Below, piece after piece: positions 1 through 47,768 of a stretch of 47,768 bases of DNA. The notes beneath the pieces are model-generated. The model was not told the origin of the DNA and did not search any database. It was given only the letters and a program-made list of their open reading frames with translations. The first letter of the stretch is position 1, and each line of letters starts with the position of its first letter. This DNA comes from Nitrospirota bacterium (GTDB lineage: Bacteria; Nitrospirota; Nitrospiria; SBBL01; JAADHI01), in assembly GCA_029261195.1 (NCBI GenBank), contig JAJDBU010000022.1, positions 1-47,768 of the forward strand, given 5' to 3'. Position numbers and translations under genes: made by a program.

Positions 1-146
1 TCCATACCACCATATTTGCTGCGCCATTTGTAAAAACTTGCACTGCTCATCCCATGTTCCCGGCATAACTCACCAACTGCTAGGCCTCCCTCTGCTTGTT
101 TCAATATCCCTACAATCTGACTTTCGCTAAATCGCTGCTTCGTCGT
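1..146 (-). pseudogene. IS3-family transposase OrfA, N-terminal fragment without a normal start codon
   Basis: The minus-strand frame from 146 reads TTKQRFSESQIVGILKQAEG and continues with a helix-turn-helix stretch ending YKWRSKYGGM. This is typical of IS3 OrfA, the DNA-binding half of the two-frame transposase. The frame runs off the window edge. Where a start ATG is expected after a GAGGGAGG ribosome site, the sequence has ACG (144-146), and no ATG, GTG or TTG lies in frame upstream. The copy may therefore be inactive. The family call is firm; the inactivity is an inference from the start codon. Confidence 0.7.
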
Positions 147-213
147 GAAACCTCCCTCAAATAATGATAGAAAATTCTACTCCCAATCACTACTATTTTT
201 CGGGGGGATTACC
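1..213 (-). mobile_element. End of an IS3-family insertion sequence (cut by window edge)
   Basis: On the minus strand this stretch holds the start of an IS3-type orfA. Its upstream flank ends in a C-run motif (TAATCCCCCCGAAAA read on the minus strand, about 197-212) that looks like an IS terminal inverted repeat. The other end lies outside the window, so the element boundary near 213 is estimated. Positions 214-320, between this end and prpC, hold no gene that I can recognise. Confidence 0.6.
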
Positions 214-320
214 CTCCCATGGCAATATCCTAAGCGGAAGTTACTGGATTTGATTGTTGATTTTGCAACCCAGGGGAAAAAGTGGTCGGCTGAGAGGTAT
301 CATCGGAACAGCCGGGGAGT

Positions 321-1445
321 CTAAGCCCTTTCCTCCAGCGAAACAAAGGCCCTTGCCTTTGGCCCGGTATAGGCGCAACGCGGGCGGATCAGGCGGTTGT
401 GATCGTGCTGTTCTATGATATGGGCGGCCCATCCGGTGATCCGACTGCATACAAAGAGGGGTGTGTAGATCGGAATTGGAAGCCCGAGCAGGTAGTAGGC
501 CGAGGCCGAATAAAAATCAAGGTTCGGATACAGTCCCTTTTCATGCTGCATCAAAGCTTCAAGCGCTGTCGAAACTTTATACCAGCGTTCGTCGCCCGTC
601 TGCTCACCCAGTTTTTTTGCGTAGGCTTTGATGATGTTTGAACGCGGATCGCCCTTCCTCAACACACGATGACCAAAACCCATAATCCGTTTCCTCCGGG
701 CTAATCGCTCTTCAAGGTACTGTTTCACATCGCCATGCGCCTCAATTTTAAGAAGCATTTCCATCACCGCCTCGTTTGCCCCGCCGTGCAGAGGGCCTTT
801 CAGGGTTCCGATTGCCGAGGTGATTGCGGAGTGCAGGTCGGACAAGGATGAGGCGGTCACGCGAGCGGCAAAAGTGGAGGCGTTGAACTCGTGTTCGGCG
901 TAGAGAATCAGAGAAACATTAATGACTTTCACCGCAAAAGGTTCAGGCCGCACACCGGTGAGTGCAGTGAGTAGGTAGGCCGCATGAGAAAGCGAGGGGT
1001 CAGTCCTTACGTTCTCGTCAAGCGGAAGATCAAGCAGGGCGGCCAACAAGGCGGGCATCTGCGCAGTCAAGCGAATGGCCTTGCTTAAGTTTGCTGCATG
1101 GCCGTTCGCCTCGTGGTCACTTTCGTCCATGCCCAGCATGGAGACCGCTGTTCTAAGGACATCCATACGTTTGACCGAAGGACTCACCTGACAAAGGAAA
1201 TCGATGGTCTTTTGTGAGACCGGTCGAGATGCGACCAACGCTTCCTTAAACTCAAACAATTCGTCCGGATTCGGCAATGCGCCCATGAGAAGCAGGTAGG
1301 CGACTTCTTCAAAAGAACAGTGTTCGGCAAGATCTTCGATCTCATAACCATAATAACGAAGTCCGCCAATTTCGTGATCGACTTCGCAGATCGCCGATTC
1401 TCCGGCAAGTACCCCTTCCAATCCATGATGAACCGTGCGATCCAT
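321..1445 (-). CDS. prpC: 2-methylcitrate synthase / citrate synthase
   Basis: This 374-residue enzyme belongs to the citrate synthase superfamily and should condense propionyl-CoA (or acetyl-CoA) with oxaloacetate in the cytoplasm. The citrate-synthase active-site set is present: His220 in GPLHGG, His259 in GFGHRV and Asp310 in PNLDFYS, with a further conserved His185 in YAEHEF. Length is normal for bacterial type II-like/methylcitrate synthases. It is the last gene of a prpD-prpB-prpC run on the minus strand, with 5 bp between prpB and its ATG. That context, more than the sequence alone, argues for methylcitrate rather than plain citrate synthesis; it may have both activities. Confidence 0.88.
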   Translation of the reverse strand: MDRTVHHGLEGVLAGESAICEVDHEIGGLRYYGYEIEDLAEHCSFEEVAYLLLMGALPNPDELFEFKEALVASRPVSQKTIDFLCQVSPSVKRMDVLRTAVSMLGMDESDHEANGHAANLSKAIRLTAQMPALLAALLDLPLDENVRTDPSLSHAAYLLTALTGVRPEPFAVKVINVSLILYAEHEFNASTFAARVTASSLSDLHSAITSAIGTLKGPLHGGANEAVMEMLLKIEAHGDVKQYLEERLARRKRIMGFGHRVLRKGDPRSNIIKAYAKKLGEQTGDERWYKVSTALEALMQHEKGLYPNLDFYSASAYYLLGLPIPIYTPLFVCSRITGWAAHIIEQHDHNRLIRPRCAYTGPKARAFVSLEERA

Positions 1446-1450
1446 GATGC

Positions 1451-2341
1451 TTACTCCTTTCTGCCTAAGCGCTTGGGAGCAAACTTTTCATCAAGCTGCT
1501 CGTAATCCTCATATCGAATGAGTTGGTAGAGCGCCTTCCGCGTTTGCATCTCACTGAGCATGTCTCGGGTTGTGCCCTCCTTTTTAATCTGCTCCAAGGC
1601 CTTCGTCATGGCTTCCGCCGCAATTCTAAAAAGACTCATCGGAAAAAGGACGATGCGGTAGCCCATTTCAAAAAGTACATCCGCCGACAGCACAGGGCTT
1701 AGACCGAATTCCGTCATGTTGGCTAAGAGCGGGCTTTTGAGCGCTCGTGCAAACTCAGCAAATTCCTCCTCCGATTGCAGGGCCTCCGGAAAAAGAATGT
1801 CGGCCCCTGCGTCGATATATCGTTTGCCTCTATCAAGGGCATCCTGAAAATCACTCACCCCTCTTGCATCGGTTCGGGCGATGATCATCAAGTTCGGATC
1901 GCGTCGGGCCTCGACCGCCGCTCGAATCTTTTGTGCCATCTCTTCCGCGCTGATCAGTTGTTTTCCAGAAAGATGACCGCAGCGTTTCGGGAAACGCTGA
2001 TCTTCAATTTGAATCGCCGCGACACCCGCAGACTCAAAGGCAGCCATCGCTCGCAAAAAATGCACCCCGTCGCCGAAACCGGTGTCGGCATCGGCAATTG
2101 CCGGAACTTTCACGACATCTGTGATGTATTTCACCTGTGTGACAACCTCTGTCAGGCTCAAGAGACCAATGTCCGGCAGTCCCGCGACCCCATTCGCCAA
2201 ACCGGCGCCGGAGAGATAGACTGCTTCAAAACCGGCCTGTTCGATCAACTGGGCGGAGAGGGCATTGAAGGCGCCGCACAGGATGATGCCTTTTTTGTCC
2301 ATCAGGTCTTTTAGTCGTTTTCCCGGAGAGTCTTCTTTCAT
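1451..2341 (-). CDS. prpB: 2-methylisocitrate lyase
   Basis: This is an isocitrate lyase/PEP-mutase family enzyme that splits 2-methylisocitrate into pyruvate and succinate, the last step of the methylcitrate cycle. The catalytic loop KRCGH (residues 119-123, Cys121) and the metal-binding ADADTGFG segment (about 83-90) are visible. The frame is open further upstream, to 2419. I chose the ATG at 2341 because it overlaps the prpD stop as ATGA and begins where family alignments normally begin, giving 296 residues. It is sandwiched between prpD and prpC, so it is almost certainly co-transcribed with them. Confidence 0.88.
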   Translation of the reverse strand: MKEDSPGKRLKDLMDKKGIILCGAFNALSAQLIEQAGFEAVYLSGAGLANGVAGLPDIGLLSLTEVVTQVKYITDVVKVPAIADADTGFGDGVHFLRAMAAFESAGVAAIQIEDQRFPKRCGHLSGKQLISAEEMAQKIRAAVEARRDPNLMIIARTDARGVSDFQDALDRGKRYIDAGADILFPEALQSEEEFAEFARALKSPLLANMTEFGLSPVLSADVLFEMGYRIVLFPMSLFRIAAEAMTKALEQIKKEGTTRDMLSEMQTRKALYQLIRYEDYEQLDEKFAPKRLGRKE

Positions 2342-3732
2342 TTTTTTTCCTTCACCTTCATCTGCACCTGAAAAAGAGGAAGCAGTGTTCTCACTGAGCG
2401 GAGTGTTTCCAGGCGCCAAATTGTATCGAGAATGTTCTGCATGACCGTTTTGGAGAGAAGAGCTGCGGCCATTCGGACAAATTTCGCCTCAATCTCAGCA
2501 TCGCTCATTTTGTTTTTAGGAAAGCCTTTGGGGTAGTCAACTCTTTCCACATAGGTCTTTCCGAAAACCTTCACTGAAACCGTATTGCCGATGGCCTCCG
2601 GATAGGCTGTGGAGTGGGATTTGTCTGAAAAAACGCGTACCTTTTGAATCAGAGCCTGAAGCCTTCGGTCGTTGAGGTGGCGCGAATTAAATTGCGGCAG
2701 TCCGACTCTTCCATCCATTAACGCGACTGCGACGATGTAGGGCAGGGAGTGATCGGCAGTCTCACGAGATTTCGGGTGCCATTTATCGAGATCATTCCCG
2801 ATGATTTCGTAGGAGATATCCGATGTACGGATCTCAATGGCTTCGATTTGCTCAGGATCGATTTGTGGACATTTTTCCCGAAGATCCAGGGCGGCCTGTA
2901 CGGCGCTCTGGGCATGGTATTCGACCGGATAATATTTAATATAAGTCTGCATGATTTTAAAGGGGCCTTCAGGTCGGAGTACCGGCAACTCAAATGTTCC
3001 CGAAACAATCTTCATAAATCCTTTTTCCCCTTCAAAAATCGGCGCAGGACCTGTCATTCCGAGCTTCGCAAGCTCTGCGGCAAAGACCCCGTTTCGGGCA
3101 GCATTGGCAAAGGCGAGCCCCTTCCACATCGAAAGATGACCGACACGGGTCTGGCGGAGGGCGTTGTTCGCATTACCGGCAAGGCCAAGTGCATGCACTG
3201 TTTTTTCTTCGGAGAGCTTCCAGAGCTTTGAAGCCACGAGCGCCGTCGAAAAGGAACCGTAGGTCACATGGTCCCAGCCAAGAGGACGCAGGGCCGCCGC
3301 ATCGCAAAGCAGGCATTGCACTTCATAGCCCAGCACGATGGCTTCAATGAGGTGTTTTCCAGTAAGGCCCGCCGATTCTGCGACGGCCAATGCGGTGGAA
3401 ATATTGTCACTCGGATGAGCGGGTTCTTTCGAGAGGTAGGTGTCGTTGTAATCGAGATAGCGAATGGCCGCCCCGTTTGCAAAAGCTGCCAGATCGGGGC
3501 TTGTTAAGGCTGTGCTTCCGAGAATGTGTGCCCCCTTTGAAAGAGGGCTGCGTGAGGCGATCTTTCGAGCAATTTTGCAAGGCCGACTTCTCCAGGCACC
3601 CAGCGCGCAGCCTAAAGTGTCAATGAGACGGCGTTTGATTTCATGAACAACTTCCGATGGCAGGTTCTGATAGCGAAGATTTCGGCTGAATTGTGCCAGT
3701 TTTTCTGCGAGGGTTTGTTCCGGTTTTTCCAT
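2338..3732 (-). CDS. prpD: 2-methylcitrate dehydratase (MmgE/PrpD family)
   Basis: This 464-residue member of the MmgE/PrpD family dehydrates 2-methylcitrate to 2-methyl-cis-aconitate, the second step of propionate breakdown. It is recognised by the family pattern along its length, including the N-terminal segment around LIDTLGCALGA and the central region near GWDHVTYGSFSTAL. A GGGAGG ribosome site lies just before the ATG at 3732. It leads the prpD-prpB-prpC operon and shares ATGA with prpB. No propionyl-CoA synthetase (prpE), AcnD/PrpF pair or dedicated regulator (prpR) is in the window. Propionyl-CoA must therefore come from elsewhere, such as odd-chain fatty acid or amino-acid breakdown. 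Confidence 0.88.
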   Translation of the reverse strand: MEKPEQTLAEKLAQFSRNLRYQNLPSEVVHEIKRRLIDTLGCALGAWRSRPCKIARKIASRSPLSKGAHILGSTALTSPDLAAFANGAAIRYLDYNDTYLSKEPAHPSDNISTALAVAESAGLTGKHLIEAIVLGYEVQCLLCDAAALRPLGWDHVTYGSFSTALVASKLWKLSEEKTVHALGLAGNANNALRQTRVGHLSMWKGLAFANAARNGVFAAELAKLGMTGPAPIFEGEKGFMKIVSGTFELPVLRPEGPFKIMQTYIKYYPVEYHAQSAVQAALDLREKCPQIDPEQIEAIEIRTSDISYEIIGNDLDKWHPKSRETADHSLPYIVAVALMDGRVGLPQFNSRHLNDRRLQALIQKVRVFSDKSHSTAYPEAIGNTVSVKVFGKTYVERVDYPKGFPKNKMSDAEIEAKFVRMAAALLSKTVMQNILDTIWRLETLRSVRTLLPLFQVQMKVKEKK

Positions 3733-3925
3733 GACAAGCCTCCCAAAACGATTGATGACTGCAGGGGCTATGGCGTGTACTTGAGAACAAGTTTATCAGA
3801 GTAGGAGGCGAAGGGGCAAAAAGGTTATGCACTTAGGTCTAGATAATGATGATGCTTGTAGATATCAATAAATCCCTCTATTCTATTCATGCTCTGAAGC
3901 AAACTTTAGTGGATAAGGAGTTTCT

Positions 3926-4720
3926 GTGAAACAGATTGATGTTTGGACTTATATCAAAGTCGGCACTGGCTTCAGGTATCTGCAAGATGCAACAAAAGGC
4001 CGGAGGATACATGGTGACAGTTTTATCCTTGAAAACATCGAGCGATTTCTCAAAATACTGGACGACTTTCAACTGCATGTGACGCGTCGGGCTTCGGTTC
4101 GATTAAGAACACTTCAGGAAAAGCTGTCAAAAAAGAATCAGGATGCCGCACTCTCTTCTTCGGAAGCTGAGGAATTGAGGGAAGCAGTGAAGGCGATTCG
4201 CTCGACTTTTTCTGCGGAGACCAAGGGAATTTACAGCTACGTCGTCACCGAAAAAAGATTGGATGTCGAAAAGCTCATCCATGATACGAAGGCTTTGTTT
4301 GCTCCGGGTGTCTTCGATCAACTCTCGGATATTGCCCAGTCTGACTTTAAGGAGGCGGGTCGATGTATTGCTTTTGAATGTCCAACGGCTGCAGCCTTTC
4401 ACCTTCTACGGGGGATTGAGGGGATATTACGCCAATATTATATTGTCTTCATCGGACCGACCTCTGCGGATATCACTTGGGGGCACATTACGACGACGCT
4501 GAGAAAAAAAAGGGATAAAAGAATCGATCATCATACCTTAAGACATCTTGACCATATCCGTTCCGCTTTTCGAAACCCGACGCAACATCCCGAAAAAACC
4601 TATGATATCCAGGAGATTCAGGATCTTTTTCCCTTAGTGGTTGATGTGACCAATCGAATGATCAGTGAAATGAATTCAGGAAGCCCTGCAATACAGAATA
4701 CGACAGAGAGTACGACATAA
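3926..4720 (+). CDS. Hypothetical protein with a probable C-terminal HEPN-like domain
   Basis: I do not recognise this 264-residue protein as a named family. The N-terminal half is charged and likely helical. The C-terminal half (about 140-250) starts with a helix rich in small residues (CPTAAAFHLLRGIEGILRQYY) and carries Arg216-Asn217-Pro-Thr-Gln-His221. This fits the R-x4-6-H motif of HEPN domains, many of which are RNases in toxin or defence systems, and resembles DUF4145-type proteins. The start is GTG, with AAGGAG five bases upstream. It stands alone between the divergent prp operon and purH, and no antitoxin partner is visible. The domain call is from motif reading only. Confidence 0.6.
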   Translation: MKQIDVWTYIKVGTGFRYLQDATKGRRIHGDSFILENIERFLKILDDFQLHVTRRASVRLRTLQEKLSKKNQDAALSSSEAEELREAVKAIRSTFSAETKGIYSYVVTEKRLDVEKLIHDTKALFAPGVFDQLSDIAQSDFKEAGRCIAFECPTAAAFHLLRGIEGILRQYYIVFIGPTSADITWGHITTTLRKKRDKRIDHHTLRHLDHIRSAFRNPTQHPEKTYDIQEIQDLFPLVVDVTNRMISEMNSGSPAIQNTTESTT

Positions 4721-4742
4721 GACAAGAGGGATATATCTATTC

Positions 4743-4771
4743 TTGAGTTGCCACATCCTTTTCAATATACT
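4743..4771 (+). promoter_or_regulatory. Candidate sigma-70-type promoter for purH-purD
   Basis: A TTGAGT box (4743-4748) and a TATACT box (4766-4771) are separated by 17 bp, about 40 bp upstream of the purH ATG. Both boxes are close to consensus and the spacing is ideal. Confidence 0.55.
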
Positions 4772-4812
4772 CCGACCATCTTTTAGGGCGAATTTTATTT
4801 TTTGGAGGAACA

Positions 4813-6387
4813 ATGGGCCGTATTAAAAGGGCGCTATTAAGTGTCTATCATAAAGAAGGCATTGTTGAATTTGCAGAAGAGCTGAGTGCCCTGTCTGTCG
4901 AGATCTTGTCAACCGGCGGGACCTATCGGCTTCTGAAGAATGCGGGCGTTCCGGTCAAAGAGGTTGCAGAGGAAACCGGATTTCCAGAGATGCTCGGCGG
5001 TCGGGTGAAAACGCTTCATCCACGTATTCACGGGGGTATCCTGGGAAAACGCGACGATCCGGAACATGTCGAGCAAATGGCTCAGCAGGGGATTAAGGGA
5101 ATCGACCTGGTTGTCGTCAACCTCTACCCTTTTCAAGAAACCATTGCCAGGCCGGATGTCACATTAGATGAAGCGATTGAGCAAATCGATATCGGTGGTC
5201 CGACCATGCTCCGCTCTGCTGCAAAAAATTACAAAGATGTCGCCGTCATTTGCGACCCTGCGGACTACACAACAATCTTAGATGAAATGAAACAGTCAGA
5301 CGCCGAGGTTTCCATAGCAAGTAAGTCACGTTTGGCAAAAAAAGTCTTCCAATCGACCTCAAACTATGATCAGGCGATTTTTTCCTATCTTGAGAGGCTG
5401 GATGCGGGTCTTGATGCAGGCCTTGATGCAAAAGAAGAAGTCCTGCCCGATACTCTCTCCCTGCAATTTAAAAAAGTGCAGTCGCTCCGCTACGGCGAAA
5501 ACCCGCATCAGAAGGCGGCGCTCTATCATGCTGCCGACAATAGCGGCAACATCAAACAGCTCTGGGGAAAGGAAATGTCTTACAACAACTTCCTCGACAT
5601 GGATGCGGCTTTTGAACTGGTACGTGGATTTGAAGAGACCGCTGCCGTGGTGGTGAAACACAACAACCCCTGTGGCGTGGCAACGGCAGAAAGTCTTGTT
5701 GAAGCCTATCGCAAGGCGCGTTCGACTGACCCGCTTTCTGCTTTTGGCGGGGTGGCGGCTTTTAACCGCACCGTCGATGTCGATACGGCGAAGGAGATTA
5801 CTTCAACTTTTATGGAGGTGGTGATTGCGCCGACAGTCGATCCGGCCGCGCTGGCTGTTTTTAAAACAAAAAAGAACCTCCGTATTATTGAGGCAGGTAA
5901 CAATGCGATTTCTACTCCGACATTGGCAAGATTGGATTTAAGACCGCTGGCGAGTGGGCTGCTTGTGCAAGAACACGACGAGAAGGTCATCTCAGATGCT
6001 GCCGCATTGAAGGTCGTGAGCGCCCGAGTCCCGACTGAAAACGAAATGGAAGCGCTTCTTTTTTCGTGGCGGGTTTGCAAACAGGTGAAATCAAACGCGA
6101 TTATTTTTGCAAAGCCGGGACAGGCCATCGGGATTGGTGCGGGTCAGATGAGCCGCGTCGATTCGGTTAAAATTGCCACGCTGAAAGCACAGTTTCCCAT
6201 TGAAGGCTGTGTCATGGCCTCTGATGCCTTTTTCCCCTTTCGAGACGCAATTGATGCCGCCGCCGAATCGGGCATCACCGCCGTTATCCAGCCGGGAGGC
6301 TCAATACGGGATGACGAAGTCATCGCCGCAATTAACGAGCACAATATGGCAATGGTCTTTACGGGCATGCGCCATTTCAAACATTAA
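4813..6387 (+). CDS. purH: Bifunctional AICAR formyltransferase / IMP cyclohydrolase
   Basis: This 524-residue enzyme catalyses the last two steps of de novo IMP synthesis. The N-terminal MGS-like cyclohydrolase domain (about 1-200) has the STGGT and [14 protein letters not shown] segments. The C-terminal transformylase domain has the catalytic Lys282-His283 in [15 protein letters not shown] ribosome site precedes the ATG. The linker between domains carries a short in-frame tandem repeat, [11 protein letters not shown] (5398-5433), not usual in the family. The protein otherwise has standard length. purD follows after 39 bp, so the two purine genes are probably one transcript. Confidence 0.96.
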
Positions 6388-6426
6388 AGCCCTTCTGCAA
6401 ATTTATTTGTGAGTCAATGAACCCAT

Positions 6427-7665
6427 ATGAAAATTCTGATCATCGGCGGTGGCGGGCGAGAACATGTGCTTGCCTGGAAAATTGCCCAGAGTGCCTCTGT
6501 GACAAAACTCTATTGTGCCCCCGGCAATCCGGGGATCGCGCCTCTTGCTGAGTTGGTTCCGATTGTAGTCGATGATATCGACGCCCTCCTGCTTTTTGTC
6601 TCTGAGCATGCCATCGACCTTACAGTGGTTGGGCCGGAGCTTCCCCTTTCACTCGGGATTGTGGATCGTTTTTTGGAGAAGGGCTTCAAAATCTTCGGCT
6701 CCACAAAGGCTGCTTCTCAAATTGAATCGAGCAAGGTCTTTTCCAAGCAATTGATGCAGAAATATGGCGTACCGACCGCTTCAGCAGAGCTCGTTTCCCT
6801 TGAGGAGGCTTATAGTCGGGTCTCATCTTTGAGCCTACCCGTCGTTCTAAAAGTAGATGGTTTGGCTGCGGGAAAAGGGGTTGTCATTGTCCGGACTCAA
6901 GAAGAGGCCATCGCCGGTCTTGATTTTCTTAAAAAGATGGGGACGGCTTCGGCGCAGATCGTCATCGAAGAATTTCTGGAAGGCACTGAAATTTCCTTTT
7001 TTGTCGTGACCGATGGTGAGATGGCGATTCCGCTCGGAAGCGCTCAGGATCACAAGGCGGTCTTTGACGGCAATCGTGGACCGAATACCGGCGGCATGGG
7101 GGTTGTCTCTCCTTCTCCCGGGATGACACCTGCGCTTTCAGCAGAGGTCATGTCCAAAGTCATTGAACCGACACTTCGCGGGATGCGTGAAGAGGGGATG
7201 CCGTATACAGGGATTCTTTATGCCGGTTTGATCTTGACTCAAGAGGGCATCTCTGTTTTGGAGTTCAATGCCCGTTGGGGCGATCCGGAGGCTCAGGCCC
7301 TTCTGCCCCGTCTCAAGACGGATTGGCTAGAGGTAATGACGGCGGCGCTTGAAGGACGGCTCAATCAAGTCAGGATCGACTGGGATGCAGGTAGTTCGGT
7401 CTGTGTTGTGCTGGCCTCCGGTGGTTATCCCGGTGCTTACAAAAAAGGGGAAATCATTTCCGGCCTTGAGAACGATTATGCCGAGGCGATGATTTTTCAC
7501 GCCGGAACTGGACGGCAAGAGGATGAATGGGTGACACAAGGCGGGCGTGTCTTAGGCATTACCGGTGTCGGGCCGAGCCTTGAGATTGCGCGTCGCCATG
7601 CCTACAAGCGAGTCGCTCAAATCTCTTTTTCCGGCATGCATTACCGTAGCGATATCGGCCTGTAG
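6427..7665 (+). CDS. purD: Phosphoribosylamine-glycine ligase (GARS)
   Basis: This 412-residue ATP-grasp ligase joins glycine to phosphoribosylamine, the second step of purine synthesis. It opens with the family signature ILIIGGGGREHVLAWK. It contains the ATP-grasp segment LKVDGLAAGKGVV and the GPNTGGMG motif used in metal and substrate binding, followed by EFNARWGDPE. Length and domain order are normal. It lies downstream of purH, likely in the same operon; no strong ribosome site is seen before the ATG. A DUF493 gene follows after 62 bp. Confidence 0.96.
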   Translation: MKILIIGGGGREHVLAWKIAQSASVTKLYCAPGNPGIAPLAELVPIVVDDIDALLLFVSEHAIDLTVVGPELPLSLGIVDRFLEKGFKIFGSTKAASQIESSKVFSKQLMQKYGVPTASAELVSLEEAYSRVSSLSLPVVLKVDGLAAGKGVVIVRTQEEAIAGLDFLKKMGTASAQIVIEEFLEGTEISFFVVTDGEMAIPLGSAQDHKAVFDGNRGPNTGGMGVVSPSPGMTPALSAEVMSKVIEPTLRGMREEGMPYTGILYAGLILTQEGISVLEFNARWGDPEAQALLPRLKTDWLEVMTAALEGRLNQVRIDWDAGSSVCVVLASGGYPGAYKKGEIISGLENDYAEAMIFHAGTGRQEDEWVTQGGRVLGITGVGPSLEIARRHAYKRVAQISFSGMHYRSDIGL

Positions 7666-7727
7666 TTCCTCTGCCGCTCCCTTTCGCACAGCAAGTCAAG
7701 AATATCTGTTTTTAATAAGGTCGGATA

Positions 7728-7994
7728 ATGAAACGAGACAATAGAAGTGAAGCCCTTAAATTAGAGTATCCCTGTGAGTGGACCTATAAAGTGATCGGAA
7801 GGGCATCTGAAAAGCTTCAAAATATTATTCAGGAGGTGATGCAGGAACGGCGATTTACAGTGGCGCTTTCAAACAAAAGTAAAACACAAAAATATTGTTC
7901 CATGAATCTGGTCGCACAGGTTGAAAGCGAAGAGGATCGGAACAAAATTTACCTGCTTCTAAAAAATCATACAGATATTGTCATGGTGTTATGA
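7728..7994 (+). CDS. DUF493 (YbeD-like) family protein
   Basis: This 88-residue protein matches the DUF493/YbeD pattern: an early YPCEWTYKVIG strand, a helix with IIQEVMQ, and a C-terminal LLKNHTDIVMVL. YbeD-like proteins have an ACT-like regulatory fold; in many bacteria their exact role is unknown. It sits after purD in the same direction. Its stop at 7994 is only 4 bp from the stop of the convergent tonB-like gene, so transcripts from both sides meet here. Confidence 0.8.
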   Translation: MKRDNRSEALKLEYPCEWTYKVIGRASEKLQNIIQEVMQERRFTVALSNKSKTQKYCSMNLVAQVESEEDRNKIYLLLKNHTDIVMVL

Positions 7995-7998
7995 TTAA

Positions 7999-9447
7999 TT
8001 AGCCGGAAGGGAAAAATGAAAGCGGATAGAGTACGGTTGTTTTTCCTTTTTTTGTTGGATGGAAAGTCCAGTGCAGAATTTCTTGAACGAGCTTTTTTTC
8101 AAATTGCGGGTTTCCCAATGACGAGGTCAAAATCGTACATTTCGTGACCTGTCCCTTCGGTGAAATCTCAAACTCCACAAGCACATTTCCCTGTAAATTG
8201 GGGTTCGCTTGTAGCAAACTGCTGTAAACTGTAGCCAGAGCGTTGCTTTTTTTCTGTATGGCCGAGGCAACGATGTTGTAATTCCTTCCCGCTCCTTGAG
8301 AAATTTCAATTTCTGAACGCCCGCGCCCCGGCAGTGGCTGCCGTCGCATCAGGCGTTGTTGCTCAGTTCCTAAGACATCCCTTTTTAAACGTGCAATCCG
8401 TTCTTCTGTCCCGACAGGTCGAAAACTCGATGTTTGTTTTTTCAGTGTCTTGCTTTTACGAGGCATACGTTTCGCCAACAAGGGACGATTTTTTCTCGAT
8501 TTTTTTGTCCCGGTTTTCAAGAGGCCGAGTAGCCCGACTTTTTTTATTTTTTCTTTTGAGGTCTTCGGAGGCGGTGGTGGCGGGACCGGGGCTAAGGGTT
8601 TTTCCTCCTCAAGAGGTTTTTTCACTGAGGCGACCACAAGCTTTTCAGAGGCTTTTTCCGTGGGTGTATCGGGCTCAGTCTCAGGTGTCGGATCATCGGA
8701 GGGGGTTTCGGGGGGAGTTGGTGTTGGGGGCTTTGAACCCGCTTGAGCGGGTGTTTCTTCCACTGGAGCTTCCTCTATGGGCGCGTCATCTGCTTCCATG
8801 ACCGCTTGCGGCGCTACTATTTCTTCTACGACTTCTTCTACATTTTCTTCGGGTGGCTCTTCAGACGGGGCAGGCTCCGGTATTTCAAGCGCCTCTTCAA
8901 TAGTCTCCTCCTCATTTGGAGGGAGGGCCTCCTCAAGGGGCAAAGCTTCCAGTTCCGGCTCAGGCGCCTCCTCCATTTCGAGCGGTTCAGGTTCCGGTAG
9001 TGCCGGTTCTGAAATTTCTTCTGCGATGGACTCACTTAAGTTCGGGGAAGGGCCCTCGGGGACAGGTTCCGCTTCCATTTCCACCGGTGGGAGCGGGGGA
9101 GGGGCGGCTATGCCGCCGGTAAGCTGGGCGAGATCAATGGGTTGTGGCTCCGGCTCTGCCTCCGGGGAGATTTCCTCCATCTCGGGTTCCTCCAGTGAAA
9201 ATTTTTCAGGAGGCGGCGGGGCTTTAGTTGGCTCGATTTCAGGTTCGGGAATTTCAGGTTCAGGGAGGGTTAATGTGTCGAGATCGACAATGGCGACCAA
9301 GGTCTCTTCTTCTGAATTTTTATCGAGGTCCGGGGCAGGAAGGGCCATAAAAATAAAAAACAGGCTCAAGTGAAATAAGAGCGAAAAAAAAGGGAACAAA
9401 AGAAAACGGTAGGGGGCTGGTGAACTTTTTTCCGAGAGGAGTTGCAT
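7999..9447 (-). CDS. TonB-like energy transducer with AgmX/PglI-type C-terminal domain
   Basis: This 482-residue protein has the TonB layout. A short cytoplasmic N-terminus is followed by one hydrophobic anchor (about 14-37). Then comes a long periplasmic spacer very rich in Pro and Glu (about 45-300), a basic stretch, and a C-terminal domain (about 385-482). In that domain an IQKKSNALATVYSSLLQANP helix is followed by GNVLVEFEISPKGQV, which resembles the AgmX/PglI C-terminal family within the TonB superfamily. It should span the periplasm and contact an outer-membrane partner. No exbB/exbD or tolQ/R genes are nearby. It lies downstream of the TPR gene and the small exported gene on the same strand, suggesting a shared envelope task. 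The exact partner is unknown. Confidence 0.78.
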   Translation of the reverse strand: MQLLSEKSSPAPYRFLLFPFFSLLFHLSLFFIFMALPAPDLDKNSEEETLVAIVDLDTLTLPEPEIPEPEIEPTKAPPPPEKFSLEEPEMEEISPEAEPEPQPIDLAQLTGGIAAPPPLPPVEMEAEPVPEGPSPNLSESIAEEISEPALPEPEPLEMEEAPEPELEALPLEEALPPNEEETIEEALEIPEPAPSEEPPEENVEEVVEEIVAPQAVMEADDAPIEEAPVEETPAQAGSKPPTPTPPETPSDDPTPETEPDTPTEKASEKLVVASVKKPLEEEKPLAPVPPPPPPKTSKEKIKKVGLLGLLKTGTKKSRKNRPLLAKRMPRKSKTLKKQTSSFRPVGTEERIARLKRDVLGTEQQRLMRRQPLPGRGRSEIEISQGAGRNYNIVASAIQKKSNALATVYSSLLQANPNLQGNVLVEFEISPKGQVTKCTILTSSLGNPQFEKKLVQEILHWTFHPTKKGKTTVLYPLSFFPSG

Positions 9448-9537
9448 GGGAGGTCTTATGTGATGACAGTGACTTGTTGCTTGCTGCTCTTTACAAATAT
9501 TGTTATTTTTCCGGTATTTCCCCGGGGGCGCTTATGC

Positions 9538-9867
9538 TCAATCGATCTCCTCTGAAACAGAATTCTGTCCGAGTACGTAAGAGAGGTCCGGTTGAGTTAG
9601 TTGATCTAAAATTTCTTTTGGGATATCGAGTGCAATGATGTCATTTCCTTCCCAACGGAGGGCCGTGGAGAGGGCCGGAAGATCGGCCCGTTTTTTTTTA
9701 AGACTCAGGTTCCCTTCTTTCCCGAGTTGTTTTCCCTTAATGGCAGACTCATCAAGTAAGATCGTTCGATTATGATCTTCGATAGGCGTCTCCCCTGAAC
9801 TCAAGGGAATGATGAGAGGATTGAGGCTCAACAAAAGTGTACTCAAGAAGAAAAGTCTTTTTTTCAA
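9538..9867 (-). CDS. Small exported hypothetical protein
   Basis: This 109-residue protein starts with a clear signal peptide (KKRLFFLSTLLLSLNPLIIP, cleavage probably near residue 25). The mature part is short and polar with no motif that I recognise. The start is TTG, which overlaps the TGA of the upstream TPR gene (TTGA), so translation is probably coupled. Its position between an exported TPR protein and a TonB-like protein suggests a small periplasmic or envelope component of the same assembly. That is context-based inference only. Confidence 0.65.
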   Translation of the reverse strand: MKKRLFFLSTLLLSLNPLIIPLSSGETPIEDHNRTILLDESAIKGKQLGKEGNLSLKKKRADLPALSTALRWEGNDIIALDIPKEILDQLTQPDLSYVLGQNSVSEEID

Positions 9868-12800
9868 GAAAAGAAGTCCCCGTCCCGATCAATGAGGTCT
9901 AGTTCTTCATAGATGCGTTTGAGCCGCACAGCACTTTTTCTTGTCCACTCATTGTCGATGTTCATTGATTTGCCAAACTCAATATTTTCCAGATATGCCT
10001 CTTCGGCCTGCTCAATGTAGGGGCGCGCCTGCTCGTGCAATAGATCATCGTAAACAGACGTTTCTTCTATCGAGAGTCCGAGAGGACGCTCGGAGTATAG
10101 CAGGGCTCGACTGAATTCTTCAAAGATTTCCCCGATCCGGTGATTTGCATTGATGGTGACTTTAGAGGAAGGATGGGTCATTGCATGATTGTAGGCATTC
10201 AGGAGGTCTTCAAACAGTCCGCTCTTTCTTTGAAGATTGAGGTCAAGCGGTGCAACGAGCTTAATTTCCGAAAAACCGGAGATCTTTGTTTCCGCGAGTA
10301 GAAAATAGGCTTTGGCGATGTATTCCGTATCGGCTTCTGCCTCACTAGCGCTTTCGATCAGTTCGATGAGAATGTTTTTGGCCTTGTTCTCTTCTCCCAG
10401 CTTGAATTGTATCTCTGCCGCTTTGACCATCCAGACACCTTCTTTTTCACGGTCCGGGGATTGTCCTGCTCTTTCCATGACCAGCATGAAGACTTTTTTC
10501 CAATGTCCGGCTGCTTCATAGAGTGCGATTGCATGGTCAAGCGCTTGATGTGAGAGTTCGTCGCTGACCGGAAGGCGGCTGGCTTCTTCAAATATTTCAG
10601 CTCCCTTCATAGGTCGCCGGGTCTCCTGATAGAGTACAGCCAGGCGTATTAAGGCCGGATGGTAGAGTGACGAGGCCGGGTAGCGGACGTAGAAAAGATG
10701 GAGGGCTTCTTCTGCCTTTTGACGCGTCTCGGGCCTATCCCACAAGACGGCCGCTTCAAAGAGGGCGAGCGGTCCCATTTCGGTTTTTGCGCTTTGCCCA
10801 TAGGCCCCGAAAAAGGCTTCTGCGGCTGGGGCGGCCTTGCCTCTTAGCTTTAAGGCTTCTCCATGCTGGAAAAAAGACAAGGCGAGCAGGGACTTGAATT
10901 CCTTGAGCGCCTCTTCATTAGAAATCTTGGCAATGAGGCCTTCCAAAAAATGGATGGCCCCAGGGTAGGCTCTCTCTTTCAGGTAGGCCTGGACGATCAA
11001 ACGGTTTGCTGCGACCTCGGCGCCCCGAAAGGCGGTTTGAGGGGCGGCTATTCTTGAAAGAAACCTTGTCGCATAGTGGCGGCTTTTTGCATAGTCCTTT
11101 TCCTGAAAGGCCATTTCTGCAAGGCGCATCGAAATTTCATCAGAGCGATGGTCTTCGGGGAAGTTTCTGACAAATCGGTCGTAACCCTGCTCAATTTCAG
11201 GGTCGGAAGGGGCATGGTTTTTTTCGAGTAGTAGAATTTCCCGGTAGCCTGCTTCGGAAGAGCGTTCGTGTGGCGAATCGTTATAAGCGCTTTTTTGATA
11301 AGCGGCCATGGCCGCCTGTTCTTCGTTCATGGACAGGAGCAGGTCCGCGTAAAGATAGCGGATGCGGCCGGTATCTTTGTCTGCCGAAAAAAGGGCAAGA
11401 TAGCGGCGATACCAGGGTAGGGCCAAGGCGTAGTCACTGATTTTTCCGGTTTTTTTCCCTTCCGCATAGTAGTGGGTCATCAAAAACTGGAGGTGGTTCT
11501 TTAAAAGCGGCCTGACTGCGTCTGAGGATTCGGAGCGGTTTTCCGCAGACCAGGCGCTGCCCGGCCCGTAAGTCCTGACAAAGATGCTCCGGGCCTCAAG
11601 TACGTCTTCAGTCGAAAACTGCACGGACTGTTTGATATAGCTGACCATTTTGTCATGCAGGAAGGGAGTTTCGACATAGAGGGGATGGCTGGCGATCCAC
11701 GATCCGATGAGCTCGAACATTTCACGAAGTCTTTTTTCTGACTCATAATAGCGGGTCACTTCAGTAATGAAAGGAAAACTCCGTTTAGGCTGTCTGTCAT
11801 TGACGAGTCTGGTGAGCTGTCCCGGTCCTCCGAGTGCTTTCAGGGAGAAGGCGAGGAGCCTGAAGGGTTCTCTCTGTTCTTGCGGTGTTCGCAGAATGAC
11901 ACAGGGGCCGACATCCTCCTCAGGATCTCCTAGGTCGATTTCCTGTTTAACCAGGAGTCGGACAGCCACCTCTGCCTCTCCATTTAAATAATAAGCCCAG
12001 GCGAGTTTATAGAGTGCGGCGCGATAGAGTGGGGAGTTCGCTACATTGACGATCGATTGATAGTGCTTAATCGCTTCACTGTAATTTTCTGCATTAAACG
12101 CGAGGTTGGCGAGGCGAAAACGGCTTTCTTCAGCATGGGGTCCTTTTGATTGTAGAGAAATGATTTTCCGCAATTGTTCGACGACGCGCATCACTTTGCC
12201 CTCATTAGCAGCGAGACGCGCTAATCGGTAGGCTTCGGTCATATCTGAACTTTTAAATTCGGGGCGTGCCTGTTTGAAATCAAGCTGTCGAACCGACATG
12301 CAGCGTCGGATCATTTCCATTTGCAGTTTTCTCTGTTCCTTTTCAATCGTCCGCTCTCGAGCCTTGAGGCGTTTCAAGGTCTGCTTCCTCTGTTCCAGGT
12401 CGATATACCACAGCAAGGTCGTAATTTCTCGACGACTTCCCACTTTCATTTTCAGGTTTAGCAAACTGTCTGACAGGAGGGAACCAGGGGGATAGTCGAG
12501 TGAGGAAGAAGTGATGCCTTTGCGCAGCGCTTCGGTTTCTTCTTCCAGACGGACCATCCTAAGCTTTAATTCGTCGCGTTCTTTCTGGTCCATCTCAATG
12601 GCGCCGCGAAGATTCCCTTTTTCAATGAGGAAGCGGCTCAAAATTCTATAGACGCGGCTATAATAGGGGGATTTTTGATCGTCCTCGTCAAAGGCCTGAA
12701 GAATACTGAAAAGATTTTCGGAAGAACCCAGTTTAAAATAGCCCCATGTCAGGGCAAGCAGGGCGAGATCTGAATTGTCAGCAAAAACCGCTCCGATTCC

Positions 12801-13466
12801 TTCAAAGGCTCGCTCGTATTCTTTTTGGCCCAAGTGGAAATAGACCTTAAGCAGGTGAAGGCGTCCGGCCCAGGAAGAATCCTCATGATCCAGGCTCCAT
12901 CGCTCTGCTTTGTCGAAGGTCTGTTGTAATTGCCTTGTATTTTTCAGGCCCCAATGAGCGAGGGCCGTGAGATAAAGCTGTTTTGGAACAGAAGCCTCTG
13001 CTGTATCGCTGTCATCCAGAAGCTTGAGTGCCTCCTCGAAATCCCGATGGGCCAAGGCGCCCTGAGCGGCAGCTAATATCAATTCGGGTTGTCCTGAAAA
13101 GAGATCCTGAGCTTCCTGGTAAGACGCGTAGATCTCTGTGAATTTTCCTCTGCGTAATTTAAGTTCAAGACGGAGTTGCTTGACGGAAGGGTCGACACTC
13201 GTGTTCAAAAGGGCTTCGGCGGAAGACCAAAGTCCTGCATTCAGGTAAGCGGAAATTGTAAGTGAAAAGGACTCGCCTTTTAGTATCGGATTGCCGGGAT
13301 CGTAGTGTTTATAGACTTGAAGCAGACCCTGCTCGATTGAGCGCCAGGCATCCGATTCGGAGCCTGTTTTTGAAAAGACTGTGGACGGAAAGAGTACAGA
13401 CAGGAGGAAAACGAACGAGAAGAATAGATAGCAGGGCCTCGTGTTCTTTTTTTTAATGAACGACAC
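9864..13466 (-). CDS. Large exported tetratricopeptide-repeat protein
   Basis: This 1200-residue protein has a signal peptide (about 10-32, a hydrophobic run ending FPSTVFS). The rest is built almost wholly of helical repeats of the TPR/Sel1-like kind, for example SRFRLANLAFNAENYSEAIKHYQSIV near 440 and later units such as AEMAFQEKDYAKSRHYATRFL. A charged coiled-coil-like part (about 290-390) carries runs of Glu, Lys and Arg. The start is GTG with AAAGGAG upstream. It leads a three-gene envelope cluster with the small exported protein and the TonB/AgmX-like protein. Similar TPR-plus-AgmX pairings occur in gliding and secretion machineries of deltaproteobacteria (established for Agl/Glt), but membership here is unproven. 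Confidence 0.75.
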   Translation of the reverse strand: MSFIKKKNTRPCYLFFSFVFLLSVLFPSTVFSKTGSESDAWRSIEQGLLQVYKHYDPGNPILKGESFSLTISAYLNAGLWSSAEALLNTSVDPSVKQLRLELKLRRGKFTEIYASYQEAQDLFSGQPELILAAAQGALAHRDFEEALKLLDDSDTAEASVPKQLYLTALAHWGLKNTRQLQQTFDKAERWSLDHEDSSWAGRLHLLKVYFHLGQKEYERAFEGIGAVFADNSDLALLALTWGYFKLGSSENLFSILQAFDEDDQKSPYYSRVYRILSRFLIEKGNLRGAIEMDQKERDELKLRMVRLEEETEALRKGITSSSLDYPPGSLLSDSLLNLKMKVGSRREITTLLWYIDLEQRKQTLKRLKARERTIEKEQRKLQMEMIRRCMSVRQLDFKQARPEFKSSDMTEAYRLARLAANEGKVMRVVEQLRKIISLQSKGPHAEESRFRLANLAFNAENYSEAIKHYQSIVNVANSPLYRAALYKLAWAYYLNGEAEVAVRLLVKQEIDLGDPEEDVGPCVILRTPQEQREPFRLLAFSLKALGGPGQLTRLVNDRQPKRSFPFITEVTRYYESEKRLREMFELIGSWIASHPLYVETPFLHDKMVSYIKQSVQFSTEDVLEARSIFVRTYGPGSAWSAENRSESSDAVRPLLKNHLQFLMTHYYAEGKKTGKISDYALALPWYRRYLALFSADKDTGRIRYLYADLLLSMNEEQAAMAAYQKSAYNDSPHERSSEAGYREILLLEKNHAPSDPEIEQGYDRFVRNFPEDHRSDEISMRLAEMAFQEKDYAKSRHYATRFLSRIAAPQTAFRGAEVAANRLIVQAYLKERAYPGAIHFLEGLIAKISNEEALKEFKSLLALSFFQHGEALKLRGKAAPAAEAFFGAYGQSAKTEMGPLALFEAAVLWDRPETRQKAEEALHLFYVRYPASSLYHPALIRLAVLYQETRRPMKGAEIFEEASRLPVSDELSHQALDHAIALYEAAGHWKKVFMLVMERAGQSPDREKEGVWMVKAAEIQFKLGEENKAKNILIELIESASEAEADTEYIAKAYFLLAETKISGFSEIKLVAPLDLNLQRKSGLFEDLLNAYNHAMTHPSSKVTINANHRIGEIFEEFSRALLYSERPLGLSIEETSVYDDLLHEQARPYIEQAEEAYLENIEFGKSMNIDNEWTRKSAVRLKRIYEELDLIDRDGDFFS

Positions 13467-13719
13467 TCCGAGCGTCTCCTTTGAAACTAACCTTCGTTAT
13501 AATCCCGTGCGGTATAAGCCCGTGAATGTCAGAGAGGTCTAAAATGACAGGGCATTCCAGTGCTGATTTTTTTGCGGTAAAATGCACCAAAACGGTCTAT
13601 TTTGTCAAGAATTTTAAAGAATTTTTTTGCCTTGAAAAAAAGTTCTTTCCTGCTCTATTCTTATGCACAAACCCAAGCATGCCATCAAAAAGGTTTTGTT
13701 GAATTGCGGGAAAGGGGAA

Positions 13720-13920
13720 ATGCTTTCTAAAAAAGGAAAAGGCCTTTTTTCAATTGTTAGCCTACTTTCTGTTGTCGGCTGCACTGTAGCGCTTTATTTC
13801 GGGTATTATTTCTTTCATGATCGTGGTTCGATCTACTGGGTATATAACATCTACATTTTAATTCTGACTGCCATTGTTGTTTTTATGGCCCATCGTTACC
13901 TGAAAATATATGTCAGGTGA
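13720..13920 (+). CDS. Small two-helix membrane protein, hypothetical
   Basis: The frame is open from an ATG at 13663. The ATG at 13720 follows a purine-rich GGGAAAGGGG and fits better with a possible promoter (TTGAAA 13632-13637, TATTCT 13656-13661, 18 bp apart), which would make the upstream ATG nearly leaderless. The resulting 66-residue protein has two predicted membrane helices (about 9-29 and 40-60) around a short FHDRGSIYWVY loop. I recognise no family. It lies 34 bp before the transaminase gene, so the two may be co-transcribed. Confidence 0.5.
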   Translation: MLSKKGKGLFSIVSLLSVVGCTVALYFGYYFFHDRGSIYWVYNIYILILTAIVVFMAHRYLKIYVR

Positions 13921-13954
13921 GTAAGCTTCTCAGATCGAAAGGTGATGATCAAGC

Positions 13955-14833
13955 ATGCCGAATCTGGCTTTTGTCAATGGAACCTGGAGTAGCCTTGAGG
14001 ATGCGAAGATTTCGATTGAAGACCGTGGGTTTCAGTTCGGAGACGGGGTTTATGAAGTTATTCGCACCTATGGCCGCGCAATTTTCGGGCTGAGTGAACA
14101 CCTCGCTCGCCTTAAAATCAGCGCCGATGAGATTGAAATCTCCCTTCCTTACTCACCATCAGAACTCGAATCCTTCATCCGGCAGGGCTGTCTGGACTCT
14201 CAGCATAAAGACACTAGTATTTATATTCAGTTGACAAGGGGGGTGGCCCCGCGTTCACATGCCTTTCCGAAGGGAGTACAATCGACCCTTGTCATGACCT
14301 TTCGTGAGACGACCCGGATTCCGACAGCGCTTCGCGAAAAGGGGGTTTCCGTTATCTCAGTTCCTGATATGCGCTGGGGACGCTGTCATGTCAAATCGCT
14401 GAACCTGCTTCCCAATGTCCTGGCTCGTGAAGAGGCGTTGCGATCGGGAGCCTATGAGGCAATCCTTGTGCGAGACGGCATCGTGACGGAGGGGGCGGGT
14501 AGTAATCTTTTTGCCGTCTCCGGAAAAAAGATTATGACCACCCCGATCGGAGCTTCTATTCTTTCCGGCATTACTCGAAAAATTGTTTTTCAGATGGGCC
14601 TGGAAGAGGGATTGGACATGCGTGAATGTCCACTCGTTCTTGAAGATCTTTATCGTGCTGATGAACTTTTTATCACGGGAACAACCGTAGAGGTGCTGCC
14701 GGTAGTGGAATTAGACGGCAAAAAGATCGCTTCGGGGCGGCCTGGCAAAATGACCAGCTTGTTACAAGAGGCCTTCCAAAAGTACGTGCAGGGCAAAAGA
14801 ACGTGCAAGGACAGTAGGGTTGTGAAAGATTGA
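13955..14833 (+). CDS. dat: D-amino-acid transaminase (class IV aminotransferase)
   Basis: This 292-residue fold-type IV PLP enzyme has the PLP lysine Lys147 in CHVKSLNLL and Glu179 in TEGAGSN. The carboxylate-binding motif LTRGVAPRSHAFP (Arg100, His102) matches the Arg98/His100 pair of Bacillus D-amino-acid transaminase rather than branched-chain IlvE. The expected reaction swaps amino groups between D-alanine and 2-oxoglutarate to give D-glutamate for peptidoglycan. Neighbouring class IV enzymes (IlvE, PabC) are the main alternatives. It precedes the rimP-nusA-infB operon, from which it is separated by a promoter-like sequence and a hairpin. Confidence 0.78.
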   Translation: MPNLAFVNGTWSSLEDAKISIEDRGFQFGDGVYEVIRTYGRAIFGLSEHLARLKISADEIEISLPYSPSELESFIRQGCLDSQHKDTSIYIQLTRGVAPRSHAFPKGVQSTLVMTFRETTRIPTALREKGVSVISVPDMRWGRCHVKSLNLLPNVLAREEALRSGAYEAILVRDGIVTEGAGSNLFAVSGKKIMTTPIGASILSGITRKIVFQMGLEEGLDMRECPLVLEDLYRADELFITGTTVEVLPVVELDGKKIASGRPGKMTSLLQEAFQKYVQGKRTCKDSRVVKD

Positions 14834-14858
14834 TTTCAGGAAAACCTTGTGTTATAAA
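14830..14858 (+). promoter_or_regulatory. Candidate promoter of the rimP-nusA-infB operon
   Basis: TTGATT (14830-14835) and TATAAA (14853-14858) are 17 bp apart. The first box overlaps the dat stop codon. Transcription would begin near 14865, giving a leader that includes the hairpin at 14887-14912. Confidence 0.5.
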
Positions 14859-14886
14859 AGCATCGACTTTTTAGCTCTTTGCTGAA

Positions 14887-14912
14887 GGTGGGTGTTTTTT
14901 GCCCACTTTTTT
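14887..14912 (+). terminator. Hairpin with T-tract in the rimP leader (attenuator-like)
   Basis: GTGGG (14888-14892) pairs with CCCAC (14902-14906), extended by wobble pairs, with a T-rich loop and a following run of T to 14912. It has the form of an intrinsic terminator. It sits downstream of the candidate promoter and upstream of rimP, so it can act as dat terminator, as leader attenuator, or both. Confidence 0.6.
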
Positions 14913-14927
14913 GTTTTATTGCACTTG

Positions 14928-15509
14928 ATGATGCTATTTGAACTGACAGAGAAACAACGAACCGAAGGTGAAACAACTATCTCCCCCTCAAACGAACACA
15001 ATAATCAGGGCGCTCCTGAAGCCGTGAACGTATCTCATGGAACAGTCATTGATCGCATCCGATCTGTTGCAACTCCGATTCTTCGCTCTCTCGGATGTGA
15101 TCTTTTTGATCTTGAGTTTTCAGGGACGGTTCTCCGGATTTTTATCGATAAGATGGATGGCGTTACACTGGATGAGTGCGCCAAGGCAAGTCGCCATTTG
15201 GGCACTGCGCTGGATGTTGAAGAGGCGATCCCCGGGTCCTATACCCTTGAAGTCTCTTCTCCCGGATTGGATCGCCCTTTGAGAAATCAGGACGATTACA
15301 GACGCTTTATTGAAAAAAAAGTAAAAATTAGAACAGCGATTAAGTTTCAAGATCAAAAGGTTTTTGTCGGGCGGCTCCTTAAAGTTGAGTCTGAAATCGT
15401 CTCTATTTCTTTGGGTGGGGGCGGAAAAATTGACATTCCTTTTGATCAGATCGAAGGGGCACGGCTTGAAGTGGAGCTGCCCAGCGGACGCAATAAAGGA
15501 GGAAACTAG
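14928..15509 (+). CDS. rimP: Ribosome maturation factor RimP
   Basis: RimP acts in late assembly of the 30S subunit. The conserved core is clear: LGCDLFDLEF, then LRIFIDKMDGVTLDECAKASRHLG, then YTLEVSSPGLDRPL, with a C-terminal SH3-like part ending near IPFDQIEGARLEVE. The frame is open from 14892, but that start falls inside the terminator-like hairpin. The ATG pair at 14928/14931 is more likely, giving 193 residues. A still later start, such as GTG 15024, is possible because the first 35-45 residues are polar and not conserved. It is the first gene of the operon and ends 3 bp before nusA. Confidence 0.88.
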   Translation: MMLFELTEKQRTEGETTISPSNEHNNQGAPEAVNVSHGTVIDRIRSVATPILRSLGCDLFDLEFSGTVLRIFIDKMDGVTLDECAKASRHLGTALDVEEAIPGSYTLEVSSPGLDRPLRNQDDYRRFIEKKVKIRTAIKFQDQKVFVGRLLKVESEIVSISLGGGGKIDIPFDQIEGARLEVELPSGRNKGGN

Positions 15510-15512
15510 GAT

Positions 15513-16871
15513 ATGAGTCGCGAGCTTCTCGCCATCATTGATCAGATCGGACGCGAGAAGGGTATAGAAACCGGAACCATTATCACTGCCGTTGAGTCAG
15601 CCTTGGTCTCCGCAGCGAAAAAGAAATACGGTGCTGATCACAATGTTCAAGTTGAGCTTAACCGGCACACGGGAGAGATCGAAGCCGTTACGATCAAGAC
15701 CATTGTTGATGAGGTGATGAATGCCCAGACCGAAATTTCTTTAGAAGAAGCACGGGAGTACGATGAATCCGCCGAAGTGGGTGACGAAATCGGCGCCTTG
15801 CTTGAAATGGAAGACTTCGGACGCATTGCGGCTCAGACTGCGAAACAAGTCATTTTTCAGCGGGTTCGGGAGGCGGAGTGGGAATCGGTTCACCGTGAAT
15901 ACTCCGTGCGGATCGGAGAAGTGATCAGCGGAATGATCCTGGGTCAGGAGCGCCGAAACTACATCGTCGAACTGGGGAAAACAGAGGCCTTGCTGCCGAT
16001 TTCACAACAGATTCCGAGAGAAAATTATCGACGGGGCGATCGCATCCGGGCCTACTTATTAGAAGTGAAACCGTCATCGAGGGGGCCTCAGATTATCTTG
16101 TCACGAGCTCGTCCGGAATTTGTATCGAAATTATTTGAAATGGAAGTGCCCGAAATTTCTGAGGGCGTGATAGAGATTAAAGGCGTGGTTCGGGAGCCGG
16201 GCGATCGCACAAAAATAGCAGTGGTCTCACACGATACCTCTGTTGATCCCGTTGGGGCTTGCGTAGGAGTACGCGGTTCGAGGGTACAGTCGGTTGTTCG
16301 TGAGTTGAGAGGCGAGAAAATTGACATCGTGACCTGGACGGAAGATCCGCGAACCTATATTGGAGAAGCGCTCAGTCCCGCAGTGGTCGACAAGGTGGGC
16401 ATCAACGAGTTGGAACGCACAGCCCTTGTCGTGGTCTCGGAACAGCAGCTTTCTCTGGCGATTGGGAAGAAGGGGCAGAATGTGCGTTTGGCCTCTAAAT
16501 TAACCGGCTGGCGGGTGGATATCATCAACCAGATGGAATATGAGACCGAACGGGCCAACGAACGTGAAAACGAAATTGCTGAAGCCCTTTCTCGCGAACA
16601 TGAGGCCCATCAAGCCGAAGAAGCTGCAGAGGCTTTGCTTCATGCAGAAGATCAAGAGGCCGAAGGGAATGTGCTTAATTTGCCGGGTGTCGGTGCAAAA
16701 ATGGCCGCTCTGCTTGCCGAACATGGGTTCGACACGATTGTGAAGTTGTCGGAGGTGGAAGAAAAAAGCCTGGCCGACTTGCCGGGGCTGGGCTCGAAGA
16801 CCGCAGAAAAATTGGTGTCTTCGGCAAAGGCCTACGTCTTGTCACTCAGTGAGGAAGCAGAAGAAGTGTAG
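15513..16871 (+). CDS. nusA: Transcription termination/antitermination factor NusA
   Basis: NusA binds RNA polymerase and nascent RNA to control pausing, termination and antitermination. Domains in order are the N-terminal polymerase-binding domain (about 1-130), an S1 domain (about 135-200), and two KH domains (about 200-345, with GVRGSRVQSVVRELRGEKIDIV and AIGKKGQNVRLASKL). After a charged linker comes a helix-hairpin-helix stretch (about 385-445, PGVGAKMAALL and PGLGSKTAEKL). AGGAGG lies upstream of the ATG. No ylxR or L7Ae-like gene follows; infB comes next. Confidence 0.95.
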   Translation: MSRELLAIIDQIGREKGIETGTIITAVESALVSAAKKKYGADHNVQVELNRHTGEIEAVTIKTIVDEVMNAQTEISLEEAREYDESAEVGDEIGALLEMEDFGRIAAQTAKQVIFQRVREAEWESVHREYSVRIGEVISGMILGQERRNYIVELGKTEALLPISQQIPRENYRRGDRIRAYLLEVKPSSRGPQIILSRARPEFVSKLFEMEVPEISEGVIEIKGVVREPGDRTKIAVVSHDTSVDPVGACVGVRGSRVQSVVRELRGEKIDIVTWTEDPRTYIGEALSPAVVDKVGINELERTALVVVSEQQLSLAIGKKGQNVRLASKLTGWRVDIINQMEYETERANERENEIAEALSREHEAHQAEEAAEALLHAEDQEAEGNVLNLPGVGAKMAALLAEHGFDTIVKLSEVEEKSLADLPGLGSKTAEKLVSSAKAYVLSLSEEAEEV

Positions 16872-16932
16872 ACTGTTCTCCTGTATCGGCCTTGGTCTAA
16901 CATGACCCGACAGGTGAAGTCCTAAGGATATT

Positions 16933-19482
16933 ATGCGTGTATTTGAGCTTGCCAAGAAGATTGGAACCACTTCAAAGGAACTGATGCTTGTCCTGAAAAA
17001 AATGGACATTCATGTCAGTAACCATATGGGTGCCTTAACCGAAGATGACGTTCATGCCGTCCTCAAAAAAGGAGGGCTGAAGCCAGCAAAAAAAAATCTT
17101 AAAAAAGGGAAGATTCTAAAAGTCGAGCCGAGTCCGCCTCCCACAAAAAAGAAGCGTTTTGTCCTGATTAAAAAGAAAGTTGCGACCGTTGTTAGTCCTC
17201 CTCCCGAAGAGGTGGTCGCTGAAACAGTAAGCGAAAGCGTCTCCTCGGAAAATGTGGCAGCACCGCTTGTTGCCCCGCCTCCTGAAGTCGTGCCTGAAAT
17301 CATTCCCGAATTCTCTACGCCGGTATCCCGTGAAGAAACGACTGCCGTGGCAGTTGCTTCTGCTGAGCCTGAAAGCCTCGGATCCCCTGTCTTACCCGAA
17401 AAAGAAACTGTAGCGGCGCAAGCGCCCGAAGGTAGCCCATCACTGAAAAGTGTTCCTGCAGAAAAGCCTGCGGGAACAGAGGCGGAGCAAAAAAAGGAAA
17501 AGAAAAAGGGAAAGATCGAAACTCCCGTCAAAGCCAAGGAAAAAGCGAAGCGCGGAAAACGGGGAGCGTGGGATCCCAAAACGGGTGCTGCTGGTGCGCC
17601 TGGAGGAACAGGTGACTCTAGAAAATGGCAGGATTTTAAGCCGATTCATCGTAAAGATGAACGCAAAGGCCGTCGTTCACGCGGAGGCCCCGTTGTTGAC
17701 GCTGCCGCGCCCCGAAGGAAGACCATTAAAATCCACGAAGGTTTGACGGTTAAAGAATTTTCGGAACTGATTGGAGAGAAGGTTTCGAGCATCATCGCCA
17801 AGTTGATGGAATTTGGAAAAATGTCGACGATGAATCAAAGGATTGATCTGGAAGAGGCTTCATTGATTGCGGAGTCTCTCGGCATCCAGGCGGAGCTTGT
17901 CGCAGCCAAAACGGAAGACGAACTACTGATGCAGGTCCTCCCTGACCTCCCTGAGTCGCTCAAAACCCGTGCTCCCGTCATTACGATTATGGGTCATGTC
18001 GATCATGGAAAGACCTCATTGCTCGACGCCATCCGTGCAACGAAAGTGACGGAAGGGGAGGCCGGTGGCATTACGCAGCACATCGGTGCGTACATGGTAG
18101 AGGCTTCCGGAAAACCGATGACCTTCCTGGATACCCCGGGACATGAGGCCTTTACCTCTATGAGGGCGAGAGGGGCTCAGGCGACCGATATTGTGATTCT
18201 TGTTGTGGCCGCTGATGACGGGGTGATGCCTCAAACTGTCGAGGCGATTAATCACGCGAAACAGGCAAAAGTGCCGATAATTGTTGCAATCAATAAAGTC
18301 GATTTGCCCGACGCGAATCCGGATCGGGTGAAACAGGCTGTCGCAGAATACGAGCTGATTCCCGAAGAGTGGGGCGGGGAAACCATCTTTGCAGAGGTTT
18401 CCGCCAAGGCAAAAACCGGTCTGGAGCACCTACTTGAAATGATCCTGTTGCAGTCAGAGGTCCTGGAGCTCAAGGCAAACCCTGATAAGGCCATGCTGGG
18501 CGTCATTATTGAGGCGAAAATCGAAAAAGGGCGTGGTCCGGTCGCGACGGTTCTGGTTCAAGAAGGTACCTTGAAGGTCGGAGATGCCTTTGTGACGGGC
18601 ACCCATTTTGGGAGAGTTCGCTCCTTGTTAAATGATATGGGGCAACGGGTCAAAACTGCAGGCCCTTCAATGCCTGTTGAGGTCATTGGAATTGGGGGCG
18701 TGCCTCTGGCGGGAGACACCTTTATTTCTGTTTCAGATGAACGCGCGGCGAAAGAAGTGGTCAGCCAACGTGTAGAACGTGAACGAAATGAAAAATTGAC
18801 CTCTGTGCGTCGCGTCACGCTGGATGATCTTTATCAGGGTATGCAGGATGGCACGGCCAAGGAACTCAAGGTGATTATCAAGGCCGATGTCCAGGGTTCT
18901 GCCGAAGCTCTGAAACAATCTCTTGAGAAGCTCTCGACCGATTCTGTCAGACTGGAAGTTATTCATGCCGGTGTTGGGGGCATTACAGAATCAGACATCC
19001 TGCTTGCTGCGGCGGCTGAGGCCTTTGTGGTTGGTTTTAATGTCCGCCCTGAAGCAAAGGGGAAAGCGCTTGCAGAAAAGGAACAAGTCAATATTCGCCT
19101 CTATTCCATTATTTATGAAGTGATTGCAGAGATCAGGGATTCAATGGAAGGCTTGTTGGATCCGATCTTGACAGAACGCATCTTAGGACGGGTCGAAGTT
19201 CGCCAGACATTTTCTGTTCCGAAGTTGGGGACGATTGCAGGCGGTTATGTGAAAGAAGGCATCGCCTCGAAAACGGCCGCCGGTGTCCGGGTCTTTAGAA
19301 ACGATGCTGTTGTTTTTGACGGAAAACTGGCCTCTCTACGTCGATTTAAGGATGATGTGAAAGAGGTGCAGACGGGTTATGAGTGCGGCCTTGGTGTAGA
19401 AGGCTTTAAAGATATTCAGGTTGGTGACATCTTTGAACTTTACCTCTTCGATAAAATCCCTGCGAAACTTGAATCTGCGTAA
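16933..19482 (+). CDS. infB: Translation initiation factor IF-2
   Basis: IF-2 is the GTPase that places initiator tRNA on the 30S subunit and promotes 50S joining. The protein has 849 residues. An N-terminal IF2_N fold (about 1-50) is followed by a long low-complexity linker rich in Lys, Pro, Glu and Ala (about 55-260), then a second IF2_N unit (about 260-330). The G domain has GHVDHGKT (354-361), DTPGHEAF and NKVD, and domains II-IV follow. It sits 61 bp after nusA and 34 bp before the DUF503 gene in the classic nusA-infB-rbfA-truB operon. Confidence 0.97.
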   Translation: MRVFELAKKIGTTSKELMLVLKKMDIHVSNHMGALTEDDVHAVLKKGGLKPAKKNLKKGKILKVEPSPPPTKKKRFVLIKKKVATVVSPPPEEVVAETVSESVSSENVAAPLVAPPPEVVPEIIPEFSTPVSREETTAVAVASAEPESLGSPVLPEKETVAAQAPEGSPSLKSVPAEKPAGTEAEQKKEKKKGKIETPVKAKEKAKRGKRGAWDPKTGAAGAPGGTGDSRKWQDFKPIHRKDERKGRRSRGGPVVDAAAPRRKTIKIHEGLTVKEFSELIGEKVSSIIAKLMEFGKMSTMNQRIDLEEASLIAESLGIQAELVAAKTEDELLMQVLPDLPESLKTRAPVITIMGHVDHGKTSLLDAIRATKVTEGEAGGITQHIGAYMVEASGKPMTFLDTPGHEAFTSMRARGAQATDIVILVVAADDGVMPQTVEAINHAKQAKVPIIVAINKVDLPDANPDRVKQAVAEYELIPEEWGGETIFAEVSAKAKTGLEHLLEMILLQSEVLELKANPDKAMLGVIIEAKIEKGRGPVATVLVQEGTLKVGDAFVTGTHFGRVRSLLNDMGQRVKTAGPSMPVEVIGIGGVPLAGDTFISVSDERAAKEVVSQRVERERNEKLTSVRRVTLDDLYQGMQDGTAKELKVIIKADVQGSAEALKQSLEKLSTDSVRLEVIHAGVGGITESDILLAAAAEAFVVGFNVRPEAKGKALAEKEQVNIRLYSIIYEVIAEIRDSMEGLLDPILTERILGRVEVRQTFSVPKLGTIAGGYVKEGIASKTAAGVRVFRNDAVVFDGKLASLRRFKDDVKEVQTGYECGLGVEGFKDIQVGDIFELYLFDKIPAKLESA

Positions 19483-19516
19483 GACCTTTTGCTCCCTTTA
19501 AGGTGTGTAAACCGCG

Positions 19517-19807
19517 ATGAAAGGAATGACCGTCGGTGTCTGTGTGATTGAACTCTATCTGCCTCGTCGTCACTCATTAAAAGACAAACGTCGCATCCTG
19601 CAAAGCATTAAGGCGAAGATCAAGAATAAATTTAATGTCGCGGTTGCGGAAATCGGTGATCAGGATTTATGGCAAAAGGCGGTCATCGGGGTGACGAGCC
19701 TTTCAAATGACAGTCGTAAGGTGAACGAGGTACTCGACAAGGTGGTCGGTCTGGTTGCCGGAACGCCTGAAGCCGAGATTGTCCATCACGAGTTGGAGCT
19801 GATTTAA
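19517..19807 (+). CDS. DUF503 (YlxP-like) family protein
   Basis: This 96-residue protein matches the DUF503/YlxP family: an opening VGVCVIELYLPRRHSLKDKR, then IKAKIKNKFNVAVAEIGDQDLWQ. It is commonly encoded between infB and rbfA, as here, and is thought to assist ribosome or translation functions; its exact activity is unsettled. Its TAA stop overlaps the rbfA ATG (TAATG), so translation is likely coupled. Confidence 0.88.
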   Translation: MKGMTVGVCVIELYLPRRHSLKDKRRILQSIKAKIKNKFNVAVAEIGDQDLWQKAVIGVTSLSNDSRKVNEVLDKVVGLVAGTPEAEIVHHELELI

Positions 19808-20193
19808 TGTTACCGGGGTCGCGAGCAAGTCGTGTTGCCGATGAAATCAGGAAGGAGATTACGGATGTGCTTTCAAAAAAGGCGCGTGATCCTCGAATCG
19901 GTTTTATCACCATCACAGAAGTCAAAGTGACGGATGACCTGCATCATGCCAGGATCTATGTGAGTCTGCAGGAAAACCAGGATGCGAAGAAGACCTTCGC
20001 TGCTTTGAAAAAAGCGAGTGGTTTTTTTCGCGGCGCTTTGGCCCGGAATCTACCGCTTCGACGGGTTCCGGATGTCGCATTTTTCCCGGATCAGGCTGTA
20101 AAACGTCAGAGCCGTATTCTCGACCTTCTGGATGAAATCCGCCTTGATGCGGAGAGGCCTGATCGGAAAAGCGAAATAGAAGGCACAGGGTAA
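19807..20193 (+). CDS. rbfA: Ribosome-binding factor A
   Basis: This is a 128-residue 30S maturation factor with a KH-like fold. The family pattern is visible in SRASRVADEIRKEITDVLSK, the DPRIGFITITEVKVTDDLHHARIYVS core and LRRVPDVAFFPD near the end. It follows DUF503 with a 1-bp overlap and precedes truB, the standard order. Confidence 0.93.
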   Translation: MLPGSRASRVADEIRKEITDVLSKKARDPRIGFITITEVKVTDDLHHARIYVSLQENQDAKKTFAALKKASGFFRGALARNLPLRRVPDVAFFPDQAVKRQSRILDLLDEIRLDAERPDRKSEIEGTG

Positions 20194-20231
20194 CATCGAG
20201 AGCAATAGGCAGCATGCAAGATAGGAATATA

Positions 20232-21251
20232 ATGAAAGAAAGTCTGCTCGAAGCAAAAGAAAAACAAGTTCAGAACCCCCTGGATGGCGGATTTCTCAAT
20301 ATCGACAAACCGGCGGGCTGGACCTCCCATGATGTTGTGGCGAAGATCCGTCGGCTGCTACAAATCAAGCGGGTGGGTCACTTGGGCACCCTTGATCCGG
20401 CAGCAACGGGTGTGCTCCCGATCTGTTTCGGCAAGGGGACGAAACTGGCCTCCTTCGTCAGCGACGCGGACAAGTCTTATGATGCCGTACTCCGATTAGG
20501 TGAAGAAACCGATACCCAGGATGCGAGCGGGGTAGTCACGCAGTCACTGCCGATTCCTGAATCCCTGCACTCAGAAGAGAGTCTTGCTTCTATCAAAGAA
20601 GTCATGGCCGAATTTGTCGGCCCCTACCTCCAGACGCCTCCGATGTATTCTGCCATCAAGATTAAGGGCGTAAGGCTTTATAAAACGGCGCGCGAGGGAA
20701 AGGTTGTGGAAAGGCCGGCCCGGCAAGTCAGTATCCGATCTATTGTTTTTCAGGAAAAACATGGCAATGATATTGCTTTTCAGGTGAGCTGTTCCAAAGG
20801 GACATACATCCGAACCTTATGCGCCGATATCGGGGCAAAACTGGGTGTGGGTGCCCATCTTTTGTCACTCCGGCGTACCCGCACAGGAAATTTTGATATT
20901 GAGAATGCCGTCGATCTTGAGGCCTTTGCTGAATATTGTCTTAACGGGGATTGGCAGAAAGTCGCCTATCCGCTGGACACCCCTTTACAAGGTGTTCCCG
21001 CACTTTGGCTCAGAGAAAGCGCTGTGCCCAAATTGTTGAATGGTGTTCAGATTGGAGTCGATGGCCTGTCGAAATGGGATGCGTTTAAGGCGGGGGGAGA
21101 TCTTCGCTTTCTGGACTACGAAGGTCGGCTACTTGGTGTTGGGCTTGCGCTTAAAGATTTTTCTGCCCAAAAAAGTTCAGTGGCCCCGACAACACGCCGA
21201 GGCCCTACAGAGGCGGTTTTTAAAATCAAAACCGTATTATGCGCGAAGTAG
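20232..21251 (+). CDS. truB: tRNA pseudouridine-55 synthase TruB
   Basis: TruB converts U55 in the T-loop of tRNAs to pseudouridine. The start of the fold (FLNIDKPAGWTSHDVV) and the catalytic motif GHLGTLDPAATGVLP, with the nucleophilic Asp at residue 55, are present. The motif YSAIKIKGVRLYKTAREG and a C-terminal PUA-like region follow. Two ATGs are possible, 20214 and 20232. I prefer 20232 because ATAGGA lies at a good distance before it, giving 339 residues; the longer form adds six. rpsO follows after 56 bp. Confidence 0.93.
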   Translation: MKESLLEAKEKQVQNPLDGGFLNIDKPAGWTSHDVVAKIRRLLQIKRVGHLGTLDPAATGVLPICFGKGTKLASFVSDADKSYDAVLRLGEETDTQDASGVVTQSLPIPESLHSEESLASIKEVMAEFVGPYLQTPPMYSAIKIKGVRLYKTAREGKVVERPARQVSIRSIVFQEKHGNDIAFQVSCSKGTYIRTLCADIGAKLGVGAHLLSLRRTRTGNFDIENAVDLEAFAEYCLNGDWQKVAYPLDTPLQGVPALWLRESAVPKLLNGVQIGVDGLSKWDAFKAGGDLRFLDYEGRLLGVGLALKDFSAQKSSVAPTTRRGPTEAVFKIKTVLCAK

Positions 21252-21307
21252 TCATACTGATTTAAACTGTTTGTATTTAAACATAGAAAGAATGGAGGAA
21301 GTATCAG

Positions 21308-21577
21308 ATGTCATTACTTAAAGAAGTCAAACAGAACATCATCAAAGAAAATGCCGTTCATGAAGGGGATACGGGCTCACCTGAGGTTCAGATTGCCCTA
21401 CTAACGAATCGAATCACGGGACTGATGCCCCATTTTAATGAACACAAAAAGGATCATCATTCCCGAAGAGGTTTGATTCACATGGTGGGTCGGCGTCGAA
21501 AACTTCTGGACTACCTCAAAAAAATCGAGATCAGCCGTTACCAGGCGATCATCACAAAACTGGGCATCAGAAAGTAG
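21308..21577 (+). CDS. rpsO: 30S ribosomal protein S15
   Basis: This 89-residue S15 carries the conserved stretches [30 protein letters not shown] and a C-terminal [11 protein letters not shown]. It binds 16S rRNA early in assembly of the platform. GGAGG lies before the ATG. The gene lies upstream of pnp, and the intergenic RNA can form a strong structure that may both end rpsO transcripts and control pnp. Confidence 0.97.
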
Positions 21578-21591
21578 ATCCCGCGGTCGGC

Positions 21592-21669
21592 GGCACAGAA
21601 AAACAATGGTAAGTCCGGGAAGGTTTCGACACTTCTGCTTTCCCGGGTTTTTGATTGTCGTTCTGTGCC
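21592..21669 (+). promoter_or_regulatory. Nested stem-loop leader between rpsO and pnp
   Basis: An outer stem pairs GGCACAGAA (21592-21600) with TTCTGTGCC (21661-21669), continued across a 2x2 internal loop by ACAAT/ATTGT. Inside it, CCGGGAA (21615-21621) pairs with TTCCCGG (21640-21646), followed by a run of T (21648-21652). The inner hairpin looks like an intrinsic terminator for rpsO. The whole resembles in position the E. coli pnp leader that RNase III cuts for PNPase autoregulation. That role is inferred. Confidence 0.55.
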
Positions 21670-21736
21670 TTCCCTGCCTTGCGGTTCCGCATTCTCTTGT
21701 CCTGGCTCATCAATACAGATAAAGGAGACTACAAAT

Positions 21737-23821
21737 ATGATCCATCGCGTTGAAGCAAAAGTCGGTTCACAGAACTTGATATTAGAAACAGGCCGTGCGG
21801 CCCGTCAGGCAGACGGTGCCGTCATGGTGACCTATGGGGAAAGTGTGGTGCTTGTCACGGCCTGCTCCTCAACCAGGGAAAAGGATGTCGACTTTCTTCC
21901 CCTGACAGTTGATTATCAGGAGAAAAGCTATGCCGCAGGCAAGATTCCCGGAGGGTTTTTTAAGCGGGAAGGTCGTCTTGGCGAAAAGGAAATTTTGACC
22001 TGTCGTTTAATTGACCGTCCCCTTAGACCGCTTTTCCCGGATAATTGGCATTTTGAAACCCAGATCATCGCCTCGGTTTTATCCTGTGATCAGGGTGGCA
22101 GCACCGACATTATGGCCATTTCCGGTTCTTCTGCGGCCTTGACGATTTCCGATATTCCCTTTCAAGGGCCGATTGGCGCGGTACGCGTCGGTCGCATTGA
22201 GGGTGAACTGCTGATTAATCCCAACCTTGCCGAACTTGAAAAAAGCGACATGGACATTGTTGTTGTCGGAAGTGCCGATGCGGTCATGATGATTGAGAGC
22301 GGTTCGAAGGAACTTTCGGAAGCCGTGGTGCTGGGAGCGATTCAGTTTGGTCATGAGGCCTTGCAGACCGTGATCAATCTCCAAAAAGAACTGCAGGAAA
22401 AAGTCGGTCGGGCCAAGCGAGCTGTTCCGGTAGTCGATCGTGACGAAGCCTTATTTGAAGAAGTGAAAGAAGCGCTTCAGGGAGCGATTAGCGAAGCAGT
22501 GACCATCCCGAATAAAGCTGAGCGTCAGACTAAGCTCGACGAGATCCTGAAAAAGCGGATTGATGAGATAGACCCCGAAGAGAGTGGAAAAATCAAAGCG
22601 ACAAAAACCTTTTTTCACGAATTAGAAAAGAAGGCTGTCCGCCAGATGGTGATTACAAAGGGCATTCGGGCCGATGGCAGAGGCCTCGCCGATATCCGTC
22701 AGATCACCTGTGAAGTCGGTGTTCTGCCTCGGACGCATGGCTCGGCTCTGTTTACCCGTGGCGAAACGCAGGCCCTGGCGGTGCTCACCCTTGGCACCTC
22801 AGATGACCAGCAAAGGATTGATAGCTTGGACGGGGAATATAAAAAGTCCTTTATGCTGCATTACAATTTTCCGCCGTTCTCCGTCGGAGAAACCCGACCT
22901 ATGCGCGGTCCGGGTCGGCGGGAAATCGGTCATGGCGCATTGGCAGAGCGGGCGCTCAGGCCAGTGCTTCCGAGTGATGATGACTTTCCCTATACCCTTC
23001 GCCTTGTTTCAGATGTTCTAGAATCCAACGGTTCCTCGTCAATGGCGACGGTCTGCGGCGGGACGCTGGCCATGATGGACGCGGGTGTGCCGATTAAAAA
23101 GCCGGTTGCCGGTATTGCAATGGGCCTGATCAAAGAAGGAGACGAGACCGCAATTCTCTCCGATATTCTTGGCCTGGAAGATCATCTCGGCGATATGGAC
23201 TTTAAAGTCACCGGAACGGCTGAGGGCATTACCGCGCTTCAGATGGATATTAAAATCGGTGGCATTTCAACGGAAGTGATGGAGCGTGCCCTTGAGCAGG
23301 CGAGACAGGGACGCCTTCACATATTAGAAAAAATGTTCTCTGCCCTGCCCGAAGCGCGGAGCGATCTTTCGACCTATGCCCCCAGAATCATTACCTTGAA
23401 GGTGAAGCCGGACAAGGTACGTGAAGTGATCGGAGCGGGAGGTAAGGTCATCCGCGGGATTATCGAAAAAACTGGCGTCAAGATCGACATTGACGATTCA
23501 GGCACCGTCCACATCGCATCGTCAGATGAAGCGGCCTCAAAAGAAGCCGTCGAAATGGTCAAGATGATTGTGGAGGATGTTGAAGTCGGTCGGGTCTACG
23601 TCGGAAAAGTGGTTCGGATCATGGATTTTGGCGCCTTCGTAGAACTGAAAAAGGGGACTGACGGCCTGGTGCATATCTCCCAGTTGGCCCATCACCGCGT
23701 CAAAGATGTTAGAGACGAGGTGAAGGAGGGCGATGAAATATCCGTCAAGGTCCTCGAAGTGGATCGACAGGGAAAAATCCGCCTTTCCCGTAAAGAGACC
23801 CTTCCGAAACCCACAGAATAA
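21737..23821 (+). CDS. pnp: Polyribonucleotide nucleotidyltransferase (PNPase)
   Basis: This phosphorolytic 3'-5' exoribonuclease is central to mRNA decay. Two RNase PH-like domains with an intervening helical domain are followed by a KH domain ([17 protein letters not shown]) and a C-terminal S1 domain ([20 protein letters not shown]). The active-site region LQMDIKIGG is visible. The frame is open from 21665, inside the nested stem-loop. The ATG at 21737 has AAAGGAG upstream and starts at [10 protein letters not shown] as the family does, giving 694 residues. It is the last gene of the translation operon before the toxin-antitoxin pair. Confidence 0.96.
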
Positions 23822-23896
23822 TAAATAGCCATGCGGTTTGACCGCTGATAATAGGGTGGTTTAATACGCTGCTTGCTTTTGAAGGATATTTAAAGG

Positions 23897-24145
23897 GTGC
23901 TGTACAAAATAGCGTTTAAACCTCAATCTTTAAAGGATGGAAAGAAAATACCCAAAAAAGAGCTTGAACGCATTTTTGAGAAGATTGAAGCACTCAAAGA
24001 AAATATGTCTGGTGATGTTAAGCATCTGACAGATACAGAACCCGAATATAGATTGCGAATTGGTGATTATAGGGTTTTGTTTGAAGTCGAAGAAGCGGGT
24101 ATTGTCGTTTACCGGATTAGACATAGAAAAGATATTTACAGATAA
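23897..24145 (+). CDS. ParE/RelE-type toxin-like protein
   Basis: This 82-residue protein has the pattern of the ParE/RelE toxin fold: YKIAFKPQSLKDGKKIPKKE at the start, a central helix, then EYRLRIGDYRVLFEVEEAG and a C-terminal VYRIRHRKDIYR. The family includes mRNA-cleaving RelE and gyrase-targeting ParE; which applies here cannot be read from sequence. The start is GTG with AAAGG just upstream. The likely antitoxin follows 16 bp later, so toxin comes first, the less common order. Confidence 0.8.
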   Translation: MLYKIAFKPQSLKDGKKIPKKELERIFEKIEALKENMSGDVKHLTDTEPEYRLRIGDYRVLFEVEEAGIVVYRIRHRKDIYR

Positions 24146-24161
24146 ATAAGGAGATAATAAT

Positions 24162-24359
24162 ATGTTTGCCTTGCATCCCAATATTTTAGAGCAGGATGGA
24201 AAAAAGCAGTTTGCTGTTATTCCCTATAAGGAGTTTTTGAAAATGCAGGAAGCGCTTGGTGATTACGAAGATTTGAAAGATTTACGCCAGGCAAAAGAAA
24301 CAGAAAAAAGTGCTCCTACAGTGAGCATGGAAGAAGCAAAAAAGGAGTTCGGAATATGA
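24162..24359 (+). CDS. Antitoxin-like small protein
   Basis: This 65-residue acidic, helical protein directly follows the ParE/RelE-like gene, with a strong AAGGAG before its ATG. Its start (FALHPNILEQDGKKQFAVIP, then YKEFLKMQE) and the acidic middle resemble the DNA-binding/neutralising antitoxins of RelB or Phd-like type that pair with RelE toxins. The assignment rests on size, composition and position. The pair lies between pnp and the M16 peptidase gene, which are often direct neighbours. Confidence 0.65.
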   Translation: MFALHPNILEQDGKKQFAVIPYKEFLKMQEALGDYEDLKDLRQAKETEKSAPTVSMEEAKKEFGI

Positions 24360-24452
24360 GCACACAAGGCATTCCAGTTGATCCAAAAAAACGCTGTCGC
24401 TGAAATTAAATCGACCCACTTCATCTTTCTTCCCATTTAATCAGGAAACTGC

Positions 24453-25709
24453 ATGATTCATAAACATCTCTTGGATAACGGCATCCGTGTCCTGGCCGAA
24501 AGAATTCCTTCCGTCAAGTCGGTGGCAATCGGTTTGTGGGTCAACATCGGTTCCCGAGATGAAAAGCCAACTGAACACGGCATGTCCCATTTTCTGGAGC
24601 ACATGTTTTTTAAAGGGACTAAGCGACGCTCGGCGAAGGAGATTGCCCTTGAGATCGACAGCATTGGCGGAGAGATGAACGCCTTTACCTCCCGGGAGAT
24701 GACCACTTTTTATGTGAAAGTCCTTGATGAGCATCTACCGGAGGCGATTGATATCTTGTCGGATAATTTCCTGTATTCACAATTTGATCCCGAAGAGATC
24801 GAAAAAGAACAGCAGGTCGTTCTCGAAGAAATCAAGATGGTGGAAGATGACCCCGAAGACCTTGTGCATGAGCTTCACCTCAAAGACATGTGGAAGGGCA
24901 ATGCTCTGGCAAGGCCGATACTCGGAACGCCGGAGTCTGTCTCAAGTTTCACCCAGCGAAAGATACTTAAATTCATTGCGCGAACCTATGATCCACATAA
25001 AATGGTCATTTCAGTGGCAGGCCGCTTTGATCAGGATCCATTGATGAAACGCCTGCAGGACACTTTCGGGCAATATTCAGCCTATGAATGCGATATCAAA
25101 GCAAGGCGGCCCGCAAAGATAAAATCCTCTGTTCTGATCAAAGAAAAAGACTTTGAGCAGGTTCATCTCTGTATCGGCTCGGGAGGTTTGGCTCAAGCAG
25201 ACCCGGATCGCTATGTACTCTACCTTCTCAGCACAATCCTGGGTGGCGGAATGAGTTCACGTCTTTTTCAGGAGGTTCGTGAGAATCGCGGCTGGGCCTA
25301 CTCGATTTATTCCTCACCCTCTTCTTATCAAAATGAAGGGCTATTTACGGTTTATGCGGGCACGAGCCCTCAGAATGCACCCAAGGTTGTTGATGTTATT
25401 CTGGAAGAACTTAAAGGTATCAAAGACCTTGCGGTCGATCATGCCGAGCTGAGCCGGGCAAAGAACCATATCAAGGGCAGCATGATTCTGGGCATGGAGT
25501 CGACCTCGAATCGTATGAGTCGGCTTGCAAAAGAAGAGCTTTACTTCGGTCGAAACTTTTCAATGCGAGAGGTCACTCAAGAGATCAACCGGGTGACCTC
25601 AAAACAAATTCAGACGCTTGCCAACAAACTTTTCACGCCAAAGACGCTCACCTTAACAGCGCTTGGTCGGATCGAGGCAGGAGCCTTCCCCAATAAGTTG
25701 ACAGTATAG
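24453..25709 (+). CDS. M16-family zinc peptidase (processing-peptidase-like)
   Basis: This 418-residue protein is an insulinase/pitrilysin (M16B) peptidase. The inverted zinc motif HFLEH (His46, Glu49, His50) is present, with a downstream acidic ligand probably Glu126 in VLEEIKMVEDDPED. The C-terminal M16 domain contains GGGMSSRLFQEVRENRGWAYS, a family signature. It is often encoded next to pnp, as here, and probably degrades peptides in the cytoplasm; no signal peptide is seen. A diverged second copy of its last 58 codons lies at 26409-26585, so the 3' end of this locus has been rearranged. Confidence 0.92.
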   Translation: MIHKHLLDNGIRVLAERIPSVKSVAIGLWVNIGSRDEKPTEHGMSHFLEHMFFKGTKRRSAKEIALEIDSIGGEMNAFTSREMTTFYVKVLDEHLPEAIDILSDNFLYSQFDPEEIEKEQQVVLEEIKMVEDDPEDLVHELHLKDMWKGNALARPILGTPESVSSFTQRKILKFIARTYDPHKMVISVAGRFDQDPLMKRLQDTFGQYSAYECDIKARRPAKIKSSVLIKEKDFEQVHLCIGSGGLAQADPDRYVLYLLSTILGGGMSSRLFQEVRENRGWAYSIYSSPSSYQNEGLFTVYAGTSPQNAPKVVDVILEELKGIKDLAVDHAELSRAKNHIKGSMILGMESTSNRMSRLAKEELYFGRNFSMREVTQEINRVTSKQIQTLANKLFTPKTLTLTALGRIEAGAFPNKLTV

Positions 25710-25739
25710 TATTATGCAAAAAAACACGGGGGAACAAAC

Positions 25740-25988
25740 ATGCCTGAAATAGCAAGATTTTATGGGATCGTCATAAAACTATTTTTCGGCGATCATCCTC
25801 CACCACATTTTCACGCAGTGTATGGTGAATATGTTGGTCTTTTCAATATCGATACCCTCGAAATGATCGAAGGCGACCTACCAAATAGAGCTAAAAAGCT
25901 GGTGATCGAATGGGCGAATACCAATAAAAATGAGATGAAAAACATGTGGAATCGTCAGGAATTTCACAAGTTGCCACCGCTGGAGTAA
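25740..25988 (+). CDS. DUF4160 family protein
   Basis: This 82-residue protein has the hallmark DUF4160 pattern: IARFYGIVIKLFFGDHPPPH followed by FHAVYGEY, and a C-terminal VIEWANTNKNEM with ELM-like helix residues. The His-rich HPPPHFHA stretch is the family signature. Its biochemical role is unknown. It is usually encoded directly upstream of a DUF2442 gene, as here (3 bp gap). Such pairs are often found in variable regions and behave in position like toxin-antitoxin modules, which is not proven. GGGGGAACA lies before the ATG. Confidence 0.85.
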   Translation: MPEIARFYGIVIKLFFGDHPPPHFHAVYGEYVGLFNIDTLEMIEGDLPNRAKKLVIEWANTNKNEMKNMWNRQEFHKLPPLE

Positions 25989-25991
25989 GAA

Positions 25992-26240
25992 ATGAAGCAT
26001 CCAAAGGTACAGTCAGCAATCGCAATGAATGACCACATCTTGGTGATTGAGTTTGATAATAAACAAAAGAAGAAATATGACATCACGCCATTGCTCGGAA
26101 AAGAGATGTTTTCTCCGTTAAAAAATCCTGCCTTGTTTAAGGCCTTGAAGGTAGAGCAAGGAGGCTATGCTGTTGTCTGGAATAATAGTATCGACATCAG
26201 TGAGTATGAGTTATGGCGCCATGGACAAGTCTTGTCGTAA
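25992..26240 (+). CDS. DUF2442 family protein
   Basis: This 82-residue protein fits DUF2442: a short beta-rich start (ILVIEFDNKQKKKYDITPLL), then FSPLKNPALFKALKVEQGGYAVVW, and the family-like end NSIDISEYELWRHGQ. Function is unknown. It is coupled to the DUF4160 gene. The pair sits between the intact M16 gene and a displaced fragment of an M16 gene end, which suggests that it arrived as a mobile cargo module. Confidence 0.85.
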   Translation: MKHPKVQSAIAMNDHILVIEFDNKQKKKYDITPLLGKEMFSPLKNPALFKALKVEQGGYAVVWNNSIDISEYELWRHGQVLS

Positions 26241-26245
26241 GGGCC

Positions 26246-26264
26246 TTCTCCCTCGCAGGGAGAA
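26246..26264 (+). terminator. Hairpin after the DUF2442 gene
   Basis: TTCTCCCT (26246-26253) pairs perfectly with AGGGAGAA (26257-26264) around a three-base loop, six bases after the DUF2442 stop. A T-rich stretch follows at a few bases' distance. It may terminate the DUF4160-DUF2442 transcript, though the T-tract is weak. Confidence 0.4.
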
Positions 26265-26325
26265 TCCATTTCTCTTTTATATGACTGCGGTCGTCAGCGC
26301 AGATTGCCGCGTCCTTACCTTGTCT

Positions 26326-26407
26326 GTTCCAGCGCTAGGTTCTACCTCCCTGAAATCCCCAAAAACATCCCGTTTTAATTCCGGAAATCCTGAAAATGTG
26401 TCTACTC
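26326..26407. repeat. Dispersed repeat, copy A
   Basis: This 82-bp stretch, from GTTCC to TGTGTCTACTC, aligns with 29244-29326 with one single-base gap. The last 31 bases match at 25 positions. It ends one base before the M16 gene fragment at 26409, so the repeat edge coincides with a rearrangement junction. I do not know the family; it resembles a small non-coding mobile or MITE-like element. Confidence 0.45.
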
Positions 26408-26408
26408 A

Positions 26409-26585
26409 GAAGAAATCTACTTCGGTCGAAACTTTTCAATGCGAGAGGTCGTTCGTGAAATTGACCGGGTAACATCAAAACAAATACAGTCACTGGCGAA
26501 TCAACTCTTCACATCCAAAACTCTCACATTGACTGCGCTCGGCCGAGTGACTCCAGAAACCTTTCCGGAGCAGCTCAGTACCTAG
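26409..26585 (+). pseudogene. Displaced 3' end of an M16 peptidase gene
   Basis: These 177 bases encode 58 residues plus a TAG stop, EEIYFGRNFSMREVVREIDR through FPEQLST. They align without gaps to the last 58 residues of the M16 peptidase ending at 25709 (about 42 of 58 identical). There is no start codon of its own, and the frame is not open upstream into a protease. It is therefore a remnant of a related but not identical M16 gene end, separated from the intact gene by the DUF4160-DUF2442 pair and a dispersed repeat. Confidence 0.85.
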
Positions 26586-26700
26586 GTGTCTGCTGCTATC
26601 GGTGCTGGGGGAAATACCCCTCTCTTTCATCACCGCATGACAATCCTTGTGCGGACAAACCCCTAGTTTCAAGTACTTAAGCTCTGATGAACGAGTCAAT

Positions 26701-26738
26701 AAAAAATGCCCCGCCTTAAAAAAAGACGGGGCATTTTT
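26701..26738. terminator. Bidirectional intrinsic terminator
   Basis: AAAAATGCCCCG pairs with CGGGGCATTTTT around an A-rich loop, giving A- and T-tracts on both sides. It can end transcription from the porin gene on the minus strand (stop at 26761) and from anything reading rightwards. The 115 bases before it (26586-26700) hold small inverted repeats but no gene. Confidence 0.8.
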
Positions 26739-26760
26739 CTGTCCTTCTTCGCGATCAACT

Positions 26761-27948
26761 TTAGTTGATCGCTATATCTACATCAAGTCTTGCCCGCCAC
26801 TGGCTGTCACTTGTTCCCCCGCTTTCCAGCTCAGAGATAGCAACATAAGGATGTACCACCACATCATTCATCACTCGGTACTGGACTCCAAGTCGATGAC
26901 TGTCATGATTGGTTTGAAACAGAAAGTCATCCTGAGAGGTCAAGGTCAGGACCGCATCCTGCTCGACAACTGCCCGTACATAGTAGAGCCTCCAGTTTCC
27001 CTTCTGACGGGTTGAGCCAACCGCTACGCCAACCATCCAGCCGGAGTCTTGAGGAATGTTTGCACCGGTGTTGTTGATGTATTCAACACTCAAGACCATC
27101 GGATAAGCGCTGCCATCATACAGTAAGGCGATGTAAGGGTTGATAATCTCAAAATCGGACGCGAAGCTTGAAGCGTTCAAGGTATTATTGCCGCATTTTG
27201 TCGGTCCGACACCCGTGGTCGCGTTTCCCCCACCCGTTGTTAGGTCCCCCCCGTTGTCGCAGAGAGTGGTGGCCCCGCCTTTTGAGAAATCATCGTAGTT
27301 ATAATATCCAACTGCGATATTTGTTTTCAGATGTTGCCCCAAGGAGAGCAAAACTGAGACTTGGGCAACAAAGGCGGTCATGTCATTTGTATTGTTCTCT
27401 TTGACTAGGTAATCACCCAGAATCAAATTGATGTTTTTGAGAGGACCAAGGTCTGTTGCCGTATAGGCGATGAATGCCCCCTCTGGCTGCACATCGACAT
27501 CCCAGACAAGATCACCGTAAACCGGATTTTTTTGAAAAGGGTGGGCAAATTTTCCACCTGTTAGCGAAAGCCCCGGAAGCGAATCGGGGTGGTAGTTGAC
27601 AAAAAACCGATCGAAGCTCAACTCAAAACTGTGAAATGCATTTCCGATATTTTGATGAGGAGAGTTGGGGTCATCCGGGTTTCCAGAAACAATCCGTACA
27701 CCCAAGGTGAATTCAGGACTCAATTCGTGAATGGCACCGAAGCGCAAACGCACCCGCTCCCTGTGACGGTCTGATTTATTCACGCCTTTCAGAGTGACTT
27801 GATCGAAGTCCGATTCATGCCGAAAACGCATATCCCCGAAAAAAGTTGTATCCGAAGAACCCGCAAAAGCTGAAGCGGTACAAAGTGTAAAAATGATGAG
27901 CAAAACGACAAAACCTCTTATAGTTTGTCTGATCTGTGTCATAGTCAT
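26761..27948 (-). CDS. Putative outer-membrane porin
   Basis: This 395-residue protein has a signal peptide (hydrophobic run 12-29, cleavage after ASAFA). The body alternates polar and hydrophobic residues as in beta-barrel strands, for example TTFFGDMRFRHESDF, RHRERVRLRFGAI and a terminal RARLDVDIAIN strand. It resembles the putative-porin (alginate-export or phosphate-porin-like) groups, but the substrate is unknown. A Gly/Thr-rich loop near residues 230-255 has two Cys that may form a disulfide. It lies 93 bp downstream of the carbonic anhydrase gene in the same direction, so they may be co-transcribed. Confidence 0.72.
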   Translation of the reverse strand: MTMTQIRQTIRGFVVLLIIFTLCTASAFAGSSDTTFFGDMRFRHESDFDQVTLKGVNKSDRHRERVRLRFGAIHELSPEFTLGVRIVSGNPDDPNSPHQNIGNAFHSFELSFDRFFVNYHPDSLPGLSLTGGKFAHPFQKNPVYGDLVWDVDVQPEGAFIAYTATDLGPLKNINLILGDYLVKENNTNDMTAFVAQVSVLLSLGQHLKTNIAVGYYNYDDFSKGGATTLCDNGGDLTTGGGNATTGVGPTKCGNNTLNASSFASDFEIINPYIALLYDGSAYPMVLSVEYINNTGANIPQDSGWMVGVAVGSTRQKGNWRLYYVRAVVEQDAVLTLTSQDDFLFQTNHDSHRLGVQYRVMNDVVVHPYVAISELESGGTSDSQWRARLDVDIAIN

Positions 27949-28041
27949 GGTCCTTTCAATTACCTTGGGGCTTCACCTCAATTTACCTTAGGGCTTCACC
28001 GGTTCCCATAAGTTACGGTTGTTTTTTTCAGATGATGTAAA

Positions 28042-28902
28042 TTAAGGCCAGATTTTTGAGAGAAGATCCGGATTGGTAACAAGGTTTCTTACGCCGTGTG
28101 CATGGTCTTCATCGAAAACATTGCCTTTAAACCACTTACCGACAGTCTCAATGTTAACCTTAGCGACTTTAGGGCGAACACTCCATGTCACTTGAAAAGG
28201 TGAACCTTTTTCATTGTAACCAGGTCCCGTAGTTGATCCAGCGAATTGAACAGGAGCACCAGTATTATTTGGGATGTTCATTGCTTGGTGTAGACCATCT
28301 ACTACGCTGTGCTTGCTCACTACACCGAAGTCCAAGGCATTTTTGTCATTGACTAAAACATATACCTGAGTCTCTACACGCAACTGAGGATTACCGATTG
28401 AATCACTTAGACACGAACCCAATGTTGGGCCCGGCTTGACCTGTGCGGTTGTGTGAACGTAGTGAACTTCAATCGTGTCTCCCGAGGAAAGACCACCGTG
28501 TTTGCCTGGGATGTCAAATGGCTTTAGCTCTGCTTCACTCAGATGCCCGGAATACTGGTAACCACTCTGGTATCCGTGTCCATCACCATTACCCGCATAC
28601 TTGGTAAACTCGCCACCCTTGTGTTCAGCGTTCTTGTGAAAATGAATATTACAGAGATTCATTTCCGTATAAGCGGGCGCAGAATTGAATGCACGGCCGT
28701 TATGACCAACATTTGAATCGATATCACGCGGTGCTTGAGGCCCGAAGCCTTTACCCATTGTATTTTTTGCAAGCGAGTCACGCTGTTTAGCGATCACTTG
28801 ATCAGAGACCGATCCATGTGCATCGTGACCTTCACTTGCTAGGCTGACACCTGTTTGTAGCAGCATAGACGCTGCAAGCAATATAAGAATATTTTTTTTC
28901 AT
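28042..28902 (-). CDS. Delta-class-type carbonic anhydrase, exported
   Basis: This 286-residue protein has a signal peptide (1-22, cleavage after SLA), so it should act in the periplasm. The motif CNIHFHKNAEHKG (84-96) and the later IEVHYVHTT (144-152) resemble the zinc site of carbonic anhydrases: His87, His89 and His147, with Glu145-x-His147-x-x-His150 matching the ELHLVH pattern of alpha enzymes. The overall sequence is like the delta-class family first known from diatoms and also found in bacteria. Cys84 and Cys164 could form a disulfide. Expected role: interconversion of CO2 and bicarbonate at the cell surface. The class assignment is from recall of the motif. Confidence 0.7.
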   Translation of the reverse strand: MKKNILILLAASMLLQTGVSLASEGHDAHGSVSDQVIAKQRDSLAKNTMGKGFGPQAPRDIDSNVGHNGRAFNSAPAYTEMNLCNIHFHKNAEHKGGEFTKYAGNGDGHGYQSGYQYSGHLSEAELKPFDIPGKHGGLSSGDTIEVHYVHTTAQVKPGPTLGSCLSDSIGNPQLRVETQVYVLVNDKNALDFGVVSKHSVVDGLHQAMNIPNNTGAPVQFAGSTTGPGYNEKGSPFQVTWSVRPKVAKVNIETVGKWFKGNVFDEDHAHGVRNLVTNPDLLSKIWP

Positions 28903-28942
28903 CTATTCAACCTCCATGTTATTGACCAAGTCTAAGATGTGG

Positions 28943-28971
28943 AGTATCTATCAGATACTTCCAGATACTTC
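28943..28971. promoter_or_regulatory. Candidate operator upstream of the carbonic anhydrase gene
   Basis: CAGATACTTC occurs twice in exact tandem (28952-28961 and 28962-28971), one helical turn apart. It is preceded by an inverted partner, GAGTATCT (28943-28950), so GTATCTATCAGATAC forms a palindrome-like site. The array lies 40-70 bp upstream of the carbonic anhydrase ATG, where a regulator would bind. The regulator is unknown. Confidence 0.45.
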
Positions 28972-29243
28972 AACTGAATGCTAGACAAAACTGTTTAGCA
29001 ATATGATGCTTTTAATCGCAGTTTATAATCTTGCGAAGAATAGTCTGCCTTAGACGACTCAATCCGACTTACCCATCAGTGCAGAGTGGGGGTAAGAACT
29101 GTCGCTCCCCCGTCAGTTGGGTTCCCCTCACGGTCACTGCGGGAAAGTTTTATCACAACGTATAGTTTGGATTCAATATCAGAATCGGATTTGATTAAAT
29201 TCAAGAGTTTATTGTGATGTAAACTTGATCTCGTGAGTATGAT
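28972..29243. other. Intergenic region between divergent carbonic anhydrase and porin genes
   Basis: No open frame of note is present. A hairpin pairs CTTACCC (29068-29074) with GGGTAAG (29090-29096), and further G- and C-runs up to 29150 could pair in other ways, so a small RNA or the remains of an element are possible. The rest of the 635-bp gap holds the dispersed repeat copy B and the porin promoter listed separately. Confidence 0.4.
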
Positions 29244-29326
29244 GTTCCGGGCCCTAAACTCTAACCTTCTAAAGTCCTACGAAAATAGCCTCATTAATTT
29301 TGAAAATCCTAAAATTGTGTCTATTC
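29244..29326. repeat. Dispersed repeat, copy B
   Basis: This 83-bp stretch, from GTTCC to TGTGTCTATTC, is the partner of the repeat at 26326-26407, in the same orientation. The conserved core is AAATCCT, then TGTGTCTA. It lies in the region upstream of the second porin gene. No open frame is associated with it. Confidence 0.45.
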
Positions 29327-29394
29327 TTCTGTACATGATCCGTATGCCATTGATTCTATTAGGATAAAAAAAAGAACAAGTGCAAGTTTTTTTC

Positions 29395-29423
29395 TTGTTT
29401 TCGGAACTGCTTTTTGTTAATAT
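29395..29423 (+). promoter_or_regulatory. Candidate promoter of the plus-strand porin gene
   Basis: TTGTTT (29395-29400) and TAATAT (29418-29423) are 17 bp apart. The predicted start near 29430 leaves an untranslated leader of roughly 108 bases before the porin ATG. A strong AAGGAGG lies just before that ATG. Confidence 0.5.
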
Positions 29424-29537
29424 TCCGCCGTCTGCTGACGGTTAAGCACTCACCTATGGTAGTTGAGAATGGAGAGCAAGCAGATAAAGTTTATTGCGGT
29501 GCAAGAGCAACTAACGAGAGACTAAGGAGGAAAGCGA

Positions 29538-30602
29538 ATGAAGAAAGGTAGTTTTGTTCTGAATATGTTGTTGGCGGCATTGATTGTTGTGGGTTCAGCC
29601 GGACTCGGTCGTGCAGGAGACCTGAAGGTTAACGCCTTTGTTGATGTTCTTTACATTGCGGCTGACGATCACCCCGCGCTTGATGGTGGCGCAAAAAACG
29701 TTGTTGAAGGCCAATTTGTTGCAAAGGGTGAGCTTGACGTCGAAAAGGAAACCGATGGTGTTACCTTTAGAATTGATCTTGATTTTCCATCAAGTGAGAC
29801 GGGAACGGCCACTGGTGGGGGCGGAAGTCTTGGTTCGACCCTCGCATCAACAAATATGAGTGTTACTGGTCTTCCAGGCGGGCCAAATACCTTTGCCGAG
29901 CATATCGAACAAGCAAAGTTTGTTTGGGCCATACCAGGCTTACCTCTTGACCTGAACTTGACAGGTGGTGTCTTCAACTCCCCTATCGGATACGAATCGC
30001 AGGATGCGCCTGATCGTTCTTTTGTGGCCTATGGACAACTCTTTGCGCTTGTCCCTTCAAATCTGGCGGGTATTGAACTCGCGGGTAGCATGGGTGCGTT
30101 ATCTGGAAGTGTGCTTTTTACAGATGATTGGGCTGGTGCAGCTGCTGGTCCTGTTGGAACTTTGGTGCTCCCTGCGTCTGAAGAGAACAGCTTTGGTCTT
30201 ACTCTTGGCTACTCCGATGCTAATACACCTATTCCGGACCTTTCAGTTGGTTATATCACCACCTCAGGGCCTGCTGATGCGACCCTTGATATCATCGTCT
30301 CAGGGGCGATTACCCCGATGCTTAGCTACGCTGTTGAATACCTGACCGATGATGTTGTCGATGCGGCATTTGCAGTGACCCTGGGCGCGACACACGGCAA
30401 GCATGCGCTTGGTCTCCGTTATGACAGTGTTGATACTGGTGGTGCTGCTACACCGACTTCTCTTACCGTTTCTGCGGCATGTGACCTTGCTGAAGTTTTG
30501 ACCGCAAGGCTGGAGTATGTCACATATGATTCAGATGTTTCGGGAGCAGGTTCAACCGATGCTGACATGATTCTTCTTCAGTTTGTCGCGACACTGAATT
30601 AA
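29538..30602 (+). CDS. Outer-membrane beta-barrel porin (OmpL/BBP2-like)
   Basis: This 354-residue protein has a signal peptide (1-26, ending GLGRA). The mature part is acidic and rich in Gly, Thr and alternating strands, closing with a C-terminal strand (MILLQFVATLN) of outer-membrane type. Segments such as FVWAIPGLPLDLNLTGGVFN and SPIGYESQDAPDRSF are typical of beta-barrel porin-2 (OmpL-like) proteins, in which an early strand is followed by a partner-solute loop. The gene has its own promoter and a strong AAGGAGG, and ends before a stable terminator, so it is likely highly expressed as a single gene. The solute is unknown. Confidence 0.72.
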   Translation: MKKGSFVLNMLLAALIVVGSAGLGRAGDLKVNAFVDVLYIAADDHPALDGGAKNVVEGQFVAKGELDVEKETDGVTFRIDLDFPSSETGTATGGGGSLGSTLASTNMSVTGLPGGPNTFAEHIEQAKFVWAIPGLPLDLNLTGGVFNSPIGYESQDAPDRSFVAYGQLFALVPSNLAGIELAGSMGALSGSVLFTDDWAGAAAGPVGTLVLPASEENSFGLTLGYSDANTPIPDLSVGYITTSGPADATLDIIVSGAITPMLSYAVEYLTDDVVDAAFAVTLGATHGKHALGLRYDSVDTGGAATPTSLTVSAACDLAEVLTARLEYVTYDSDVSGAGSTDADMILLQFVATLN

Positions 30603-30623
30603 GTCATCGTTATTTCTTCGTCC

Positions 30624-30650
30624 CGCATCCCCCTTTTGTAGGGGGATGCG
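30624..30650 (+). terminator. Hairpin terminator after the porin gene
   Basis: CGCATCCCCC (30624-30633) pairs perfectly with GGGGGATGCG (30641-30650) around TTTTGTA, 22 bases after the porin stop. It lacks a following T-tract but is very stable and may protect the 3' end of the porin mRNA. Confidence 0.6.
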
Positions 30651-30663
30651 AGGGCGAGGAGTT

Positions 30664-30710
30664 AAAGTGTTTTCTTATTTCGATTGAAGGTCGAAATAAG
30701 AAAACACTTT
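30664..30710. repeat. Perfect 20-bp inverted repeat
   Basis: The left arm 30664-30683 (AAAGTGTTTTCTTATTTCGA) and the right arm 30691-30710 are exact complements around a 7-base loop. The sequence is A/T-rich and has no T-tract beyond it. It lies just downstream of the porin terminator hairpin and upstream of the amt relic. Its role is unknown: a second 3' hairpin, an RNase III site or the trace of a lost element are all possible. Confidence 0.75.
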
Positions 30711-30819
30711 CTCTAGTAAGGTTTATTCCAAAATTCACTAATGGCTCAAAGACGAGCAATAGAAGTACTCAAAGGCGAGTGATCGATGATTAGGTTGATT
30801 AATCACAAAGGAGCAGAAG

Positions 30820-31044
30820 ATAAAAAGCGTAAAACTTTTCAGCCAGTTTGCCCTTCCCATCGCCTTTGTCTTCGCCTTTTCGGCGCTGCTCTGGTCTGAG
30901 GGCGGACTATCTGAAGTAACCATTCAGAAAAATTTCAATTTTGTCTGGATGCCCATTACAGTTTTTTTCGTTTTTTTCTGTAGTCCGGTTTTGCCTTCCT
31001 GGCAGCCGGTTTTACCTAGTCAAAAAAATCAGTTAATATCTTGA
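30820..31044 (+). pseudogene. amt: Relic of an ammonium transporter gene (N-terminal part)
   Basis: This 74-codon frame begins with ATA at 30820, exactly where a start codon is expected six bases after AAAGGAG. It encodes a signal-peptide-like start (KSVKLFSQFALPIAFVFAFS), then a stretch reading VWMPITVFFVFFCSP and ending KNQLIS before TGA. This aligns gaplessly with the first membrane helix of Amt proteins (AWML...TPGLALFYGG...KNVLS pattern). The remaining ten helices are missing. The next gene encodes P-II, the usual partner of Amt, which supports the identification. Start loss and truncation mark it as a pseudogene. Confidence 0.7.
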
Positions 31045-31113
31045 CGAAGGCGACGTAACCTGCTGAATCAAAAAACTAGATCACTGAAACCGATAAGGTC
31101 TTTCGGTCAATGA

Positions 31114-31464
<351 letters not shown>

Positions 31465-31488
31465 TTCAAGTTCGATATTCCTTCTTTA

Positions 31489-31530
31489 TCAGGGGAAGAT
31501 CCGGGTATTCTGTCTCAGGTCTTCCCCTGA
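31489..31530 (+). terminator. Intrinsic terminator after the P-II gene
   Basis: TCAGGGGAAGA (31489-31499) pairs perfectly with TCTTCCCCTGA (31520-31530), followed by a T-rich stretch. It separates the P-II transcript from the mrp operon. Confidence 0.8.
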
Positions 31531-31618
31531 TTTATTTCCTTCTTTTTCCGTCAATTTATTGTAAATATTCCTCATATTCCGTTATCTATGCCCTATTTTT
31601 TTTAGGGTTTCCTTTTCA

Positions 31619-31646
31619 TTGACAACTCATTTCCCCGTGGTATAGT
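31619..31646 (+). promoter_or_regulatory. Candidate promoter of the mrp operon
   Basis: A perfect TTGACA (31619-31624) and TATAGT (31641-31646) are separated by 16 bp, about 60 bp upstream of mrpA. This is the best consensus promoter in the window. Confidence 0.65.
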
Positions 31647-31704
31647 TGTAATACTTTTTTGATATTATTTCTCTCATTGTTGATGGGTTAAAACTTCTAC
31701 ATTG

Positions 31705-34059
31705 ATGACGATTCTTAGCATAGTCTTTCTCCCTTTTGCGGCTTCCCTACTGATTTTGCTGCTCTCTCCAAAGCTTCAAAAGTTGGATGTGGGGAAGACG
31801 CTCGGCGCAGTCGTTGCCGCTGTTCCCCTCATCGTATTTTCGCTCATCATTTCTTTAATCGGACAGGCTGCGCACACCTTCCATATCCCCTGGGTAGAGT
31901 CCTACGGCATTGAGCTTTCTTTCCTCGTCGATGGTTTAAGTATCCTCTTCGGGATGTTAATTTCCGGGATCGGGCTCCTAGTGGTGATTTATTCCACTTG
32001 GTATCTCTCCGACAAAGAAGACAAGGTGAAATTCTACATCTACCTCATGATGTTTATGGGGGCCATGCTGGGTGTGGTTTTTTCCAATAACCTGATTGGA
32101 CTGTTTACCTTCTGGGAGCTCACCAGTATCAGTTCTTTCCTGCTCATCGGTTTTTGGTATCACAAGGAGGCCTCACGCTACGGCGCCATGAAGGCCCTGA
32201 TTATTACGGGTTTCGGCGGTATCGCCATGCTCGCGGGCTTTGTTCTGCTCTATGCCATTACCGACACCTTCGATATCTCTAAAATCCTGACGATGGGCGA
32301 CGTCATCCGAAGCAGCAGCTTGTATGTGCCTGCCCTCGTTTTGATATTTCTGGGTTGCGCAACCAAATCGGCACAGTTTCCCTTCCATGTCTGGTTGCCC
32401 AATGCCATGGAAGCCCCAACCCCCATCAGCGCCTACCTTCACTCCGCAACGATGGTCAAGGCGGGACTCTTCCTTGTCGCAAGGCTTTCTCCTGCATTTT
32501 CGGGGACGGCCTTTTGGACCTGCCTTGTGGCGGGGGCCGGATTGACCACCATGCTGGTCGGCGGTGTGCTCGCCATTCGGCAGACCGATTTGAAGGGTTT
32601 ACTGGCCTATTCGACCATTAGCCAGCTCGGCATGATTATGGCGATGTTCGGCTTCGGCACCCAATACAGTGTTGAAGCCGCGATTGTTCATATCCTGAAC
32701 CACGCCTCATTCAAGGCCGCTCTTTTCATGGTGGTCGGCATTATTGATCATGGTTGCGGCACCCGCGATTTAAAATACGTCGGCAATTTAAAAAAAGACA
32801 TGCCGCATTCCTTTAAGATTGCACTGGTGGGATGCCTGTCTATGGCCGGTTTACCGATCTTCGGTGGTTTTATCAGCAAGGAAATGTTTTATGAATCAGC
32901 CCTGCATATTCCCTTTGTGACGGTGCCGGGTCTCATTCCCGCCTTTGTTGTGTTTGCCAGTATTTTTACTTTTGCCTACTCCTTCAAATTCCTGATTTGG
33001 GGCTTCTTCAAGGAAGCCCCCGGACACCCGCCCAAACATGCACACGAAGCCCCGATGCTGGGTTGGATTTCTGCAGCAATCCTGGCGAGCATTGCCGTAC
33101 TCCTAGGTGTCGCCCCCGGACTTTTTAGCCATTCCATCCTGGAACCGGCCGCCGCCGCCGTTTCCGGACAGCCCGCACATCTGCATCTGGCCCTGTGGCA
33201 TGGTGTGAACACGCCCCTCGTGATGAGTTTATTTACGGTGATTCCGGGCACATTCCTCTTTCTTCGCCTAAATAAGGTCACTGCGTTCCAATCCAAAATT
33301 GCGGCGAAGCTGCCTCACTTCAACCCGAACTTTCTATACAATCGTGGCTTCCTGGGGGGCATTCCCTCAGTGGCGCGGCGTAGTCTCTTGCAGATTCAAA
33401 GCGGTTACCTGAAACGCTATCTCTTCATGATTGTTTCTTTTGTAATCACTGCGGTGCTGTTGTTTTCACTCTTCAAAGGCTGGACGTTAAGCTACGACGG
33501 CTTGACAGCGGCAGGCATCACGATCCCTCAGTTACTCACCTTTACCTTGATCGTCTGCGCCGCTCTAGCGACCATTCGATTTAAAAACCGGATTTCCGCG
33601 ATTTTGTCTCTCGGCATGACAGGCTTCCTGGTGGCCTTCTTTTATGTGCTGATGGGCGCCCCGGATTTAGCCCTGACGCAATTTCTGGTTGAAGCCATCT
33701 CTGTCATTTTAATCCTGCTCGTCTTCTATTTGGTGCCGCCCTACTTTGAGGAAAAGACCCACAAGACCGCAAAATCACTGGATGTGGTGCTTTCGGTCTT
33801 TGTCGGTGTGGTGATGACCTATTACATGGCGATGGTCATGGACAGCCATTTTACCGAGTCTATTGCCCATTACTATCTGGAAATGAGCGAAAAGCTGGCG
33901 GGGGGCAGAAATGTCGTCAACGTTGTCATCGTCGATTTCAGAGGCTTTGATACGATGGGGGAGATTTCCGTTTTCTCGATCGCGGCCCTAGCCGTTTATG
34001 CCATGCTGAAACTCAAAAAGAAACCAAAGCTAGGCAAAGAGGGAGACTCGGGACTTTGA
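31705..34059 (+). CDS. mrpA: Na+/H+ antiporter subunit A (MrpA)
   Basis: This 784-residue inner-membrane protein is the largest subunit of the Mrp (multiple resistance and pH) antiporter, which exchanges Na+ for H+ as a seven-subunit complex. The N-terminal about 500 residues form a NuoL-like proton-conducting unit. Glu138 in FTFWELTS corresponds to the essential Glu140 of characterised MrpA proteins. The C-terminal part contains the DUF4040-type region (SAILSLGMTGFLVAFFYVLM, GAPDLALTQFLVE). The start is ATG 31705; a TTG one codon earlier is in frame and no ribosome site is obvious. It overlaps mrpB as TTGA. Confidence 0.93.
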   Translation: MTILSIVFLPFAASLLILLLSPKLQKLDVGKTLGAVVAAVPLIVFSLIISLIGQAAHTFHIPWVESYGIELSFLVDGLSILFGMLISGIGLLVVIYSTWYLSDKEDKVKFYIYLMMFMGAMLGVVFSNNLIGLFTFWELTSISSFLLIGFWYHKEASRYGAMKALIITGFGGIAMLAGFVLLYAITDTFDISKILTMGDVIRSSSLYVPALVLIFLGCATKSAQFPFHVWLPNAMEAPTPISAYLHSATMVKAGLFLVARLSPAFSGTAFWTCLVAGAGLTTMLVGGVLAIRQTDLKGLLAYSTISQLGMIMAMFGFGTQYSVEAAIVHILNHASFKAALFMVVGIIDHGCGTRDLKYVGNLKKDMPHSFKIALVGCLSMAGLPIFGGFISKEMFYESALHIPFVTVPGLIPAFVVFASIFTFAYSFKFLIWGFFKEAPGHPPKHAHEAPMLGWISAAILASIAVLLGVAPGLFSHSILEPAAAAVSGQPAHLHLALWHGVNTPLVMSLFTVIPGTFLFLRLNKVTAFQSKIAAKLPHFNPNFLYNRGFLGGIPSVARRSLLQIQSGYLKRYLFMIVSFVITAVLLFSLFKGWTLSYDGLTAAGITIPQLLTFTLIVCAALATIRFKNRISAILSLGMTGFLVAFFYVLMGAPDLALTQFLVEAISVILILLVFYLVPPYFEEKTHKTAKSLDVVLSVFVGVVMTYYMAMVMDSHFTESIAHYYLEMSEKLAGGRNVVNVVIVDFRGFDTMGEISVFSIAALAVYAMLKLKKKPKLGKEGDSGL

Positions 34060-34478
34060 GTACAGTCATTTTCAAAACCATTACCCGGGCCGTCGTGCCT
34101 CTCTTAATGATTTTTTCCCTCTACCTGCTGCTCCGAGGGCATCAACTGCCCGGAGGCGGATTTATCGCCGGCCTCATGACTTCATCCGGCATCCTTTTGA
34201 TCTATCTGGCCTATGGTTATCGCTTTGACTGGAAACATCGCGGCGCATTTTTCTACTACCTCTTTTCCGGAGGACTCGCCCTTTCTTTTCTCGTGGGTAT
34301 GGCTGGATTGTTCTTCGGAGGGACTTTTTTAAAAAGCGGCGTCTCCCATGTTCACATGCCTCTCATCAACGAAGACTGGGAATTCGCATCGGCGGCCATC
34401 TTTGACTTTGGCGTCTACTTTGTCGTCTGCGGAGTCTGTGTCACCCTCATGACCTTGCTGGGGGAGGAGAAGGCGTGA
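34056..34478 (+). CDS. mrpB: Na+/H+ antiporter subunit B (MrpB)
   Basis: This 140-residue membrane protein has about four helices and the MrpB signature LRGHQLPGGGFIAGLM near the N-terminus. The start is TTG, overlapping the mrpA stop, which implies translational coupling. The protein is of normal length and fits between MrpA and MrpC as in other seven-gene clusters. Confidence 0.92.
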   Translation: MSTVIFKTITRAVVPLLMIFSLYLLLRGHQLPGGGFIAGLMTSSGILLIYLAYGYRFDWKHRGAFFYYLFSGGLALSFLVGMAGLFFGGTFLKSGVSHVHMPLINEDWEFASAAIFDFGVYFVVCGVCVTLMTLLGEEKA

Positions 34479-34813
34479 AGATCCTGCTTCCGATGGTGAT
34501 CGGTGTGCTCTTTGCTTCCGGGACTTATCTCATTTTGCAAAAAAATATCCTCAAACTGGTCTTGGGTTTCAGCTTACTTGGACATGCTGCAAACGTGATC
34601 CTAATCACTTCGGGTTGGATCGGCGACGGACAGGTGCCGATCCTGGGGGGGGATGCGCGCGTCCCTTTCGTCGATCCCATTCCGCAGGCCCTGGTTTTGA
34701 CGGCCATTGTCATCGGCTTTGCGGCCACGGCATTTTTATTGGTGTTGGCCCTGCGTGTTTATCGCGATTTCCATACCAGTAACATTGACGAAGTCAGGGG
34801 GTCGCGCGGATGA
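34475..34813 (+). CDS. mrpC: Na+/H+ antiporter subunit C (MrpC)
   Basis: This 112-residue NuoK-like subunit has three membrane helices and the typical GFSLLGHAANVILI and DPIPQALVLTAIVIGFA segments. It starts with GTG in a 4-bp overlap with mrpB and overlaps mrpD by 4 bp at its end. Confidence 0.93.
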   Translation: MKILLPMVIGVLFASGTYLILQKNILKLVLGFSLLGHAANVILITSGWIGDGQVPILGGDARVPFVDPIPQALVLTAIVIGFAATAFLLVLALRVYRDFHTSNIDEVRGSRG

Positions 34814-36288
34814 CACACTTGCTGGTTCTACCCTTCATCCTCCCGCTCGGCACCGCCATCCTCTTGCTCTTGCTGAGGCCCTACAAACTGGCCCGGTGCG
34901 TGACCATTTGCATCTCGGGGCTGATGACCTTGTGGGTCAATATTTCGCTGCTTTTTTCTATTCAGGATCACGGCATCCAAATCTATCGCCTGGGAGGCTG
35001 GGCGCCTCCTTTCGGTATCGTCTTGGTGGGAGACCTTCTCAGTGGACTGATGATTGTACTCGGGTCCATCATCTCGGTCTGTGCCTTGTTTTATTCCTTC
35101 GATTATCTTGAACAGGATGATCAACAGCAGATCTTTCATCCCCTGTTTTTCTTTCTCTGGGCAGGGACAAATGGCGCATTTCTCACCGGCGACCTCTTCA
35201 ATCTCTTTGTGATGTTTGAGATCATGCTGATGTCGGTGTATGCCCTACTGACCATGCTCGGAGATAAAAAGCAGATCGAGGGTGGGATCAAACTCATTAG
35301 TATGGGGCTGCTTTCGTCGGTTATGTTTTTAACTGCAGTGGGGGGGATTTATGCCCTGTGCGGCACCCTCAACATGGCGGATTTGGCCGTCAAGATCAAA
35401 CCGCATATTGACCATCCCCTCGTGAGCGCCGTTGCGATGTTGTTGATTGCCGTCTTCGGTTTAAAAGCGGCGATGATGCCCATGCATTTCTGGCTGCCCG
35501 ACGTCCATTCTTCCGCGCCGACACCCATCAGCGCCATGCTTTCCGGTATCTTGATCAAGGTGGGCGTCTATGCCCTTATCCGGGTCTTCTGTCTGATTTT
35601 TGTCGATCTCCAGGACTATTTCCAGGTCTTCATTATCACCCTGGCCTGCATCACCATGTTTGTCGGCGGAATGGGGGCCGTGGCTCAGGGCGATTTCAAG
35701 AGACAGTTGGCTTACAGCAGTGTCAGTCAGGTGGGATATATATTATTGGGAGTAGGCTTTTTTACCGTCGGCGGAATGGGGGCCGCGCTTTTTTATACCA
35801 TCAGTCACGGCATCATCAAGTCGGGACTTTTTATGGCCGCAGGCTTCCTAAAAAAAATGCGAGGCACAACCGAGCTGGCACGTCACGGCAGCATGATCAA
35901 GATCTCCCCGGTCTTTTCCCTCTTCCTCTTGATCGGGGTTGCAGCGCTCGGCGGCATTCCTCCGGCAAGCGGGTTTTTTATGAAGTTTCAACTCGTAAAG
36001 GCCGGATTTGAAGGGGGCTTTTATCTGCCCATTGCCATTGCCCTGGTCGTGAGTCTGTTCACGCTGTTTTATCTCTTCAAGTCCTGGCAGCAAATCTGTT
36101 GCATGGAGCAGGAAGAAGCGCCTATAAAAATGCCGTCTCGTAATCTCCTTATCCCAGTCGGTATTCTGGCTTTATTGGCACTGGCATTGGGATTCGGCGC
36201 CTCACCCGTCATTGACCTCACACAGGCCGCCGCAGAGCAGCTTTTCGCTCCGGAGCAATACATCACTGCCGTACTGGGGGCCAGATAA
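34810..36288 (+). CDS. mrpD: Na+/H+ antiporter subunit D (MrpD)
   Basis: This 492-residue NuoM/NuoN-like antiporter subunit has about fourteen helices. Glu137 in NLFVMFEIMLMSVYALL matches the essential Glu137 of characterised MrpD. The LPDVHSSAPTPISAMLSGILIK region, with its conserved Lys, is also intact. The start is ATG, overlapping the mrpC stop. Its stop shares one base with the mrpE start. Together with MrpA it forms the ion-translocating core. Confidence 0.94.
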   Translation: MTHLLVLPFILPLGTAILLLLLRPYKLARCVTICISGLMTLWVNISLLFSIQDHGIQIYRLGGWAPPFGIVLVGDLLSGLMIVLGSIISVCALFYSFDYLEQDDQQQIFHPLFFFLWAGTNGAFLTGDLFNLFVMFEIMLMSVYALLTMLGDKKQIEGGIKLISMGLLSSVMFLTAVGGIYALCGTLNMADLAVKIKPHIDHPLVSAVAMLLIAVFGLKAAMMPMHFWLPDVHSSAPTPISAMLSGILIKVGVYALIRVFCLIFVDLQDYFQVFIITLACITMFVGGMGAVAQGDFKRQLAYSSVSQVGYILLGVGFFTVGGMGAALFYTISHGIIKSGLFMAAGFLKKMRGTTELARHGSMIKISPVFSLFLLIGVAALGGIPPASGFFMKFQLVKAGFEGGFYLPIAIALVVSLFTLFYLFKSWQQICCMEQEEAPIKMPSRNLLIPVGILALLALALGFGASPVIDLTQAAAEQLFAPEQYITAVLGAR

Positions 36289-36794
36289 TGCCCTATTTAA
36301 TGGTCCATAACATTGTTCTGGCAATCACCTGGTGTCTACTTCAGGAAAAATTCACCTTGGTCGAATTTGTACTGGGATATTTGTATGGCTACGGCATTCT
36401 CTACGCATTACGAACCGTGCTGGATGACAAAAAAGACCAGAGACAGTCGCTCAAGAGCGGGGATTATTTTGCCATTACCGCCAGAAGCATTGGCTACTTT
36501 TTTGTCTTTCTCCAGGAACTGATTAAAGCGAACCTTGAAGTGGTCAAGATCGTCTTATCGCGGGAACTGAAAATGACGCCGGGTATTATCGCCTATAAAC
36601 TGGATGTCAAGACGGATGCGGGCATCACCCTGCTGGCTAATTCAATCACGCTCACACCGGGCACACTCAGCATCGACCTTTCAGAGGACAGAAAAACACT
36701 CTATGTTCATGCCTTGCACATGGAAGATGCGGAAGAGCTTGAACAGTCGATCCGCAATTCGCTTGAAAAATATACAAAGGAGATCCTGGGATGA
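36288..36794 (+). CDS. mrpE: Na+/H+ antiporter subunit E (MrpE)
   Basis: This 168-residue protein has two or three N-terminal membrane segments and a soluble C-terminal part containing the family-typical LLANSITLTPGTLSIDLSED. It is required for assembly or activity of Mrp complexes in characterised species. It overlaps mrpD by one base and mrpF by four. Confidence 0.92.
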   Translation: MPYLMVHNIVLAITWCLLQEKFTLVEFVLGYLYGYGILYALRTVLDDKKDQRQSLKSGDYFAITARSIGYFFVFLQELIKANLEVVKIVLSRELKMTPGIIAYKLDVKTDAGITLLANSITLTPGTLSIDLSEDRKTLYVHALHMEDAEELEQSIRNSLEKYTKEILG

Positions 36795-37066
36795 TCGCCC
36801 TTGTTACCGATATTGCCTTCATTTTACTGGCCGTCGCGCTCTTATTTTGTTTTTATCGCCTGATTGTCGGGCCGAGCCTGCCGGATCGGGTCGTCGCGAT
36901 CGACACCATTACGACGGTCACGATTGCCATGATCGCCGTGTATTGCATTAAAGAGGGCACCGCTATTTTTTATGACGCCATACTGGTCTTGTCGATCTTA
37001 GGTTTTGTCGGGACGGTGGCGATGGCGAAATTCTTGGCGAAAGGAGACAACATCTTTGAACAGTGA
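36791..37066 (+). CDS. mrpF: Na+/H+ antiporter subunit F (MrpF)
   Basis: This 91-residue subunit has three helices and the family pattern RLIVGPSLPDRVVAIDTITT. The ATG overlaps the mrpE stop. The end of the gene carries AAAGGAG, which serves as ribosome site for mrpG. Confidence 0.92.
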   Translation: MIALVTDIAFILLAVALLFCFYRLIVGPSLPDRVVAIDTITTVTIAMIAVYCIKEGTAIFYDAILVLSILGFVGTVAMAKFLAKGDNIFEQ

Positions 37067-37421
37067 AATCTTTACCGTCGTCTTCTTAATTGCTGGACTC
37101 TTTTTTATCGTAGTCGGTTGTTTCGGTCTGTATAGAATGCCGGATGTATTTTGCAGAATGCACACAACAAGTAAGGCCACGACGATGGGCTTGGTACTGA
37201 TTCTCATCGCCACCTTCATTCATCTCGGATTGGCCGCCGTCGGCCTGAAAGCCATACTTGCTATCATCTTCGCCTTTCTCACCGCCCCGGTTGGGGCACA
37301 CCTTATTGCAAGGGCCGCCTACCAGCGAGGCGTTAAACTTCACGATCGTTCGATCGCTGACGCACTTCATGCCCTTTATCCTGAAAAAAATCAGACGGAT
37401 TCCCATCGCGATAAAGATTAG
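37056..37421 (+). CDS. mrpG: Na+/H+ antiporter subunit G (MrpG)
   Basis: This 121-residue protein has three helices and the MrpG signature GLYRMPDVFCRMHTTSKATTMG. The frame is open further upstream to 37005. The TTG at 37056 sits after AAGGAG at a normal distance, overlaps the mrpF end, and starts where the family starts (NSEIFTVVFLIAG). It closes a complete mrpABCDEFG operon, all genes overlapping or touching, which strongly supports a functional antiporter. Confidence 0.9.
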   Translation: MNSEIFTVVFLIAGLFFIVVGCFGLYRMPDVFCRMHTTSKATTMGLVLILIATFIHLGLAAVGLKAILAIIFAFLTAPVGAHLIARAAYQRGVKLHDRSIADALHALYPEKNQTDSHRDKD

Positions 37422-37583
37422 TCAATATCCCACTTATTTATAAAAGGCTCTTCTTCAAATCGATAGAATATGACGAGGAGCTTGCCTTTTTGCGCTTTGT
37501 CTGTTTCAGCTCTCACCTTGACCCTATTTAAGGATTCTGCAATAATCCGCTCGATTTTGAATTGCTTATTTAGAGAGAGAAAA

Positions 37584-38333
37584 ATGACCACACTGGGTGT
37601 TAATGTCGATCATATCGCGACCCTTCGGGAGGCTCGCAAGGGGAGAGAACCCGATCCGATTATCGCGGCTTCGCTTGCGGAACTGGCGGGTGCAGACGGC
37701 ATTGTCGTTCACCTTCGTGAGGATCGTCGCCACATACAGGAACGGGATGTTCGTGTCATTAGGGAAACAATCCAAAGCAAGCTAGACCTTGAAATGGCGG
37801 CTACGGAGGAGATGCTTCTGATCGCCAGGGAGATCAAACCGGAACTGGTGACCTTCGTCCCGGAAAAAAGGGAAGAATTGACGACTGAAGGGGGCCTTGA
37901 TGTCATTGCCTGCATGCAGAGTTTGAGGCGGGCGATTGACCGTCTGCATGAATCGGGCATTGTCGTTGCCCTCTTCATCGACCCGGAAACGAAACAGATT
38001 GAAGCCGCCGCAGAACTCGGGGCGGACTGTGTCGAAATTCACACCGGCCGTTACGCCAATGCTTCACTTCACTCCAAAGTTCAAAAAAATGAACTGCTTT
38101 GCATTATCGAAGCGGCCAAACAGGCCCGAAGATGTGGCGTGTCCGTCAATGCCGGACACGGCCTCGATTATCAAAATGTCATTCCGATTGCTCAGATTTT
38201 AGAAATAGAAGAACTCAATATCGGCCACAGTATTATCTCCCGCGCCGCCCTCGTCGGAATCAGCACCGCTGTTCGTGACATGAAGTCCCTGATTGCCAAG
38301 GCTGCGTTGTCTCCTCACCTGTCCTCTGCTTAG
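37584..38333 (+). CDS. pdxJ: Pyridoxine 5'-phosphate synthase
   Basis: PdxJ condenses 3-amino-1-hydroxyacetone phosphate with deoxyxylulose phosphate to form pyridoxine phosphate, the last ring-forming step of B6 synthesis. The N-terminal [17 protein letters not shown], the central [14 protein letters not shown] and the late VNAGHGLDY motifs are all present. The frame is open to 37470, but the ATG at 37584, after AGAGAGA, starts exactly where the family begins and gives 249 residues. acpS follows after 8 bp, a common pairing. Confidence 0.95.
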
Positions 38334-38341
38334 TCTAAAAT

Positions 38342-38752
38342 ATGGCGATTATCGGTATCGGGATCGATTTAGTGAAGATCTCTCGAATGGAAAAAATCAG
38401 AGCACGCTGGCATCAACATTTTCTCGACCGTGTTTTTACAGCACGCGAACAACACTATTGTCTTCAATACCACTTACCTCACATCCACTTCTCCGGTCGT
38501 TTTGCCATTAAAGAAGCCCTGCTGAAAGCGCTCGGAACGGGCTTGCGTGGCGGAATCCGATGGATCGATATCGAAGTCGCCAATAATCAGACAGGAAAAC
38601 CACTCGTTCAGCTCACAGCTCAAGCCAGAAAATATGCTGATGACATGGGTGTGAAGCAGATCTTGAGTAGCATTTCACACGATCATGATTACGCAATCGC
38701 TCAAGTGATTCTGGAAGGACAAGTCCTTTTGCCGGGAGACGAACAGGGATGA
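38342..38752 (+). CDS. acpS: Holo-[acyl-carrier-protein] synthase
   Basis: This 136-residue phosphopantetheinyl transferase activates acyl carrier protein using CoA. The magnesium-binding residues are visible: Asp9 in GIGIDLV and Glu58 in FAIKEALLKALGTG. Length and fold order are normal. It lies between pdxJ and the nnr gene, and the latter starts within its stop codon (ATGA). Confidence 0.93.
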   Translation: MAIIGIGIDLVKISRMEKIRARWHQHFLDRVFTAREQHYCLQYHLPHIHFSGRFAIKEALLKALGTGLRGGIRWIDIEVANNQTGKPLVQLTAQARKYADDMGVKQILSSISHDHDYAIAQVILEGQVLLPGDEQG

Positions 38753-40296
38753 AGATCGTCACTGCCGCACAAATGCGATCACTTGATCAGGGAGCCACTT
38801 CTGTCTACGGTATTCCGTCTATTTTATTGATGGAAAATGCTGCCAGAGGACTGGTCGATAAAATTGAATGTGATTTCGGTCCGCTCCAGGAAAAACGTAT
38901 TGTCATTTTTGCAGGACGTGGCAACAATGGAGGAGACGGTATCGCGGCGGCTCGACATCTCAGAATGCGGGGCGCAATGGTGGCTGTCTATCTCTTTGCA
39001 GAGACCTCCCGTGTTGCGGGAGATGCCCGAATTTCACTCGATATCTGGAAGGCGACGGGTGGCAGGTTTTTTGAACAACACAATACCTCATCGAAGCAAC
39101 TCCGACACGATCTGTCGCATAGCGACTTAGTCATTGATGCCCTGTTGGGTACAGGTCTTTCCCAGGCGCTCAGAGCGCCTTTTGATGAGGCCGTTAACGC
39201 GATGAATTGTTGTGAAAATCCGATTGTTTCCATTGATATTCCGACAGGTATTTCATCCGATACGGGTGAAATACTCGGTGATGCCGTGAGAGCGGAGGCC
39301 ACTTATACAATGGCCTTGCCAAAATGGGGACACTTCCTCAGAGATGGCATGGCTTACCGGGGGCGCTTGCAAGTGGTCGATATCGGAATTCCACCTAAGC
39401 TAATAAATGACTCAGAAATCAAAGTCGAACTCATCACAGCCGATTCATTAAAAGGGCTGCTTCCTTCCCGCCGAAAGGGTAGCCACAAGGGAAGCTTCGG
39501 TCACCTGCTTGTTCTGGCCGGATCGACTGGAAAGCGGGGTGCAGCTCAGATGTGTTCGCTTGCGGCCTTTCGTTGCGGCGCCGGACTAGTGACGACTGCG
39601 TGGCCAAAGTCAATTGATGCCTCAACAGCTCCTCCGACGATGGAGATTATGACCCTCCCCCTCCCGGAAACGGCAGAAGGTTCTGTGGCGCTCAGCGCAG
39701 AAAAAATCTTATTTGCAGCCTGTTCCGGAAAAAGTGTCCTTGCGATCGGGCCGGGACTTTCTCAAGATCCGGAAACAGTTCAACTTGTCCAGCGCCTGAT
39801 TTCAGAAGTCGCCTTGCCCATGGTCGTTGATGCCGACGGTCTTAACGCCATTGCACAAGATTTGTCTCTCTTAAAACAAAAGAAGGGCGAGTTGATCCTG
39901 ACCCCTCATCCGGGTGAAATGGGGCGTTTGATTGGTCAATCAGCCGCAGCAGTCCAGAAAGACCGCTTCAATATCGCCGCCCGTTTCGCCGAAGCATGGG
40001 GGGTTACTCTCCTACTCAAGGGTTCCCACACCGTCATTGCATCACCGGAGGGCTTGCTTTACGTCAACGACACGGGAAATTCCGGCATGGCAACCGCCGG
40101 TGTCGGCGATGTGCTGACCGGCATGATCGCCGGATTTCTAGCGCAGGGGATCAAGCCCCTTGATGCAGCCCGACTGGGTATCGCTCTACATGGATCGGCG
40201 GGAGACCTGGCTGCAGAAGAACAGGGCGAAGTATCGTTGCTTGCCTCGGACCTGATTGATAAAATACCGAAAGCGCTAATGAACCAAACTAAATGA
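38749..40296 (+). CDS. nnr: Bifunctional NAD(P)HX epimerase / ADP-dependent dehydratase
   Basis: This 515-residue fusion repairs hydrated NADH and NADPH. The N-terminal YjeF_N domain (about 1-215) has the GRGNNGGDGIAAARHL motif of the epimerase. The C-terminal ribokinase-like domain (about 225-515) has LTPHPGEMGRL and GNSGMATAGVGDVLTGM, containing the catalytic Asp of the dehydratase. It overlaps acpS by 4 bp; the acpS-nnr-tsaE order is frequent in bacteria, though here one hypothetical gene lies between nnr and tsaE. Confidence 0.94.
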   Translation: MKIVTAAQMRSLDQGATSVYGIPSILLMENAARGLVDKIECDFGPLQEKRIVIFAGRGNNGGDGIAAARHLRMRGAMVAVYLFAETSRVAGDARISLDIWKATGGRFFEQHNTSSKQLRHDLSHSDLVIDALLGTGLSQALRAPFDEAVNAMNCCENPIVSIDIPTGISSDTGEILGDAVRAEATYTMALPKWGHFLRDGMAYRGRLQVVDIGIPPKLINDSEIKVELITADSLKGLLPSRRKGSHKGSFGHLLVLAGSTGKRGAAQMCSLAAFRCGAGLVTTAWPKSIDASTAPPTMEIMTLPLPETAEGSVALSAEKILFAACSGKSVLAIGPGLSQDPETVQLVQRLISEVALPMVVDADGLNAIAQDLSLLKQKKGELILTPHPGEMGRLIGQSAAAVQKDRFNIAARFAEAWGVTLLLKGSHTVIASPEGLLYVNDTGNSGMATAGVGDVLTGMIAGFLAQGIKPLDAARLGIALHGSAGDLAAEEQGEVSLLASDLIDKIPKALMNQTK

Positions 40297-40318
40297 AGCC
40301 ATCCAGGAGAACTGCATC

Positions 40319-40936
40319 ATGTCACAATTGAATATCACTATTTTTTTTCTCATCGTCGTATCGACCATCGGGATTGCTCAGATGATTCATACCTGGATCG
40401 ACAAGGGACGGATCCGCGATAATTTTAAAAAACTCATCGGCAAACTTCCCGGAGAAGTCATTCAGCCAAATCGACTGGATTATCCCCGTTTTAGTGGAGA
40501 GATCGAAGGCAGGCACTTTGATCTCTTTTTTAAGGTCGTCAAGGTGGGTCGGAAACACATTCTTTATTATATTTACAGCCTCAAGTCAGACATCAGTTCC
40601 AGTCTGCTTCTGCTCAAGGCCGATACCTATAAACCGATTCGAGATGAACCGGAACCGCTTAAGGAAGCGGGTGTCGCTTTGTCTGAAATCCGGGCAGGCT
40701 ACCAGCTTCGCTCCCAAAACGAGGCGGAAGCGACTGCCATCTTTGAAGGGGCCGGATTAAAAGAACGTCTGCCCGCGCTGGATGAATTTTCAAGTCTGCA
40801 ACTCGGTCCCGATGCGCTCGTCGTCGGAAAACCCTATGACGGCCCCGCCGACACCGAAGCGGTCAACATCATGCGAAACGTCCGTTCACTCATTAAGCTC
40901 GCAGAGGCGATTGAAGCATGTCCGACACCAGCCTGA
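40319..40936 (+). CDS. Hypothetical membrane-anchored protein
   Basis: This 205-residue protein starts with one membrane helix (about 4-23, ITIFFLIVVSTIGIAQMIH), and the remainder is soluble and probably cytoplasmic. I recognise no family or catalytic motif. The soluble part begins with a basic segment (KGRIRDNFKKLIGK) followed by alternating strands and helices. GGAGAA lies before the ATG. Its last 19 bases overlap the start of tsaE, which suggests that it belongs to the same transcript. Confidence 0.65.
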   Translation: MSQLNITIFFLIVVSTIGIAQMIHTWIDKGRIRDNFKKLIGKLPGEVIQPNRLDYPRFSGEIEGRHFDLFFKVVKVGRKHILYYIYSLKSDISSSLLLLKADTYKPIRDEPEPLKEAGVALSEIRAGYQLRSQNEAEATAIFEGAGLKERLPALDEFSSLQLGPDALVVGKPYDGPADTEAVNIMRNVRSLIKLAEAIEACPTPA

Positions 40937-41418
40937 AACTTATTTCTGAAAGTCCGGAAGACACCTTCAACCTCGGCTTAGCCTTCGGTTTGAAAGCAGT
41001 CGAAAGAGGCGTGATTGCTCTGATTGGACCGCTGGGTGCAGGGAAAACCCGCTTTGTTCAGGGTTTGGCCAAGGGCCTGGGTATTAACGCTTCGACCGTG
41101 AACAGCCCGACTTACAGCCTGATCCATCTCTTTGATGAGGGGCGACTTTCTCTTTGTCATATCGATCTCTACAGGCTTGCCGGTCCGGAGGAAGTCGAAG
41201 AAATCGGGATTGAGGAAGATTTTGAGTGTGATGACGGCATTGTCGCAGTCGAATGGGCTGACATCGCATGGACTGTCCTTCCGGAAAAACGGATCAACCT
41301 TGAAATCAAAGACCGGGACGAAAATCAGAGGGAGATCGTATTGCACGGTGGAGATTGCCACCATCGTGACTGGATTGAACGGTCTTCCACTTTGGCTCAA
41401 TTGAAAGAGACCGCTTAG
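40918..41418 (+). CDS. tsaE: tRNA threonylcarbamoyladenosine biosynthesis ATPase TsaE
   Basis: TsaE is the ATPase that works with TsaB and TsaD to make t6A37 in tRNAs that read ANN codons. The Walker A motif GPLGAGKT is at residues 37-44, followed by the family signatures NSPTYSLIH and CHIDLYRL and the acidic VEWAD. The 166-residue length is normal. Its start overlaps the previous gene. tsaB and tsaD are not in the window. Confidence 0.92.
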   Translation: MSDTSLKLISESPEDTFNLGLAFGLKAVERGVIALIGPLGAGKTRFVQGLAKGLGINASTVNSPTYSLIHLFDEGRLSLCHIDLYRLAGPEEVEEIGIEEDFECDDGIVAVEWADIAWTVLPEKRINLEIKDRDENQREIVLHGGDCHHRDWIERSSTLAQLKETA

Positions 41419-41426
41419 GTCAATCA

Positions 41427-42164
41427 GTGAATTCCTCCGAAGACATCAAAGACATTGCAAGAGACTTATGTGAGCAAGTGCGTTGGTATCAATCGGAAGG
41501 CCTTGACTCCTGGGCAATGCCAAAATACGAAGCAGTTCAGACGGCGGTCACACAAAGCGCCGTGGCTGTGGAAGAAGCCTCCGAAATGACTCCTGTATTC
41601 GCGACGCTTGAGTCTGTTCGTGAAGCGCTCGGAGACTGTCAGCGTTGCAAGCTCTCGGCAACACGAACACATCTTGTTTTTGGTGATGGCAACCCGGAAG
41701 CCGACTTGCTTTTTGTCGGGGAAGGACCCGGGCAGGACGAAGATATTCAGGGTAAACCCTTTGTCGGAAAATCGGGACAACTTCTGACAAAAATGATCAC
41801 GGCAATGGGCTTATCGCGTGAAAGGGTCTATATTGCCAACATTATCAAATGTCGCCCGCCAAAAAACAGAAACCCGGAAGCCGATGAAATTGCGGCATGC
41901 AGTCCTTTTTTAGATCAGCAAATTGCCGCAATTGCTCCGAAGGTAATTTGTGCGCTGGGCGCCTTCGCTGCCCAGACCCTGCTTAAAACTGACACAAAAA
42001 TATCGGCGATGCGGGGGCGCTTTCAGGATCTAAACGGCATCCAGGTGCTGCCGACATTCCACCCGGCCTACTTGCTTCATAATCCCGGTCAAAAAGGAAA
42101 AGTGTGGGAAGACCTGCAAAAGGTCATGGCGGTGCTGGGTCTTCCGATTAAAGGAAAAAAATGA
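41427..42164 (+). CDS. Family-4 uracil-DNA glycosylase
   Basis: This 245-residue iron-sulfur enzyme removes uracil from DNA. The four cluster cysteines are Cys71 and Cys74 (CQRC), Cys142 (IIKCRPP) and Cys158 (AACSPF). The active-site motif GEGPGQDED (98-106) and the FHPAYLL motif (211-217) are intact. The start is GTG. The first 55 residues are a variable extension, as in many family-4 enzymes. It overlaps the HIT gene by 4 bp. Confidence 0.92.
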   Translation: MNSSEDIKDIARDLCEQVRWYQSEGLDSWAMPKYEAVQTAVTQSAVAVEEASEMTPVFATLESVREALGDCQRCKLSATRTHLVFGDGNPEADLLFVGEGPGQDEDIQGKPFVGKSGQLLTKMITAMGLSRERVYIANIIKCRPPKNRNPEADEIAACSPFLDQQIAAIAPKVICALGAFAAQTLLKTDTKISAMRGRFQDLNGIQVLPTFHPAYLLHNPGQKGKVWEDLQKVMAVLGLPIKGKK

Positions 42165-42637
42165 AGCGGCTCTGGGCGCCCTGGCGTATCGATTATATTT
42201 TAGGAGAAAAACCCGTGGGATGTATTTTGTGCGATAAACCAAAGGAAAAACGCGACACGGAAAACCTCATACTCCAATACGGAAAACATGGTTTTGTGAT
42301 GATGAACCTCTATCCTTATAATAATGGTCATCTCATGGTCTGCCCCTATGAACACGTCAACACCCTGGAAGATCTTTCAGACGAAGTCTTGAGTGGATTG
42401 ATGCTGATGATCAAAGGGACCTTGGCTGCTCTCCGCTTGGCTTTCAGCCCGGAGGGGACAAATGTCGGATTGAACCTCGGCAAGGCGGGTGGTGCCGGGA
42501 TTGATGATCATGTGCATTTTCATGTCGTTCCTCGCTGGGAAGGGGACACTAATTTTATTACTGTCGTCGGAGAGCATCGGGTTATTCCGCAAAATATCGA
42601 CGAAACCTATAGGCTGCTTAAACCACATTTTAATTAA
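42161..42637 (+). CDS. HIT-domain hydrolase
   Basis: This 158-residue member of the histidine-triad superfamily has HVHFHVVPRW at 117-126, the triad with His117, His119 and His121. The N-terminal CILC (21-24) probably binds zinc together with a later His. The start KRLWAPWRIDYI is typical of the Ap4A phosphorylase/hydrolase-like branch, so diadenosine or adenylylated nucleotides are likely substrates. It overlaps the glycosylase gene by 4 bp. Confidence 0.88.
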   Translation: MKRLWAPWRIDYILGEKPVGCILCDKPKEKRDTENLILQYGKHGFVMMNLYPYNNGHLMVCPYEHVNTLEDLSDEVLSGLMLMIKGTLAALRLAFSPEGTNVGLNLGKAGGAGIDDHVHFHVVPRWEGDTNFITVVGEHRVIPQNIDETYRLLKPHFN

Positions 42638-42664
42638 GGGAGTTTCACAGGCGATGGGGATACT

Positions 42665-45017
<2,353 letters not shown>

Positions 45018-45085
45018 GTTTTTTTAATGATACGATTGAGAGTATTTTACACTGAGGGCAATTGCAGAGACTTTGCAATTATTTT

Positions 45086-45319
45086 ATGAGTGAACAACAA
45101 GCGAATAACCCGCTGCATGGTATTACCTTAGAGCAGATTGTGAAGAGCCTCCTTGAACATTATGCCTGGGAGGGCTTGGGCGAGCGCATCAAAATCCGGT
45201 GTTTCAACAGTGACCCTTCAGTGAAATCCAGCTTGAAATTCTTAAGAAAAACCCCTTGGGCCAGAAAAAAAGTCGAAGACTTATACCTGGCCACGCAGAA
45301 AAATGTGTGGAAGCGGTAG
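45086..45319 (+). CDS. VF530-family (DUF2132) small DNA-binding-like protein
   Basis: This 77-residue protein matches the VF530 family: [20 protein letters not shown] near the start, [20 protein letters not shown] in the middle and [17 protein letters not shown] at the end. A representative structure is known, and the family is annotated as DNA-binding, but its role is unclear. The frame is open from 45062; the ATG at 45086 begins at the usual place. A cloverleaf-like repeat follows 34 bases after the stop. Confidence 0.8.
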
Positions 45320-45352
45320 AGCGGGTGATTGACCTAAGGGTCGGCTCTCGAT

Positions 45353-45429
45353 GTCATTCCGGAATTTTTTTGAGCCGGAATCTATATTATTCAGATTCTG
45401 GATTCCCGCTGAAAGCATGCGGGAATGAC
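45353..45429. repeat. Small palindromic interspersed repeat with two internal hairpins
   Basis: The 77-bp element starts with GTCATTCC (45353-45360) and ends with GGAATGAC (45422-45429). The left hairpin pairs ATTCCGG with CCGGAAT. The right one pairs ATTCCCGC with GCGGGAAT around TGAAAGCAT. This GTCATTCCCGC...GCGGGAATGAC type of sequence is a well-known dispersed repeat of proteobacteria-like genomes. It ends about 4 bases before the ribosome site of the DUF188 gene. Confidence 0.7.
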
Positions 45430-45448
45430 GAAAAAGGAGTTTGTTTTG

Positions 45449-45916
45449 TTGCATATTTTTGTGGATGCGGATGCCTGCCCGGTTAAACAGGAAGTCTATC
45501 GCGTCGCAAAGCGATGCCGTCTTCATGTCACCTTGGTGGCCAATTCCTGGATGCGCATTCCTGATGAAGAGGGGATTGTGCTTCAAGTGGTTGGAGACGG
45601 TTTTGATGCCGCCGATGATTGGATCGCCGAGCAGGTAGAAGCGCAGGACATTGTGATTACGGCTGATATTCCGCTTGCAAGCCGCTGCCTAAAAAAAGAG
45701 GCACATGTCATTGGCCCTACTGGAAAACCTTTTACGGAAAATAATATCGGCGATGCTTTAGCAACGCGTGAACTCATGGCAGAGCTTCGTGATGCAGGGG
45801 AGATCGGGGGTGGGCCGCCGCCATTTCAAAAACGCGACCGATCAAACTTTCTTCAAAAGCTAAATGAAGTGATTCAATTGATCAGGAGGCAGCATCCGGG
45901 TGATGCCACCGAATAA
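45449..45916 (+). CDS. DUF188 / YaiI-YqxD family protein
   Basis: This 155-residue protein has the YaiI signature HIFVDADACPVKQEVYRVA at the start, and later IVITADIPLASRCL and GPTGKPFTENNIGDALATREL. It has a PIN-like fold, with acidic residues suggesting metal-dependent RNA cleavage; function is not established. The frame extends up to an ATG at 45425, which lies inside the palindromic repeat. AAGGAG at 45434-45439 instead points to a TTG at 45446 or 45449; I used 45449, which matches the family start. The repeat thus ends right at the translation signal. Confidence 0.85.
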   Translation: MHIFVDADACPVKQEVYRVAKRCRLHVTLVANSWMRIPDEEGIVLQVVGDGFDAADDWIAEQVEAQDIVITADIPLASRCLKKEAHVIGPTGKPFTENNIGDALATRELMAELRDAGEIGGGPPPFQKRDRSNFLQKLNEVIQLIRRQHPGDATE

Positions 45917-46108
45917 CGCGCTATTATCTTGAATTACTAGACTTAGAGATAGACTTCTACAACTTCAGTTTTTTCCTGCTTCTTTCATGGTGACCTCAAG
46001 CAAATGATTGCTCGTAGAACGATTGCGAACCCTGGGAACGAGAATGCAGTTTTTCTGATATTCCTTAAAATACCAATCTATATCAACCTCACCTTCATAT
46101 AACAAAAT

Positions 46109-47734
46109 ATGATTACCTCTGAAATTTTTGTGGCCTACACCCAGTGCCAAATAAAATCCTATTTGCTACTGAACCCGGCTAATAAAGTGGTTCAGAATGA
46201 ATACATTTCTGCCCTAAATGAAAAAACATACAAAACTAGAGCAGAGTATCTCAATAAATTCAAGCAGAAATTTCCTGCTTATCAAGTTTATTCCATTAAT
46301 GAAATGCAAGGTGGAACAAACATTCTGATTGATGCAAATTTAAAAATAAAAAATTTGTCTGGTTATGCGGACGTTCTTACAAAATCAGAAAATACCCTTG
46401 CTTCTAGTATCTACATTCCCACCATTGTTGTTGGCAGTCACAAAATTAACAAAGAACACAGACTTCAATTAGCATTTTTGGGCTATGTCCTATCCAAAAT
46501 TCAGAAGCAAAAACCCCTTTTTGGAAGTATTGTTGGAGGAGATAAGAGAGTTCATCGAATAAAGACTGAATTCCTATATAGAGAGGTCGAGAAATCTTTA
46601 AGAAAATTAAGGGGATGGGAATCAGGGAAGGTTGAACCACCATCCATAATGCTGAATAGGCATTGTTCTTATTGTCCTTTTCAGAAAAAATGTGAATTAG
46701 AGGCGAAGGTGAAAGATCACTTGAGCCTGCTTCGAGGGATGAGCGAAAAAGAGATTATCACCCAAAATAAAAAAGGGATTTTTACGGTTACTCAGTTTTC
46801 ATATACATTTCGTCCGAAAAAATACAGCAAATGGCGTAAAAATAACAAGTATTATCATTCTCTAAAGGCTCTGGCCATACGAGACAAAAAGATTTACACC
46901 GTAGAGCGGCCAGAAATTCCAAAATTTAAAATACAAATATTTCTTGATGTGGAAGCAATTCCAGATCAGAATTTTTATTATCTCATTGGTGTCGTTATCG
47001 TCGAAGAATTTAGTACAAGACAATTCTCTTTTTGGGCCGACAACAAGGGAGACGAATCCACAATCTATAGAAAATTACTTAAAATCTTAGAAAAGTACAA
47101 AGATTTTGTCTTATTCCACTACGGCAGTTTTGAAACTCAATTTATTACCAGGATGAATAAGAAATATAGTGGTAGTAATCTGGATCATTTGGAACAAATC
47201 CTATCCAAATCTATTAATGTTCTATCAATGATTTACGGGAAAATATATTTTCCTACGTATACAAATGGCCTCAAAGAGATAGGAAAGTATTTGGGCTGGA
47301 AATGGACAGAAGAAAGCGCTACAGGTTTACAAAGTCTGGTTTGGAGGCATTGCTGGGAAAAGACACATGATCCGAATTTATATGAAAAATTGATCCGATA
47401 CAATTTAGAAGATTGTTATGCTTTAAAACGTGTAGTCGAAGTAATTGCAAGGGTCTCCGATGGTCTTAACTCTGGCACTGAAATAGTCTCTATAGATAAG
47501 ATCCCAAATAAATCCACATATAAATTTGGACAGATTCAATATTTATTTCAGGAATTAGAGTTTGTTAATGCTTGTGCGTATTTTGATTATCAGCGAGAAA
47601 AAATATTTTTTCGTGATCGGGGGAAAAAGGTGCCTATTTCGGTCAAACTTACCAGCTGTTCCGGTCAAGATTACCAGGTAGTCGGAGCGAAGCGACGCTG
47701 GGTTTTTGGAACTTACTCCGAAATGTTTTCCTGA
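46109..47734 (+). pseudogene. TM0106-type RecB-like nuclease gene, 3' end replaced by IS sequence
   Basis: The 541-codon frame resembles TM0106-family proteins. It has an N-terminal PD-(D/E)XK/RecB-like region with a Cys cluster (HCSYCPFQKKC at about 184-194, Cas4-like). An RNase H/3'-5' exonuclease-like domain follows (about 270-460, FLDVEAIPDQNFYYLIG and YNLEDCYALKRVVE). Codons are much more A/T-rich than those of the neighbours, so it is probably acquired. The last about 35 codons (from 47630) fall in an IS21-like end with tandem repeats, so the native C-terminus is lost. No ribosome site is seen. It may still yield a stable truncated protein. Confidence 0.6.
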
Positions 47735-47768
47735 GTCAATATTGCTTGTTTTTTCCTCATCGATTCTC
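47630..47768. mobile_element. IS21-like insertion-sequence terminus (runs off the window)
   Basis: CGGTCAAACTTACCAG (47640-47655) is repeated at 47662-47677 as CGGTCAAGATTACCAG, 14 of 16 identical with a 22-bp period. A partial third unit (TCGGAGCGAAGC) follows. Multiple tandem repeats with a CGGTCAA...ACCAG core just inside a TG-type end are a feature of IS21-family termini. The outer edge is put near 47630 because TG lies there; the rest of the element would be to the right. Confidence 0.5.

Follow-up and report, generated by a model that had tools for sequence, protein, structure and literature searches.

A DhiTA toxin-antitoxin pair between two diverged copies of an M16 peptidase gene end in a Nitrospirota genome, and the probable spread of such cassettes by recombination in gene ends

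Introduction

The element e14 and phage 21 integrate into the 3' end of the icd gene of E. coli, where the incoming DNA supplies a replacement end for the gene and the displaced end is left at the far side of the insertion. Insertion accompanied by a long duplication of the target has been proposed for restriction-modification genes (Nobusato et al. 2000, in the summaries of that work given in PMC3874152, PMC3031569 and PMC1643837). Gene ends are also displaced in the orphan toxin-immunity arrays of CDI/Rhs systems, where new 3' ends push older ones downstream and the resulting arrays of partial ends are usable for homologous recombination (PMC4927057). Among toxin-antitoxin (TA) systems, the DUF4160/DUF2442 pair has been described under the name DhiTA (PMC8198452), and for a DhiTA pair from a Thermus plasmid transformants required the second gene (PMC12724237). 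It is still an open question how chromosomal TA pairs move and are maintained when they are not part of a mobile element, and the gene-end anatomy described here makes this question testable through genome comparison and simple transformation.

In the present work, we have analyzed a stretch of DNA of 47,768 nucleotides (the window), which constitutes contig C15 (JAJDBU010000022.1) of a 3.04-Mb, 77-contig Nitrospirota genome (G000; GCA_029261195.1), together with 195 other genomes of the same class. The organization of the locus, its occurrence in relatives and the generality of its layout are described below.

Results

A diverged second end of the M16 gene

The M16 peptidase gene of the window (24453-25709, on the + strand, as are all features of the window given below) was identified from its open reading frame, its Pfam domains (PF00675 and PF05193) and its synteny with 58 relatives, and it lies 3' of rpsO-pnp. 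Its present 3' end, consisting of the last 59 codons including the stop (R1; 25533-25709), recurs 876 bases downstream as a diverged second M16 3' end (R2; 26409-26585), which ends in a stop of its own, lacks a gene body upstream and was recognized by alignment, repeat finder and tree. A terminator-like hairpin (inverted repeat I3; 26702-26738) is located 3' of R2. An earlier note on this DNA had described a gap-free homologue of the last 177 bases of the gene at this position, and it is borne out both by the alignment, in which identity extends to 42 of 58 residues, to the stop and to 126 of 177 nucleotides, and independently by the repeat finder, which returns the direct repeat D1 (25532-25690 and 26408-26566; 75%). 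The insert between R1 and R2 is hence flanked by long direct repeats of the target sequence.

The mismatches between R1 and R2 are distributed over the first, second and third codon positions as 14/6/31. Because they fall mainly on third positions, both copies must have diverged as working gene ends, and the claim that their divergence exceeds that of a fresh duplication is upheld, the two behaving like orthologous coding sequences. The longest identical run between them is 33 nt (25542-25574 in R1 and 26418-26450 in R2, from an identity-run analysis), for which codon shuffling gives P = 6e-5, or P = 0.003 when the shuffling is restricted to codons of conserved residues. This identical core is present at the left edge of the homology in both copies, and the homology fades within about 10 bases upstream of it.

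Content of the insert

The insert contains a DUF4160 gene (25740-25988; PF13711, E 8e-19) and, 3 bp behind it, a DUF2442 gene (25992-26240; PF10387, E 3e-8), both scoring above the Pfam cut-off, so that open reading frames and Pfam agree with the earlier placement of these two genes between the M16 ends. The pair has the same genes, gene order and domain families as the systems described previously (PMC8198452; PMC12724237). It is thus strongly predicted to be a known DhiTA system, with a DhiT-type toxin and a DhiA-type antitoxin, an assignment that is made here from sequence; what is novel about it is confined to its genomic setting. The open reading frames and Pfam matches of the 0.7-kb insert hold the DUF4160 and DUF2442 genes only, and neither an integrase nor another recombinase was found among them. 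The insert is AT-richer than the M16 gene (GC 0.425 vs 0.483). Searches for a source of the insert returned only distant matches to DUF4160 among plasmids (best 63%, from Sarcina), without a donor, and the M16 end was not found in IMG/VR contigs or phage records.

The 168-nt spacer between the antitoxin gene and R2 (26241-26408) holds the small hairpin mentioned in the earlier note, which the centroid fold places at 26246-26264; taken over its full length, the spacer is no more stably folded than shuffled sequences (z = -1.0), and it has no Rfam match. The dispersed repeat that was reported to precede R2 proves to be weak: a search for repeats in the genome matches a 33-bp segment (26375-26407) to 29294-29326 at 82%, but finds no further good copy. 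With two copies only in the genome, this segment was rejected as a mobile repeat and the match is probably incidental.

Relatives of the locus and origin of the two ends

The nearest relative at hand is the uncultured Nitrospirota genome OFTM308 (G001), whose M16 protein is 67% identical over its length. All relatives have a single M16 end, but even the nearest shows only this 67% protein identity, while R1 and R2 differ by 29%, with a coding pattern. Among 196 genomes of the class, only that of the window carries a second M16 end, and the other 195 lack one. In a tree of M16 ends, R1 and R2 are sisters (UFBoot 98) and lie apart from all sampled relatives, and the tree therefore cannot name the native copy. 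Neither the donor nor the direction of exchange at M16 follows from the sampled genomes, among which no near genome without the insert is present. When compared with 18 relatives, R1 and R2 are equidistant (662 vs 665 differences at first and second positions), which indicates that R2 was under selection until recently and has not long been free to drift. As judged from these substitution patterns, both M16 ends belonged to functioning genes during most of the time since they separated.

The sister relationship of R1 and R2 is what an in-lineage duplicate would produce, and their coding-type divergence also fits two functional copies. The whole M16 gene could accordingly have been duplicated in tandem, with two working copies coexisting for long, the second being mostly lost and the TA pair landing between them. 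However, two full M16 genes in tandem, which the earlier note had named as the arrangement that would point to simple duplication and deletion, are absent from the 196 genomes examined; no other genome of the class has more than one M16 gene of this subfamily, or an additional end, and in the window's own genome neither a second body of this subfamily nor a remnant of one was found. Such a history would moreover need to have been repeated, each time independently, at metG, icd, pheA, dsbA and other genes discussed below, and always beside the same TA family, and we regard it as unlikely.

The surroundings of the locus also differ from those in relatives, where M16 lies directly 3' of pnp (with a gap of 74 bp in G001). 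In the window, a second TA pair (23897-24359), recognized from Pfam and synteny and consisting of a ParE-type toxin (23897-24145) and a RelB-like antitoxin (24162-24359), lies between pnp and M16; no flanking repeats were found at this pair. Behind M16, G001 has further core genes (locus L032, 11257-15707), which are GatB/YqeY-like, dnaG-like and rpoD-like as named from their translations, and in the window their place is taken by a porin gene and others (26586-28902), from which it follows that the neighbourhood has been rearranged. An unbiased scan that covered 1.0 Mb of the genome of the window gave seven direct-repeat pairs, and a gene end around a cassette was seen only at the window locus. 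The same genome has two more DUF4160 loci without bracketing repeats (L216 on G000:C53 and L217 on G000:C39) and, at a contig end beside an integrase-looking gene, a near-identical direct repeat of 236 bp (L363 on G000:C28; 17592-17826 and 19112-19347).

Gene-end copies around other DUF4160 genes

The generality of the layout was surveyed at 86 DUF4160 loci of the class. They were drawn from the highest-scoring part of a ranked list, and four loci have the dsbA site in common, so that P values give no more than a guide. Direct repeats bracketing the gene within about 1.5 kb are found at 26 of these loci (13/46 and 13/40), as compared with 6 of 815 background windows and none of 30 loci of a non-TA control gene, an acetyltransferase. 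An automatic criterion that requires a gene end and a third-position bias retains 11/86 DUF4160 loci vs 0/815 background and 0/30 control loci; this criterion misses clear cases (metG, permease and pheA) and lets in a few intergenic ones. About 60 of the 86 loci, including the two others in the window's genome, have no bracketing repeats. At six loci (L165, L168, L170, L183, L184 and L190) the brackets are multi-copy dispersed intergenic repeats, and these were not counted as gene ends. For HicA, 5 of 30 loci pass a loose criterion, with brackets that are mostly not clear gene ends, and 1 of 30 passes a strict one; hence, the case for generality beyond DhiTA is made by the dsbA hotspot described below and not by the survey.

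In at least 10 of the bracketed DUF4160 loci, the repeat copies the end of the adjacent host gene. The host genes concerned, by their Pfam names, include methionyl-tRNA synthetase (metG), Methyltransf_28, an ABC-3 permease, monomeric isocitrate dehydrogenase (icd), chorismate mutase/prephenate dehydratase (pheA), a DSBA-like protein (dsbA) and a sigma-54 regulator. The copied part is usually the 3' end, and in three cases the 5' end. The earlier expectation that other DUF4160-DUF2442 pairs would be flanked by M16 ends was not met among the pairs examined, which have the ends of other genes instead. Differences between the copies are mostly synonymous at metG (0/0/9 by codon position) and the permease (1/0/8), and the dsbA fragments (4/0/14, 2/0/8, 3/1/18 and 2/4/19, with more fragments likewise) show the same type of bias.

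These counts bear on whether the cassettes arose by insertion with a long target-site duplication, as for restriction-modification genes, the copies then diverging in place. The anatomy would be the same, since addiction genes between direct repeats of the target, of the order of 100 bp, are reported there (in the parts of PMC3874152 and PMC1643837 that deal with such insertions), and some dsbA fragments contain stops and are decaying, so that later decay does occur. A freed fragment, however, should decay evenly over codon positions, and nearly all coding cases show a bias to the third; nor is R2 of M16 evolving faster than the gene end. On this evidence we consider a long target duplication improbable.

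Arrays of gene ends at metG and dsbA

In the genome G014, four partial metG ends are stacked behind the gene (locus L205 on G014:C3), and the cargo between them comprises an MqsA-like gene with a small open reading frame, a DhiTA pair, a 213-residue TPR-like protein and a 223-residue protein. As this array holds non-TA cargo, addiction is not needed in every case. Three of the four congeners with a metG match have a single full-length copy, the match in the fourth ending at a contig end, and a polarity comparison with these four congeners singles out no native end. The metG copies share a nearly invariant left edge of 46 nt.

The 3' end of dsbA in Nitrospira is a hotspot where ends are stacked and several TA families occur, with downstream fragments in at least 12 of 79 genomes. 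Fragments are also found in the single-contig genome G069, which speaks against an assembly artefact. Their cargo includes DhiTA, HicAB (in G147, G090 and G211) and a set containing DUF2283, and their starts are spread over about 25 codons (from about codon 188 to 212 of 257).

The left edges at M16 and metG invite comparison with a site-specific integrating element, of which the M16 locus could be a remnant: the 33-nt tract would then correspond to the att core, the element would have brought a replacement end for the gene, and its integrase would since have been lost. An identical core at the left edge with diverged ends beyond it is the anatomy expected of attL and attR, and the 46-nt edge at metG can be read in the same way. 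The starts of the dsbA fragments, in contrast, vary; the 0.7-kb insert at M16 holds two TA genes alone; no integrase was seen in the dsbA and metG cassettes listed; and no phage or viral contig searched carries the M16 end. The earlier note had likened the module to elements that integrate at gene ends, and with no integrase or recombinase in the insert we consider the former presence of a classical element of this kind quite doubtful.

Evidence for transfer at dsbA

Comparisons between Nitrospira species suggest that the cassettes and the gene ends beside them may differ in history from the gene bodies. When independent closest pairs are compared, the 3' end of dsbA exceeds the body in divergence in 13 out of 14 (p = 0.0015), and the divergence rises toward the 3' end (0.39, 0.51, 0.57 and 0.69 of the genus mean); across the genus the end is not less conserved than the rest of the gene. 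The correlation of segment distances along dsbA, used to look for mosaicism, is weak throughout and not decisive. In most Nitrospira dsbA pairs, the cassette is more alike between species than is the body of the host gene: the identities are 96.4% vs 86% for G096-G202, 83.5% vs 76% for G051-G096 and, for the HicAB cassette of G090-G147, 86.6% vs 74%. The exception is the pair G037-G140, with 77.7% for the cassette vs 79% for the body. In these cassette pairs, the dsbA ends are often more similar to each other than the bodies are.

The genome G202 provides a junction. Behind its dsbA gene (locus L257 on G202:C131; 2598-4766 in gene orientation) there are two DhiTA cassettes that are 99.4% identical over 705 bp and run on identically into a dsbA end, after which they split into two different, synonymously diverged ends. 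Because the identity breaks down within the gene end, the crossover lies inside the dsbA end. The second cassette is preceded by another gene and not directly by a gene end, and its history is therefore not that of a simple tandem copy.

The polarity at dsbA is mixed. Of the two copies, it is not regularly the fragment that lies nearer to the closest relative; in most cases the present end is equally close or closer, so that a simple displacement of the native end by a foreign one is not confirmed at this gene. Mixed polarity of this kind is what an exchange with two homology arms would yield, because it makes both copies mosaics.

A single import by homology-facilitated illegitimate recombination, in which a homologous crossover within the gene is combined with an illegitimate join into the resident end and no two-armed donor is needed, is compatible with all data from the window, and it would explain the variable left edges as well as how the first gene-end cassette could arise. 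Taken alone, it accounts neither for the identical tract that marks the fragment's left edge nor, on the right side of the cassette, for the crossover inside the gene end of G202, and as the whole explanation it appears very improbable.

Discussion

Our analyses suggest that the M16 locus probably represents a DhiTA cassette that is held between xenologous copies of a gene end, that has spread by homologous recombination in these gene-end arms, and that is kept by addiction. The earlier proposal that the module entered by recombination at the 3' end of the M16 gene is in keeping with the intact state of the gene end, and the many DUF4160-DUF2442 pairs that lie between copies of host gene ends make recombination at gene ends a good general reading; however, the insert contains no recombinase to which the entry could be assigned.

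The spread of such cassettes by two-arm exchange could proceed as follows. Donor DNA consisting of the cassette and its flanking gene-end copies, which in the case of M16 would come from an unsampled close relative, would enter a related strain or species at the orthologous locus, where the two gene-end copies could serve as left and right arms for homologous recombination. The end of the resident gene would thereby be swapped, the gene staying intact and a second end being left behind the cassette. Recombination between the direct repeats could delete the TA pair, but addiction would act against such deletions, so that the repeats could persist and diverge, and more cassettes could be stacked behind the same gene. 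The first gene-end copy may have arisen through homology-facilitated illegitimate recombination. The anatomy of the loci, the coding-type divergence of the copies, the excess similarity of the cassettes and the junction inside a gene end are the observed elements of this scheme; DNA uptake, the action of recombination enzymes, the stabilizing role of addiction and the origin of the first copy are those that we infer.

It is further possible, and we put this forward tentatively, that these loci belong to a class of recombinase-free mobile cassettes, small and with mostly TA cargo, for which copies of host gene ends act as portable homology arms. Members of such a class would spread between species at orthologous loci, exchange the ends of housekeeping genes and build arrays. 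In some housekeeping genes, the final 50-70 codons may then differ in history from the rest of the gene, which matters for phylogenies and for the reading of gene fragments.

A partial search of the literature found no published account that joins TA cassettes with displaced gene ends, and the known systems each share some of the features described here. The insertions of restriction-modification genes, as far as they are set out in the sources cited above, likewise place addiction-type genes between long direct repeats of the target without a linked transposase; the present loci differ in that the cargo is a type II TA pair, the repeats are mostly ends of intact host genes, the copies are orthologue-like and the ends stack. 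With e14 and phage 21 they share an insertion at the 3' end of a protein gene, a replacement end and a displaced end at the far side, whereas here there is no integrase, the insert is 0.7 kb, the edges vary and many host genes are involved. In CDI/Rhs systems displaced gene ends are also piled up downstream, but there the gene end is the toxin, while here the ends are those of ordinary genes and the TA pair is a passenger. Finally, integron cassettes are similarly small, with one or two genes, often TA pairs, and form arrays at a fixed locus; at the gene-end cassettes listed here neither an attC site nor an integrase was noticed, and unlike in integrons, the repeated sequence in the present cassettes is the end of the host gene itself.
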